55,180 bases of DNA from a bacterium (lineage in GTDB: Bacteria > Oederibacteriota > Muellerivitia > Muellerivitales > Muellerivitaceae), in NCBI GenBank assembly GCA_035549195.1, contig DASZRK010000069.1:1-55180 (forward strand). The letters are read 5' to 3'. The notes beneath the pieces were generated by a model. It was not told the DNA's origin and did not search any database. It worked only from the letters and a program-made list of their open reading frames with translations. Both the position numbers and the translations under genes were made by a program. This document shows positions 1 through 55,180 of this stretch, in pieces. How positions within the stretch are numbered: the stretch's first letter is position 1; every line of letters starts with the position of its first letter.

Positions 1-876
1 GTTGGTCGGGGTGTTGGTGGGGGTGTAGGTGAACACAGGGGTCCAGGTGTCCGTGGGCGTACGGGTGGGCGTATCGCTGGCCGTTGGGGTGGGCGTGTTG
101 GTGACGGTGTGGGTGTTCGTGGGCGTGCGGGTCGCCGTGGCTGTCGCGGTGTTCGTGGGAGTGTTCACGTAGGTATCGGTGGGGGTCGCGGTGGGCGTCC
201 GGGTTGCCGTGGATGTCGCCGTATTCGTCGATGTTGGCGTAGCCGTCCTTGTGTTCGTCGCGGTACTGGTGGCGGTATTCGTCGCAGTCGAAGTGACCGT
301 ATGGGTATTCGTGGCTGTCGAGGTCGCGGTGGAAGTGGCGGTCGAAGTGGCGCTGTTGGTATTCGTGGGAGTACTGGTCGGGGTAAAGGTAAAGATCGGG
401 GTCCAGGTATCCGTGGGAGTATGGGTCCGGGTCGCCGTCGCGGTCGAGGTCGTGGTGTTCGTGCTGGTCACCGTGGAAGTGGCCGTGGACGTGGTGGTAT
501 TCGTCGAAGTACTGGTCGAAGTAGCCGTCGAAGTGGTGGTATAGGTCGAAGTACTGGTGGCGGTCGCGGTCGAGGTGGTGGTATGGGTGAAAGTGCTGGT
601 GGAGGTGCTGGTGGAAGTGGCGCTGGAGGTGGCCGTGTTGGTCTTGGTCGCCGTGGCGGTGGGGGTCTGGGTCGCGGTGGAAGTGGTGGTGTTCGTCGAA
701 GTACTAGTGGAGGTCGCGGTCGATGTCGTGGTGTTGGTCCGGGTGGCCGTGGAAGTGGCTGTCGAAGTCGTGGTATAAGTCGAGGTACTGGTGGAGGTGG
801 CCGAAGAGGTCGCGGTGGAGGTAGTCGTGTTCGTCCGGGTGGCCGTAGCGGTGGGGGTGGGAGTAGGGGTATTGCA
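1..876 (-). repeat. Thr-X-Thr-X coding repeat tract
   Basis: On the minus strand nearly every second codon is Thr, alternating with Ala, Ser, Pro, Asn, Val, Arg or Asp. This gives a six-base period over about 290 codons that continues past the left edge. Short blocks containing GTCGAAGTACT recur near 499, 546 and 697 with drift. Tracts like this are typically low-complexity, probably extended, stalks or linkers in surface proteins. The periodicity also keeps the opposite strand open, producing false ORFs there. Confidence 0.85.
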
Positions 877-2841
877 CCCACCGGTCACGTTCACATTGAT
901 CACCGCCGAGTTCTCGACCCCATACTCGGTCGAATAAAAGGTCGCCTGGTTGGGAATGACGCAGGTCGAGGGTGAGGCGTTCACGTTCACCCAAAACTTG
1001 ATCGTCTGGGTCGTGGCACAGGACACCGAGCCCAGGTTCCAGACCAAGGGGTTCGGGCCACTCGAAGGCGCCGGCGAAGCCCCGACGTAGGTGACATTGG
1101 TACTGAGGGTATCGGTGATGGAGACGTTGGTGAGTGTGTTGCAGGCGCTCCAGCGGTATTCGTCGTAGTACATGTTGGCGTTGTAGTCGGTCTGGTAATA
1201 ACCCGAATAGCCGTTGGCATAGGTGCAATCCGTCACCGTCCCCACAGTCACATAACCCGATCCCGAGTCATAGGCGATGGTGAAATTGCAGTTGGTCATG
1301 GCGACCTGGACCCAGGAAAAGGAATTGATGCTGTTGGGGATCGGATCCCCAGAGAGGGTGAAACTCTGGACCAGGGTATTGTCACGATAGAACTGCAATT
1401 GGTCGCCTCCGGACCCACCGTTAAAGACCCGCAAGGTGTAGCCGTTGGAGCCGTTCCACCGGAAGGCGATGCCATCCGCGGTCTGCCACTGGGCCTGGGA
1501 GAGGCGCACCTGCAGGAGCCCGTTGTTGCCGTAGGAGGACCCGTTCACGATGACCGAAGGGACCGTCCCGCCGACGATGGGCGACACATAACCGCCGCTC
1601 GTCTCGCTCCAACGCTGGTTCCCCATCACCTGCATCCAACCCACCGGGGGAAGGCTTCCGTCGTTGTCATTGTGCGTGTCGGTGACGCCCTTGGAGGACG
1701 GGTTGGAGTAGGTCAGGGTGTAGGTGATGGGCCCGCCGGGGGCCTGCGAGGCCCGGTCGGCGCTTTTGGAGAATGTCGGGGTAACAGGGGTCGGCGGGCA
1801 GGAAGTCTTGAAGGCCAGGACGTTCACCCAGTGGGTGGTCTTGCTGGTTTGCAGCGCGTTCCCCAGGTCATAGCTGAACTTGGTCGTTCCCGGCGTGAAA
1901 GCGGAGATCCCATAGTAGGTGTCGATATCGGCCCAAGGCGAAGGTCCCGGGGAGGTGAGCACTCCGGGGGCGCTCTGCCATTGCACCACGGGGGAAGAAA
2001 CGCTGCTGGAATAATTCACGATCTGGTCCGTGAACTGGTCCAGGTGGGACTCCAGGTCCTTGGATCCGCCGATACGGGTGAAACGGGTGTCCGGGGTGCT
2101 GCAGACCGGGTTCCCCTCGCAGGTCCAGTCGATGTTGGTCTTCTGGGGCGGGAACCCGTATTCATAGGTCCCCTCGGCCACATGCCAGACATAGAGCCCA
2201 TCGGCCAACGCCACGGTGGTGAGGTTGTTGTCGCTGGGATCGACGTACATCACAACGAGGGAAGAAGCGATGAAGCCGGCCCCGATGGTATAGACCCCGT
2301 TCCCCGGCGACGAGACCAGGGAGGTCACGTCATAACGGGTGGAGCAGTAAAAATCGCTCCAGCAGCTCGAGCCCGTGGTTCCGTAGACCGGATGGACCCA
2401 GGAGTGGTTGAAATCCCCTTGCCCGGTGATGGTCCCCGTGATGGGCGAACCATTGAAGGTGGTGGTGTTGGTGCAGGCGCCATAGCTGGACGTTTCCTTC
2501 ACGGTCCAGAGATAGACCCGGTAAATGCTCGCGCCCGCCGGGATCCCGCCAATGGTCACCAGATTCGAGTTGCTGGTGTTGGCGGCGTAGTTCGCGCCCG
2601 TGGCCGTCCAGTTGATGAAGTGGGTCATGTTCTGAAGATTGGGATAACCTGAACCCACCGGGGGACAACCCGAAGTGACCGGTGGTGAATAAGGCCCCAG
2701 TCCTAAGCATTGGGCTTGAAGAACGGATGGAAGCGAAGCCAGGAAGAAAGAGGACAAAAGAACAACAACTCGTATCCTGCTTAGGGATCGGGAATGAGGA
2801 TCGATCGATTTTTGATCCGTCTGTAAGTTCTTCATTACCAT
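1..2841 (-). CDS. Secreted surface protein with DUF11-like domain and Thr-X-Thr tail, partial
   Basis: An open frame reads without a stop from ATG at 2841 to the left window edge (at least 947 codons), so the C-terminus is missing. A second in-frame ATG lies at 2835; neither has a clear ribosome binding site. Residues about 20-45 form a signal peptide (hydrophobic run ending in LQAQC). The next 270 residues hold a beta-rich domain with YDVTSLV and NG motifs resembling DUF3344-type adhesin modules. Then a DUF11-like strand segment ([14 protein letters not shown]) is followed by about 150 residues resembling a concanavalin/LamG fold, and the DUF11-like half resumes ([18 protein letters not shown]). 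From about residue 656 onwards nearly every second residue is Thr. Likely exported to the cell surface; the function is unknown. The domain names are inference from motifs. Confidence 0.8.
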
Positions 2842-3205
2842 CTCGAATCGTTTCGAGAGGACTAAATGGACCTATCCCCTCGAATTCTTGACGTTAAAAC
2901 AGGTATTTATTTTATTTATTAAGTATTTTTGTTCGGAAAAGGACCCTTGGCAGAGGGCCAGGCGTAGGTTCGATGCTAAAAATATAACAGAGTTTACATG
3001 TTAAACCAGTTAATTTTTGGGCTTTTTCGGTTAAAAAGCCATTTCTACCCCAAAATTAAAGGCATAGAAACTCGATCAAAAAAGTTCACTTTTTTTCCAA
3101 AAAAGCCTTATTTCTTGGCCTAAAAAAATCTGATCCTCGAGGACCTGAAAAAATAAGAGTTTTTAACCCCTCAACCACCTTTGCCTTAATGTATATGCAG
3201 AAAAT
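2842..3205. other. AT-rich intergenic region between divergent genes
   Basis: About 360 bases, clearly richer in A+T than the surroundings, separating a minus-strand secreted-protein gene from a plus-strand membrane-protein gene. It should carry both promoters. A small perfect inverted repeat (CTCGAA, four-base loop, TTCGAG) lies at 2842-2857, directly before the minus-strand start. A TTGACG hexamer at 2888-2893 is followed by T-rich sequence but no convincing -10 box at standard spacing. I see no gene or RNA here. Confidence 0.5.
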
Positions 3206-5065
3206 ATGCCCATTCAACCACCCACCCGCCTCAAAGCCACTGTACTTCAGCCCTGGACCCTCACTTGGGTAGGCACCGGCGTTCTGTTGGTCCTGCTTTC
3301 GCTCAAGAAGATCGGCTCCTACGACCTTGGTTTCCACCTCACGATCGGGGAGTGGATCTGGCGGAACCGCCAAATCCCCCACCAGGACCTTTGGACCCAA
3401 ATGGGTGGGGATTACTTGGACCCCCATTCCCTCTTCCAGGTCCTTCTTTTCTTGTTCCACCAATGGGGCGGTTTCCCGCTGGTCTCCATTGTCTTGACCC
3501 TCCTGCTCTTGGGGATCTTTGGGCTCCTGGGTTCACGTCTCCGGGCCACCCAAGCCCCCTCCGGGATCCGTTGGCTCCTCTTCCTCCTTGCCCTGCTCAT
3601 GACCGAACGCCGTTTCATTCCCCGCCCCGAGGTCGCGAGTTGGTTGTTCCTCAGCTGGAACCTTTGGGTCCTGGGAAACCCCCGGCAGGACCGCCGGTGG
3701 GCCTGGAGCTTGGCCCTTACCCAGTGGCTCTGGACCTGGACCGAAGGGCTTTTCATCCTGGGCTTCCTTATCCAAGCTCTCTTCTGGATCGGCGGACGGT
3801 TGGACCAAAAAAAATGGGACCCCATACTGGGAAAGGTCCTGGGCCTGGGCTTCCTGCTCTCTTTCCTGAACCCCAACGGTTGGAAGGGCCTGCTTTTCCC
3901 TCTCACCCTTTGGCAAAGGTTCCAGGACCCTCTTTACCAGGGTTCCATCTCGGAATTCCTTCCACCCCTTAAGGTCCTGGCCACCCAGAACCTCCACTAT
4001 GACTCCCAACTGCATGTCTGGTTGTTCCTGGTCCTGTCCCTGGCCTGCCTGGCCGGCTTCCTTTGGACCTGGTCACGCAGGACCGCGACCGAGTTCCTAC
4101 TTCTTATTCCCTTCCTTTTCCTCGGCTGGACCTCGGTACGGAACATCCCCCTCTTCACCTGGGTCGCCATTCCCCTTTTGGCCCGGATCTACCGGGACCT
4201 GGAACCCCGACCGGTCGGTCATTGGGTCCGTCACCATGGGGCCCCTTGGGTCGCGGTGTTGATCACCCTCTTCCTCGGCTTTCGTGTAATGACCGATGCC
4301 TTTTACGTGAAGGACCGCAGGTTGGACCGTTTCGGGATCGGCCTTGATCCCGAACGGCTGCCTTTAGCCGCCGCGAATTTCCTGAAGAAGGAAAAGTTGA
4401 ACGGGGAGATGCTCAATTCACTGGACTGGGGCGGATGGCTTTCCTGGGAAGGGGCGGGCCAACCCTTCATCGACGGAAGGCTGGAAGTCCCTTCCCGCGA
4501 CCGCTTCGCGGATTACCTCCAGAGCTTCCGTTCCGGGGGCTTGGAACCCTTCCTGGAAAAGGTCCGGCCGGACCTCCTGGTGATGGAATACAACACGGCC
4601 CGGCCCTGGGTCCAACAACTGATGGCCATGCCCGACTGGCGACTGGTCTATTTCGACGAGAATTCCGCTATTTATCTCCGCAAAGATTACGCCCCCCAGG
4701 TCCCCCGGCTGGATATGTCCCTTTGGCTTTCGGCCAGGAGATTGGCGCCCATTCCCGAAGCGGAACTATCGGAACAGGTGCGTTCGACCATTCCGTCGGG
4801 CCCCTTCGCCCGCAAGGAATACCCGATCGGGCTCGGGAGCGAGGGTCTCTTCGCCCTCAGTTTGGGGGAGTATCCGGCCTCCCAGGCGCTTTTCGCGCGC
4901 CAACTCAGGATCGCCGGCGGGGGCTTCGAGGAGATCTTCTACAACCTGGGTATCACCTGCCTGCACTTGAAACAATGGGGAACGGGCCGGGCTTGCCTGG
5001 AGAAGGTGCTCCAACTGGACCCAGGGAACGCCGAAGCCCTGCGGATGCTGGGCCAATTGCCCTGA
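3206..5065 (+). CDS. GT-C-like polytopic membrane protein with C-terminal TPR
   Basis: 619 residues. Roughly the first 380 are hydrophobic, with about ten likely membrane segments. The first periplasmic loop (DLGFHLTIGEWIWRN then IPHQD) is of the kind seen in GT-C-fold glycosyltransferase-like membrane proteins of unknown specificity. The soluble C-terminal half contains a conserved GGWLSW/DGRLE-type stretch and ends in a TPR-like helix pair (about 575-615, NLGITCLHL and LDPGNAEALRML). The start ATG at 3206 has no good ribosome binding site. The gene is followed by the desaturase gene in the same direction after 70 bases. A lipid-linked glycosyl transfer role is inference. Confidence 0.65.
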   Translation: MPIQPPTRLKATVLQPWTLTWVGTGVLLVLLSLKKIGSYDLGFHLTIGEWIWRNRQIPHQDLWTQMGGDYLDPHSLFQVLLFLFHQWGGFPLVSIVLTLLLLGIFGLLGSRLRATQAPSGIRWLLFLLALLMTERRFIPRPEVASWLFLSWNLWVLGNPRQDRRWAWSLALTQWLWTWTEGLFILGFLIQALFWIGGRLDQKKWDPILGKVLGLGFLLSFLNPNGWKGLLFPLTLWQRFQDPLYQGSISEFLPPLKVLATQNLHYDSQLHVWLFLVLSLACLAGFLWTWSRRTATEFLLLIPFLFLGWTSVRNIPLFTWVAIPLLARIYRDLEPRPVGHWVRHHGAPWVAVLITLFLGFRVMTDAFYVKDRRLDRFGIGLDPERLPLAAANFLKKEKLNGEMLNSLDWGGWLSWEGAGQPFIDGRLEVPSRDRFADYLQSFRSGGLEPFLEKVRPDLLVMEYNTARPWVQQLMAMPDWRLVYFDENSAIYLRKDYAPQVPRLDMSLWLSARRLAPIPEAELSEQVRSTIPSGPFARKEYPIGLGSEGLFALSLGEYPASQALFARQLRIAGGGFEEIFYNLGITCLHLKQWGTGRACLEKVLQLDPGNAEALRMLGQLP

Positions 5066-5135
5066 GCCGGCTCCGCTTCCAAAGGCGGACCCTTTGGGAT
5101 AAACTCGCTGCCGCCACAAACCCGAAAAGGACACC

Positions 5136-6170
5136 ATGGAAAACCAACCATTCCCCATGGCCGAGGCCAAGAAGATCGTCGAGGACCTCTTCGAGCCCAG
5201 CCACTTCATCTACTGGACCGATCTGCTGCTGAACGCCGGCATCGGTTGGGCGGCCTTCTATGCCGCCTGCGTCCTGCCGGACCTTTCGACCCTTCAACTG
5301 CTGGCGGTGGCGGTCAGCGTCGTGACCCTCTATCGGGCCGTCATCTTCATCCACGAACTGACCCACTTGAAGAAGGACACTTTCGGGGTCTTTCGCGCGG
5401 TCTGGAACCTGATCTGCGGGTTCCCTTTCCTGGTCCCTTCCTTCACCTATATGGGGGTCCATATCGACCATCACAAGCAGAAGCTCTATGGCACCCGGGA
5501 GGACGGTGAATACCTGCCTTTCGTGCTACTGGGGCGCTGGCGCATCGTGAGCTTTTTCCTCATCATGCTCGTTGTGCCCGCGGTCTTCGCCTTGCGCTTC
5601 CTCTTGACCCCCCTTTCCTACGTCATCCCTCCCTTGCGGAAACTTTTATGGGAATACCTCTCCTCCCTTTCCATCGACCCCGAGTGGAAAAGGCCCGCAC
5701 CCGCGGAACGGGACGGCAAATGGTGGCGGCTGCAGGAATTCGCGACCTTCCTCTTCATCGCGGCCTTCCTGGCGGCCCTCTGGAAGGGCTTCCTGCCTTG
5801 GAAGATCTTCATCCTCTGGTACCTGGTGGCGGCCCTCATCCTGGTCCTGAACGGGGTCCGCACCGTGGCGGCCACCCATTGCTACCGCAACCCCGCCGAC
5901 CACGTGTTGGAATTCTCGGAACAGTTCCTGGACTCGGTGACCATCCCCGGTAACGACCTCGTCTCGCCCATCTGGGGCCCGGTAGGCCTGCGCTTCCATG
6001 CGGTGCACCACCTCTTTCCGGGCATGCCCTACCACCACCTGCAGGAAGCGCATAGGCGCCTGATGAAGGAATTGCCCGGGAATTCGGTCTATCGTTTGAG
6101 CCTGCGAAAGAGCCTGTGGGACGGTTTCATCCGGCTTTGGGACGAGGCTGGAAAAAAGAGGCCCGCGTAG
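5136..6170 (+). CDS. Fatty acid desaturase family protein
   Basis: 344-residue integral membrane protein with the three histidine boxes of the membrane-bound desaturase/hydroxylase superfamily: HELTH at 73-77, HIDHH at 109-113 and HAVHH at 288-292, the last followed by MPYHH. These ligate a di-iron centre that inserts double bonds or hydroxyls into acyl chains or related lipids. Hydrophobic segments lie between the boxes. ATG at 5136 follows AAAAGGACACC, a good ribosome binding site. It converges with the PIG-V-like gene, with only seven bases between the stops. The exact substrate (phospholipid acyl chain, carotenoid or other) cannot be read from the sequence. Confidence 0.85.
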   Translation: MENQPFPMAEAKKIVEDLFEPSHFIYWTDLLLNAGIGWAAFYAACVLPDLSTLQLLAVAVSVVTLYRAVIFIHELTHLKKDTFGVFRAVWNLICGFPFLVPSFTYMGVHIDHHKQKLYGTREDGEYLPFVLLGRWRIVSFFLIMLVVPAVFALRFLLTPLSYVIPPLRKLLWEYLSSLSIDPEWKRPAPAERDGKWWRLQEFATFLFIAAFLAALWKGFLPWKIFILWYLVAALILVLNGVRTVAATHCYRNPADHVLEFSEQFLDSVTIPGNDLVSPIWGPVGLRFHAVHHLFPGMPYHHLQEAHRRLMKELPGNSVYRLSLRKSLWDGFIRLWDEAGKKRPA

Positions 6171-6177
6171 CCGGCCC

Positions 6178-7317
6178 TTACGAGATGTAATAATCGAGGG
6201 AATATTCCAAGGCCAGGATCACCTGCAGCACCGTACTGGCCGCCAAAAAGATCCCCTCCCGCCCGCTCCAACGCCGGGCCAGGAACGCGAAGAACGGGAA
6301 AAGGACCAGCGCGTAGCGGGAATAGGGGATCAGGTTGCCGCTGAGGGCGGGGACCAGCACCATGACCGCCAGGTAGACCCATTCGGCCCTTCCCATGGAA
6401 CGCCATCCCGCGACTAGGACCGTTAGTAACCCGAGGAACAGGACCCGGTTCAATAACGCGCACTCCAAGCCTATGTTCCCCTCTCCCAGGTTGAAGAAAC
6501 CGTGCAGGAAGACCCCCCAGGGTTGGAAGAAGTGGCCCACCGAGAAATTCCCCACGAAATATTTTTGGGCCGCAAAGGACGCAAAAGGATCCCCTGTCCA
6601 ATAACGCATGAGCCCCAGGTAGGTCAAGAATCCCAGGAGGATGCCACCCAAGGAAAAAGACGCGGCCCGTCGCCCGCCCGCCCGTCCCCGCTCCCAAAGG
6701 AGCACCATCAAGGGGGGTATCAACAGTATCCCCGTGGGCCGTGTCAAGGGAAGCAGGAAGGCGAAGAACAGGGCCGGCTTCCAATCCCCCCGGCGTGCAT
6801 GGAACCAAAGTCCACCGATCAGGCAAAGGAACAGGGATTCCGTATAGATGAGCCCCATGAAGAACGCGGTCGGGAAGGTGAGGATGAAAAGGCAGGCCAG
6901 GAAAGCCTCCCGTGCATCAAGCGTCTCCCGGAAAATGAGGAAAAGATAAGCCATCGCCCCGAAGGTCAAAAGATGAGAAATCAGCAACGCCGCCAGAAGG
7001 TCATTCCCGCCCAAAAGGCGACCCATGATCTTGATCAAAAAGGGGAATAAGGGATAAAAAGCATTGGCCATGTGCCCAGGGCGGTAGCCTTCCTGGGACA
7101 GGTAAAGATAGATCTGGCCGTCCCAGGTCTTGTAGTGGGTCCAAAGGTCGGGAGGCGCTTGAAAGGGATAGGTGAAATTGGCGTAGTAATTGGCGCTGTT
7201 GAAGGGGAACAGGAAGGCCCCCGCCGCGATCACCAGCAGGACCAAAACCTTCAAAACCGCCGTCAAGAAGAGCAGGTTCTTCAGGTTATAGCGCGCGTCG
7301 CCCTTTATCCTTTCCAA
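6178..7317 (-). CDS. PIG-V-like (GT-C) mannosyltransferase family membrane protein
   Basis: 379 residues with about eight to ten membrane segments. Motifs fit the PIG-V/GT-C family: an Asp-containing luminal-type motif (HYKTWDGQIYLYLSQEGY, about 61-78), AFYPLFPFLIK and IYTESLFL, followed by TRPTGILL. Such enzymes use polyprenyl-phosphate sugars to glycosylate lipids or proteins on the outer face of the membrane. The start is a TTG at 7317 inside the end of rluD (13-base overlap), so translation is probably coupled to it. The acceptor is unknown. Confidence 0.75.
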   Translation of the reverse strand: MERIKGDARYNLKNLLFLTAVLKVLVLLVIAAGAFLFPFNSANYYANFTYPFQAPPDLWTHYKTWDGQIYLYLSQEGYRPGHMANAFYPLFPFLIKIMGRLLGGNDLLAALLISHLLTFGAMAYLFLIFRETLDAREAFLACLFILTFPTAFFMGLIYTESLFLCLIGGLWFHARRGDWKPALFFAFLLPLTRPTGILLIPPLMVLLWERGRAGGRRAASFSLGGILLGFLTYLGLMRYWTGDPFASFAAQKYFVGNFSVGHFFQPWGVFLHGFFNLGEGNIGLECALLNRVLFLGLLTVLVAGWRSMGRAEWVYLAVMVLVPALSGNLIPYSRYALVLFPFFAFLARRWSGREGIFLAASTVLQVILALEYSLDYYIS

Positions 7318-8270
7318 ACCACATCCTTCCAGACGGGGGCCGCGAGCCCCAAGGCTTGGACCGCTGCCGTGAGGTCCTCCGGCGGAGGGGCGAAAAAGGA
7401 CAGGGCCTTCCCCGTCTTCGGATGCTGGAAACTCAGCCGGAAGGCATGGAGCATCTGGCGCCCAAAACCCCCATGGGAGGAGCCATAGACGACGTCCCCC
7501 AGGATGGGATGATGGATGAACTGGAGGTGCACCCGGATCTGGTGGGTGCGTCCGGTCTCCAACTTCAAGTGGAGCAGGCTGGCCTCGTCGTTGGCGGACA
7601 AAGGGACAAAATGGGTCTTGGCCGACTTGCCGCCTTCGGCTTGGACCGCCATCTTCTTGCGGGCCGAGACGTGCCGCCCAATGGCCGCGTCGATCAGGCC
7701 CGGTTCAGTGACCTTGCCTTTGACCAAACCCAGATATTCCCGCGACATCTGCCGGTAGCGGATCTGCTTGACCAGGGATCGGTAGGCCAGGTCGGTCTTG
7801 GCGACCGCCAGGAGCCCTGAGGTGTCCTTATCCAGGCGGTGTACCAGGCCCGGCCTTTGGACCCCGCCGACCCCCGCGATCTCGGGGCAATGGGCTACCA
7901 GGGCATTGATCAGGGTGGAATCGGGGTTCCCCGCCCCGGGATGGACCACCAGTCCCGCGGGCTTGTTGAGCACCAGCAAATGGTCGTCCTCGAACACGAT
8001 ATCCAGTGGCAGGGATTGAGCCGGGATCTCGGAGGGTTTGGAAGCGGGGATGACCACCCGGAAGGCTTGGCCCTCGGTGACGGGCAGGCTGGCCTTGAGC
8101 GGCTTGGCGGCGAAGAGGGGCGTTACGTGGCCTTCCTTGATGAGGTTCTGCACTTGGTTTCGAGAAAAGGAAGGCAGGTGGGAAGCCAGGAAGACATCGA
8201 GCCTTTGGCCTCCTTCGCCGGCCTGGACGGTCCAGTTATTGGATTGGGCGCTGAGGGACGAGGGTTCCAT
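7305..8270 (-). CDS. rluD: RluA/RluD-family 23S rRNA pseudouridine synthase
   Basis: 321 residues. An N-terminal S4 RNA-binding domain (about 15-75, QRLDVFLAS) is followed by the catalytic domain with HRLDKDTSG at 144-152, where Asp147 is the catalytic aspartate. GRTHQIRVHL and HAFRLSF are further family signatures. It isomerises uridines in large-subunit rRNA; the S4 domain favours RluD over RluA or RluC, but this is not certain. ATG at 8270 has no ribosome binding site. Instead TACAAT (8282-8277) lies six bases before it, suggesting a leaderless transcript. It lies 19 bases after lgt. Confidence 0.88.
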   Translation of the reverse strand: MEPSSLSAQSNNWTVQAGEGGQRLDVFLASHLPSFSRNQVQNLIKEGHVTPLFAAKPLKASLPVTEGQAFRVVIPASKPSEIPAQSLPLDIVFEDDHLLVLNKPAGLVVHPGAGNPDSTLINALVAHCPEIAGVGGVQRPGLVHRLDKDTSGLLAVAKTDLAYRSLVKQIRYRQMSREYLGLVKGKVTEPGLIDAAIGRHVSARKKMAVQAEGGKSAKTHFVPLSANDEASLLHLKLETGRTHQIRVHLQFIHHPILGDVVYGSSHGGFGRQMLHAFRLSFQHPKTGKALSFFAPPPEDLTAAVQALGLAAPVWKDVVWKG

Positions 8271-8282
8271 GGGTGGATTGTA
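8271..8282 (-). promoter_or_regulatory. Candidate leaderless -10 box of rluD
   Basis: TACAAT at 8282-8277 followed by six bases and then the start ATG at 8270. No ribosome binding site lies between and no -35 box is obvious. The predicted transcription start would fall on or next to the ATG. The same arrangement recurs at five other genes in this window. Confidence 0.5.
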
Positions 8283-8289
8283 ACCGAAT

Positions 8290-9111
8290 TCAGGCGAGGC
8301 TTTTGCCCTTATTGGCCTTGAACAGGATCCAAACGATGGCCAGCAGGGACAAGGCGATGAGGATGCCGCTGACCGCCTGGGACGCCGAGTTGAAGATCAC
8401 CAGGTAGTGTTTGTTCCAATCGCGCCGCCAGAACTCGATGACCAGGCGTAGGGTGCCGTAAAGCAGGCCATAGAGGGCGATGGACAATCCCGGGAAGCGC
8501 ATGATCCAACGACGCAGCAAGAGCAGGAGGAAGAACAAGACCAGGTCCCCCGCCAGTTCCCAAAGCTGGGTCGGCAGGTGCGGATGGTCGTCCGGGGCGC
8601 CCGGGAAGATCCATCCATGGCCCCAATCCAGGAAACCGCTGTGGGGTTCGGCCACGTTCCCGTAACAGCAACCGTTGAGGAAACAACCCACCCGACCGAC
8701 GGCCTGTCCCAGGAGGATGTAGGGCGCCACCAGGTCCAGGCAACGGACCGCCGGCCACTTCTCATGGCGCACCCAGACCAAGGCCCCGGCCACCGCGCCG
8801 AAAAAGCCGCCGTAATAGACCAGCCCGCCTTCCCAGACCTTGATCGCGTCCAACCAATGGCCGTTCTGGAATTCGGTGTAGTTCTCCAGGACATAGAAGA
8901 TTCGGGCGCCCACGATGGAGGAAAGGATGACCACCACTCCCAGGTCGAAGGCCTTCTGGAAACCCTGGTGGAAGGTCAGCCCCAGGTCGGGGGCGATATA
9001 TTTCCCGGTGTCCCGGGCGAAGAGGTAGATGCTGAAACCCAGCGCCACCGCCAGGCAGAGGCCGTAGGAATAGAAGTGGAGGGGCCCGATCGAGCCCAGG
9101 ACGGGATACAT
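8290..9111 (-). CDS. lgt: Prolipoprotein diacylglyceryl transferase
   Basis: 273 residues, integral inner-membrane enzyme that moves diacylglycerol from phosphatidylglycerol to the lipobox cysteine, the first step of lipoprotein maturation. It carries the Lgt signature (VGRVGCFLNGCCYG) and the N-terminal SYGLCLAVA segment, with about seven membrane helices. I chose ATG at 9111, which overlaps the lspA stop as TGATG and is preceded by AAAGGAG at ideal spacing. An upstream in-frame start at 9144 adds 11 non-conserved residues. It lies directly downstream of the two lspA genes, so two steps of the same pathway are co-transcribed. Confidence 0.93.
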   Translation of the reverse strand: MYPVLGSIGPLHFYSYGLCLAVALGFSIYLFARDTGKYIAPDLGLTFHQGFQKAFDLGVVVILSSIVGARIFYVLENYTEFQNGHWLDAIKVWEGGLVYYGGFFGAVAGALVWVRHEKWPAVRCLDLVAPYILLGQAVGRVGCFLNGCCYGNVAEPHSGFLDWGHGWIFPGAPDDHPHLPTQLWELAGDLVLFFLLLLLRRWIMRFPGLSIALYGLLYGTLRLVIEFWRRDWNKHYLVIFNSASQAVSGILIALSLLAIVWILFKANKGKSLA

Positions 9112-9593
9112 CAGCGGCTCCTTTGCGGCGGGCGTTCCCGCCAATAGGTGAGGATCAACAGGGCCAACCCGACGGTGATGCAGGAATCAGCGACATTGAA
9201 AATATACGGGAACCACTGGTGTTGATGGAAGCGCACGTCGATGAAATCCACGACCTGCCGGTAAACCACCCGGTCCACGAAATTGCCCATGGCGCCTCCC
9301 CAAATGAGCCCTAGGGCGAAACGTTGGAGCACCTTCTCCTTCGGGATGAAACGTTGGAAGGCATAGACCACGACCCCCGCCCCCAGGGTGATGATAAGAA
9401 AAAAAGGGACCCTGGCCCAGGCGGGAGTATTGGCCATGAAGCCAAAGGCCGCGCCGGGGTTCTGGATATGGGTGAAGTAAAGGTATCCGGGGATGACCGT
9501 CACGGAACGGCCCAGCTCTAAGTGGTGAAGGACAAGGAATTTGGTGAACTGGTCGGCCAGGAGGGCGGCGATGGAAACGTCCCGCAGCCTCAT
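9111..9593 (-). CDS. lspA: Lipoprotein signal peptidase II, copy 2 of tandem pair
   Basis: 160 residues, four-helix membrane aspartic peptidase that removes the signal peptide from diacylglyceryl-modified prolipoproteins. Family motifs are intact: ADQFTKF (13-19), NPGAAFGF (45-52), GNFVDR with Asp107, and FNVADSCI with Asp136, the two catalytic aspartates. ATG at 9593 overlaps the stop of the upstream copy (ATGA) and fits the family N-terminus; longer in-frame extensions run into the neighbour. It is roughly 60% identical by eye to the adjacent copy over 130 residues, so the pair arose by duplication or by gain of a close homologue. Confidence 0.92.
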   Translation of the reverse strand: MRLRDVSIAALLADQFTKFLVLHHLELGRSVTVIPGYLYFTHIQNPGAAFGFMANTPAWARVPFFLIITLGAGVVVYAFQRFIPKEKVLQRFALGLIWGGAMGNFVDRVVYRQVVDFIDVRFHQHQWFPYIFNVADSCITVGLALLILTYWRERPPQRSR

Positions 9594-10075
9594 GCGGAGG
9601 CTTTCTGCCGCCGACTGGAAAGGAACTCGTACAGGAGATAACCCAGGCCGATGGTGATACAGGCGTCCGCCAGGTTGAAGATGTAGGGGAACCATTGATA
9701 GTCCTCGAAACGCATGTCGATGAAATCCACCACTTTGCCGTAGAGCACGCGGTCCACCAGGTTGCCCAAAGCCCCGCCCCAGACCAGCCCCAGGGCCACC
9801 CGGGTCGCCCAGCGGTCATGTGGAAGCATCCTCTGATACATATAGACGATGGCAGTAGCCCCCAAAGTGGCGACAATAAAGAGGGGGATCCGCACGAGGG
9901 CATCCATCTGGGCCATGAAGCCGAAGGCGGACCCCGGGTTCTGGGTATAGGTGAAGTAGAGGTATTTGGGCAGGAGCGGCACGGACTCGTTGAGTTCCAT
10001 CGTCCGGAGGACCATGAACTTGGTCAATTGGTCCAAGGAAAGGACCAAGAGGGAGACCCCCGCCAGGGCCATCAT
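9590..10075 (-). CDS. lspA: Lipoprotein signal peptidase II, copy 1 of tandem pair
   Basis: 161 residues with the same four-helix architecture and all LspA motifs: LDQLTKF (14-20), NPGSAFGF (46-53), GNLVDR with Asp108, and FNLADACI with Asp137. The start ATG at 10075 overlaps the ileS stop (ATGA), as in the common ileS–lspA arrangement, so this is probably the ancestral position. It ends in a four-base overlap with the second lspA. Both copies keep their catalytic residues. The loop between helices 1 and 2 and the C-terminal tail differ most. Confidence 0.92.
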   Translation of the reverse strand: MMALAGVSLLVLSLDQLTKFMVLRTMELNESVPLLPKYLYFTYTQNPGSAFGFMAQMDALVRIPLFIVATLGATAIVYMYQRMLPHDRWATRVALGLVWGGALGNLVDRVLYGKVVDFIDMRFEDYQWFPYIFNLADACITIGLGYLLYEFLSSRRQKASA

Positions 10076-12933
10076 CCCTGGGCCGCCATGGCCGGGTGGA
10101 CCTTCACGACAGGCGCACAGCGGTGGCAAAGATCGGCGAGTTCCTTGTCCATCTGCCCGGCCGGATAGTAGTTCCAGCAACGGGCGCACTTAACACCATC
10201 GGATTTACGAGGATCGACATCGATTGCGCTACCCATTTCTTTTCCGCGAAATGCCGACTCTGGAGCTTGCCCAGATTTAAAATCAACTTTCGAAACCAAA
10301 AAGAAATAGCGAAGATTCTCCTTGTGCTTTTCAAGTGCGGCTCTAGTTTTCTCATGGGCAAAATCAACATAGAGATCCACCTCCGCCTCCAAAGAACTGC
10401 CGATCACTTTCGATTGACGGAGCCCTTCGAGGGACTTAGAAACAACCCTTTTTGCTTCCAATATTTGTTCCCACTCGTCCAGAAGCACACCGTCCGAATT
10501 ATATTCAGCGGATGGCCATTTAGACTGAAACACGCTTTTTTCATTTTGGCCTTTGAAAGAATCCGGAAGCGATTGCCAGATTTCTTCTGCCGTGAACGAA
10601 AGTATCGGTGCAATTACAACCACATAACTTTTTAATATGTCGTACAAAACAGTTTGAGCTGCACGACGCTCTTTTGAATCAGAAGCAAAGGTATAGAGCC
10701 TATCTTTTAGAATGTCGAAATAACCAGCGCTGAGGGTCACGGAAAAAAATGCATCCACGACATGGAATACACGAGTAAAGCTGTATTCGTCATACGCCTT
10801 TTTAAGAACACCCAAATTACTTGCAGCCCATGTCCAAGCCCAACGATCAACCGAAAGAAAATCCTTTTCATTCACCCTATTTTTCGCGGGGTCGAAATCC
10901 GACAAATTCCCCAGGATGAAACGGAAGGTATTACGGATACGGCGATAGGCCTCGGACATACGATTGAGCATCTCCTCACTGATGGAGACGTCCTCGGTGT
11001 AGTCCTCGGAGGAGACCCAGAGCCTCAACACATCGGCCCCATATTTCTTGATCATGTCCTGCGGGTCGATGACGTTCCCCAGGCTCTTGTGCATGGCCTT
11101 GCCGTTCGCATCCAGGACCCAGCCATGGGTGAGCACTTGGGTGAAGGGAGCCTTGCCCTTCAGGGCCATCCCGGTCCAAAGGGCGTGTTGAAACCAACCC
11201 CGGTGCTGGTCGCCACCTTCTAAATAGAGGACCTGGGCGTCCTTCTTGGCGATGGAGGCCTTCAATTCGGGCCGTTGGTCCATGACCGCGAAGTGGGAGC
11301 TTCCGGATTCGAACCAGACGTCCAGGATGTCCTCTTCCTTCACGAACTCGGCGGAACCGCAGGAACATTGGAACCCGGAAGGCAGGACGTCGGCGGCCTG
11401 GTGTTGGAACCAGCCGTCGATCCCCTCTTTTTCGATCAGCTTGACGGTCGCGTCCAAGACCTTCGCGTCGGCCACCGGCACACCACAGGTCTTGCAATAG
11501 AGGACCGCGATAGGGACACCCCAAGCACGTTGGCGGGAAATGCACCAGTCGGTACGGCCTTCGACCATGTTCCGGATGCGGTCCTGGCCCCAGGCCGGGA
11601 TCCATCCCTGGGTCTTGCCGATCTCCCCGATGGCATCCAGGCACTTCTTGCGCAGGTCCTTGTGGTCCAAAGCGATGAACCATTGGGCAGTGGCCCGGAA
11701 AATGATGGGGTTCTTGGAGCGCCAGCAATGGGGGTAGCTATGTTTGATCTTCTGAACTGAAAGCAGTCGGCCCAACCCCTTCAACTGGTCGACGATCTTT
11801 GGGTTGGCCTCCCACACGCTCTGCCCCTGGTATTCGGGCACTCGGGCGTCATAGCGTCCGGCTTCGTTCACGGGCGAATAGACCGGCAGGTTGTATTTGA
11901 GACCGATCTCATAGTCTTCCCGGCCATGCCCGGGGGCGGTATGGACCAATCCGGTCCCGGTATCGGCCGTGACATGGGTCCCGACCATGACAAGCGAGTC
12001 CTGGTCCAGGAATGGATGGCGGGCCAAGGCCCGGTCGAGCTTTTCACCCTTCACCTCTTCCAGGACCTTGTACTCCCCTTCTTTCCAGCCGCAAGCCTCG
12101 GCCACCTGGGACAAGAGCACCTTGGCCAGGATATAGACCTGGTCGCCCTTCTGGACGGTCACATATTCAAAGTCAGGATGGACTGAGATCCCCAGATTGG
12201 CGGGGAGGGTCCAAGGGGTCGTCGTCCAGATCAGGAAGGACAGGTTCGTCCGGGGCGTCTTGGGGAAAACCCCGTCTGGCAGTTGCTTGGCCGGAAAGGC
12301 AACAGTCACGGACAAGGATTCATGGTCGGCGTATTCGACCTCGGCTTCCGCCAGGGCGGTCTGACAGACCGGGCACCAGTGAATGGGCCTCAAGCGACGT
12401 TCCACATAACCTTGGGAAAGTAGTTGGGTCAGGGCCTTGACCAGGGAAAGCTCATAGGCCGGGTCCATGGTCATATAAGGATGGTCGAAGTCGCCGAAGA
12501 TCCCCAGGCGCTTGAACTCGTCCCTTTGGCGGTCCAGGAACTTTTCGGCGTATTGGCGGCATTCCTTGCGGATCTCCACCTTGGACATGCTCTTGGCCTT
12601 GGAGCCGAGCTTCTCCATGACCTTATGCTCAATGGGCATCCCGTGGCAGTCCCAACCGGGAACATAGGGCGTGTCAAAGCCCTGGAGGGCCTTGTACTTC
12701 ACGATGATGTCCTTGAGGACCTTGTTCAGGGCGTGGCCCATGTGGATGTCGCCATTGGCGAAAGGAGGACCGTCATGAAGGACATAGGCGGGCGCGTCCG
12801 GGCGTTTGAAGGCGCCCTTGTGGAAACCCCATTGTTCCCAAAGCTTCGCCCGTTCCGGCTCCGTCTGGGGCAGGTTGGCCTTCATGGGGAAGGAGGTCTG
12901 GGTGATGTTGAGGGTGGACTTGTATTCGGCCAT
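10072..12933 (-). CDS. ileS: Isoleucyl-tRNA synthetase
   Basis: 953-residue class I synthetase charging tRNA-Ile. The HIGH motif reads HMGH (64-67). The KMSKS loop reads AMHKS (about 613-617), with the second Lys of the motif kept. The CP1 editing domain lies at about 190-400 (TWTLPANLG region and the TAPGHG motif). The C-terminus has a zinc-ribbon (CARCWNYYP then LCHRC). ATG at 12933 has AGGTGAAAA upstream. Residues about 678-913 are encoded by DNA much richer in A+T than the rest of the gene (10195-10900). The reading frame is intact. It heads the ileS–lspA–lspA–lgt run. Confidence 0.95.
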   Translation of the reverse strand: MAEYKSTLNITQTSFPMKANLPQTEPERAKLWEQWGFHKGAFKRPDAPAYVLHDGPPFANGDIHMGHALNKVLKDIIVKYKALQGFDTPYVPGWDCHGMPIEHKVMEKLGSKAKSMSKVEIRKECRQYAEKFLDRQRDEFKRLGIFGDFDHPYMTMDPAYELSLVKALTQLLSQGYVERRLRPIHWCPVCQTALAEAEVEYADHESLSVTVAFPAKQLPDGVFPKTPRTNLSFLIWTTTPWTLPANLGISVHPDFEYVTVQKGDQVYILAKVLLSQVAEACGWKEGEYKVLEEVKGEKLDRALARHPFLDQDSLVMVGTHVTADTGTGLVHTAPGHGREDYEIGLKYNLPVYSPVNEAGRYDARVPEYQGQSVWEANPKIVDQLKGLGRLLSVQKIKHSYPHCWRSKNPIIFRATAQWFIALDHKDLRKKCLDAIGEIGKTQGWIPAWGQDRIRNMVEGRTDWCISRQRAWGVPIAVLYCKTCGVPVADAKVLDATVKLIEKEGIDGWFQHQAADVLPSGFQCSCGSAEFVKEEDILDVWFESGSSHFAVMDQRPELKASIAKKDAQVLYLEGGDQHRGWFQHALWTGMALKGKAPFTQVLTHGWVLDANGKAMHKSLGNVIDPQDMIKKYGADVLRLWVSSEDYTEDVSISEEMLNRMSEAYRRIRNTFRFILGNLSDFDPAKNRVNEKDFLSVDRWAWTWAASNLGVLKKAYDEYSFTRVFHVVDAFFSVTLSAGYFDILKDRLYTFASDSKERRAAQTVLYDILKSYVVVIAPILSFTAEEIWQSLPDSFKGQNEKSVFQSKWPSAEYNSDGVLLDEWEQILEAKRVVSKSLEGLRQSKVIGSSLEAEVDLYVDFAHEKTRAALEKHKENLRYFFLVSKVDFKSGQAPESAFRGKEMGSAIDVDPRKSDGVKCARCWNYYPAGQMDKELADLCHRCAPVVKVHPAMAAQG
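10195..10900 (-). other. AT-rich patch inside ileS
   Basis: Codon choice and base composition shift sharply inside this stretch. A sample line at 10621-10680 is 22/60 G+C, while 12721-12780 in the same gene is about 35/60. It covers the anticodon-binding domain and linker up to the zinc ribbon. Both borders are abrupt, with GC-rich DNA resuming on each side. This is what a recombined segment from a lower-GC donor would look like, although relaxed codon use is an alternative. Confidence 0.6.
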
Positions 12934-13030
12934 TTTTCACCTAAAAGCGCGGGAAATGAAGAACCGCAAGAATATCAAAGGCAGGGGCAAATGTTGAGGG
13001 TTTTCTAGGAAAGGCTTTGCTTCTGTCGGC

Positions 13031-14290
13031 TTACCCGTTCACCCGCAAAATACTGTTGTCGCCGCCCACCCCATCGTGGATACGCTCGGGGTTGCTGGGG
13101 TCGGCGATCCATTCGGCATCATCCAACACGAACTTGTAATGGTAGAGGCCTGGGTTGAGGGAAATGGTGAAGAGGTAACTCCCGTCCCCTTGCTTCACCA
13201 TGAGGTCCGCGTCCTTGTCCCAATTGTTGAAGTTCCCCACCAGGGCGACCTTTTGGACCCCGCGATAGGGCCAGAAATGGATCGGGATCTTGATCGGCGG
13301 GTCGAAGGAGACCACCCGGTTGCGTCCATGGTTCTTGGCCTGGTAAAGGCTCTGGTCCGCCTTCTTGATGAGGTCATCCTCGGTCCCCGCATCCACCGGG
13401 AAGGTCGCCACCCCGGCCGAAAGGGTGAGCTTACCCATGGGCTGGTGTCGCATATGGTCGAAGAGGGTCTCCTCCACCCGCTGGCGGACCCGCTCGGCGA
13501 AATCATGGGCCCTTTTCCGGGCCGTTTCGGGCAGGACCACCACCAGCTCTTCACCCCCATAGCGGGCCACGATGTCCACTTCCCGGGCCTCCTGCTTGAG
13601 GATGGTGGCAATGCGTTTCAGGACCTCGTTGCCCGCCGGATGTCCGCTGGTGTCGTTGTATTTCTTGAAGTGGTCGATATCGAAAAGCACCAGGGACAAA
13701 AGACGGTGGTAGCGGTCGGCGCGGAGCCGTTCCTCCTTCAACCGTTCCAGGAAATAACCGAAGTTATAAAGGCCGGTAAGCCGGTCGGTGATCGCCATCT
13801 GCCGGGCCCGCTCGTAGAGCAGGGCGTATTCGATGGCCAGCACGTCCTGGCCGTCCCCCTCCTCCCGCAGGCGCATGGCCCCCTCGAAGAAGACCAGTCC
13901 CAGGCGGTTCAGGAGCATGGAGACCTGATCCACCTTCTGGCTGAAGTCCTGCCCCGAGGTGCCTGGGGTCTTGACCGATTCCCGGATGACATCCCGCATG
14001 AGGAAAAGCTGGATCACGATCTCGGTGGAGGCCAGGTCGTGCTCCTCCTGGAGGCGCTTCAAGTGGACCAGGATCTCCTTGAACTGGGCGTCCACGGCCT
14101 GTTCGGGGGATCCGGAGCGCTCGACGACGGCCACCAGGTCCCACAAAAGGCCCCGCATCTCGGCGAAGACCGCCCTCTTCTCGCGGGTCCCCTCCAATTG
14201 GGCCGCTAGCTGGGTCAGGGACTTCTCCCAAAGGGCGCGCAGGGCAGACTCCTCTTGATGGAGGAATTGGGATAAGGGGTCGTGGGACAT
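13031..14290 (-). CDS. Diguanylate cyclase (GGDEF) fused to glycogen-binding CBM48
   Basis: 419 residues. Residues 1-160 are helical with no clear domain. A GGDEF domain spans about 165-330: metal-binding FDIDHFK (203-209), active site GGEEL (245-249), and an RxxD product-inhibition motif (REVD, 236-239) at the usual five-residue distance. Residues about 345-418 form an AMPK/isoamylase-type CBM48 (KVALVGNFNNW, then GLYHYKFVLD, then ADPSNPE), which binds glycogen or alpha-glucans in known cases. No membrane segment or signal peptide. It lies 39 bases downstream of glgA. Inference: c-di-GMP synthesis coupled to glycogen. ATG at 14290 has TAAAAT six bases upstream and no ribosome binding site. 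Confidence 0.88.
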   Translation of the reverse strand: MSHDPLSQFLHQEESALRALWEKSLTQLAAQLEGTREKRAVFAEMRGLLWDLVAVVERSGSPEQAVDAQFKEILVHLKRLQEEHDLASTEIVIQLFLMRDVIRESVKTPGTSGQDFSQKVDQVSMLLNRLGLVFFEGAMRLREEGDGQDVLAIEYALLYERARQMAITDRLTGLYNFGYFLERLKEERLRADRYHRLLSLVLFDIDHFKKYNDTSGHPAGNEVLKRIATILKQEAREVDIVARYGGEELVVVLPETARKRAHDFAERVRQRVEETLFDHMRHQPMGKLTLSAGVATFPVDAGTEDDLIKKADQSLYQAKNHGRNRVVSFDPPIKIPIHFWPYRGVQKVALVGNFNNWDKDADLMVKQGDGSYLFTISLNPGLYHYKFVLDDAEWIADPSNPERIHDGVGGDNSILRVNG

Positions 14291-14302
14291 GGTCGGATTT
14301 TA
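14291..14302 (-). promoter_or_regulatory. Candidate leaderless -10 box of the GGDEF–CBM48 gene
   Basis: TAAAAT at 14302-14297, then CCGACC, then ATG at 14290. The same six-base spacer CCGACC separates TATAAT from ATG at the tolC-family gene. No ribosome binding site is present, and the box lies in the short gap after glgA, so the gene may have its own promoter. Confidence 0.45.
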
Positions 14303-14329
14303 CGGAAAGGAAGGTGAAAAAACGATGGG

Positions 14330-15817
14330 TCAGCTCTTAGGAGCCGCGATCTTCCTATAAAGCTCAAGGTATTTGGCCGCGGAAGCGTCCCAGGAAAAGT
14401 CCGCCCGCATGGCCCGGTGGACCAATTCTTTCCAAAGTTTCGGCTGACGAAAGGCCTCCAGCGCCCGACGCAGGGCAAAGAAGAGTTGGTCGCCCCGGTA
14501 CTCATCGAAGACGAAGCCGTTACCGGACAGGCCATCGAGGGAAAGGTTCTCGACCGAATCGGCAAGTCCCCCCGTGCGTCGCACCACCGGGATGGTGCCA
14601 TATTTCATGGCGATCATCTGGCCCAAACCACAGGGCTCGAAACGCGAGGGCATGAGGAATAGGTCGCTCCCGGCGTAGATGAGCTTGGCCAGCCGGTTGT
14701 CGAACTTGAGCTCCGCCGCCACCCGGTCCGGGTGCCGGCGTTTCATATCCTCGAAGAGGGCGTGGTAACGGGGGTCGCCGGTGCCCAGCACGACCAGTTG
14801 GGCGTCCTGTTCCAGGAAACGGTCCATGATCTCCGCGATGAGGTCCAGGCCCTTCTGGTCCACCAGCCGGGAGACCAGGCCCACCACCGGCGTCTGCCCG
14901 TGGTAGGGGAGACCCACTTCGGCCAGCAGCTTGTGCTTGGACTCTTCCTTCTTATCGTGGTTCTTGGCGGTGTATTGGGCGGGGATGTCCTCGTCGGTGG
15001 CGGGGTTCCATTCCCCGTAATCGACCCCGTTGAGGATGCCGTGCAGGTCCGCCGCGCGTTCTCCCAAGACCCCCTGGAGCCCGTGGCCGAACTCGTCGGT
15101 CTGGATCTCCCGGGCATAGCGCTCGGAAACGGTATTAAGGGCGTCCGAATAGACCAGGCCGGCCTTGAGGTAGTTGATCTGGTCGTAGAACTCCATCTTC
15201 TCATGGGTGAACTCTTCCCAACCAAGCCCGGTCATGGGCAGGACATACTTCGGGAAAAGGCCCTGGTAGGCCATGTTGTGGATGGTGAAAAGGCTGCGGG
15301 CCCGGCCCAGGTATTTGTCCTTGGAATAGAGCAGCTTCAGGTAAGGGGCCACCAAGCCGGTCTGCCAGTCGTTGAGGTGGATGATATCGGGCGAAAAGCG
15401 GAGGGCCCGGCACATTTCCAGCACCGCCCGCGAGAAGAAGGCAAAACGCTCGGCGTTGTCCTGGTAGTCGCCTTCGGGGCCGCCATAGAGCCCGCTGCGG
15501 TCGAAGTAACGGTCGTTCTGGATGAAATAGACCTTGCCATGGGTGTTCCCCAGGCGGGTGGAAAGGATGTCGGCGCTCAGGTCGCCCATGCCCATGGGCA
15601 CCGGGATGAGGCGTTCCTCCAGGTCGAGCTTGTAGCGTTCTTCGCTGATGGCACGGTACTTGGGAAGGACCAGGGCCACTTCGCACCCCAGCTTCACCAG
15701 GGCTTGGGGAAGGGCTCCCGCCACATCGGCCAAGCCACCGGTCTTCACGAAAGGCACCGCTTCCGAGGAGACGAAAAGGACCTTCAAGGGACGTGAATGC
15801 GAGGAACCGCGGGGCAT
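14330..15817 (-). CDS. glgA: Glycogen synthase (ADP-glucose, GT5)
   Basis: 495 residues. GT-B fold synthase that extends alpha-1,4-glucan from ADP-glucose. The substrate-binding KTGGLADV motif starts at Lys25. The C-terminal half has SRFEPCGLGQMIAMKYGTIP and TGGLADSV. ATG at 15817 is preceded by GGAAGG; an upstream in-frame TTG at 15835 is less likely. It is driven by a near-ideal promoter (TTGACA, 16 bases, TATAAT) and followed by the GGDEF–CBM48 gene. No other glycogen gene is in the window. Confidence 0.93.
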   Translation of the reverse strand: MPRGSSHSRPLKVLFVSSEAVPFVKTGGLADVAGALPQALVKLGCEVALVLPKYRAISEERYKLDLEERLIPVPMGMGDLSADILSTRLGNTHGKVYFIQNDRYFDRSGLYGGPEGDYQDNAERFAFFSRAVLEMCRALRFSPDIIHLNDWQTGLVAPYLKLLYSKDKYLGRARSLFTIHNMAYQGLFPKYVLPMTGLGWEEFTHEKMEFYDQINYLKAGLVYSDALNTVSERYAREIQTDEFGHGLQGVLGERAADLHGILNGVDYGEWNPATDEDIPAQYTAKNHDKKEESKHKLLAEVGLPYHGQTPVVGLVSRLVDQKGLDLIAEIMDRFLEQDAQLVVLGTGDPRYHALFEDMKRRHPDRVAAELKFDNRLAKLIYAGSDLFLMPSRFEPCGLGQMIAMKYGTIPVVRRTGGLADSVENLSLDGLSGNGFVFDEYRGDQLFFALRRALEAFRQPKLWKELVHRAMRADFSWDASAAKYLELYRKIAAPKS

Positions 15818-15855
15818 GACCCGACCTTCCGGCAAAAGCCTATTGGAGTGCGGGC

Positions 15856-15883
15856 ATTATAGAAGTGGCAAAAAGGGTGTCAA
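15856..15883 (-). promoter_or_regulatory. Consensus sigma70-type promoter of glgA
   Basis: On the minus strand TTGACA (15883-15878) and TATAAT (15861-15856), both perfect, are separated by 16 bases. Transcription should start near 15849, giving a leader of about 30 bases that contains the GGAAGG ribosome binding site before ATG 15817. It is the only perfect two-box promoter I found in the window. Confidence 0.75.
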
Positions 15884-15892
15884 GCGAAGGGG

Positions 15893-17407
15893 TCATTTCC
15901 AGCGAACATCCATGTCCGCCTGCCCCCAACTCGGCTTGGATTTGAGCGCTTCCTCCAGCAGGGTCCGGACGGTCAGGGTGGTCTTGCGGCGGGAGTGGAT
16001 CGCCCGGAAGGATTCATAGCCCGCGCCGCCGCCCGCGAGGAAATCGTTCACAGCCACCAGGTAACGATGCTTGTTGTTCAACGGCTCCCCATCGACCACG
16101 ACCTTCATATCGTTCCCTTGACCCTCCACGGTCAGGCCCGATACCTGAAGGAAACCATCCTGCCCCTTCTGGGCCTGCGAGGTCGCCAGGGCGTCCCGCA
16201 GGACGTGCCCCGGAACGTCCAAGACGATCACTTCCCCTTCCGAGGGGCAGATCTCATAGAGATTCTCCCGGGTGAGCATGCCGGTCTTGAAGACCGGACG
16301 GAAGGTCTGGTTGGGCAGCAGGGCGATCTGGGTATGGGCTTCGTTGCGCAGGGCGTCGACAGCTATTTCCCCCACCAGCGAATCCCCCTGGTTCCGGCCC
16401 GTCAAATCCCCGGTCACTTTGGTCAAGGCCTCGTCCAGGGGCTTGTCGCTGAGACGATCGTGGTATTTCTGAAGGAGGGCGGTCATCTTCGGGTCCTCGG
16501 GAAGGTCGGCCGTGATGGGGATGACCTGGTAATGGTAACTGGTGATGTCATAGGCGGAGGTCCTGGTCTTCAGGTCCCGGTGGCCGTTCACCACCAGGTC
16601 CAACCGGCCCAGGTAGAGGCCGCGGGGACCAGGCTGGCAAAGGATGGGCCCCTTCAGGCTCCCGTCCCGGTTGGTGGACACGATGGGGTCCTTCGAGGGC
16701 TCGGACCCCTTCCCCGAGATGACCACATGGAGGAAGGTGTTGTCCTTGGCGAACTTCTTGGCGTCGTCCAGGCCCTGGCGGGTCAAGGCGATGAAGATGT
16801 CGGCGTCCTTTTTGAAAATGGAATGCAGGCCCTTGGCCACGAGGCCGGGCGAGTTGAAGGTCAGGCCCTGGGTCACCACCCGGCCCACCTTCGAAGGGGT
16901 CTCCGGGTCGGCAAAGCCGATGATCCCCACCCGCACCCCGGTGGACTTGAGGATATAGGCCCGCATGAAGGGCTGGCCGCCCCGGTTCACGTTGGCCGCC
17001 ACCCAGGGCAGGCCGAACTGGCGGCGATATTCCACGATACTTTTGGTCCCGTAGTCGAAGTCGTTCTCGCCCAGGCAGACCGCGTCATAGCCCATCAGGT
17101 GGTAGGCCTCGCAATCGGCCGCGCCGCGGCTCAGCTCGGAAAAGGGGGTCCCATCGATCAAACCGCCGCAATCGACCAACACCACGTGGGCAGGCCCGAC
17201 CTCCTGGCGGATCTTCTCGATGAGGGCCATGCGGCGGGAGACCCCGCCCACCAGGTCCGAACCCTTCGGGTCCCGGACCGGGTCCAACTGGCCGTGGTGG
17301 TCCCCGGTGAAGAGGATGGTGAGGGTCACCTCCCGGGCGGTGGCCGGGACAGGGGCCATCAGGACGGAAAGGCAGAAAGCGAAAAGGAAAGGGAGCATCT
17401 TTTTCAT
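15893..17407 (-). CDS. Divergent 5'-nucleotidase/metallophosphatase family protein, probably degenerate
   Basis: 504 residues with a signal peptide (1-24, cut after ATA), so periplasmic. The fold matches UshA-type 5'-nucleotidases: an N-terminal calcineurin-like domain (about 27-300) and a C-terminal nucleotide-binding domain (about 330-490, with DSLVGEIAVDAL and VNDFLAGGGAGY). Most metal ligands are changed. Only the first motif (GDHHG, 35-39) is kept. The usual GD in motif two is DCGG (79-82), GNHEFD is GENDFD (113-118), the LTH motif is LTR (208-210) and GHxH is GKGS (232-235). Catalysis by the classical mechanism is therefore doubtful. ATG at 17407 has GAGGTG upstream. It sits between the STAS gene and glgA. 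Confidence 0.75.
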   Translation of the reverse strand: MKKMLPFLFAFCLSVLMAPVPATAREVTLTILFTGDHHGQLDPVRDPKGSDLVGGVSRRMALIEKIRQEVGPAHVVLVDCGGLIDGTPFSELSRGAADCEAYHLMGYDAVCLGENDFDYGTKSIVEYRRQFGLPWVAANVNRGGQPFMRAYILKSTGVRVGIIGFADPETPSKVGRVVTQGLTFNSPGLVAKGLHSIFKKDADIFIALTRQGLDDAKKFAKDNTFLHVVISGKGSEPSKDPIVSTNRDGSLKGPILCQPGPRGLYLGRLDLVVNGHRDLKTRTSAYDITSYHYQVIPITADLPEDPKMTALLQKYHDRLSDKPLDEALTKVTGDLTGRNQGDSLVGEIAVDALRNEAHTQIALLPNQTFRPVFKTGMLTRENLYEICPSEGEVIVLDVPGHVLRDALATSQAQKGQDGFLQVSGLTVEGQGNDMKVVVDGEPLNNKHRYLVAVNDFLAGGGAGYESFRAIHSRRKTTLTVRTLLEEALKSKPSWGQADMDVRWK

Positions 17408-17491
17408 GGCGCACCTCGGAATGACTGGGATCGGAAAGAACGGGACATCTGGGGGTTGGGACGCTTGATCGGACGGGGTAGGCCCGGGGGC

Positions 17492-17842
17492 CTAAAATTC
17501 GCTCACCGCGTCCTGTTCGGTCTTGAGGATATGGAAGAGGCCCGGCAGTTCCAGTAGGTCGAACACCTTATAGATGTCAGGGCTGACGTTGGCGATCTTG
17601 ATATCGCCCCGGTTCTTGCGGACGTCCTTGATGATGCTCATCAGGACCCCGAAACCGGCGCTCGAGATGTAGGTAAGCTTCTTCATATTGAGGACGATCT
17701 TGTACTGCTTCTTCTTGAAGAGGTCCTGGAGGATGGCTTCGAACTCGCCAACGGTGTTGATGTCGAGGACACCTTCGATGTCCACGACCGTCACCGATGT
17801 GTTGGACATGGCCGATCGGGAAGCCAAGACCAAACGCTCCAT
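17492..17842 (-). CDS. STAS-domain protein (anti-anti-sigma factor type)
   Basis: 116 residues; a single STAS domain of the SpoIIAA/RsbV class. YISSAGFGVL (58-67) holds the Ser that a partner kinase phosphorylates in known members. ATG at 17842 is backed by AAGGAGG at ideal spacing, so the 11 residues before the domain are probably translated. It follows ftsY by 11 bases. No anti-sigma kinase or sigma factor lies nearby, so the partner must be encoded elsewhere. It could regulate a sigma factor or act in another partner-switching pathway. Confidence 0.85.
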   Translation of the reverse strand: MERLVLASRSAMSNTSVTVVDIEGVLDINTVGEFEAILQDLFKKKQYKIVLNMKKLTYISSAGFGVLMSIIKDVRKNRGDIKIANVSPDIYKVFDLLELPGLFHILKTEQDAVSEF

Positions 17843-17853
17843 GAACCCCCTCC

Positions 17854-18777
17854 TTATGTGTTCACGACAGGATACGGCACCAGCGCTTCAGCGAACAGGG
17901 CGGGATCGAAGGGCACCAGGTCCTCCATCCCCTCCCCCACACCCAAAAAACGCACCGGAAGCCCCAACTGGTCGCCCAAGGCCACGACGATACCGCCCTT
18001 GGCGGTCCCATCCAGCTTGGTAAGGACCAGGCCGGTCAGTCCCACTTCTTTATGGAACTCCCGGGCCTGGGCCACGGCGTTCTGTCCCGTGTTGCCGTCC
18101 AGGACCAGCCACTTCTCCTGATGGATGCCGGGGGCCGCCTTTTCGCAGACCCGGGCGATCTTTTGGAGCTCTTCCATTAGATTTTGACGATTGTGGAGCC
18201 GTCCCGCGGTGTCCACCAGGAAACAGTCGGCACCCGCGGAAAGCCCCGACTTAAGCGCGTCGAAAACGACGGACGCCGGGGCGGCCCCATGGGAACCCCG
18301 AACGATCCCTACTTTAGCACGTTCGGCCCATTGCGTCAGCTGTTCTTCCGCCGCCGCGCGGAAGGTATCGCCGGCGGCAAGGAGCACCTTCCGGCCTTCG
18401 GAGGCGAAACGCGCCGCCAATTTCCCGGTGGTCGTGGTCTTGCCGGCGCCGTTCACCCCGGTCAGGAGGATGACGGCGGGCTTGGGAAGGTCGAAGGGGC
18501 TATAGGTCTTTCGAAGCTTGGCCTCCACCGCTTCCCTTAAAAGCCGGGCCAACCCATGGGCATCCTTCCCCGAGTTCGACCCCGCTTTTTCCTGGATTTC
18601 CTTCAAAAGTTCCCGGGCGGTCGGCACTCCCATGTCCACCAGGACCAGTTGCTCCTCCAATTGGCGCAACGTCTCCGGGGGAATGGAAGGACCCAAGGGA
18701 AGGACCTGGGCGAGGGGGGCCGTCAATTGTTGGGCGGTTTTGAACAGTCCCGCCTTGATCCGGTCGAATAGTCCCAT
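17854..18777 (-). CDS. ftsY: Signal recognition particle receptor FtsY
   Basis: 307 residues: NG domain of the SRP receptor GTPase, which docks ribosome–SRP complexes at the membrane. G1 is GVNGAGKTTTTGKL (near 108), the DTAGR motif follows at about 190, and TKLDGTAKGG is the G4/G5 region. The acidic A domain of the E. coli protein is absent, as in many bacteria. I chose ATG at 18777 (protein begins MGLFDRI) with AAAGGG upstream; a GTG two codons earlier is possible. It begins three bases after the end of the GT9 gene. Confidence 0.93.
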   Translation of the reverse strand: MGLFDRIKAGLFKTAQQLTAPLAQVLPLGPSIPPETLRQLEEQLVLVDMGVPTARELLKEIQEKAGSNSGKDAHGLARLLREAVEAKLRKTYSPFDLPKPAVILLTGVNGAGKTTTTGKLAARFASEGRKVLLAAGDTFRAAAEEQLTQWAERAKVGIVRGSHGAAPASVVFDALKSGLSAGADCFLVDTAGRLHNRQNLMEELQKIARVCEKAAPGIHQEKWLVLDGNTGQNAVAQAREFHKEVGLTGLVLTKLDGTAKGGIVVALGDQLGLPVRFLGVGEGMEDLVPFDPALFAEALVPYPVVNT

Positions 18778-18779
18778 AT

Positions 18780-19889
18780 TCACCCTTTCGGGGAGGCCAT
18801 CCTTTTTTCAACCGCCTGGGCGACCTCCAAGGGAGGGATGGAGTCGCAATGCCTGTCCTCGGCGCGGAAGATCCGGGCCTCCGCCCCCCCCGTCAGGGGC
18901 GCCCATTGTCCCGGGTCGCTGGGGCCGAACAGGGCCAGCACGGGCGCGGCCAAGGCCCCCCAATGCATCAGGCCGCTATCATTGCAGATCAAAAGGTCCA
19001 TACGCCGGATGGACCCCAGTATAAAGAAAAGGCCGTTATCAGGCAGGGTAAAGACATGGGACCGGGGACCCATGAGCTCGAGGAATTCCTTCAAGCGTCC
19101 CTCTTCCCCTTTTCCGTGGATCACGAAGACCTGGAGCCCTTGCATCCGCGAAAGCCGCTCGATCAGTTCGAGCCATCGGTTCAAGGACCACCGGTTGTCC
19201 TCCTTCAAGAGCGTGGGATGGACCCCCAGCCGGAAACTCTTCCCCCCTCCCACCGCCCCGAAGAAATCCTCCACCTTCCGTTCGATGGTTTCGGACAGGG
19301 CTGGAGCTTGGGGGGCCGGGATACGGGCGGGCGCCGCCGCGGCCCCCAAGGGCCCCAACAAGGACCAAGCCTTCAAGCTTTCATGTTGGAAAGGCTCCGG
19401 CTCGGGCACCCCCAGGTTGAAGACCCGCCCCGACATCTCGGCGTAGTCCCCTTGGGCCCGGAACCCGACCCGCCAAGGACTGCCGGAGAGCATGGTCATG
19501 AAGGCCGAAGTGGCGGAGAAGGGAAAGGAATGGAAGTCCAGGGCCAGGTCGTATCTCCCGCGCCGGAGCTTCATGAAGAGCGAAAGACGGGAAAAAAGCG
19601 AGGACCGGAAGACCAGCACGCGGGCCTGGGGAAAAAAAGCCCGGGCCGCCTCTTCGTTATTGGGGCCCGCCACCAGGGTCCAACCCCCGCATCCGCCGGA
19701 AAGCCTCTCGAGTTCCTTCAAGGCGGGAACGGTCAGCACGAAATCGCCCAGGCGGTCCGGCCGAAGGACGAGGATGGAAAGACCGGGGCGCCATTGGAAG
19801 GGTCCGACGGAAGGGGCGGGATTAAGGCGGGCGGCCATCCAGGCCAAAAGGCCCTTGAAGGCCTTCTCGAGACGGGAGCCGAGCCTCAA
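18780..19889 (-). CDS. Glycosyltransferase family 9 (heptosyltransferase-like)
   Basis: 369 residues. The N-terminal LVLRPDRLGDFVLTVPALKEL (about 39-59) and C-terminal CNDSGLMHWGALAAPVLALFGPSDP are signatures of GT9 ADP-heptose:LPS heptosyltransferases, cytoplasmic-face enzymes that build the LPS inner core. The frame opens at a TTG (19889) that overlaps the smc stop (TTGA). A later in-frame ATG at 19838 would remove 17 residues before the domain. Its place between smc and ftsY is unusual. The exact sugar and acceptor are not determined. Confidence 0.85.
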   Translation of the reverse strand: MRLGSRLEKAFKGLLAWMAARLNPAPSVGPFQWRPGLSILVLRPDRLGDFVLTVPALKELERLSGGCGGWTLVAGPNNEEAARAFFPQARVLVFRSSLFSRLSLFMKLRRGRYDLALDFHSFPFSATSAFMTMLSGSPWRVGFRAQGDYAEMSGRVFNLGVPEPEPFQHESLKAWSLLGPLGAAAAPARIPAPQAPALSETIERKVEDFFGAVGGGKSFRLGVHPTLLKEDNRWSLNRWLELIERLSRMQGLQVFVIHGKGEEGRLKEFLELMGPRSHVFTLPDNGLFFILGSIRRMDLLICNDSGLMHWGALAAPVLALFGPSDPGQWAPLTGGAEARIFRAEDRHCDSIPPLEVAQAVEKRMASPKG

Positions 19890-22800
19890 GGGACGGGAGT
19901 TTCTTCGGGGGTTCCCTCACGGAAGCGGGTGGAGATGACCTTCGACACACCCGATTCCTGCATGGTGACGCCATACATCACATCGGCGGATTCCATGCTG
20001 ACCTTGCTGTGGGTGATCATGATGAACTGGGTCTTCTTGGCGAACTCCCGCAAGAGATGCACGAAACGCCCCACGTTCACGTCATCCAAGGGCGCGTCGA
20101 TCTCGTCCAGCAGGCAGAAGGGGCTGGGCTTCACCATGAAAAGGGAAAAGAGGAGCGCGATGGCCGTCAGGGCCTTCTCCCCCCCCGAGAGCAGCGACAC
20201 GGATTGGAGGCGCTTGCCCGGGGGCCGGGCCACGATCTCGATGCCCGATTCCAGCACGTCCCCCTCGTCGATGAGGATCAGCTCGGCGCGCCCGCCCTCG
20301 AAGAGGCGCTGGAAGGTGTCCTTGAAGTTCTCCTGGACGGTGGCGAAAGTGGAGGTGAAAAGCTCCTTGGAGGTCAGGTTGATCTTGTTGATGGCCTTCT
20401 GAAGGTCGTCCTTGGCCTTGAGCAGGTCATCCCGCTGTTCGGCGAGGAACTTGTAGCGCTGGTTCAATTCGTCGTATTCCTCGACCGCCACCATGTTGAC
20501 GAGCCCTAAGCGTTCGATCTTGGCGCGCAGTTCGATGGATTCCTTCTCCGCGGAGTCCCCGTCGAACTCCTTGTCCAGGGCCACCGGCGGGTTCTCCAGG
20601 TCCACTTTGTACTCCACCTGGAGCTTCTCCTCGATGTTGCGGGCCTCCACGTTCAGTTGGGCTTCCTGCACCTCGAAACCATGCACCTCGCGCTGGACCT
20701 CCTCGAACTTGGTACGGGCCACGCGGACCTTCTCCGCCCGTTCCTCGGTCTCCACCGCGATCTTCTCGCGCTTCTCCACGAAGATCTTCACGCGGGCGTC
20801 GGCCGCGTCCTTGGATTCGACCAACCCTCCGGCCTTCTTTTCCAGGTCCGTCAGGTCGAGGGAAAGCTGGCCCTCTTGCTTGTCGATCTGTTCGTTCTCT
20901 TCCTTCTTCTGGGCGACCGATTGGACCAGTTGATCCTGCTCTTTCTGGTAATGCTCGGCCTCTTCCAGCGCCCGGTTGGCCACTTCTTCCAGGGCCGACA
21001 GTTCCATATCGACCTGAAGGACCTGTTTGGACAGGTCGTCGCGGTCGGCTTGCAGGTCCTGGAGGCGTTTGCGGGCCTCGCCGATCTCTTCCTGGGTCAG
21101 CAGGTGGGCCTTTTCGCTCTGGGAAAGCATCTCTTGGAGCTCGCTCATCCTCTGGCGGTCGGTGTTCCAATGGGCCTCCAGGTCGGACTTTTCCTTCTCT
21201 TCCTGGGTCTTTTCCTGGGCCAAGCGGCGCAGGGTCTCGCCCAACTGGACGATCTCCTTCTCGTTCTCGGCCATGCGGATCCGGGATTCCTGGCGGGACT
21301 TTTCCGCCCCGACCAATTGGTCCTCATTCTCCTTGCGCTGGCGTTTGGCTTCGCCGATGGCCGACTCGGTCTGCTGGACCTGGGCTTCCAGGCCCTTGAT
21401 CTTCTCGGAGAGCTCCGACATCTCGCGGTGACGGCCCAGGAGGGAAAGCCCGGTCACTTCCGACCCGGCCTTCAGGAAACCCAGGGGACCCGTCCGGTCC
21501 CCTTCCTTGGTGACGAAACGCAGGCGGGGATAACGCTCGCTCAGGGCCACGGCGGAGTCGAGGTCCTTGACCAGCAGGTCCTGCTCGAAAAGGAACCGGA
21601 CGACCGGCTCCATAACGGGGTCGAATTTCATGAACCGGGCGATCGGCCCTTCCACCGCGCCCTCGGAAAGGGCCTCCGGGGACGGCCCTTGGGACGATTG
21701 CTTGTGAAGGTCCTCCAGGATGAAAAGGGAGACCTTGCCCTGGCCCTCGGCCCGGAGGTGGGCGATGACCTTGTTGGCCGTGGCGCGGTCCTTCACGACG
21801 AGCGATTGGAGCTGCCCACCCAAGAGGGCCTCGACCGCGGCCTCATGGGCCTGTTCAACGACCAATAGGTTCGCCAGGACCCCTAATACTTCCTGCCACA
21901 TGAGGGGCTCGTTCTGTTTGGCCAAAAGGACGGAGCGGACGCCCGGGTCGTAGCCGGTCAATTTGTTCTGGAGCTCTTCCAGGACCCCATAACGGGAGCG
22001 GGTCTCGGACACCTGGTTGTTCAATCGTTGGAGCGCCTCCTGGGCCTCCTCGATCCGATGTTGTTGCTCGGAGAGGGCGGCTTGCAGGCGCAGGATGGCC
22101 TCCTCGGCTTGGACCCCTTGGGCTTGGGCGGCGTTCTTGGAACCCTCGGCCCGGGTCAAGCGGTCCTGGGCCTGGGCGGCCTCTTGGAGGAGCCGTTCCA
22201 CTTGGGTGGTCAGGTCCTTGACCCGCCGGGAGGTCTCTTCGTCCTGGGATTGGAGGGATTCCAGTTCGGCCTTCATCTGGGCCGACTTCTTCACCAGGTC
22301 CATGACGGCGCCGTTCTTGACCTCCAGGTCCTGTGTCTGGTCCTGGAGCTGGCTTTCCAGCGCTCCCCGCTTCCCTTCCAGCTCGGCCTTGGCCCTGGTC
22401 TTTTCTTCCTTCTGGGACACGCGGTTCTCGGAGAGTTTGCGGCGTTCCGCGATCCACTCTTTCAACTGTTCGATGCGGCTCAATCCCTCGGCGATCTGGT
22501 TCTGGTTGCGCATCTTCTGGTCGGCCAACATGTCCCGGTGTCGGCGGGTGCCTTCCATGCGGCCCTGGTTGACCTCCACTTCGCTGCCCACCTTATAGGC
22601 CTGCTCCCGCACCTGGGCCAATTCCCCCTCCACCTCATTGAGGATCTGGCGCTGGTGTTTCTCGTCCACTTCCAGCTTATGGGTCTCGTGCTGGGCATCC
22701 TCGAGCTTGTGTTGGACCTGGGACATCTTGTGATGCAGGTCCTTCAACCGTCCCTTGAGCTTCTCGAACTTGTCCAGGTGGATGAGGACCTGGAGCTTGG

Positions 22801-23467
22801 CCAGCTCCTCCTTGTACTCCCGGTACTTCTCGGCCTGCTTGGCCTGGCGCTCCAGGGTGGAGATCTGGCGCTTGATCTCGGCGATGATGTCGGAGATGCG
22901 CACCAGGTTCTGCTCGGTGGCTTCCAGTTTGCGGGTGGCCTCGACCTTGCGGGCCTTGTAACGGGTGATGCCGGCGGCCTCCTCGAAGATCGCCCGGCGT
23001 TCGTTGGGCTTGGAGGTGATGATCTGGTCCATCTGGCCCTGGGCCATGACCGAGTAGGCGCTGGTGCCGAGGCCCGTTCCCATGAAGAGGTCCTTCACGT
23101 CCTTCAGGCGGGCCAGGGTCTTGTTGATGAGGTATTCGCCCTCGCCCGAACGATAGACCCGGCGCGTGACCGAGATCTCGTTGAACTCCAGCGGCAGGGC
23201 CTTGTCCTCGTTGGAGAGGGTCAGGGTCACCTCCGCCATGGCGGCGGGCTTGCGTTGGTCGGTACCGTTGAAGATGACGTCCGTCATGTCGGAGGCGCGC
23301 AGGCCCTTGGCCGATTGCTCGCCCATGACCCAGCGGATGCTGTCAGCCACGTTGGTCTTGCCGCAACCGTTGGGGCCCACCACCGCGGTGACACCCTGTT
23401 CAAAGAGGAGTTCGGTCTTGTCGGCGAAGGATTTGAAACCGTGGATCTCGATCTTCTTGAGGTACAA
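19886..23467 (-). CDS. smc: Chromosome segregation protein SMC
   Basis: 1193 residues with complete SMC architecture: Walker A GPNGCGKTN (31-39), a long coiled coil, a hinge at about 520-690 (GYDPGVRSV and LLGGQLQSLVV), a second coiled coil, then signature LLSGGEKAL (about 1090) and Walker B CLLDEIDAPLDD (about 1118). Homodimers load on DNA with ScpAB and compact the origin region. The start is TTG at 23467, giving the family-typical MYLKKIEIHGFKSFADKT, with GGGAG about eight bases upstream. scpA and scpB are not in the window. Confidence 0.95.
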   Translation of the reverse strand: MYLKKIEIHGFKSFADKTELLFEQGVTAVVGPNGCGKTNVADSIRWVMGEQSAKGLRASDMTDVIFNGTDQRKPAAMAEVTLTLSNEDKALPLEFNEISVTRRVYRSGEGEYLINKTLARLKDVKDLFMGTGLGTSAYSVMAQGQMDQIITSKPNERRAIFEEAAGITRYKARKVEATRKLEATEQNLVRISDIIAEIKRQISTLERQAKQAEKYREYKEELAKLQVLIHLDKFEKLKGRLKDLHHKMSQVQHKLEDAQHETHKLEVDEKHQRQILNEVEGELAQVREQAYKVGSEVEVNQGRMEGTRRHRDMLADQKMRNQNQIAEGLSRIEQLKEWIAERRKLSENRVSQKEEKTRAKAELEGKRGALESQLQDQTQDLEVKNGAVMDLVKKSAQMKAELESLQSQDEETSRRVKDLTTQVERLLQEAAQAQDRLTRAEGSKNAAQAQGVQAEEAILRLQAALSEQQHRIEEAQEALQRLNNQVSETRSRYGVLEELQNKLTGYDPGVRSVLLAKQNEPLMWQEVLGVLANLLVVEQAHEAAVEALLGGQLQSLVVKDRATANKVIAHLRAEGQGKVSLFILEDLHKQSSQGPSPEALSEGAVEGPIARFMKFDPVMEPVVRFLFEQDLLVKDLDSAVALSERYPRLRFVTKEGDRTGPLGFLKAGSEVTGLSLLGRHREMSELSEKIKGLEAQVQQTESAIGEAKRQRKENEDQLVGAEKSRQESRIRMAENEKEIVQLGETLRRLAQEKTQEEKEKSDLEAHWNTDRQRMSELQEMLSQSEKAHLLTQEEIGEARKRLQDLQADRDDLSKQVLQVDMELSALEEVANRALEEAEHYQKEQDQLVQSVAQKKEENEQIDKQEGQLSLDLTDLEKKAGGLVESKDAADARVKIFVEKREKIAVETEERAEKVRVARTKFEEVQREVHGFEVQEAQLNVEARNIEEKLQVEYKVDLENPPVALDKEFDGDSAEKESIELRAKIERLGLVNMVAVEEYDELNQRYKFLAEQRDDLLKAKDDLQKAINKINLTSKELFTSTFATVQENFKDTFQRLFEGGRAELILIDEGDVLESGIEIVARPPGKRLQSVSLLSGGEKALTAIALLFSLFMVKPSPFCLLDEIDAPLDDVNVGRFVHLLREFAKKTQFIMITHSKVSMESADVMYGVTMQESGVSKVISTRFREGTPEETPVP

Positions 23468-23539
23468 AAAAGGCTCCCAAAGAGGGTATGAAAGCCAGGA
23501 AAGAAGGGGAAAGGGGTGGGGTTGGCTTGATTTATCAGG

Positions 23540-23568
23540 ACTTTACATCACAAGGGATGGTGACGCAA
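23540..23568 (-). promoter_or_regulatory. Possible promoter upstream of smc
   Basis: On the minus strand TTGCGT (23568-23563), 17 bases, then TAAAGT (23545-23540), about 70 bases before the TTG start. It is in the only sizeable gap upstream of smc, and each box differs from consensus at two positions. Confidence 0.3.
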
Positions 23569-23621
23569 GGACTTTGAACCACCAAATGTAGAGGAGAGCG
23601 CCCTTTTCCGGGAAGGGACTT

Positions 23622-24092
23622 TTAGCTGAACTCCAGGAGCGAAAAGGCCAAATTGGTGCGGCGCAGGCGGCTGGAGATCAGGCTGATGAGGGTGCAGAAA
23701 ACATCGTAGGCCACCTCGGGGTTCTTCTTGAGGAACTTCTTGAAATCGGCGCCCTTGATGACATGGACCTGGCAGTCCTCCCGGGCCTTGATGGAGGCGG
23801 AATAGGGGGCGTCGTCGAAAACGCTCATCTCCCCGAAAAGGGAGCCCCGGCTGATATCGGCCAGGTATTTCTTCTCGCCCGGTTCCTTGCCCGACTTGGA
23901 GACCTCCGCCCGGCCGTTGATGAGGATATGGAGGTTCCCGCCCGCCTGGCCCTCTTCGATGATCATCTTGCCGGCCTTGAATTCATGGACCTTGCCGAGC
24001 TTGAAGATCTGACTGAGGACCTTGTCCTCCATCCCGTCGAAAAGGCTGACTTCCTTCAAAAAATCGGTGACGACGGCTTCTTTGCGGGCCAT
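23622..24092 (-). CDS. Cyclic-nucleotide-binding-domain protein without effector domain
   Basis: 156 residues forming one CRP-type beta-roll (about 15-135) with GEMSVFDDAPYSAS at the phosphate-binding cassette. The arginine that contacts the cyclic phosphate in CRP (PRSA) is Tyr here, so cAMP binding is doubtful. No helix-turn-helix or catalytic domain follows; the C-terminal helices end in LLEFS. ATG at 24092 has AAAGGA at good spacing and removes seven residues from the longest frame. Such stand-alone domains act through protein partners or bind other ligands. The role is unknown. Confidence 0.8.
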   Translation of the reverse strand: MARKEAVVTDFLKEVSLFDGMEDKVLSQIFKLGKVHEFKAGKMIIEEGQAGGNLHILINGRAEVSKSGKEPGEKKYLADISRGSLFGEMSVFDDAPYSASIKAREDCQVHVIKGADFKKFLKKNPEVAYDVFCTLISLISSRLRRTNLAFSLLEFS

Positions 24093-24159
24093 ATCCCATC
24101 CTTTCAGGAACAACTCTTCTTCATCAAAAACGCCTCCCAGGGCTTGCGGTCACCCTGGT

Positions 24160-24315
24160 CTATTTCCCTTCGGTCCCGTCCGGTCCCAGCTTTTTACGGG
24201 CGTAACCGGCGTCCTTCTTGAGCCGGGAAAGCCGTAAATAGGTACGGATCACCGTAAAGAGGATCGCGACGATCCCGATCCCATAAAAAATATCCGCCAG
24301 GAGCTTCCGGTCCAA
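24160..24315 (-). CDS. Small single-span membrane protein
   Basis: A 51-codon frame from TTG (24315) to TAG (24160) encodes one hydrophobic helix (DIFYGIGIVAILFTVIRTYL) followed by a basic, Lys/Arg-rich tail (RLSRLKKDAGYARKKLG). It begins nine bases after the stop of the upstream exported-protein gene, in the same direction, and is followed by the CNB-domain gene. GGAAG lies just before the TTG, a little too close. Third-position GC matches coding sequence. No homologue is recognised. Confidence 0.45.
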   Translation of the reverse strand: MDRKLLADIFYGIGIVAILFTVIRTYLRLSRLKKDAGYARKKLGPDGTEGK

Positions 24316-24324
24316 GGCTTCCGG

Positions 24325-25200
24325 TCAATGATCGGCGGTGGAATCGGCGTAACGGTAAGGGGCGTCCCAACGGGGGACCACCCGGTTGGGGGAAAGCCGC
24401 CGTCCCAATTTCCGTTGGATCAAGTGGAGGGCCGCCAGGTCCTCAGTCTTGAGCTTCTTGGCCTGGGCCAATGACGTGGAAGCGGGCGGGGTGCCCTCGC
24501 CCGGGCCCACCCGGACCCAGACCTTTTTGCCCACATTGCCTAGATAGACGTTCACCTGCACCTTGGACTTGGGCGCGACGAAGGTGAATTCCCGCCATTG
24601 CTTGCCGGGCTGACCGTCGTAGTTCCCCTTTTCCGCCTTTCCCTCCGTGGGATTCACGAGGCGGTATTTATGGAAGAGCAATGCGTTCAGGACCTCTTGC
24701 GAAGCCCAGGCGATCCGCGAGGAGGAATTGCCCCCCTTGGCATGGATCCAGCCCCCGAAGATCACGTTGGGCCGGTAGTTGGAGACCTGCCACGGTTCGA
24801 CCTTCTTGGCCTTCTTCTTGGACGGCTTGGCGGGCGCTTCGGCCGCTGCGGCTTCAGTGGACGGGGCCGCCAAGGCGGATTGGTCCGATCCGGGCGCGGG
24901 AAGGGCCGGGGCCTCCTCGGTGGCGGAAGGGGCCGGAAGGGCCGGAGGGGCGCTGGTGGAGGTCGTCGAAGAGGGCGCCGAAGCGTCGCCCGGCAAGGGC
25001 GGCAGTTCGGGGGAAGTGGAAGCGGGGGCGGAAGCGGCCGGTGCCGCGGGGGACTCGGGCAAGGGCGGCGGAGCGGACGTGGTGGCGGAGTTAGCGGCGC
25101 TGGACCCCTGGTCCGGCAAGGGCGGAAGGGGCGGCATGTCCTGGGCCATCACAAGGGATGCCATCGAGGCCAAGACAAGGAAGGTCCAAAAAGGTTTCAT
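24325..25200 (-). CDS. Exported Pro/Ala/Ser-rich protein, unknown function
   Basis: 291 residues from ATG at 25200, which has AGGAG upstream and gives a clean signal peptide (MKPFWTFLVLASMASLVMAQ). Residues about 20-125 are low complexity, with repeated PPLP, PALPAP and Ala/Ser runs that probably form an extended periplasmic linker. A Lys-rich stretch (KPSKKKAKKVE) leads into a compact C-terminal domain of about 150 residues (NVIFGGWIHAKGG, then WREFTFVAPKSKVQVNVYLGNVGKKVWVRVG). The pattern suggests a tether bridging from the envelope. No family recognised. Confidence 0.75.
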   Translation of the reverse strand: MKPFWTFLVLASMASLVMAQDMPPLPPLPDQGSSAANSATTSAPPPLPESPAAPAASAPASTSPELPPLPGDASAPSSTTSTSAPPALPAPSATEEAPALPAPGSDQSALAAPSTEAAAAEAPAKPSKKKAKKVEPWQVSNYRPNVIFGGWIHAKGGNSSSRIAWASQEVLNALLFHKYRLVNPTEGKAEKGNYDGQPGKQWREFTFVAPKSKVQVNVYLGNVGKKVWVRVGPGEGTPPASTSLAQAKKLKTEDLAALHLIQRKLGRRLSPNRVVPRWDAPYRYADSTADH

Positions 25201-25321
25201 GCGGGCCGGCTCCTGGACAGGGATGTTCAAAGAGCCCTCATTTTAGCCGGAACCCCGAAAGGCCGAACAGAAATTCGTAGGTTCGTTCCTTTAACCTTCA
25301 TCCTGCGGAAAGAACGCGCCC

Positions 25322-25801
25322 TTAAAAGCGCAGGGTGGCCACGGGCAACCGCAAGGCCAGCCGGTCCGGGCCCGGATGCGGGTCCCAGGCCGACGGAGCC
25401 GGATAAGGGTTGGTCAGGACCGACACGCAGGCGATGGTGGTGGACCCCACGCCCGTCCCGATCAAGAAAGGAAGGAAGTAATCCCCGTTCACATCGAAGG
25501 TGCCCCGGGTGGCGAGGGAGGCCAGGCCGGTCAATCCATAGCTGGCCAGGGCAGTGAAGGGCAGCGAGGTGATGAAGACCACCTGGAAATCCTCGGATTG
25601 GTTCTCTTTATATTCCACGCCCTCGGGGTCATAACCATTGGCCTGCCGCTCGTATTCATAGGGCTTCTCGAAGCCGGTCAGTTGGGGCAGGTTGGGATTC
25701 GCATCATCGGGCGGGATGGACATCTGGGCAAAAGCCAGGGAAGGCCAGGCCATGAGGAGCGCCGACAAGGCCGATAAGGATGTCCACTTCAAGGGTTTCA
25801 T
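25322..25801 (-). CDS. Exported protein of unknown function
   Basis: 159 residues with a signal peptide (cleavage likely after AFAQ, about 26). The mature part has an acidic, Pro/Asn-rich start and two weakly hydrophobic segments (VVFITSLPFTALASYGLTGLASL and YFLPFLIGTGVGSTTIACVSV), possibly membrane spans. ATG at 25801 has no ribosome binding site but has TAGAAT six bases upstream (leaderless pattern). It lies 31 bases downstream of typA. No family recognised. Confidence 0.65.
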   Translation of the reverse strand: MKPLKWTSLSALSALLMAWPSLAFAQMSIPPDDANPNLPQLTGFEKPYEYERQANGYDPEGVEYKENQSEDFQVVFITSLPFTALASYGLTGLASLATRGTFDVNGDYFLPFLIGTGVGSTTIACVSVLTNPYPAPSAWDPHPGPDRLALRLPVATLRF

Positions 25802-25813
25802 GCGGGCATTCTA
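25802..25813 (-). promoter_or_regulatory. Candidate leaderless -10 box of an exported-protein gene
   Basis: TAGAAT at 25813-25808 followed by GCCCGC and ATG at 25801, without a ribosome binding site. It lies in the 31-base gap after typA. Confidence 0.45.
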
Positions 25814-25832
25814 CCCCTATTTGGGTCCGGCC

Positions 25833-27704
25833 TTAAGCCCTGGGGTTCTTGGCCATCTCTTCCAGGATCTGCTTGGCCGAGCTCTTGGCGGTCTGCTTCT
25901 CGGTCTTCATGCGCTCGTTGTTATTGAGGATCTTCTTGCGCATGCGCAGGTTCTGGGGTGTCACTTCCAGCAGTTCGTCGTCCTGGATGTATTCCAGGCA
26001 CTGCTCCAGCGAGAAGATGGTGGGCGGTTCCAGGGTCAAGGCCTCGTCCGAGGACTTGCTGCGCATATTGCTCAGGTGTTTGGTCTTGCAAGGGTTGACG
26101 GCGATGTCGTTCTCGCGGGTATGCTCGCCCACGATCATGCCTTCATAGACCTCCATTCGGGGGTTGATGAAGAACTTGCCCCGGTCGGCCAATTGGAACA
26201 TCCCATAGGCGGCGGTGATGCCGGGCTCGAACGCCACCAGGACGCCACGGCCCCGGCCGCTGATCTCGCCCTTGAACTCCCCGTAACCGGCGAAAACGTG
26301 GTGCAGGACGCCCTCGCCCTTGGTGTCGGTCATGAACTCGGTGCGGAACCCCAGCAAGCAGCGGGACGGGATGTGGAACTCGATGCGGGTCGTCACCTCG
26401 GACAGGGGGGTCATGTTCTTCATTTCTCCCTTGCGGGCCCCCAGCTTTTCCATGGCCACGCCCACGCAATTGTTCGGGACGTCGACGATGAGGTTCTCAT
26501 AGGGCTCTTCCAGCTTGCCTTCCGTCATCTTGAAGATGACCTGGGGACGGGAAACCTGGAACTCATAGCCTTCCCGGCGCATGGTCTCGATCAGGATCCC
26601 CAAGTGCAGTTCCCCGCGCCCCGACACCTTATAGGCGTCCGGGCTCTCGGTCTCGCTGATCTTCAACGTGGGATTGGCTTCCGCTTCCTTGAAAAGGCGG
26701 TCCCGTAAATGGCGGGAGGTGACGAACTTCCCTTCCTTGCCGGCAAAGGGACTGTTGTTGACCGAGAAGACCATGGACATGGTCGGTTCGTCGATGGTGA
26801 TGGGGGGCAGGGCCTCCGGGTTGGCGGAAGAGGCCACCGTCTCGCCGATCTGGACGTCCTCCAGACCCGCCAAAAGGATGATGTCGCCGGCCGAGGCTTC
26901 CTCGCACTCCGCCTGTTTGATGCCCTGATAGGTGAAGATCTTGGTGGCGTTGCTCGTGACCTTGCGGCCGTCCAGCTTGACGAGGGTGATAGGGTCGTTG
27001 AGCTTGATCTTCCCGCGCTTGACGCGGCCGACCGCCATACGGCCCAGGTACTCGTTGTAGGAGGTGGTGGTGACCAGCATCTGGAAGGGCGAATCCAGGT
27101 CCACGTCGACGGGCTTGAAATGGCTGACGATGGTGTCGAAAAGGGGCTTCAGGTCGGTGCCGGGTTTCTCCAGGTCCAGGGTGGCCTTCCCCTCGCGGGC
27201 GATGGCATAGACCACCGGGTAGCCGATCTGATGCTCGTTGGCGCCCAGCGCGATGAAAAGGTCCAGCACATTGTCCACGACCTCGTGGGGCCGGGCATCC
27301 TTGCGGTCGATCTTGTTGATGACCACGATGGCGTCCAGGTCCTGCTCCAGGCTCTTGCGGAGCACGAACTTGGTCTGGGGCAAGGGGCCTTCGGCCGCGT
27401 CCACCAGCAGGAGCACTCCGTCCACCATCGAAAGGATGCGCTCCACTTCCCCGCCGAAATCGGCGTGGCCGGGGGTGTCCACGATATTGATGCGGGTACC
27501 GTTCCAGATGACCGAGGCGTTCTTGGAGAAGATGGTGATCCCGCGCTCTTTTTCCAGGTCATTGGAATCCATGACCCTTTCTTCCATATGTTCATTGGCG
27601 CGGAAGACCCCGGATTGTTTGAAAAGGGCGTCCACCAGGGTGGTCTTGCCATGGTCGACGTGCGCGATGATGGCGATATTGCGGAGATCGTTCCTTAGCG
27701 TCAT
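25833..27704 (-). CDS. typA: Ribosome-associated GTPase TypA/BipA
   Basis: 623 residues. Translational GTPase of the EF-G class that binds 70S ribosomes and helps 50S assembly and stress adaptation. G1 is AHVDHGKTT (14-22), the switch II region has DTPGHADFGGEVER, and G4 is NKIDR. EF-G-like domains III and V and the TypA-specific C-terminal domain (GRGELHLGILIE through GYGEFKGEI and NIRSKSSDEA-type segment) follow. ATG at 27704 has GAGGAAG upstream. Length is typical of the family. It is divergent from the tolC-family gene. Confidence 0.95.
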   Translation of the reverse strand: MTLRNDLRNIAIIAHVDHGKTTLVDALFKQSGVFRANEHMEERVMDSNDLEKERGITIFSKNASVIWNGTRINIVDTPGHADFGGEVERILSMVDGVLLLVDAAEGPLPQTKFVLRKSLEQDLDAIVVINKIDRKDARPHEVVDNVLDLFIALGANEHQIGYPVVYAIAREGKATLDLEKPGTDLKPLFDTIVSHFKPVDVDLDSPFQMLVTTTSYNEYLGRMAVGRVKRGKIKLNDPITLVKLDGRKVTSNATKIFTYQGIKQAECEEASAGDIILLAGLEDVQIGETVASSANPEALPPITIDEPTMSMVFSVNNSPFAGKEGKFVTSRHLRDRLFKEAEANPTLKISETESPDAYKVSGRGELHLGILIETMRREGYEFQVSRPQVIFKMTEGKLEEPYENLIVDVPNNCVGVAMEKLGARKGEMKNMTPLSEVTTRIEFHIPSRCLLGFRTEFMTDTKGEGVLHHVFAGYGEFKGEISGRGRGVLVAFEPGITAAYGMFQLADRGKFFINPRMEVYEGMIVGEHTRENDIAVNPCKTKHLSNMRSKSSDEALTLEPPTIFSLEQCLEYIQDDELLEVTPQNLRMRKKILNNNERMKTEKQTAKSSAKQILEEMAKNPRA

Positions 27705-27854
27705 TTCTTCCTCGTTAAAAAAATAAGAAGCCGGAAGGCTTGGGCCTAACCGGCTTCAAGGGTCCGGAAGTATAACGAAAAGGGCTTTTAAAGGAAAGGC
27801 GCCAAGGCCCCGGATCGCCGGCAACAAAGGCCCGTTCGTAGCCTTTTGGACGTC

Positions 27855-27866
27855 TATAATCCGACC
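27855..27866 (+). promoter_or_regulatory. Leaderless -10 box of the tolC-family gene
   Basis: A perfect TATAAT at 27855-27860 is followed by CCGACC and the start ATG at 27867. No ribosome binding site fits, and the -35 region (about 27832) is poor. The predicted transcript start coincides with the ATG. This is the clearest member of the leaderless set. Confidence 0.6.
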
Positions 27867-29138
27867 ATGAACAGACCGCTCCTGCTGGGAATCCTACTCC
27901 TTATCCCCACCCTCCTCCCGGCGGAGGAGGCCGGTTTGTCATGGTCCCAATGCCTCAAGGAAGCGACCCTGAACAACCCCGACCTGCTCTCGGCCCAAAG
28001 ATCCCTGAACGCCGCCGAGAACAGCCATATGGCCAGCCTCGGCCAGTTCTTCCCCCAGATCTCCCTGAATGCCTCCGCGGGCCGGTCGGGTCCGGGCGGG
28101 CTCGACGACGCCCTCTCCGGACCCCATTCGGGTTCGGCCAACCTCAGCCTCTCGGCTTCCGAAAGCCTCTTCTCCGGATTCCGCGACTTCGCGTCGGTGG
28201 ATTCCTCCAACGCCCAACTGGACATCGCCCGGGCCCAACTCACCCAAGCCAAGGCCCAGCTATCCCGGGACCTCAAGGTGGCCTTCTATACCCTGCTCTA
28301 TTCCCAACAACAGATCCAGCTCCTGCAGACCATCGCCGACCGCAACAAGGCCAACCAGGACCTGGTCGAGATGAACTACAAGGGCGGCACCGACAACAAG
28401 GGCTCCCTCCTGCAGGCCCAGGCGACCTACCAGGAATCGCTCTATGAGGTGGACCAAGCCAAACGGTCCTTGAGCCTGGCCCAACGCCAGTTGGCCCTTC
28501 TTTTAGGGCGGGACCTCCCGGGGGACATCCAGGTCGCCGGTGAATTCCAGGTCCCGGCCCTCCAACCCGCCATTCCCGATTTCAAGCAATTGACCCTCCA
28601 GACCCCCGCCTATCTCCAATCCCTGGCCCAACTCCACCTTTCCGAAAGTTCCTATGTCAGCGCCCGGGGGACCTTCTTCCCCACCCTGAGCGCCAATGCC
28701 AGCCTCTCCCGCCAAGGGGACGGGTTGGACGACCTGAACACCCCGGGTTGGTCGGCCGGGCTCTCGCTCAACTTTCCGCTCTTCACCGGCGGCAAGGACC
28801 TCTTCAACTTCATGAGCGCCGAGGAATCCAAGGGCGCGGCCCAGGAGGACCTGCGAAGCACCCTGCTCAAGACCTCGGCCTCCCTGGAAAGCGCCTTCTC
28901 CTCCTACCAGAACGCGGTGGAGAACACCCAGGTGCAGTCCTCCTTCCTTTCCGCGGCCAAGACCCGCGAGGAGATCGCCAAGGCCGAGTACCTGAACGGC
29001 CTCTTGAGCTTCCAGAACTGGGACCAGCTCGAGACCAACCTGACCTCCCAGCAAAAATCACAACTATCCAGTTCCCTCACCGCCAAGACCACCGAGGCGG
29101 CCTGGGAATTGGCCCAAGGCAAAGGAGAGATACCGTGA
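27867..29138 (+). CDS. TolC-family outer membrane efflux protein
   Basis: 423 residues with a signal peptide (1-18, LLIPTLLPAEE). The body has the two homologous halves of the TolC/OEP family: long amphipathic helices (ALTQAKAQLSRDLKVAFYTLLYSQQQIQLLQ and the equivalent near 310-400) separated by beta strands, each half opening with a Leu/Asn-rich repeat (NNPDLLSAQRSLNAAE; TPAYLQSLAQLHLSES). It should form the trimeric outer-membrane channel of the export system encoded by the next two genes. I chose ATG at 27867 rather than the frame opening at 27846, because of the signal peptide and the TATAAT six bases before it. It overlaps the adaptor gene by four bases (GTGA). Confidence 0.87.
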   Translation: MNRPLLLGILLLIPTLLPAEEAGLSWSQCLKEATLNNPDLLSAQRSLNAAENSHMASLGQFFPQISLNASAGRSGPGGLDDALSGPHSGSANLSLSASESLFSGFRDFASVDSSNAQLDIARAQLTQAKAQLSRDLKVAFYTLLYSQQQIQLLQTIADRNKANQDLVEMNYKGGTDNKGSLLQAQATYQESLYEVDQAKRSLSLAQRQLALLLGRDLPGDIQVAGEFQVPALQPAIPDFKQLTLQTPAYLQSLAQLHLSESSYVSARGTFFPTLSANASLSRQGDGLDDLNTPGWSAGLSLNFPLFTGGKDLFNFMSAEESKGAAQEDLRSTLLKTSASLESAFSSYQNAVENTQVQSSFLSAAKTREEIAKAEYLNGLLSFQNWDQLETNLTSQQKSQLSSSLTAKTTEAAWELAQGKGEIP

Positions 29139-30160
29139 AGAACTTGCGAACCATCCGCGGTCCACGATCGGCGGTCCTGATCTTGCTGGCCTGCTTCCTG
29201 GTCGGGGCGGGCTGTGGGAAGACGAAAAAATGGGGGAACGGCGGCGCCAACTCAGGCGGGTTCCGGCCGGTCGAGGTGACCCGGGACGACCTTCAGATCA
29301 CGGTGCTGGCCACCGGCAACGTCCAGCCCAAGAACCAGCTGGATATCAAGCCGCCCATCTCGGGGCGGATCGAGAAGATCCTCATCCAAGAGGGACAATA
29401 TGTGAAGAAGGGCCAGGTACTGGTGGAACTCAGCTCCACCGAGCGGGCCACCCTGCTGGACGCCGCCCGGGCCCAAGGTCCGGACGCCTTGAAGAAATGG
29501 GAGGATCTCTACCAATCCACGCCCCTTCTCTCCCCTCTCTCGGGCCAGATCGTGAACCTGCCCACCGTGCCGGGCCAAGTGGTCTCCACCGCCGACACCA
29601 TCATGGTGATGTCCGACCATCTCATCGTGAACACCCAGGTGGATGAGACCGACCTCGCCCAGATCCGCCTGGGCCAGGACGCCGTCATCACGCTGGATGC
29701 CTACCCGGGCCAATCCATCCCGGCCAAGGTGCGCCGCATCGCCTACCAGTCGGTCCTTTCCAACAATGTGACCACCTATCCGGTGGAGGTCTGGCCCGAC
29801 AAGGTCCCTCCCTTCATGCGAAGCGGCATGACCGCCAACGTGGTCTTCAAGGTCAGCGAGAAGGACGACGTCCTGGTGATCCCCTCCGAGGCCATCCAGC
29901 AGGGACCGGACGGCTCCTCCTACGTGCTGGAAGGCCCCGCCAAGAAGGGGGACAAACCCCAGACCGTGGCGGTCCAGACAGGGATGACCGACGGCAAGCA
30001 GACCGAGATCGTCTCCGGGCTGGCCGAGGGCGACAAGGTGTTGATCAAGTCCTTCTCCGCCGGGCAGCTGTCCGCGCCCTCCACCGGGACCAACCCCTTC
30101 ATGCCCAACATGCGGGGAGGCAAGAGCAGTGGCGGCGGCAACCGGGGCGGGGGACATTGA
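29135..30160 (+). CDS. Periplasmic adaptor (HlyD/MacA type), lipoprotein, very short hairpin
   Basis: 341 residues from GTG at 29135, overlapping the upstream stop (GTGA) and preceded by AAAGGAGA. The N-terminus is a lipoprotein signal (LILLACFLVGAGC). A biotinyl-lipoyl half-motif (PPISGRIEKILIQEGQYVKKGQVL) and its partner (PLLSPLSGQIVNLPTVPGQVV) bracket only about 40 residues, much less than the long alpha-hairpin of MacA or AcrA. Beta-barrel and membrane-proximal domains follow (VDETDLAQIRLGQDAVITLDAYPG). The C-terminus is Gly/Ser-rich. It links the MacB transporter to the TolC-like channel. Confidence 0.87.
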   Translation: MKNLRTIRGPRSAVLILLACFLVGAGCGKTKKWGNGGANSGGFRPVEVTRDDLQITVLATGNVQPKNQLDIKPPISGRIEKILIQEGQYVKKGQVLVELSSTERATLLDAARAQGPDALKKWEDLYQSTPLLSPLSGQIVNLPTVPGQVVSTADTIMVMSDHLIVNTQVDETDLAQIRLGQDAVITLDAYPGQSIPAKVRRIAYQSVLSNNVTTYPVEVWPDKVPPFMRSGMTANVVFKVSEKDDVLVIPSEAIQQGPDGSSYVLEGPAKKGDKPQTVAVQTGMTDGKQTEIVSGLAEGDKVLIKSFSAGQLSAPSTGTNPFMPNMRGGKSSGGGNRGGGH

Positions 30161-30166
30161 CCCCAT

Positions 30167-30260
30167 CACCACGAAGGTACGGAGAATGCGGAGACGGATC
30201 ACGCCTTTCTAAAATCCGTTCCTTTCGTTTTCTCCGTGCCCTCCGCGACTCCGTGGTAAA
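30167..30260. repeat. Dispersed intergenic inverted repeat, copy A
   Basis: Left arm at 30168-30193 (ACCACGAAGGTACGGAGAA) and right arm at 30229-30260 (complement reads ACCACGGAGTCGCGGAGG) face each other around a loop of about 35 bases. It fills the gap between adaptor and macB genes. The sub-motif ACCRCGAAG plus GCGAAG/CGGAG recurs at three other intergenic sites in the window. It could fold in RNA and affect expression between the two genes. Confidence 0.6.
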
Positions 30261-30280
30261 TCTTTGACGGGAGCCTTGAC

Positions 30281-32260
30281 GTGAATGTGATCGAGATCAA
30301 GAACCTCACCAAGGTCTACAGGATGGGCGATACCGAGGTGCGCGCCCTCAACGGGGTCTCCCTCGAGATCGAAGCGGGCGAGTTCGTGGCCATCATGGGC
30401 GCCTCGGGCTCCGGCAAGTCCACCATGCTCCAGATCCTGGGGTTGCTCGATTCCCCCACTTCGGGTTCCTATAAGCTCCTGGGCAAGGAGGTCTCCGCCC
30501 TCCAGGAGGACGAACTGGCCGCCATCCGGAGCCGGACGCTCGGCTTCATCTTCCAGATGTTCAACCTGCTGCCGCGTACGCCTTCGGTGGAGCAGGTCTC
30601 CCTGCCCCTGCTCTATTCGGACCCCGACTCCTCCCACAATGACCCCAAGGATCTTTTAAGGATGGTGGGCCTGGGCGAACGCCTCGACCATAGGCCCAAC
30701 GAGCTCTCCGGAGGCCAGCAGCAACGGGTCGCCATCGCCCGGTCCCTCGTCAACCAGCCCAAGATGATCCTGGCCGACGAACCGACCGGCAACCTGGACT
30801 CCAAGAGCTCGGCGGAGATCATCGAGTTCCTGGGCAAGATGAACGCCAGCGGCATCACGGTGGTGCTCGTGACCCACGAACCCGACATCGCCGCCCACGC
30901 CCGGCGCGTCATCACCATGAAGGACGGTAAGGTCCTTTCCGACCGGTCCAACCGTTCCTCCGCGCCAGCCCCCAGCGCCGCCAAGACCCGGGAGATCCTC
31001 AAGGACGCCGGAAAGGCCTCTTCGGCCGGTTTCAGCTTGCGCCAGTCCAAGGAATATTTCCGCCAGGCCCTCCGGGCCCTTTTGGCCAACAAGGTCCGTT
31101 CCGGACTGTCCGTGCTCGGCATCCTGATCGGGGTGGCGGCGGTCATCGCCATGTTGGCGGTGGGCACCGGCGCCCAGAAATCCATGGAACAAAGGCTGGC
31201 CTCCCTGGGCACGAACCTGCTGATGTTGCGCCCCGGTTCCCTCTCGGTGGGAGGCGTCCAGCAAGGGACCGGTGGCACCAGCCGCATCACCCTCCAGGAC
31301 GCGGAGGCGGTGGCCAAGGTGCCCATGGTCAAGCGGACCGCCCCCGAGATCTCCGGAAGGGTCCAGGTGACCTACGCGGACAAGAACTGGAACACCCAGG
31401 TGACCGGCACCACCCCCAGCTACGCCGAGATGCGGGCCGCCGTCCCCGTCGCCGGGCGTTTCGTCTCCAACGACGACGTCCAGAAGCGGAATCGGGTCGC
31501 CGTCGTGGGGCTCACCGTCGTCAAGAACCTCTTCGGGGACAACGCCAACCCCATCGGGGAATGGATCAAGATCAACCGCACCAGCTTCCAGGTCATCGGG
31601 GTTCTGCCGGTCAAGGGCTCCAACGGGTTCCAGGACCAGGACGACGCCATCGTGGTCCCCGTGACCACCGCCATGTACCGGCTCTTCGGGAAGGAATACG
31701 TGAACATGGTGGACATCGAAGCGGACAGCCCGCAGAACACCGGGACGGTGGCGGACGCCGTCCAGTCCTACATGATGAAACTCAAACACATCCCCGATAC
31801 CCCGGAAAACGAGGGAGCCTTCCAGGTCAGGAACATGGCCGACATCCAAGCCACCTTGAGCGCCACCACGGAGATCATGACGGTGCTGCTCTCCTCCATC
31901 GCGGCCATCTCCCTTTTGGTCGGGGGCATCGGCATCATGAACATCATGCTGGTCTCGGTGACGGAGCGGACCCGGGAGATCGGCCTGCGCAAGGCCATCG
32001 GGGCCCGGCGGTTCGACATCCTGTCCCAGTTCCTTATCGAATCCATGGCCGTGGGCATCGTGGGCGGGGCCATGGGCGTTCTCTTGGGTTGGGGGATCGT
32101 ATTTGGGATCTCCAAGTTCGCCGGATGGGCGGCCATCGTCACGCCCGGCGCCGTGCTCCTGGCCTCCGTTTTTTCCGCCTTGGTCGGGGTCCTGGCCGGC
32201 CTCTGGCCCGCCATCAAGGCCTCCAAGCTGAGTCCCATCCTCGCCCTGCGATACGAATGA
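30281..32260 (+). CDS. macB: MacB-type ABC transporter (ATPase–permease fusion)
   Basis: 659 residues. The N-terminal ATPase (1-235) has Walker A GASGSGKST (40-48), signature LSGGQQQRVAIARS (about 143-156) and Walker B MILADEPTGNLDS. A linker leads to a first membrane helix (about 272-295, VRSGLSVLGILIGVAAVIAML), a large MacB periplasmic domain (about 300-530) and three C-terminal helices with the FtsX motif (SLLVGGIGIMNIMLVSVTERTREIGLRKAIGAR). This mechanotransmission family exports substrates from the periplasm through a TolC channel, for example macrolides, peptides or siderophores. GTG at 30281 with GGGAG upstream. With the two preceding genes it makes a complete tripartite system. Confidence 0.92.
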   Translation: MNVIEIKNLTKVYRMGDTEVRALNGVSLEIEAGEFVAIMGASGSGKSTMLQILGLLDSPTSGSYKLLGKEVSALQEDELAAIRSRTLGFIFQMFNLLPRTPSVEQVSLPLLYSDPDSSHNDPKDLLRMVGLGERLDHRPNELSGGQQQRVAIARSLVNQPKMILADEPTGNLDSKSSAEIIEFLGKMNASGITVVLVTHEPDIAAHARRVITMKDGKVLSDRSNRSSAPAPSAAKTREILKDAGKASSAGFSLRQSKEYFRQALRALLANKVRSGLSVLGILIGVAAVIAMLAVGTGAQKSMEQRLASLGTNLLMLRPGSLSVGGVQQGTGGTSRITLQDAEAVAKVPMVKRTAPEISGRVQVTYADKNWNTQVTGTTPSYAEMRAAVPVAGRFVSNDDVQKRNRVAVVGLTVVKNLFGDNANPIGEWIKINRTSFQVIGVLPVKGSNGFQDQDDAIVVPVTTAMYRLFGKEYVNMVDIEADSPQNTGTVADAVQSYMMKLKHIPDTPENEGAFQVRNMADIQATLSATTEIMTVLLSSIAAISLLVGGIGIMNIMLVSVTERTREIGLRKAIGARRFDILSQFLIESMAVGIVGGAMGVLLGWGIVFGISKFAGWAAIVTPGAVLLASVFSALVGVLAGLWPAIKASKLSPILALRYE

Positions 32261-32263
32261 TCC

Positions 32264-33094
32264 TTAGCCGTTCTCTTTGAGGAAGGTAGCCAGGACCCGA
32301 AGGAACCCTTCCGGGTTGTCGCGGAACACCGCGTGCTCGGCCTTTTCCACCACCACGAAATGCCCATGGGTCATCAGGCTTTCGATCTTTTCCCGTTCCC
32401 CCGCCTCCATGTAACGGCTGTCCCCGCCCTGGATATAGAGGATGGGGCATTTCACCTGCGGCAGCCAGGGATAGCCTTCCTTCTCCCGGCCCAAGCGCTG
32501 GGTCTCACTGGCCCCGAAGGAGGAGAAATTCCAGTCCCATTCCCCGTTCTCCTTCTTCCAGAACTGCCCTTTGTAATAGTCGAAGCGGAGCTTGTCCCCG
32601 GGGAATTTCCCGCGCAGGAAATCGTCCAGGGCCTTCTCGTCGGCGAATGGGGCCGGATATTCGCCCCGGCGGTCCCGGTATTTCTTCCAGCTCTCCAGGT
32701 CCTTGGTCAGGGTCTGGTCGATGACGGTCAGGGAACGGACCAGGTCCGGGAAAAGGGCCGCGAAGACCAGGGCGTTGCGTCCGCCGGTGGAATGGCCAAT
32801 GACATGGAGCCCGCTATGGCCCAACGCCTTGGCGCAGGCCTCCAGGTCCTTGGCGTGACCTTCCGGGGTGAAGTCCTGTCCCTTTTCGTCCTCGTTACGG
32901 CTTTCCCAGTAGGTACGTCCATGGCCCCGCATGTCGAAGGCGAAGACGTGGTAACCCAACTTGGCCAACATGTCGGGGGTCGAGGACCAATCCTGGTGCT
33001 TGGCGGTCAGACCGTGCAGGAGATAGACCGGGGGCCCCTCGGAACGATATTCCTCGTAGAAGAACTTCCCACGGTCGGTCAGGACGAAAGGCAT
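32264..33094 (-). CDS. Alpha/beta hydrolase
   Basis: 276 residues, cytoplasmic, with the full alpha/beta-hydrolase core: oxyanion strand YLLHGLTAKHQDW, FDMRGHGRT, nucleophile elbow GHSTGG with Ser102, and the catalytic His in AEHAVF near 252. A lid of about 70 residues (140-205, rich in Lys/Asp/Trp) covers the active site. ATG at 33094 has GAGGAGAGGG upstream. It converges on macB with three bases between the stops and diverges from the MFS gene. The substrate is unknown; an esterase or C–C hydrolase is possible. Confidence 0.85.
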   Translation of the reverse strand: MPFVLTDRGKFFYEEYRSEGPPVYLLHGLTAKHQDWSSTPDMLAKLGYHVFAFDMRGHGRTYWESRNEDEKGQDFTPEGHAKDLEACAKALGHSGLHVIGHSTGGRNALVFAALFPDLVRSLTVIDQTLTKDLESWKKYRDRRGEYPAPFADEKALDDFLRGKFPGDKLRFDYYKGQFWKKENGEWDWNFSSFGASETQRLGREKEGYPWLPQVKCPILYIQGGDSRYMEAGEREKIESLMTHGHFVVVEKAEHAVFRDNPEGFLRVLATFLKENG

Positions 33095-33152
33095 TCCCTC
33101 TCCTCGCTATGCCGGGATGAAGCAAAAGGTGAATTGGATGGGCTTTCGCCAT

Positions 33153-33165
33153 TACAATGCCCGCC
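33153..33165 (+). promoter_or_regulatory. Candidate leaderless -10 box of the MFS gene
   Basis: TACAAT at 33153-33158 followed by seven bases and ATG at 33166. It decides the start: an ATG at 33157 lies inside the box itself. No ribosome binding site is seen. Confidence 0.45.
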
Positions 33166-34416
33166 ATGAAAAAAAGCCAAAGGAAAAAGGGCCACGACCC
33201 CTACGCGTCCCTTCGATCCCGGGACTTCCGCCTCTATATCATCACCAATTTCCTGCTCATTTTCGGGAACCAGATGGTCATCGTCGCCCTGGGCTGGGAG
33301 CTTTATATGAAGACCGGACAGGTACTGGACTTGGGCCTGATGGGTCTCTTCACCTTCCTGCCGGCCATCGGCTTGGCGCTCTTGGGCGGGAACGTGGCCG
33401 ACCGTTACGACCGGCGCCGGATCCTGATCGTCTCGACCTTGGCCTATCTGGCCGGGCTGGCGGGGCTTTGTTGGGCCTCCTCCCTCCATGACGAGTCGGC
33501 GAACTTCCGGTGGGTCGTTTTCGGCTTCCTTTTCCTCATGGGAACCTGCAATGCCTTCTATAACCCGGCCAAGCAGGCCATGATCCGCCAATTGGTGGCG
33601 CCCAAGGACCTGACCAACGCCATCACCTGGGGCAGCTCGGCCTTCCAATTGGCCTCCGTGACCGGTCCGGCGGCCTGCGGATTCCTCCTGGAAAGGGTCC
33701 CCTATCCCTACATCTATGGCACGAGCATCGTTTTCGAGGTCCTATTCCTGTTCGCGTTGATGGGTTTTGACCTGCGGAAGCAAGCCCGGAACCGGGCCTC
33801 GATCAACATCACTTCCCTCATGGAAGGGGCCCGTTTCGTCTGGAACACCAAGCCGATCCTGGCCACCATCACCATGGACCTCTTCGCAGTGCTGTTGGGC
33901 GGTTGCACGGCCCTCATGCCCAGCTTCGTGAAGGACATCCTCCACTCCGGGCCCTTCAGCCTGGGCTGGCTCCAGGCTGCGCCTTCCATCGGGGCCTTCC
34001 TCATGGCCCTGACCATCGCCCAAAGACCCATGAAGCGTCCCGGGTTGCTCCTGCTCTGGGCGGTCGCCGGTTTCGGCGCCGCCACCATCGTCTTCGGACT
34101 CTCCCGCAACCTCTGGCTGTCGCTGGCCATGATGTTCCTGATCGGGGCCTTGGACAACATCAGCGTCATCGTGCGGGGAAGCCTGGTGCAGGTCCTCACC
34201 CCCGACCGGCTCCTGGGCCGTGTCCAAGCCGTGAACTACCTTTTCATCAATTCTTCCAACCAACTGGGCGCCTTCGAATCGGGAACGGTCGCCGCCCTGG
34301 TCGGGACCGTTCCCTCGGTCGTCCTGGGGGGCATCGGAAGCATCGCCATCGTGCTGGGTGTCGCCTACCTTTGGCCCCAGGTCGCCCGCTTGAGATCCCT
34401 TCAGGCCACGCGTTAG
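33166..34416 (+). CDS. MFS transporter (MFS_3/EntS-like exporter)
   Basis: 416 residues with about 12 membrane helices. The loop 2–3 motif (GGNVADRYDRRRILI) is the MFS signature. The N-terminal RDFRLYIITNFLLIFGNQMVIVALGWELY and the central NPAKQAMIRQLV fit the MFS_3 group of exporters that includes EntS. I take ATG at 33166 (MKKSQRKKGHDPY) as start because the ATG at 33157 overlaps the -10 box. The substrate cannot be told from sequence. Confidence 0.87.
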   Translation: MKKSQRKKGHDPYASLRSRDFRLYIITNFLLIFGNQMVIVALGWELYMKTGQVLDLGLMGLFTFLPAIGLALLGGNVADRYDRRRILIVSTLAYLAGLAGLCWASSLHDESANFRWVVFGFLFLMGTCNAFYNPAKQAMIRQLVAPKDLTNAITWGSSAFQLASVTGPAACGFLLERVPYPYIYGTSIVFEVLFLFALMGFDLRKQARNRASINITSLMEGARFVWNTKPILATITMDLFAVLLGGCTALMPSFVKDILHSGPFSLGWLQAAPSIGAFLMALTIAQRPMKRPGLLLLWAVAGFGAATIVFGLSRNLWLSLAMMFLIGALDNISVIVRGSLVQVLTPDRLLGRVQAVNYLFINSSNQLGAFESGTVAALVGTVPSVVLGGIGSIAIVLGVAYLWPQVARLRSLQATR

Positions 34417-34687
34417 GCATTTCCCGTTCCATCGTGGGTCCCCGCAACGGACATCCCCTTCCCCCTTTCATCACTTTCAAACTCCCGGAAAACGATGTAA
34501 GTCCGTCCCCTCCCACGGTCTTCCGTCCCGCATCTTCCGGTCTTCATCCGCCCGATCATCAAAATGACCGCGGGGGATTGTAAAGGTCCAATAACGGAGG
34601 GTTAATTGAATTAAGACCCGTCGAGCCCGACAACGGGGGCATCCTTTCCCCGCTCCGGGCCGGCGCCTTCGAAAAAGGAGGTCGAAA
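34417..34687. other. Intergenic region upstream of the stress-type cluster
   Basis: 271 bases without a gene. A TGAC half-site (TGACCGCGGGG) at about 34564 resembles the operator seen upstream of ppsA and adh but lacks the second arm. TTAA-rich sequence near 34602-34614 (TTAATTGAATTAA) is a partial inverted repeat that could be a promoter element. A strong ribosome binding site (AAGGAGGT) precedes the HdeD gene at 34688. Confidence 0.4.
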
Positions 34688-35293
34688 ATGACCCACCATC
34701 TCAAGGCAAGATTTTGGTGGATCCTCGTGGGACGTGGGGCCCTGGGGATCCTCTTGGGAGCCGCCGCTCTCGGCTGGTTCCTCCACCTCGAACTTTCCCC
34801 CCGCAGTCCCTTCGGTTCGGCCCTTCTCATGGACCCTTTCACCACGCTGGCCGTCCTCCTTTTTTTCCTGGGCCTTTACGCCCTGACAGACGGGATCTTT
34901 TCCGTCCTGCTGGGGTTCCAGGATTTCGGGGATGGGCACCATTGGTGGGGCCTGGTCGCCTGTGGAGTGCTGACCTTGGGCCTGGGGTCCTGGGCTTGGA
35001 TCCATCCCGACACCGGTGTGTTGTTCCTTTTCTATTGGATCGCCCTATGGGCCTTGATCACGGGGACGGCGGAGGTCCTCCAGGGCCTTCACAAGACGGA
35101 ATATCAGGACCGTAAGAAACAGTTCCTTTTCGCAGGGCTTTGTTCCCTGGCCTTCGGCCTCGTGGTGATCCTTCTTCATGCCGGGGGGAGCTTCCTGCTC
35201 TTCCTTTACGGGGCCTATGCCCTTCTGCTGGGGATCCCCATGCTGGTCTTGGGAACAAGGCTGAGGGATCACCTCAAACGGACCGTCCATTGA
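34688..35293 (+). CDS. HdeD-like (DUF308) membrane protein, copy 1
   Basis: 201 residues with six likely membrane helices. It begins ARFWWILVGRGALGILLGAAALGW, matching the RGxxAIxFG repeats of HdeD/DUF308 acid-resistance membrane proteins, and the motif returns in the second half (YWIALWALITGTAEVLQGL). AAAAAGGAGGTCGAAA before ATG is an excellent ribosome binding site. A second copy with the same N-terminal pattern follows ppsA. HdeD is induced by acid and stationary phase in E. coli; the mechanism is unknown. Confidence 0.85.
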   Translation: MTHHLKARFWWILVGRGALGILLGAAALGWFLHLELSPRSPFGSALLMDPFTTLAVLLFFLGLYALTDGIFSVLLGFQDFGDGHHWWGLVACGVLTLGLGSWAWIHPDTGVLFLFYWIALWALITGTAEVLQGLHKTEYQDRKKQFLFAGLCSLAFGLVVILLHAGGSFLLFLYGAYALLLGIPMLVLGTRLRDHLKRTVH

Positions 35294-35325
35294 CCCGCAA
35301 AAAGGACCGACGGGGACGGACCCCG

Positions 35326-35526
35326 ATGGCGATCCCCCAGCCGGGTACCGGGAAGCGATCCTATCCCCGGGGAGGGCCCAAGGATCGCCCCCGGGTAGGC
35401 CGTATCCAATGGACGCCGGCGGACCCCGCCGCGGGGGAGGATATTTGGGAGGATTGGTTCGAGGTGGAAAGCCATTGGCGGGAAGGCCTCGGCCGATGGC
35501 GCCCAAAACCCGGCCCAAAGCCTTGA
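35326..35526 (+). CDS. Small basic protein with DUF2934-like tail
   Basis: 66 residues from ATG at 35326; a TTG at 35290 overlapping the HdeD stop would add 12. The first half is rich in Pro, Gly and Arg. The second has AGEDIWEDWFEVESHWREGL, closely resembling GDDLNDWYEVENRWRDN of the DUF2934-like protein at 43340. The ribosome binding site is weak. It sits between HdeD copy 1 and ppsA. The function is unknown; the shared tail suggests a common partner or origin. Confidence 0.5.
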   Translation: MAIPQPGTGKRSYPRGGPKDRPRVGRIQWTPADPAAGEDIWEDWFEVESHWREGLGRWRPKPGPKP

Positions 35527-35561
35527 GCCCTGTCGGCCCATCCCCAATATCCTTGTTTGCC

Positions 35562-35580
35562 TGACTTAAGTCATACCTTC
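35562..35580 (+). promoter_or_regulatory. Palindromic operator upstream of ppsA
   Basis: TGACTTAAGTCA (35562-35573) is a perfect 12-base palindrome followed by TACCTTC. The same TGAC-N4-GTCATACCTTC string lies upstream of the adh gene (minus strand, 42519-42501). The distance to the start codon is also similar (74 and 69 bases). Two half-sites spaced by four bases fit CRP/FNR-type or response-regulator dimers. The regulator is not identified. Confidence 0.6.
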
Positions 35581-35647
35581 CAGGAACCTACCGACCGACA
35601 CTGAGATCGGAAACCCTCTTCCTTAAAGAGAGGATTCCGAGGCTCCC

Positions 35648-38059
<2,412 letters not shown>

Positions 38060-38060
38060 C

Positions 38061-38696
38061 ATGCGGCACCACATCATGGCGAAATTCTGGTGGATCCTCT
38101 CCGGACGGGGCGTCTTAGGCATCCTCTTCGGGGCCGGTTCCCTGTTCTGGGCGGTCCGCCTCGAGGAAGGTCCCAACGATCTTTTCGGGCTTTCCATCTT
38201 CCTCAGGCCCGTCTCCATCCTGGCGACCCTGTTGCTCATGCTGGGCTGTTACGCCTTCCTGGACGGCCTTTTTTCCTTGGTCCTCGGAGCCCAGGACTTC
38301 GGCGGCGGGAAGCGGTGGAACAGCCTGCTGGTCGAGGGGTCCCTCAGCATCGCCTTGGGGATCTGGACCTGGATCCAACCGGAGAAGGGGGCCCTGGTGC
38401 TCTTCTACTGGATCGCGTCCTGGTCGCTCCTGACCGGGGCCCTGGAGATCCACCAATCCCTCGACCTGACCGAATACAGGGACCGCAAAAGGTCCTTGTT
38501 GATGGCCGGGGCCGTGTCGATGCTCTACGGAACCTCCATTTTCCTGTTCCACCCCAGCGGCATCCGGTTGGTGGTGCTGACCGGGCTCTTCGCCCTGCTG
38601 TTCGGGATCCCGCTTTTGGTCCTTGGACTGCGGCTCCGGCGCTTCACCCACGGAAAATACCAACCGGGGGCGCACCGGCCCGTTCCGGAACGTTGA
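38061..38696 (+). CDS. HdeD-like (DUF308) membrane protein, copy 2
   Basis: 211 residues, about six helices, beginning with AKFWWILSGRGVLGILFGAGSLFW, near-identical in pattern to copy 1, with YWIASWSLLTGALEIHQSLDLTEYRDRKR matching YWIALWALITGTAEVLQGLHKTEYQDRKK. A duplication is clear. ATG at 38061 follows the ppsA stop by one base and has AGGAGG upstream, so it is co-transcribed with ppsA. Confidence 0.85.
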   Translation: MRHHIMAKFWWILSGRGVLGILFGAGSLFWAVRLEEGPNDLFGLSIFLRPVSILATLLLMLGCYAFLDGLFSLVLGAQDFGGGKRWNSLLVEGSLSIALGIWTWIQPEKGALVLFYWIASWSLLTGALEIHQSLDLTEYRDRKRSLLMAGAVSMLYGTSIFLFHPSGIRLVVLTGLFALLFGIPLLVLGLRLRRFTHGKYQPGAHRPVPER

Positions 38697-38709
38697 AAGG
38701 AGGACCGTC

Positions 38710-39054
38710 ATGACCGGCCAAGACAAGGAAGCGAAAAAGGACCGTTCCCTGGTCTCCGAGGTGATCTCCAAGATCTTCGAGGTCCTCGCCACCCTGCGCC
38801 TTTTGATCGGGCAGGTCCAGGACCATTGGGACGACCAAGTGGAAAATTTCCTGAGGCGGATCGGCGTCCTGCTCCTCCTTTACCTATGGATCTCCTTGGG
38901 CCTCCTTTTCATGGTCCTGGGGATCTTCGACGGCCTCATCGAATATGCCAAGGTCCCCCAACCTCTCGTCCTGTTGGTCGGGGGGCTCCTGGTGCTCTTG
39001 ACGTCCGTGATCCTCCTGCAGTCAACCCGGCTCAGGAGAAAAAGGAACCGTTGA
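38710..39054 (+). CDS. Holin-superfamily-like small membrane protein
   Basis: 114 residues from ATG at 38710 (GAAAGGAGG upstream). A charged N-terminus and amphipathic helix (SLVSEVISKIFEVLATLRLLIGQ) precede two membrane helices (RIGVLLLLYLWISLGLLFMVLGIF; PQPLVLLVGGLLVLLTSVILL) and a basic tail. The layout resembles the phage-holin-like Phage_holin_3_6 family that occurs in non-phage stress clusters. No phage genes are near, so a lysis role is unlikely. Role unknown. Confidence 0.6.
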   Translation: MTGQDKEAKKDRSLVSEVISKIFEVLATLRLLIGQVQDHWDDQVENFLRRIGVLLLLYLWISLGLLFMVLGIFDGLIEYAKVPQPLVLLVGGLLVLLTSVILLQSTRLRRKRNR

Positions 39055-39088
39055 GGACCCATCACCCAAAAACCGAAAGGAGCCTGTC

Positions 39089-39427
39089 ATGGCACTCAAG
39101 GAAAAGTTGAAGGAAGCGAAGGAAAAATTCTCCGATCCGGCGGAGATCCGGAAGATCCGGGAAAAGATCGAAAAGGTCCTGAAGGAGGGTAAAGCGACCT
39201 TGATCGAGCTCGAGAAGAAATACAACACCCCGGAGAACCGGGCCAAGGTCGAGGCCAAGATCAAGGAAGGCCGGGCGAAGATCCTCAAGGCCAAGGAGGA
39301 ATTCAAGAAGCGGCAAAAACAAGCGGTGGATTACACCCAAAAGAACCCCGAGAAGGCCTTGGTGGCCGCCCTGGCGGCCGGTGCGGTGGCCGGGGCCCTT
39401 TGGAAGACCTTCCACCGTAAAAAGTAG
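39089..39427 (+). CDS. Amphipathic coiled-coil protein, YqjD/ElaB-like
   Basis: 112 residues. Residues 1-85 are Lys/Glu-rich amphipathic helices (KEKLKEAKEKF, EKIEKVLKEGKATLIELEKKY). The end is a Gly/Ala-rich hydrophobic helix (NPEKALVAALAAGAVAGALW) followed by basic residues. This layout is that of the DUF883/YqjD/ElaB family, in which the C-terminal helix anchors a stationary-phase protein to the inner membrane and the N-terminus binds ribosomes. Assignment is by architecture. Strong ribosome binding site (AAAGGAG). Confidence 0.6.
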   Translation: MALKEKLKEAKEKFSDPAEIRKIREKIEKVLKEGKATLIELEKKYNTPENRAKVEAKIKEGRAKILKAKEEFKKRQKQAVDYTQKNPEKALVAALAAGAVAGALWKTFHRKK

Positions 39428-39452
39428 TCTCCCTCCCGAAAGGAGGCCCGTC

Positions 39453-40040
39453 ATGAGGAAGTTATTCCTGCTGTTCCCTTTCATTCTCGCCCTGGCCGGC
39501 CCGGTCCGGCCCGCCGATCCCATGCCCGAGAACCAACGTTGGATCGAGGCCATCGACGGGGGTTTCATCTTCCCGGTCAGTTCGGCCGCCGGCCGGGACT
39601 ATGACCGGGGGGTGGGAGGGGACATCCTGATCGGCTACCGTTTCGACCGGTCCTTCAGCCTTTCCGCCGACCTGGGCTATTACGACTGCGACCAGAAAGG
39701 GACGGGGGCTTCGGCCGGGGAATGGATCTATGTTCCCATGCTGGCGGTGGCCCGTTGGACCTTCGGAGATGGCTGGGTCCGGCCCTATGCCCTGGCCGGG
39801 GCCGGCGTGGCCGTCAACAACTACAACCTCACCCAGGGCGTTTGGGGCCACGTTTCCAACCGGGAAACGAACCTACTGCTCGCGCCCGGGGCGGGGGCGC
39901 TCTTCATCATCGCCCCCGGCACCGCCCTTTATCTCCAGGCCCGTTTGGACCTGAACTTCACCACGCCCGGCGGCCCTTGGACCGACAATCCTTCCCTTTT
40001 CATGCCGGTCAAGGGCGGCTTGAGCCTTTTCGTCCTGTGA
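39453..40040 (+). CDS. Small outer-membrane beta-barrel protein
   Basis: 195 residues from ATG at 39453 (AAAGGAGG upstream) with a signal peptide (1-20, cleaved near VRPAD). The mature part alternates short beta strands ending in aromatic or hydrophobic residues (ILIGYRFDRSFSLSADLGYYD, WVRPYALAGAGVAVNN, LLLAPGAGALFIIAPGTALYLQARLDLNF) and finishes GGLSLFVL. This fits an eight-stranded OmpA/OmpW-size barrel. The family assignment is inference from strand pattern and length. Confidence 0.65.
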   Translation: MRKLFLLFPFILALAGPVRPADPMPENQRWIEAIDGGFIFPVSSAAGRDYDRGVGGDILIGYRFDRSFSLSADLGYYDCDQKGTGASAGEWIYVPMLAVARWTFGDGWVRPYALAGAGVAVNNYNLTQGVWGHVSNRETNLLLAPGAGALFIIAPGTALYLQARLDLNFTTPGGPWTDNPSLFMPVKGGLSLFVL

Positions 40041-40064
40041 ACTGACCCAAAAAGGAGGAACCCC

Positions 40065-40571
40065 ATGTTGACCATCGTCAAAAGGCTCCAGCAACATCCC
40101 TTCCTGCGGCAGGTCTCCGCCGAGAACATCCTGACACTGGCCGAGGCCACCCACCCGGTGGTCTTCCAGCCCGGTGAATGGATCGTTCGGCAAGGCCGAA
40201 AAGCCAGGTCCCTCTATCTCATCGAAAAGGGTGTGGTCGAACTGGGCCTTTTGACGAAAGGACCCGGGACCCCCTTGGTCATCTCCCACATCCACAAGGG
40301 GGGCAGCCTGGGCTGGTCCTGGGCCTTCCCGCCTTTCAAATGGAAATTCGACGCGCGGGCCAAGACCCGGGTGGAAGCCTTGGCCTTGGACGGACGCCCG
40401 GTCATGGACAAATGTGGCCTTTATCCCCTGTTGGGCTATGAGGTCATGAAGAAATTGGCCGAATCCCTTGCCAAGCGCCTGGAGGGCACCCGGCATCAGC
40501 TCGTCCATATGGCGCGAAAGCATCCGGATCTTCCGCCCGCGATCCTTTATTACCCATCCCCCATCGTGTGA
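40065..40571 (+). CDS. CNB-domain protein of the stress-type cluster
   Basis: 168 residues: one cyclic-nucleotide-binding-like beta-roll (about 8-125, QPGEWIVRQGRKARSLYLIEKGVVEL, then GGSLGWSWAFPP). A CRP-type phosphate cassette is not visible. The C-terminal helix (KKLAESLAKRLEGTRHQLVHM) resembles the CRP dimerisation helix, but no helix-turn-helix follows. It may sense a ligand and act on a partner; it is not an obvious DNA binder. AAAAGGAGG upstream of ATG. Confidence 0.75.
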   Translation: MLTIVKRLQQHPFLRQVSAENILTLAEATHPVVFQPGEWIVRQGRKARSLYLIEKGVVELGLLTKGPGTPLVISHIHKGGSLGWSWAFPPFKWKFDARAKTRVEALALDGRPVMDKCGLYPLLGYEVMKKLAESLAKRLEGTRHQLVHMARKHPDLPPAILYYPSPIV

Positions 40572-40587
40572 TCCAAAGGAGGCCGCC

Positions 40588-41208
40588 ATGAAAAAGTATT
40601 TTGTCCCTCTCCTCCTCGCCGGAGCCTTGGCCGCCCTGGTCCAGGGCCGGGCCATCATGGACCTGAACCCCGGGCTCTCCCCCACCCCCACCGCCACCCC
40701 GGAGGACCCCAAGGTCGTCCAGGGCCGGCGCCTCTACACCCAACTGAATTGTTCCTATTGCCACCGGATCCAAGGGGTCGGCGGCAGGGTCGGTCCCGCG
40801 CTGGACAATGTGGGGTTCCGGCGGGTGCCCGAATGGCTTTTCGCCCATTTCCGGGAACCCCAAAAAACGGTCGCCGATTCGAAGATGGTCCAGATCCCTA
40901 TTTCCGATCAACAGGCCCTGGCCCTCACCGCCTATCTCCGGACCCTGGGCGGACGGACCTTCAGCCCGGAAGCGCCGGTGCTTTTCAAGGAACACTGTTC
41001 CTCATGCCATTCCATGGAGCCTGGCAATGGGGATCATCCCCTGGAACTCGGCGCCGAGGGACGCTACCGGGACCTCGACTTCATCCGGAACTACATCCGC
41101 AACCCGCGCAAGATGAACCCCAAGGCCCTGATGAAGCCCTACGAAAAGGTCCTGACCCAAGCCCAGGTCCATGACCTGGCGGTCTATATCTTCCACGGGG
41201 GGCAATGA
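40588..41208 (+). CDS. Exported diheme cytochrome c
   Basis: 206 residues with a signal peptide (1-21). Two c-type heme sites: CSYCH (Cys55, Cys58, His59) in the first half and CSSCH (Cys137, Cys140, His141) in the second, each followed by a Met or Gly/Pro segment typical of class I folds. Periplasmic electron carrier or dehydrogenase partner. ATG at 40588 has CAAAGGAGG upstream. No oxidase genes are nearby, so the electron partner is not known. Confidence 0.85.
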   Translation: MKKYFVPLLLAGALAALVQGRAIMDLNPGLSPTPTATPEDPKVVQGRRLYTQLNCSYCHRIQGVGGRVGPALDNVGFRRVPEWLFAHFREPQKTVADSKMVQIPISDQQALALTAYLRTLGGRTFSPEAPVLFKEHCSSCHSMEPGNGDHPLELGAEGRYRDLDFIRNYIRNPRKMNPKALMKPYEKVLTQAQVHDLAVYIFHGGQ

Positions 41209-41212
41209 ACCT

Positions 41213-41338
41213 TCACCGGTCCATAGCCCCGGGTGGAGTCGCCCGTCGCATCGGGAGCCTTCCGCCATCCACGATGACCAGGGCCCCCGTCCTATAGGCC
41301 GAGGTGTCGGACGCCAGGAATTGGGCGACCTTCTTGGA
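41213..41338 (-). pseudogene. C-terminal fragment of a short-chain dehydrogenase
   Basis: The minus strand encodes KVAQFLASDTSAYRTGALV followed by IVDGG, the classic end of an SDR enzyme (LASD, then TG, then VDGG), with a stop at 41213. Nothing upstream encodes the Rossmann or catalytic part: the preceding DNA is the end of the intact adh gene. It therefore looks like the remnant of an SDR gene that once followed adh. The intact SDR at 42574 ends differently (LCSTKASFITGAYYPVDGGYL), so this is not a copy of its last exact bases. Confidence 0.6.
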
Positions 41339-41361
41339 CCGACCACATCCCTCAAGCCCCA

Positions 41362-42438
41362 TCAGGCTTTCAAGACCACCTTCAAGGCCTTTTCCTTGGC
41401 GGCGTTGCCGAAGATCTCGTAGGCCGCGAGGATGTCGGACAAGGCGAACTGATGGGTCCCCATCTTTTTCGCGTCCAACTTCCCCGACCGCAATACCTTC
41501 AAGAGCATGGGCGTGGTCTCCGTATCCACCAAGCGGGTCGTGAGCGTGATGTTCCGGTCCCAAAGGGATTCCAGGTGCAGGGGCGCCGGCTTCCCATGGA
41601 CCCCGATGTTGGCGATGTGGCCGCCGGGGGCGATGATGGCCTGGCAGGTCTCGATGGCGGAGGGCACTCCCACGGCCTCGATAGCCACGTCCACCCCCTC
41701 GCCTCCCGTGATCGCCCGCACCTTCTCCTCCACTTTTTCCTTCTCGAAATTCACCGTATGGGTGGCCCCAAAGGCCTTGGCCACGGCGAGCCGGTTGTCG
41801 TCCCGGTCGATCAGGACCAGGAGCGCCGGGGAATAGAATTGGGCGGTCAAAAGGGCCGCCAGCCCGATGGGGCCGGCCCCCACGATGGCCACTGTATCCC
41901 CGGGCTTCACCTGGCCGTTCAGCACCCCACACTCGAAACCCGTCGGGAAAATGTCCGAGAGCATCACCAAGGCGTCCTCATCGACCCCGGCCGGGGCCGG
42001 ATAGAGGCTGTTGTCCGCGTGGGGGATCCGGACATATTCGGCTTGGGTGCCGTCGATCTTGTTCCCCAGGATCCATCCGCCGTCGCGGCAGTGGGAATAC
42101 ATCCCCTTCTTGCACTTGTCGCAACGCCCGCAGGAGGTGATGCAGGAGATGAGGACCTTGTCCCCCGCCTTGAAGTTGCGGACCCCCGTCCCGACCGATT
42201 CCACGATCCCGACGCCCTCATGCCCCAGGATCCGCCCGTCGGTCACGGTCGGGACGTCGCCCTTGAGGATGTGCAGGTCGGTGCCGCAGATGGTGGAGGT
42301 GGTGATCCGGACGACAGCATCCGTCGCTTCCCGGACCACCGGTTTGGGCTTTTCTTCCCAGGATTTTTTCCCGGGCCCGTGGTAAACCAGCGCTTTCATC
42401 ACCCCTGTTTTTTTCGCTTCCTGTGTCATCGTTGCCAT
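41362..42438 (-). CDS. Zinc-dependent alcohol dehydrogenase
   Basis: 358 residues of the medium-chain dehydrogenase family. Catalytic zinc ligands are Cys51 (CGTDLH), with His73-Glu74 (GHEGVG). The structural zinc site is Cys103, 106, 109 and 117. The NAD(P) fold has GAGPIGLAALL with an Asp-type acceptor (LIDRDDNR). The overall pattern is that of bacterial ADHs of the Tdh/Adh-like group that handle short alcohols. ATG at 42438 has AGGAGGGG upstream. It is divergent from the SDR gene, and the palindromic motif (42519-42501) lies in its promoter region. Confidence 0.88.
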   Translation of the reverse strand: MATMTQEAKKTGVMKALVYHGPGKKSWEEKPKPVVREATDAVVRITTSTICGTDLHILKGDVPTVTDGRILGHEGVGIVESVGTGVRNFKAGDKVLISCITSCGRCDKCKKGMYSHCRDGGWILGNKIDGTQAEYVRIPHADNSLYPAPAGVDEDALVMLSDIFPTGFECGVLNGQVKPGDTVAIVGAGPIGLAALLTAQFYSPALLVLIDRDDNRLAVAKAFGATHTVNFEKEKVEEKVRAITGGEGVDVAIEAVGVPSAIETCQAIIAPGGHIANIGVHGKPAPLHLESLWDRNITLTTRLVDTETTPMLLKVLRSGKLDAKKMGTHQFALSDILAAYEIFGNAAKEKALKVVLKA

Positions 42439-42500
42439 GATCCCCTCCTGCTTTTCGTGAACTTGGTTCCTTGTCTTAAGAATGGCCCTATTTCACGCAA

Positions 42501-42519
42501 GAAGGTATGACCCCGGTCA
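42501..42519 (-). promoter_or_regulatory. Palindromic operator upstream of adh
   Basis: On the minus strand TGACCGGGGTCATACCTTC. TGAC-N4-GTCA (42519-42508) and the trailing TACCTTC are shared with the element upstream of ppsA. Because adh and the SDR gene diverge, the same site could act on both. The four central bases differ (CGGG against TTAA), pointing to a protein that contacts the outer half-sites. Confidence 0.6.
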
Positions 42520-42573
42520 TTCACTCCGTCCCCCACCGGACCTAGGATTAAATCGAGGGAAAGAAGGTGTCCC

Positions 42574-43329
42574 ATGGGACTCTTCGACGGCAAGGTGGCG
42601 TTGGTGACGGGGGCCGGATCGGGCATCGGTCGGGCTTGTGCCCTTCTTTTCGCCCAGGAGGGCGCCAAGGTCGTGGTCTCCAACCGCCGGGAACAGAACG
42701 GCAAGGAGACCATCCGGCGCATCTACCAGGAAGGCGGCGAGGCCGTTTATATCCACGCCGACGTCTCCAAACCCGCCGAAGTGGAAACTTTGGTAAAGGA
42801 AACGGTCAAGACCTTCGGCCGGCTGGACATGGCCCTCAACAACGCGGGCATCGCGGGTGAGCTGGCCCCGACCGCGGACCAAACCCTCCGGAATTGGGAT
42901 GAGGTGATCGCCATCAACCTGTCCGGTGTTTTCTACTGCATGAAATACGAGATCCCCGCCCTTCTGAAGGCCGGGGGCGGGGCCATCGTGAACATGGCCT
43001 CCATCCTCGGCCAGGTGGGGTTCGCCGGAGCCCCCGCCTACGTGGCCGCCAAGCACGGGGTCCTCGGACTGACGAAGAACGCGGCCTTGGAATACGGCGC
43101 CCGGAACATCCGGGTGAACGCCGTGGGCCCCGCCTTCATCGAGACCCCCATGATCGCCCCCGTCACCTCGGACCAAGCCGCCCGGGACGGGATCGTGGGC
43201 CTTCATCCCATGGCCCGATTGGGCCAGCCATCGGAGGTGGCCGAATTGGTCGCCTTCCTCTGTTCCACCAAAGCATCCTTCATCACCGGGGCCTATTACC
43301 CGGTGGATGGGGGCTATCTGGCCCGATAA
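42574..43329 (+). CDS. Short-chain dehydrogenase/reductase
   Basis: 251 residues, classical SDR: cofactor motif TGAGSGIG (12-19), NNAG (89-92), catalytic Ser143, Tyr156 and Lys160 (YVAAK), and the C-terminal VDGG. The residues after strand 2 (SNRRE) favour NADP over NAD. It is similar to glucose/3-oxoacyl-type SDRs; the substrate is unknown. AAGGTG precedes ATG. It opens a plus-strand run of four genes through 44239. Confidence 0.88.
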   Translation: MGLFDGKVALVTGAGSGIGRACALLFAQEGAKVVVSNRREQNGKETIRRIYQEGGEAVYIHADVSKPAEVETLVKETVKTFGRLDMALNNAGIAGELAPTADQTLRNWDEVIAINLSGVFYCMKYEIPALLKAGGGAIVNMASILGQVGFAGAPAYVAAKHGVLGLTKNAALEYGARNIRVNAVGPAFIETPMIAPVTSDQAARDGIVGLHPMARLGQPSEVAELVAFLCSTKASFITGAYYPVDGGYLAR

Positions 43330-43339
43330 GGAGGAGGTC

Positions 43340-43534
43340 ATGAAAAAGACGAAGGGGAAAAAAGCGCATGAAGATATGAAGCCCGAAACCCGGGCGGAGA
43401 TGGAGGAAACCCTCCGTAAGGCCGCCTATTACCGGTGGCTGGAACGGGGCGCGCCCCTGGGGGACGATCTGAATGACTGGTATGAGGTCGAGAACCGTTG
43501 GCGGGACAATATCGTCCCGGCCAACAACAACTGA
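43340..43534 (+). CDS. Small DUF2934-like protein
   Basis: 64 residues from ATG at 43340 with AAGGAGGAGG upstream. A Lys/Glu-rich start leads to LRKAAYYRWLERGAPLGDDLNDWYEVENRW, which follows the DUF2934 pattern (helix, aromatic-rich AYxxWLERG, then DW and E). The tail resembles that of the small protein at 35326. DUF2934 proteins are small, often encoded in stress or plasmid-like clusters, and have no established function. Confidence 0.7.
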   Translation: MKKTKGKKAHEDMKPETRAEMEETLRKAAYYRWLERGAPLGDDLNDWYEVENRWRDNIVPANNN

Positions 43535-43603
43535 GGATCACCCATGGAATACAGCAAGGGACCAGGACCCAAGACGGCCGATCTCCTGGAAGGAGGCTCT
43601 TCG

Positions 43604-43918
43604 ATGCCCATCTTGAGCGATATGAAGTGGCGGATGGCGAAATGGCTTTGGACCGCGCCCGATGATATGCCCCTCTCGGACCCGGAATACGCCGAATGGA
43701 TCAAACCTCCGGGACAACCGGTGAAGAACAAGACCTGGCGGGTCTATAAGACCGGGCGCGGGGCCAAGGCGGCTTCGCCCAAACGTATCGACGAGTTCCA
43801 CCACCGGGGGAGCTACGAACGGCACGAGATCTCGGAACGCCATACGCCCAAAGCGGTCATGACCTTCAGGGGAAAGGGCTCCAAGGTCGAGCGCCGGGGC
43901 AAAAAGAGGGGTAAATGA
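43604..43918 (+). CDS. Small basic protein of unknown function
   Basis: 104 residues. I chose ATG at 43604 because GAAGGAGG lies at ideal distance; the frame opens at ATG 43544 without such a site and would add 20 residues. The protein has a Trp-rich start (MKWRMAKWLWTAPDD), a central PPGQPV segment, and a Lys/Arg/Gly-rich C-terminus that could bind nucleic acid. No family recognised. It follows the DUF2934-like gene in the same transcript. Confidence 0.6.
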   Translation: MPILSDMKWRMAKWLWTAPDDMPLSDPEYAEWIKPPGQPVKNKTWRVYKTGRGAKAASPKRIDEFHHRGSYERHEISERHTPKAVMTFRGKGSKVERRGKKRGK

Positions 43919-43951
43919 CCGGGAACCCCTGAACGGGGCGGGAGGTGACAC

Positions 43952-44239
43952 ATGACCATAATCCAACATTCAAAACCAGCCTGGGTCAGCGATTCGGACC
44001 CCTCCAGCGAGGTTTCCATGGACCTCCGGCGCTACCTGCGCCACGGCATGGAACCGCTTCCGGACATCGAGGCCGTCCTCCAGGAACTGCGTCCCTGCCA
44101 GGTCTTCCATTTGAGGACCGAACGGGAACCGATCCTGCTTTATCCGATGTTCATGCGGATGAACTTCGAGCGCTTTTCGAATGGATCCGCGGACGGCTGG
44201 GACGTTTATTTAAGGAAATGCCCGGCCGGGAAGGTCTGA
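43952..44239 (+). CDS. DUF2249-like protein
   Basis: 95 residues. The core (LRRYLRHGMEPLPDIEAVLQELRPCQVFHLRTEREPILLYPMF) follows the DUF2249 layout: LD-like start, GxEPxPxI helix, strand with hydrophobic alternation, then LYP. It ends GWDVYLRKC. DUF2249 folds like TusA/SirA but lacks the sulfur-carrier Cys-Pro; it often occurs near nitrogen-oxide or redox genes. GGGAGGTGA precedes ATG. It is the last gene of the cluster, and it converges on the TraB/GumN gene. Confidence 0.65.
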   Translation: MTIIQHSKPAWVSDSDPSSEVSMDLRRYLRHGMEPLPDIEAVLQELRPCQVFHLRTEREPILLYPMFMRMNFERFSNGSADGWDVYLRKCPAGKV

Positions 44240-44249
44240 CCGCTCTTTC

Positions 44250-45938
44250 TCACAGTTGATCGACGCGGTATCCCTTGGCCTTGAGCAGTCTGGGGACCCC
44301 GTCGTCCCCCACTAAGTGCCCCGACCCTACCACCACGAAATAGACGGCCCGGGTCCCCAGCATGCGTTCGAACTGGGGCACCCACTTTTGGTTGCGGTCC
44401 ACGATGATCTTGTCCATTTCCCGTTTCTCAGGGGGCGAAATGTCCCGGTTCATGAGCGCCTCCAGCCCCGCCGTGTCCCCCGTCTTCCAGAGCCTGAGGG
44501 CCTGGTTGAGGAACTTCAGCGCATTGTGCTCGCTCAGGACCGATCCGATCAGGTTATAGACCTGGTCGTGGTCGCTGAGGCTGGCGAGTTCCTCCAGGGG
44601 CTTCCACCAGAACTCCATGCCGAAGACCGGTTTTTTGTCCACCTGGGCCCGGCGGTAGAAGATCTGGTCGATTCCCATGCCATGGTCCAGGCCCTCCTTC
44701 TGCAGGGCCAGGTCATCGAGGACCATCCCCAGCAGGATCGGCTTCATCCGCACCGCCTTTTCCTCTTCAAGACCGTCCATGACCAGGATGCTTTGGACCG
44801 CGTTCCATTCCCCGGGTTCCAGGTGTTTCAGGAGGTTGTCCTCCGGCGGATAGACGAAATGCTTCTTCATATAGGCGGCCTGCTCGGCCTGGTTCTTCTC
44901 GTCCTGGGAGATGTCGTATTCAAAACCCACGAAGTTGGCCGAACGGTAGCACCGGTCGATGGCGTCCGGGAGCAGCAGGGGGCTTTCGGGCCGTATATGG
45001 ATGGACCCCAGCAGATAGACGGTGGCGGTGGGGCTTTGGACCCGCCAAAGGAAGTGTTTGGTCCCGGGCATCTCCGATTCGGCGGGAAGCACCTGGTAAT
45101 CCTGGCCCGGGGGCAGGACCTTCCCCTCGTGGGCCATATGGAGCTCGTAATTGGAGAGTGCGAACCGGAAGCGCACCTCGTGCGCGTCCGAATGGGTCAC
45201 GACGGTGAAATCCGTGGGAACTTGGAGACCCTGCAACCGCCCATACTTGATCTCGCAGGCCACCTCCCCTTCCTTTTTGTGGCCCGAGACCTCGATGATC
45301 TCCAGCCGGTCCAGCAGCGGGCCCTTGGCCGTGGCCATGAAGGACAACTTCATGGTCACCTTATCGGTGGCGCTGTCCCATTCGACCCTTTCGGCCATCC
45401 CTTTCGGGTCGAACCAAAGGGTGTAGGCGCCGTCCGAACCGGTCCCGGTCACCTGGAAGGCCTGGTCCGGGTCCCTTGAAAAACGGTAGGAATAGACATC
45501 GGTCTCGAACAAGGGTTGGGTCGTGAACATGCCCCACAATTTGACGAAGTTGTAGGAAAGGTTCGAGAGATTGGCCAGCTTCTTGACGGTGTAGGCCGTT
45601 TCCCCCGGTTTTTGCATGGGGGACATGACCGGCATGGTCCCGTTCCCCAGATAAGAAAAATGGAACGGGAGACCGGATTCACCCGGCTTAGGAGCGGCGC
45701 CATCCACCGAAATATCGCAGGTCACGTCGGCCTGGAGGCTGGAGAGTCCTTCCCGGGCGAGGGAATAGTAATAAAGGTTCATCTTGTCGAGGAATTCGAG
45801 GACCTTCGGGTCGGTGTCGGCGGGACAAGATGGAACGCCCAAGGACCAAAGACCCAGGATCAAAAGAAGGCGTCTTCCCGTGGGCATTTTCATGGGCATG
45901 CGGTCCGATAAGGGGAAAGATATATGACGGCTTCCCAT
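44250..45938 (-). CDS. TraB/GumN (TIKI-like) family exported protein
   Basis: Up to 562 residues. The C-terminal half (about 285-560) has TraB/GumN hallmarks: LWRVQSPTATVYLLGSIHIRPES (the GxxH of the proposed metal site), GFEYDISQ, GMGIDQIFYRRA, and VVVGSGHLVGDDGVPRLLKAKGY. TIKI relatives are metalloproteases; bacterial roles are uncertain. The N-terminal half (about 40-270) is beta-rich and may be LolA-like. A signal or lipoprotein signal sits at about 20-38 (LLLILGLWSLGVPSC), so ATG at 45899 or 45893 may be the true start rather than 45938. None has a clear ribosome binding site. Confidence 0.8.
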   Translation of the reverse strand: MGSRHISFPLSDRMPMKMPTGRRLLLILGLWSLGVPSCPADTDPKVLEFLDKMNLYYYSLAREGLSSLQADVTCDISVDGAAPKPGESGLPFHFSYLGNGTMPVMSPMQKPGETAYTVKKLANLSNLSYNFVKLWGMFTTQPLFETDVYSYRFSRDPDQAFQVTGTGSDGAYTLWFDPKGMAERVEWDSATDKVTMKLSFMATAKGPLLDRLEIIEVSGHKKEGEVACEIKYGRLQGLQVPTDFTVVTHSDAHEVRFRFALSNYELHMAHEGKVLPPGQDYQVLPAESEMPGTKHFLWRVQSPTATVYLLGSIHIRPESPLLLPDAIDRCYRSANFVGFEYDISQDEKNQAEQAAYMKKHFVYPPEDNLLKHLEPGEWNAVQSILVMDGLEEEKAVRMKPILLGMVLDDLALQKEGLDHGMGIDQIFYRRAQVDKKPVFGMEFWWKPLEELASLSDHDQVYNLIGSVLSEHNALKFLNQALRLWKTGDTAGLEALMNRDISPPEKREMDKIIVDRNQKWVPQFERMLGTRAVYFVVVGSGHLVGDDGVPRLLKAKGYRVDQL

Positions 45939-45969
45939 GATAAACCCAAATTTGGATCGGGCCCCCGCC

Positions 45970-47340
45970 TTATCGGCCCAATTCCCATCGGAGGGCGCTT
46001 TCCAGGTCGGAATGAAGGAAAGGGAACCCGGCTTCCTGGAGCCTTTGGGGCAGGACCCTTTGACCTTCCAAAAGCAGGGCCTCCCCCATCTCCCCGAAAA
46101 GGGCCTTCACCATGAACCCGGGCAGGGGGAACAGGGTCGGACGCCCGAGGACCTTTCCCAGGACCTTCGTGAGATCCCGGTTGGTCATGGGGGTCGGCGC
46201 GACGGCATTGACCGGCCCCTGGAGGCCTTTCGCGTGGAGGGCGTAGTGGAAGATGCCCACGAGATCCTCGAGCGAGATCCAGCTCATCCATTGGCGGCCG
46301 CTGCCGATGATCCCGCCGCCGCCCATGCGGAACGGGGGAAGCATCTTGGCCAGGGCGCCCCCGAGGGGCGTGAGCACGATCCCCGTGCGGAGGTTCACCA
46401 CCCGGATGCCCGCGTCCCGTGCCGGCCCACAGGCCGTTTCCCATTCCTGGCAGACGTCCGGGAGGAAACCTTGACCCGGGGCACTCTTTTCGTCCAAAGC
46501 CTCATCGCCCCGGTTGCCGTAGAAACCGATGGCCGAAGAACAGATCAAGGTTCGGGGAGGGTTCTTCAACGAGGCTAGTGTTTCCGAGAGGAACCGGGTG
46601 CCTTCCACCCGGCTCCGGCGGATGGATTCCTTGCGGGAAGCGCTCCAGCGGCCCACCCCGATGTTCTCCCCCGCCAAATGGACGACCGCATCCACCCCTT
46701 CCAGGGCGTCCTGATCCATTTCCATCCGTACCGGGTCCCAATGGACGGCCTTTTCACCGGGCCGCGGCTTGCGGCGGACCATCGGCAGGATCTCGTGCCC
46801 GCCGCAGGCGAGGAATTGGGAAAGGGCGGTCCCGACCAGGCCCGAAGCCCCGGTCATGGCGATGCGCAGGGGCTTTTGGGAGGCGAAGGGGTGGAGCCGC
46901 TCCAGGTCCTGGCGGGTGCGGTCATGCCGGAAGCGGAAGGTCCTTTCGATCTTGGAACGCAGATAGCCGGACGCCAAGGCCCCCAGGGGCCCGAAGGGCG
47001 GCTGGTATTCGATATGGTCCTTGAGGATGCTCGCCTGCGGGCCGTCGGAACGGGTTTGATGGGTATGGATCCACCGGGCGAAAGGTCCCCGGACCTGCTC
47101 ATCGACGAACTGCTTCCCCTCTATATAGTCACGGTGGACCGCCGTCCATTCCAGCGCAACGGGGCCCTGGCGCACCTGAAGGACCACTTTCCCGCCGTCC
47201 TGGAGCCCTCCGGTCCTTTCCAACACATGGACCTTCTCCCAGGGTGGGGCCAGTCTTTCAAAGGCGGGTCCCTGGGTATGCCAGCGGAAAAGTTCCTCGA
47301 CGGGCACTTCGATCCTGGATTCTTTCTCGAAAAGGGGCAT
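45970..47340 (-). CDS. TIGR01777-family NAD-dependent epimerase with N-terminal SRPBCC domain
   Basis: 456 residues. Residues 1-145 form a START/SRPBCC-like domain (VPVEELFRWHTQGPAFERLAPPWE) of the kind often fused to this family. From about 155 the extended-SDR fold begins: ITGASGLVGTAL-like motif (MTGASGLVGTALSQFLACGGH), VHLAGENIG, and SSAIGFYGNRGDE with the characteristic TIGR01777 motif, then NLRTGIVLTPLGGALAKMLPPFRMGGGG. E. coli YfcH is a homologue. The reaction is unknown. ATG at 47340 has AAAGGAGG 12 bases upstream. Confidence 0.85.
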   Translation of the reverse strand: MPLFEKESRIEVPVEELFRWHTQGPAFERLAPPWEKVHVLERTGGLQDGGKVVLQVRQGPVALEWTAVHRDYIEGKQFVDEQVRGPFARWIHTHQTRSDGPQASILKDHIEYQPPFGPLGALASGYLRSKIERTFRFRHDRTRQDLERLHPFASQKPLRIAMTGASGLVGTALSQFLACGGHEILPMVRRKPRPGEKAVHWDPVRMEMDQDALEGVDAVVHLAGENIGVGRWSASRKESIRRSRVEGTRFLSETLASLKNPPRTLICSSAIGFYGNRGDEALDEKSAPGQGFLPDVCQEWETACGPARDAGIRVVNLRTGIVLTPLGGALAKMLPPFRMGGGGIIGSGRQWMSWISLEDLVGIFHYALHAKGLQGPVNAVAPTPMTNRDLTKVLGKVLGRPTLFPLPGFMVKALFGEMGEALLLEGQRVLPQRLQEAGFPFLHSDLESALRWELGR

Positions 47341-47360
47341 GGGTCCATCATACCTCCTTT

Positions 47361-47400
47361 AAAAACAAAAAGCCGTCCCGGCCGCAAGGTCGGGACGGCT
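47361..47400 (-). terminator. Rho-independent terminator after the Spy/CpxP-like gene
   Basis: Stem AGCCGTCCCG (47371-47380) pairs with CGGGACGGCT (47391-47400) around a ten-base loop. On the minus strand the stem is followed by TTTTGTTTTT. It begins 15 bases after the Spy/CpxP-like stop and separates that gene from the downstream epimerase. Confidence 0.8.
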
Positions 47401-47415
47401 TATCGTCCGGTGTTG

Positions 47416-47913
47416 TTACATACCTTTGGTATCGCTCTCCTGGTCCACGCCATGGCGATGGCCCTTCATCTTCTTCATCCCCTTGGCCCGGTCCCCCATG
47501 GCCAGCACCATCTTGGCCTGCTGGGTGGGCGTCAGGATGCCCCGCATTTTGTCGGCCATCCGCTGACGGGCGGCCTGGAGGTCCTGACGGTCCTGGGAAA
47601 GGGAATCCAGGACGCTCTTGAGGTCCGAGTCGGAAGCTTTGGCATCCACCTTGTCCCGGAGGGATTTCATGTCGGCCTTCAGGCGTTCCCGCAAGGATTT
47701 GTTGGCGTCCTTCTGGCCCTGATAAAGTTCCTTCAGCTTGGAGACCTGGTCGTCGGTCAGGTCCAGTTTCTTTTGCATCATCTCCAGCTTTTTTCCACCG
47801 TCCTTCCCCCAGGAAGGATGGTCTTGGCCGCCCCCCATGGTCCCGTCCGCCAAGGCCAACCCGGCCCCCAGCATTCCCAGCAAAGCCAAACCCGAAATCA
47901 GGGTCTTTTTCAT
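47416..47913 (-). CDS. Spy/CpxP-like periplasmic protein
   Basis: 165 residues with a signal peptide (1-22, LALADG). The mature protein is all-helical and highly charged with two LTxxQ motifs (LTDDQVSKLKELY at about 52-64; LTPTQQAKMVL at about 127-137), the signature of the Spy/CpxP family of envelope-stress chaperones and metal-binding proteins. The C-terminus is Lys/His/Met-rich (KGMKKMKGHRHG), possibly metal-binding. Ribosome binding site GGAGGAAG. A strong terminator follows. Confidence 0.8.
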   Translation of the reverse strand: MKKTLISGLALLGMLGAGLALADGTMGGGQDHPSWGKDGGKKLEMMQKKLDLTDDQVSKLKELYQGQKDANKSLRERLKADMKSLRDKVDAKASDSDLKSVLDSLSQDRQDLQAARQRMADKMRGILTPTQQAKMVLAMGDRAKGMKKMKGHRHGVDQESDTKGM

Positions 47914-48015
47914 GGTCTTCCTCCGTCCATTCCATTTGTTTTGAGACTAGGGGCTTTTGTGAGCCTCGAAGGATTGGACGAACGGGCGGGAAAAAAGTGA
48001 CGGAGAACGGCGGGA

Positions 48016-48516
48016 CTATTCGGCGATGTACTTGCCGATGTGGACCTCGTTGGCGAGGGCCCCTTCCACGTATTCCTTGGCCAGTTTGGCCTTGGGTGAA
48101 TCGGACGGAGCCAGCTCCACGTACTTGCGCCAGCACTCGACGGCCTTGTCCTTGTGGCCTCGGTTGTAATAGATGCCGCCCATGGCGAAATGCACGTCGA
48201 TGTGGTCCGGGTCCAGTTCGAAGACCCGTTCGTACTCGACCAAAGCTTCTTCCCACCACATCTTGGCGTAATAGGCGTTGCCCAGGTGGAAATGGGCGCT
48301 GGGATGGTCGGGCCTTAGGGAAACCGCCTTGGTGCATTCCTTGATGGCGTCGTCGTAACGGCCCGATTTGAAGTAAAGGATGCCCAGGTTCAACTGGGAG
48401 GGGAAATAGGCGGGATCGGCCTGGATGGCCTGATGATAAAGCTCCTCGGCACCGGCCAAGTCCTGGTTCCGGTAGAGGCTCACCGCTTCTTTATTGAGTT
48501 CCTCGGCTGAAGACAT
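48016..48516 (-). CDS. TPR protein
   Basis: 166 residues: about four tetratricopeptide repeats (AGAEELYHQAIQADP, DDAIKECTKAVSLRP, EEALVEYERVFELDP, DKAVECWRKYVELAP), no signal peptide or membrane segment. A soluble adaptor of unknown partner. ATG at 48516 has AGGTGGG upstream; an in-frame ATG two codons earlier is less well placed. It lies downstream of hisG, separated by a repeat element. Confidence 0.85.
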   Translation of the reverse strand: MSSAEELNKEAVSLYRNQDLAGAEELYHQAIQADPAYFPSQLNLGILYFKSGRYDDAIKECTKAVSLRPDHPSAHFHLGNAYYAKMWWEEALVEYERVFELDPDHIDVHFAMGGIYYNRGHKDKAVECWRKYVELAPSDSPKAKLAKEYVEGALANEVHIGKYIAE

Positions 48517-48541
48517 TCCCACCTCAAGCGACGGAAAGAAT

Positions 48542-48621
48542 GGACCGCGAAGTCGCGAAGAAACGAATGAAACCTGGCCTATCGCCTTGTACGGTCCGAT
48601 CCGCTCCCTCGTGGTGAACGG
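48542..48621. repeat. Dispersed intergenic inverted repeat, copy B
   Basis: Left arm ACCGCGAAGTCGCGAAGAAACGAA (48544-48567, shown in two parts as ACCGCGAAG plus TCGCGAAG) and a weaker right arm CTCCCTCGTGGT (48604-48615). It fills the gap between hisG and the TPR gene. The arms match those of copies C and D; this is the most degraded copy. Confidence 0.45.
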
Positions 48622-48625
48622 TCTT

Positions 48626-49501
48626 TTAGGGGATGACCTTATTCAGGGGATATTCCACGATGCCTTCGGCACCCGCGTCCTTGAGCTTGGGGATCATGCC
48701 CCGGACCGTTTTCTCGTCCACCACCGTGTCCACGTCCACCCAATCCTTGTCGTGCAGGGCCGCGACCGTGGGCGAATTCATCGAGGGGAGGACCTTCAGG
48801 ACCGCGTCCAGCTTAGCCCGGGGAACGTTCATCTTGAGGCCCACCTTCTCCTCGGCCGCCAGGGCCCCTTTTAATAGGAGGACCATGTCCTCGATCTTCT
48901 TTTTCTTCCAAGGGTCGCCCCAGGCCGCCTGGTTGGCGATGACCAGGGTATTGGATTCCATCAGGGTCTCCAGGATGACCAGGTTGTTGGCCCGTAACGA
49001 CGAACCGCTCTCGGTCACCTCGATGATGGCGTCCGCCAGCTCGGGCGGCTTGGCCTCGGTGGCGCCCCAGGAGAATTCCACATGGGCTTTGACCCCGTTC
49101 TTCTTGAGGTATTGCTTGGAGACGTTCACCAGTTCGGTGGCGATCTTCTTGCCTTCCAGGTCCTTGACCGACTTGATGGGGGAATTAGCGGGGGCCGCCA
49201 GCACCCAGCGCACGGGCCGAAGGCCCGCCTTGGCGTAGATGAGCTCGGCCACTTCCTGGACCTGGGAGCCGTTCTCCATCACCCAGTCCCGGCCGGTCAA
49301 CCCCACGTCCAGCGTCCCATCCTCGACGTAGCGGCTCATTTCCTGGGCGCGGATCAGCATGGCCTTCATCTCGGGATCGTCGATGTTCGGGAAATAAGAA
49401 CGGGAGGTCGAGGAGATCTTGAAGCCAGCCTTGGCGAAAAGATGGAAGGTGGATTCCTGGAGACTGCCTTTGGGAAGCCCCAGCTTGAGCACGTTGGACA
49501 T
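48626..49501 (-). CDS. hisG: ATP phosphoribosyltransferase, long form
   Basis: 291 residues. First enzyme of histidine synthesis (ATP + PRPP). The catalytic part opens [11 protein letters not shown] and has [10 protein letters not shown] and [19 protein letters not shown] (P-loop for PRPP). The C-terminal about 75 residues ([30 protein letters not shown]) are the ACT-like regulatory domain of the long, hexameric, histidine-inhibited form, so no HisZ is needed. ATG at 49501 has AAAGGAAA upstream. No other his genes lie nearby. Confidence 0.93.
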
Positions 49502-49526
49502 GGTATTTCCTTTGAGAGGTCCGCAT

Positions 49527-49626
49527 TGACCGCGAAGAATAAGAAGGGCGCCCCGAAAGACCTGGATGCCGGGAAAAAGACCTGGCCCAAACGGCCCGCT
49601 TCGTGGACTTCGCGCCTTCGTGGTCC
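49527..49626. repeat. Dispersed intergenic inverted repeat, copy C
   Basis: Left arm GACCGCGAAGAATAAGAAG (49528-49546) and right arm at 49599-49626, whose complement starts GGACCACGAAGGCGCGAAG. Located between the divergent hisG and rlmN genes. This is the best-preserved match to copy D at the right end of the window. Confidence 0.55.
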
Positions 49627-49755
49627 GAACATCCTGGGTTGAAATCGTGCTTATTTAACAACCCGTCTTTGCCTTTGGCAAGGCCCGGTTTATGCCTTTA
49701 AAGGGTTTTTGAAAAGGGCTAGACTACCCGCTCCAAAAAAGGGGAAACTTTAGTC

Positions 49756-50838
49756 GTGGAAAAGATGATCCACCTTTACGAATACACGCGCGATGAACTG
49801 ACCCGAATGTTCACCGATTGGGGACAGCCCCGCCACGTCGGGGCCCAGGTCTTCCAATGGCTCCACCGGAAGAGGACCGGAACCTTCTCCGAGATGACCG
49901 ACCTGTCCAAGGAATTCCGGGAACAACTGGCCCAGCGCGCTTCCCTCTCCTCCTTGGTGCTCCACACGCGCCAAGCCTCCCAGGACGGCACCGTCAAGTA
50001 CCTTTGGAAGGTCCCCGGCGAGGAAGGCTCGGCCGACGCCTTCGTCGAGAGCGTGCTCATCCCCATGGCCCGCGACGAAGAGGGCAATCCCGGCCGTTTC
50101 ACCGCCTGCCTTTCCACCCAGGCGGGCTGCAAGATGAAGTGCACCTTCTGCGCCACCGGGGTGCCCAAGTTCCAGCGGGACCTGACCGCCGCCCAGATCG
50201 TGGCCCAGATCCTGGGCATGGAACGCGATTCGGGGGTAAGGTTCAACAACGTGGTGGTCATGGGCATGGGCGAGCCCATGGACAATTACGAGAACACCGA
50301 GAAGGCCATGCGCATCCTCCACGAGCCCGAGGGGCTCAACCTGGGGCGGCGCCGCATCACCCTTTCCACCTCGGGACTCATCGAGAAGATCGAGCGTTTC
50401 ACCAAGGACGACTGGCCGGTCTCCCTGGCGGTGTCGCTCCACAGCGCCGACGACGAGATCCGCAGCCGCCTCATGCCCATCAACCGCTCCAACCCCCTGG
50501 ACCGGCTCTGGAAGGCCATGCGCAAATACACCTATGCCCGCCGCCTGCCGGTCACCCTGGAATACATCCTCTTGAAGGGGGTCAACGACCGGCCCGCGGA
50601 CGCCCAAAAGCTGGCTTCCTACTGCAAGGACCTGCTCTGCAAGGTGAACCTTATCCGTTACAATCCGGTGCCCACCCTGCCCTTCGAGGCCCCCGAGGAA
50701 AGCGACGTGGAGGCCTTCAAGGGGATGCTCAAGGCCAAAAAGATGCGGGTTTTCCTGAGGGAGCGCAAGGGCGTGGACATCGCCGCCGCCTGCGGCCAAC
50801 TGGGGTTCGAGAACACCACGTCCCTGGGAAAGGCCTGA
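49756..50838 (+). CDS. rlmN: 23S rRNA/tRNA (adenine-C2)-methyltransferase RlmN
   Basis: 360 residues, radical-SAM enzyme methylating A2503 of 23S rRNA and A37 of some tRNAs. The cluster-binding CxxxCxxC reads Cys125-Cys129-Cys132 (CKMKCTFC). GMGEPMDNYEN and SLHSADDEIRSRLMPINRS follow. The C-terminal catalytic cysteine (AAACGQLG, about 349-354) is present. The start may be GTG at 49756 or ATG at 49765; GGGGAAA lies about ten bases before the GTG. It overlaps nothing but ends one base before the PASTA gene. Confidence 0.95.
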   Translation: MEKMIHLYEYTRDELTRMFTDWGQPRHVGAQVFQWLHRKRTGTFSEMTDLSKEFREQLAQRASLSSLVLHTRQASQDGTVKYLWKVPGEEGSADAFVESVLIPMARDEEGNPGRFTACLSTQAGCKMKCTFCATGVPKFQRDLTAAQIVAQILGMERDSGVRFNNVVVMGMGEPMDNYENTEKAMRILHEPEGLNLGRRRITLSTSGLIEKIERFTKDDWPVSLAVSLHSADDEIRSRLMPINRSNPLDRLWKAMRKYTYARRLPVTLEYILLKGVNDRPADAQKLASYCKDLLCKVNLIRYNPVPTLPFEAPEESDVEAFKGMLKAKKMRVFLRERKGVDIAAACGQLGFENTTSLGKA

Positions 50839-50839
50839 G

Positions 50840-51814
50840 ATGACCTGGCTCGAAAACCGATTCCAACTCCCGCCCGAAGAAAGGAAATTGACCCTCCGGG
50901 CCCTCCGCCTGCTGGGGCTCTTTACCCTGGTGATGTTCCTGGCCGCCTCCGCGGCCAAGCTCTACACCCAGTTCCATCAGCCCCTCATCGTGCCCAAGGT
51001 CATCGGGATGGACCAGTCCCAGGCCCAAAGCGCCCTTTCGGCCAAGGGCCTCACCGCCAAGGTCATCAAGAGCATCTACGACGAGCACGTTCCCAAGGGC
51101 CTGGTCTGTTTCCAGAACCCCAAGGCCAATTCTTATATGAAGCGGGGACAAGCGGTGGAACTGGTCCTGAGTAAGGGCAACCCCATGGTGAAGGTGCCGG
51201 CCCTGTCCGGCATGTCCTTGCCCCAGGCCGTGATCGCCCTGGCCGGGGCCCATCTGCGGTTGGGCAAGGAGTCGCTCATGAACTCCCCGGAAGCCCGTGA
51301 CCAGGTGCTGGGACAATACCCGGCGCCGGGCGAGGTGGTGGACTCCTATACGAACGTCAACGCCCTGGTCTCCAACGGGATCCCGGACCCGGCCTATGTG
51401 ATGCCCAACCTGGAGAAGAAACCCCTGGAGCGGGCCTTCAAGATCCTCCGGCCGGCCGGCATCATCATCGACAAGATCACCACCGAGGTTCACGACGATA
51501 TGGAGACGGAGATCATCCTGTCCCAGACCCCCGCCCCCGGGACCAAGGTCCAACGCAAGGGCATGGTCTCCTTCGTCATCAGCGGCAAGAGCGATGCCGG
51601 AACGCCCCGCTACGCCAAGGTGGCCTTCGACATGCCCGAGGGGAGCCCCAAACGGCTCCAGATCGACATCCTGGACATCTCGGGGACGAGGACCATCTAC
51701 AACCGCATGGAGTCGCCCAAGGACCACGTGGAGCTCGGTGTCAGCGTCAAGGGCAAGGCCAGCGCCCAGATCTACCTGAACCAGGAATTCGTCAAAGAGA
51801 TCCCCATTGAATAG
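50840..51814 (+). CDS. Membrane-anchored PASTA-domain protein without kinase domain
   Basis: 324 residues. Cytoplasmic N-terminus (1-20), a membrane helix (about 24-44, LRLLGLFTLVMFLAASAAKLY), then three PASTA domains: VPKVIGMDQSQAQSALSAKGL, VPALSGMSLPQAVIALAGAHL and MPNLEKKPLERAFKILRPAG, each closing with PxPG or P-K type loops. The last about 75 residues are beta-rich. PASTA domains usually sit on Ser/Thr kinases or PBPs and bind peptidoglycan fragments; here neither partner domain is present. It may sense or bind cell wall. Co-transcribed after rlmN. Confidence 0.83.
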   Translation: MTWLENRFQLPPEERKLTLRALRLLGLFTLVMFLAASAAKLYTQFHQPLIVPKVIGMDQSQAQSALSAKGLTAKVIKSIYDEHVPKGLVCFQNPKANSYMKRGQAVELVLSKGNPMVKVPALSGMSLPQAVIALAGAHLRLGKESLMNSPEARDQVLGQYPAPGEVVDSYTNVNALVSNGIPDPAYVMPNLEKKPLERAFKILRPAGIIIDKITTEVHDDMETEIILSQTPAPGTKVQRKGMVSFVISGKSDAGTPRYAKVAFDMPEGSPKRLQIDILDISGTRTIYNRMESPKDHVELGVSVKGKASAQIYLNQEFVKEIPIE

Positions 51815-52409
51815 GTCCCGCCTCTTCTCTTTCGCCTTTCTCTTGGCCGCCTTTTCAACTGTCCAGCCGTCCCACGCCCAATCCGCCGTGAAACGCGGGT
51901 TGGAATCCATGGACTTCCGCCCCGAAACTTCCGGCGAAGGGCTCTTGGGTCCCAGTGTTCCCCAAACGGAAGCCTTTTACGCGCTGCGGCCGCCCGCCGG
52001 TTGGCGGAAAAAGACCTACAAGGGCGCGGACAGGTCCCTTCAGTTCCCGCTCTCCTTCCAGGACCCCAAGAACGCCGATTCCCTGACCATCGGCCTCATC
52101 CAAGGGGGACCGGCCGTCCTGACCTTGGAAAGCCTCAGCCGGTTCCGGGGTGACTACCTGGGAGCGGTCCGGAAGAAAGGCATGGGCCGGATCATCGGGA
52201 CCGATATGTTCCGGTTCCGGAACTACGTCTGCCTTCAACTACTGGCCGAGCGGGGGCGGGATGTGGTGCTCCAACTGCTGGTCTTCGACCAACCGGGGTC
52301 CTTCCTCCAAGTGGCCTATTCCTTGGACAAGGACCATTACCATGAGAAGGCCAGGACCTTGGAAGCCTCCATCGCCTCCCTGGAGTGGCCCATCTTTCCT
52401 GACAAATAA
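51807..52409 (+). CDS. Exported protein of unknown function
   Basis: 200 residues from TTG at 51807, overlapping the PASTA stop by eight bases. A signal peptide (1-24, cut after SHAQ) is clear. The mature domain resembles a PsbP/Mog1-like or DcrB-type sandwich by strand pattern (AGWRKKTYKGADRSLQFPLSF, DVVLQLLVFDQPGSFLQVAYSL, then a helix KARTLEASIASLEW), but the resemblance is weak. No definite family. Confidence 0.65.
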   Translation: MNRSRLFSFAFLLAAFSTVQPSHAQSAVKRGLESMDFRPETSGEGLLGPSVPQTEAFYALRPPAGWRKKTYKGADRSLQFPLSFQDPKNADSLTIGLIQGGPAVLTLESLSRFRGDYLGAVRKKGMGRIIGTDMFRFRNYVCLQLLAERGRDVVLQLLVFDQPGSFLQVAYSLDKDHYHEKARTLEASIASLEWPIFPDK

Positions 52410-52475
52410 TCCCTACCGTTCCCCGGGTCCGCTCCTATAATGACGTCGTCTCGGAAACCCCTGAACGGAGGAAGC

Positions 52476-52781
52476 ATGAAAAAGACCTTTCGGATGCTCG
52501 CCTGCCTCGCCTTTTTGTCCATTTCCCTGGACGGTTGCATGACCCTGGAACATACGGTGGGGAACGGCGGCTCGGGCTCTCAGGTCACCGCCAACCGCCA
52601 ATGGTACATCCTCTGGGGTTTGGTGCCCTTGAACCAAGTGGACGGCGAGAAGATGGCGCTGGAAAAGGGCCTGACCAACAACTACACGGTCAAGTCCCAG
52701 ATGTCCTTCATCGACGTGCTCCTGAACATCATCACCGGCACGGTCTCGGTCTACGGGCAGACGGTCAGCGTCTCCAAGTAA
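52476..52781 (+). CDS. Small lipoprotein, Bor-like
   Basis: 101 residues. Lipoprotein signal with cysteine at about 22 (LSISLDGC). The mature part (WYILWGLVPLNQVDG, then YTVKSQMSFIDVLLNIITGTVSVYGQTVSV) resembles the Bor/related small lipoproteins that share the WGLxP and FxxxLxxxxTxG pattern. ATG at 52476 has ACGGAGGAAG upstream. A TATAAT at 52436-52441 may be its -10 box, giving a normal leader of about 30 bases. A terminator follows at 52801. Confidence 0.7.
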   Translation: MKKTFRMLACLAFLSISLDGCMTLEHTVGNGGSGSQVTANRQWYILWGLVPLNQVDGEKMALEKGLTNNYTVKSQMSFIDVLLNIITGTVSVYGQTVSVSK

Positions 52782-52800
52782 ACCTGCCTCTTCGCAAAAC

Positions 52801-52831
52801 AAAAAAGCCCGGCCAAAAGCCGGGCTTTTTT
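52801..52831. terminator. Bidirectional rho-independent terminator
   Basis: AAAAAAGCCCGGC and GCCGGGCTTTTTT form a 13-base perfect stem around loop CAAAA, with T-runs on both strands. It lies between the convergent Bor-like lipoprotein gene (plus) and the FecR gene (minus) and serves both. Confidence 0.9.
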
Positions 52832-52854
52832 GTTTCCGGAAGGTTCGGGCTCTA

Positions 52855-53781
52855 TCAGTCCTTCTTCAGCTTCCTCAAGTTCCGCTCACGCTCCTCGGCC
52901 GCCTTCTCCCTCAGCCTCTCCCGGTTCCCGACCGCATCGACCCGCGAGTGGACCGACTCGTCCAGGATCCGGCGGCGGTCTCTCAGGTTGCCCTCCCGCA
53001 TGATCCGCCGCAGGATCATGAACCGGTCGCGGGCCCGCACCTGGTCCAGCCCTTCCCACAATTGGTCCCGTTCGGGCTTGTCGAGCGACTCGAAGGACCG
53101 CAAGGCCTGTTCCCTTTCCTTCTGGCGGCGGACCGCTAGGTCCCGGAACCTCTTCCAATTCTGGTAACGTTCCCGCTCCCGGTCGGTGACGAGCCGTTGC
53201 CGGAGGAATTCCTTCCGGTCCCCGTCGAACTCCGAGTGATGGTCCGCGTCCACCATCCGGGACTGGGGGCCGTTCTTCATCTCCACCGAGCCCTCAAAGG
53301 TGCTGTCCGTGACCTGGCTGCCTTCCACCGAGACCTCGAAGGCGGTCCCGCGCACGCCGCAAACCACGCCTCCCGCCTCGATCTCGAAGGACGAGTGGCT
53401 GGTCGCCAATTTCTCCACCTGGGAAAGGATCTTTCCGAAGGACAGCTTTAAGCGGCTCAGGAAGCCGGAAGTCCCCTTTTTCACCAGTTTCCCCACCGTG
53501 ACCTGGCTTTTCTCGCCGATCTGGGTCATGGTCATGGTATTGAGCACGAGGGAAACCTTGGAGTCGGGACCCGTCAGGATCGTGTCCCCTTCCAGCACGA
53601 CCTGGTCCTCCTTGGCGTCCTCCAGGACCGTGACGCCTTTCGAGCGCACCTGGACCTTGCCTTGGATGCTATCCAGGATGTATTGGGCGGGGAAACGGGA
53701 AGCGGTGTCCGTGTGGGTGTCCGCCAGGATGCGGACCGGGAGCCCGAGGAGGATGCCGAGAAGAATGGAGCGAAGGAACAT
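52855..53781 (-). CDS. Exported FecR-domain protein
   Basis: 308 residues with a signal peptide (1-20). A FecR domain spans about 35-165 (VLEGDTILTGPDSKVSLVLNTMTMTQIGEKSQVTV, GGVVCGVRGTAFEVSVEG and STFEGSVEMKN). The rest is a long Arg/Glu-rich helical tail without hydrophobic segments (KRFRDLAVRRQKEREQALRSF). There is no membrane span or sigma-factor partner, so this is a free-standing, exported FecR protein rather than an iron-signal regulator. ATG at 53781 has TAGAAT six bases upstream and no ribosome binding site. Confidence 0.85.
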   Translation of the reverse strand: MFLRSILLGILLGLPVRILADTHTDTASRFPAQYILDSIQGKVQVRSKGVTVLEDAKEDQVVLEGDTILTGPDSKVSLVLNTMTMTQIGEKSQVTVGKLVKKGTSGFLSRLKLSFGKILSQVEKLATSHSSFEIEAGGVVCGVRGTAFEVSVEGSQVTDSTFEGSVEMKNGPQSRMVDADHHSEFDGDRKEFLRQRLVTDRERERYQNWKRFRDLAVRRQKEREQALRSFESLDKPERDQLWEGLDQVRARDRFMILRRIMREGNLRDRRRILDESVHSRVDAVGNRERLREKAAEERERNLRKLKKD

Positions 53782-53793
53782 GGCAACATTCTA
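53782..53793 (-). promoter_or_regulatory. Candidate leaderless -10 box of the FecR gene
   Basis: TAGAAT at 53793-53788 followed by GTTGCC and ATG at 53781; no ribosome binding site and no clear -35. Confidence 0.45.
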
Positions 53794-53877
53794 GGCTTGG
53801 CCCGACCGGTTGGACAGACCCTAGGTTATAAGGTCGTTTTTGTTTAATATGAACGGACTTTCAAAGGAAGAGGCGTC

Positions 53878-54543
53878 ATGAAACCCATCAAGGTCTCCGC
53901 ATCCATCCTTTCCGCCGATTTCGGCAATCTTTTGGACGCCTGCCGCAAAGCCGAGGCCGCGGGCGTGGACATGCTCCACATGGACGTCATGGACGGCCAC
54001 TTCGTGCCCAACATCACCTTCGGGGCCCCGGTCCTGGCCTCCCTCAAGGGCAAGGTCAAGGTCCCCATGGACGCCCACCTCATGATCGAGAACGCGGACA
54101 AGTACATCCCCGACTTCATCAAGGCGGGCGCCGGTTACATCCTCTTCCACGCCGAGGCCATCGAGAACCCGGTCTCCACCATCCACCTCATCCGCCAGGA
54201 CGGCTGCAAGGCCGGCATGGTCCTGAACCCGGGCACTTCCGAGGAGGTGATCAAGCCCTTCGTGAAGGACCTGGACTACGTGCTCTTCATGTCCGTTTGG
54301 CCCGGTTTTTCCGGCCAATCTTTCATCCCGGATGTGGTGCCCAAGATCGCCCGCTTCTCAAAATGGTGCGGGGAGCAGGGTTTCTCGCCCGAGATCGCGG
54401 TGGACGGGGGCATCTCCCCCAAAACGGCGCCCCAGGTGGTCGAGGCCGGGGCCAACCTCCTCATCGCCGCCACCGCCATCTTCAAGGCGCCCGACATGGC
54501 CGAGGCGGTGCGCCAGCTCAAGACCGCCGGGAACAAGAACTAA
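53878..54543 (+). CDS. rpe: Ribulose-phosphate 3-epimerase
   Basis: 221 residues, TIM-barrel epimerase interconverting ribulose 5-phosphate and xylulose 5-phosphate (pentose phosphate pathway). Family motifs: ASILSADFGNL, LHMDVMDGHFVPNITFG (catalytic Asp and metal His), MDAHLMIENA, a VDGGIS phosphate loop and the C-terminal ATAIFKAPDMAEAV. ATG at 53878 has AAAGGAAGAGG upstream. It is followed by a lipoprotein gene that starts three bases after the stop, inside a repeat element. Confidence 0.94.
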   Translation: MKPIKVSASILSADFGNLLDACRKAEAAGVDMLHMDVMDGHFVPNITFGAPVLASLKGKVKVPMDAHLMIENADKYIPDFIKAGAGYILFHAEAIENPVSTIHLIRQDGCKAGMVLNPGTSEEVIKPFVKDLDYVLFMSVWPGFSGQSFIPDVVPKIARFSKWCGEQGFSPEIAVDGGISPKTAPQVVEAGANLLIAATAIFKAPDMAEAVRQLKTAGNKN

Positions 54544-54546
54544 AGA

Positions 54547-55180
54547 ATGTTTTACCGCGAAGACGCGAAGACCGCGAAAAAGGGCCATCTCATTATCGAT
54601 CACAAAAACTTCTCAAATGAACTTTCAAGGTTCCTCTTCGCCCCCTTCGTTTCTTCGTGGTGGATCCTCTTGGGTGTCCTTCTGATTTCCGGCTGCGCGA
54701 CGGAACCTTCGGTCAAGCCCGGCGCCGGATCCACTCCCACGGACCCCATGGAGGCCATGCTTTCCAGGGCCGCCAGCCAGTTCGCCGCGCCCAATGGCCC
54801 CAAAGACCTGGACTTGATGGACAAGGCGGACGTGGAATGGCGCCCCGACAAGGGCCTCCGGGTCAAGATCCACCTGCTTTACGCCACCCGGGTCAAACCG
54901 GACCATCCCCTGCCCCTGCTCGCCACCATCAACAAGGACTCCCAGGTCCTGAACGTGGATACCCTCAAGCTCTACCACATGGACGACACCGGGAACTTCA
55001 AGCCGGTGGATCCCCAACCCCGGGCCCAATGGGTCCCGCCCCTGGAGAACCTGCCCAAGAGCCTTTCCTCCATCACCTCCTTGAAGCTGCCCGACCTGGA
55101 AGCGGGGGAAGCCTTGGAGATCGGTTACACCCTCGAGAACAGGATCTCTTCCCTGCTGGTGGACAAGGACATCCACGATA
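54547..55180 (+). CDS. Lipoprotein with DUF3857-like region, partial
   Basis: An open frame starts at ATG 54547, three bases after rpe, and runs off the right edge (211 codons visible). The hydrophobic stretch FVSSWWILLGVLLISGC is a lipoprotein signal with Cys at about residue 57. The mature part (LYATRVKPDHPLPLLATINKDSQVLNVDTLKLYHMDDTGNFKPVDPQ, then SLKLPDLEAGEALEIGYTLENR) follows the DUF3857 pattern, in which a YHxD strand and an EAxxIxYTL strand recur, often before a transglutaminase-like domain. The first 40 or so codons derive from the inverted repeat at 54549-54666, so the true start may lie inside it. No ribosome binding site is seen. Confidence 0.65.
   Translation, partial: MFYREDAKTAKKGHLIIDHKNFSNELSRFLFAPFVSSWWILLGVLLISGCATEPSVKPGAGSTPTDPMEAMLSRAASQFAAPNGPKDLDLMDKADVEWRPDKGLRVKIHLLYATRVKPDHPLPLLATINKDSQVLNVDTLKLYHMDDTGNFKPVDPQPRAQWVPPLENLPKSLSSITSLKLPDLEAGEALEIGYTLENRISSLLVDKDIHD
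54549..54666. repeat. Dispersed inverted repeat, copy D, inside a lipoprotein gene
   Basis: Left arm TTACCGCGAAGACGCGAAG and on to about 54586; right arm CTTCGCCCCCTTCGTTTCTT through CGTGGTGG at 54636-54663. Its arms match copies A and C. It spans the junction between rpe and the lipoprotein reading frame, and its right arm encodes the hydrophobic start of the lipoprotein signal (FAPFVSSWW). Confidence 0.55.

Follow-up and report, generated by a model that had tools for sequence, protein, structure and literature searches.

The genes considered here lie on the minus strand of the window (the whole stretch of DNA analysed, 55,180 nucleotides), in the order ileS, lspA1, lspA2, lgt and an rluD-type gene (Table 1). 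The source genome is a MAG of 3.2 Mb and 97.9% completeness, whose named nearest relatives are candidate division FCPU426 MAGs, and a search of its entire 3.2 Mb found no third lspA. The original prediction of two intact lspA genes in tandem between ileS and lgt is confirmed, both genes being full-length, on the minus strand and where it had placed them. The ATGA joins that it described are true of the ileS/lspA1 and lspA1/lspA2 junctions; the lspA2/lgt junction is a TGATG overlap in the source genome and varies among the family genomes. Elsewhere in the window, positions 109-1228 form a low-complexity stretch in which several frames are open on both strands, with dipeptide-like simple repeats in the translations.

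Table 1. Features of the tandem lspA locus, in window coordinates
Feature	Position	Strand	Evidence or remark
ileS, isoleucyl-tRNA synthetase, 953 aa, first gene of the block	10072..12933	-	PF00133, 432 bits
ATGA overlap, ileS stop / lspA1 start	10072..10075	-	4-base overlap kept in 7/7 family genomes
lspA1, signal peptidase II copy 1, 161 aa, catalytic Asp117 and Asp137	9590..10075	-	PF01252, TIGR00077
ATGA overlap, lspA1 stop / lspA2 start	9590..9593	-	4-base overlap in 7/7 family genomes; GTGA in G007
lspA2, signal peptidase II copy 2, 160 aa, catalytic Asp116 and Asp136	9111..9593	-	PF01252, TIGR00077
LspA2 Arg112 codon (S. aureus Gly114), marker of the lspA2 clade	9258..9260	-	residue comparison
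lgt, prolipoprotein diacylglyceryl transferase, 274 aa, single copy	8290..9114	-	PF01790, 179.2 bits
rluD-type pseudouridine synthase gene, named by reading	7305..8270	-	synteny: follows lgt in the family and several phylum members

Judging from family matches, conserved residues and predicted folds, both copies look enzymatically active. First of all, lspA1 and lspA2 score 136.2 and 141.8 bits against PF01252 (cut-off 25), and 119.3 and 108.8 against the TIGR00077 lspA equivalog (cut-off 73.95). Second, 14 highly conserved LspA residues have been named for S. aureus, from Asp21 to Asp136 and with Asp118 and Asp136 as the catalytic pair (PMC6952399), and all 14 are found in both copies throughout the seven family genomes; the two catalytic aspartates predicted for each copy are thus present, together with the other 12 conserved residues. 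Third, the AlphaFold2 models (mean pLDDT 91.7 for LspA1 and 89.4 for LspA2), whose input alignments contain other LspA proteins and which thus speak for fold compatibility and are not independent proof, both show four long helices and beta-cradle strands, in agreement with the LspA architecture of four transmembrane helices, a beta-cradle and an extracytoplasmic loop. Their best structure match is P. aeruginosa LspA (5DIR; TM 0.83 for the LspA1 model and 0.84 for the LspA2 model); S. aureus LspA (6RYO/6RYP) is also matched by both models, and the structure search with the two models returned no other structure at a meaningful E-value.

The ileS-lspA1-lspA2 block recurs in six of the seven other genomes of the family Muellerivitaceae; the remaining one is 65% complete, and neither lspA nor lgt was recovered from it. 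The original prediction had considered that one copy might prove inactive or absent from close relatives; both are intact, and the pair occurs in every family genome that yields the locus. lgt directly follows lspA2 in six of the seven pair-bearing genomes, the source included, and in the seventh, G006, the contig ends past lspA2 and lgt begins another contig. The sister family, represented by one genome (G008), has a single lspA between ileS and lgt, and no tandem pair outside the family was found among 33 genomes of the phylum with an LspA match. Three genomes from other families of the phylum carry a second, very divergent and unlinked LspA with a long tree branch (G019, L047; G023, L049; G037, L050). 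Further afield, adjacent lspA pairs were absent from about 260 genomes from other groups, a sample of 120 Pseudomonadota, 61 Bacillota, 61 Bacteroidota and the 24 genomes behind other loci (3 of them shared with the samples), which covers these groups only, does not include Myxococcota and is not a census. Two to three lspA copies over the cut-off occur in seven Pseudomonadota, one Bacillota, seven Bacteroidota and two genomes of the other-loci set, never adjacent to one another.

Two side observations concern G006. This genome has a third LspA on contig C203 (L132:13-522, minus strand), of the lspA2 type, with all 14 conserved residues and the same Arg as the LspA2 of the tandem pair. It is placed at the contig end, separated by about 85 bases from a putative lipoprotein gene upstream of it (608-1303, lipobox LGGC), and may be a peptidase dedicated to that lipoprotein; no homologue of this lipoprotein was found in nine relatives, and the arrangement is thus uninformative on the tandem pair. 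In addition, Centralia_MAG_561, labelled Proteobacteria (L055, L056), has a contig layout identical to that of G006, and its public label is probably wrong.

The origin of the pair was addressed with a tree of 67 LspA proteins. In the full tree, the seven lspA1 form one clade (98/96), the eight lspA2-type sequences form another (100/98), and the two clades are sisters (93/72); with the longest branches removed, the joint clade receives 99/87 and the paralog clades 97/94 and 99/96. The same pairs recur inside both paralog clades: G001 with G005, and G002 with G007, the latter pair next to G006. Because the two sister clades have matching inner grouping, the trees show a single tandem duplication of an ancestral lspA in the ileS-lspA-lgt block, older than the split among the sampled genera of the family. 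In the AU test, a tree in which lspA1 or lspA2 is constrained to join the single gene of the sister family is disfavoured, though just short of significance (p 0.065 each); the duplication may nonetheless predate the split from the sister family, with subsequent loss in the latter. The phylogeny, proposed as the way to tell duplication from gain, thus favours duplication, and the gain of one copy from outside is rejected, as the two copies are more closely related to each other than to any other LspA in the tree.

In the source genome, LspA1 and LspA2 are identical at 87 of 159 positions by blastp, 55% and thus below the 60% first estimated by eye. Across the family genomes, paralogs within one genome are 42-54% identical, compared with an average of 64-65% between orthologs. 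Two hotspots of difference had been named, the loop that follows helix 1 and the tail. The loop shows no excess, with 11 of 22 sites differing (50%, compared with 45% overall); the C-terminal tail, on the other hand, is the most divergent part (7 of 9 sites, P 0.047 uncorrected). Twelve alignment columns separate the paralogs completely, 10 inside the proteins and 2 in the N-terminal flank outside them. The clearest is the column of S. aureus Gly114, which holds Gly in 7/7 lspA1, Arg in 8/8 lspA2 and Gly in 97 of 110 other LspA, a comparison set rich in Paenibacillus and in the source phylum; the single other Arg among these 110 adjoins an alignment gap. At this most conserved of the diverged positions, residue comparison thus shows LspA1 as the copy retaining the ancestral Gly and LspA2 as the one that gained a fixed Arg. 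In the LspA2 model, Arg112 sits in the turn between a helix (88-111) and a strand (114-122) that bears the catalytic Asp116. The other fixed differences, in S. aureus numbering, fall in the beta-cradle (39, 122, 126), the helix 2-3 loop (81), helix 3 (94, 104) and helix 4 (145, 148, 150). According to a published proposal, the part of the substrate that follows the cleavage site is held by the beta-cradle (PMC6952399).

Purifying selection acts on both copies. In the three genome pairs for which dS is usable, lspA1 has a pairwise dN/dS of 0.17-0.21 and lspA2 one of 0.10-0.12, close to the values of ileS (about 0.10) and lgt (0.16). Together with the paralog-specific fixed residues, this selection fits a division of labour. 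Of the two functions originally suggested for the pair, divided substrates and globomycin resistance, the first is partly supported and the second is unsupported. The specialisation may be slight, given that only 12 columns separate the paralogs completely, and dosage combined with drift would likewise leave some fixed differences.

We favour, at a probability of roughly 0.55, two co-expressed housekeeping signal peptidases II whose substrates are partly divided. Lgt acts immediately before LspA in the lipoprotein pathway; signal peptidases II as a family cut diacylglyceryl-modified prolipoproteins ahead of the Cys and are inhibited by globomycin. Lgt and Lnt are both found in the family and Lgt is single-copy, so that LspA is the only doubled step. 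The ancestral single lspA duplicated in tandem once, both copies remaining enzymatically complete ever since; as we envisage it, lspA1 and lspA2 would be carried on one mRNA and translationally coupled through the observed ATGA overlaps. LspA2 acquired its fixed Arg between helix 3 and the beta-cradle strand of the first catalytic Asp, along with the changes in the beta-cradle and in helices 3 and 4. Both enzymes would cleave lipoproteins made ready by Lgt, LspA2 having presumably shifted to a different subset; given the proposed role of the beta-cradle in holding the substrate just past the cleavage site, such a shift in LspA2 seems the likeliest. A stronger form of this proposal, in which the Gly-to-Arg change beside the beta-cradle specialised LspA2 for its own substrate set, one operon thus supplying two dedicated peptidases, we put forward only tentatively.

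Divided substrates rank above plain dosage, which we regard as the somewhat unlikely but most serious competitor. Here the two enzymes would be interchangeable, the coupled genes would simply supply enough LspA, and the differences between them would be neutral. The presumed single operon, the predicted coupling of the starts and the complete catalytic residues of both copies agree with dosage, as does a precedent, since the tandem lspA1 and lspA2 of Myxococcus xanthus are both proposed as housekeeping enzymes in a review (PMC8689077). It sits poorly, however, with paralogs that are less alike within a genome than orthologs are between genomes, and with the replacement, and subsequent fixation in every lspA2, of a Gly that most other LspA share. 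Nor does the lipoprotein load appear exceptional: a crude survey found a lipobox in 7 of 312 genes in 317 kb of the source genome (about 2%), and at most one doubtful case among 131 genes (155 kb) in the sister-family genome, samples too small to measure load or to distinguish two lipobox classes. Moreover, LspA overexpression is poorly tolerated by E. coli (PMC7482066).

Protection from a natural LspA inhibitor of the globomycin or myxovirescin type, by target duplication or an insensitive second copy, is improbable. Extra lspA copies are described in globomycin and myxovirescin producers in the same review (PMC8689077), and lspA amplification makes E. coli resistant to a globomycin analogue (PMC7482066). 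Such inhibitor-selected amplifications are unstable (PMC7482066), however, whereas the tandem pair is ancient; the conserved inhibitor-contacting residues are identical in both copies, globomycin-binding residues being unchanged in each, which argues against the suggestion that one copy resists globomycin; and the pair sits in a housekeeping block, outside any biosynthetic cluster. No NRPS condensation domain was found in the source genome (G000) or in the searched family genomes other than G006, and the source organism is thus not a plausible globomycin producer; with this lack and the housekeeping neighbourhood, a self-resistance LspA is rejected. The exception, G006, has NRPS condensation domains on contig C109 (loci L142-L144), one match containing an internal TGA. 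Still less probable is that one copy has become a non-peptidase partner or regulator of the other copy or of Lgt: the unusual LspA2 Arg beside the beta-cradle and the strict adjacency of the genes might suggest it, but every copy in both clades keeps the catalytic Asp pair and the other conserved residues, and both copies are under strong purifying selection. An assembly artefact or a recent, transient duplication can be dismissed, as it has in its favour only that the genome is a MAG and runs against a pair found in the source and six other family genomes, with copies 42-54% identical and falling into two reciprocal clades.

The closest known parallel is in M. xanthus, whose lgt operon contains lspA1 and lspA2 in tandem (Xiao and Wall 2014, cited in the review, PMC8689077); according to the same review, all four LspA of this species showed activity in E. 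coli without lpp. The FCPU426-family pair likewise consists of two adjacent lspA genes next to lgt; M. xanthus, on the other hand, belongs to the Myxococcota, a different phylum, and carries two further copies, lspA3 and lspA4, in its myxovirescin cluster. In our tree, which is without M. xanthus LspA, the two FCPU426 paralog clades are sisters within the phylum, suggesting a duplication that was probably independent of the M. xanthus pair. The family also resembles M. xanthus lspA3/lspA4, the second lspA of Streptomyces hagronensis and plasmid-borne lspA in having a second LspA per genome, but those extra copies stand apart from the housekeeping copy, in biosynthetic clusters or on mobile elements (they are common on plasmids). 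With single-copy housekeeping LspA (TIGR00077, PF01252; solved structures 5DIR of P. aeruginosa and 6RYO of S. aureus), length, fold, the 14 conserved residues and the ileS-lspA neighbourhood are shared; the family differs in having two copies, and in the Arg of LspA2 that replaces the usual Gly.

LspA, an antibiotic target, is regarded as one promiscuous enzyme. The arrangement described here is already known from Myxococcus; what is new is a further, apparently independent case in an uncultured phylum, with a clade-defining residue of its own. With so close a precedent, and with the functional division predicted only, the finding is a modest curiosity. Nevertheless, a pair of diverged, complete copies kept for so long would offer a natural test of the determinants of substrate choice in LspA, with one clear candidate residue.
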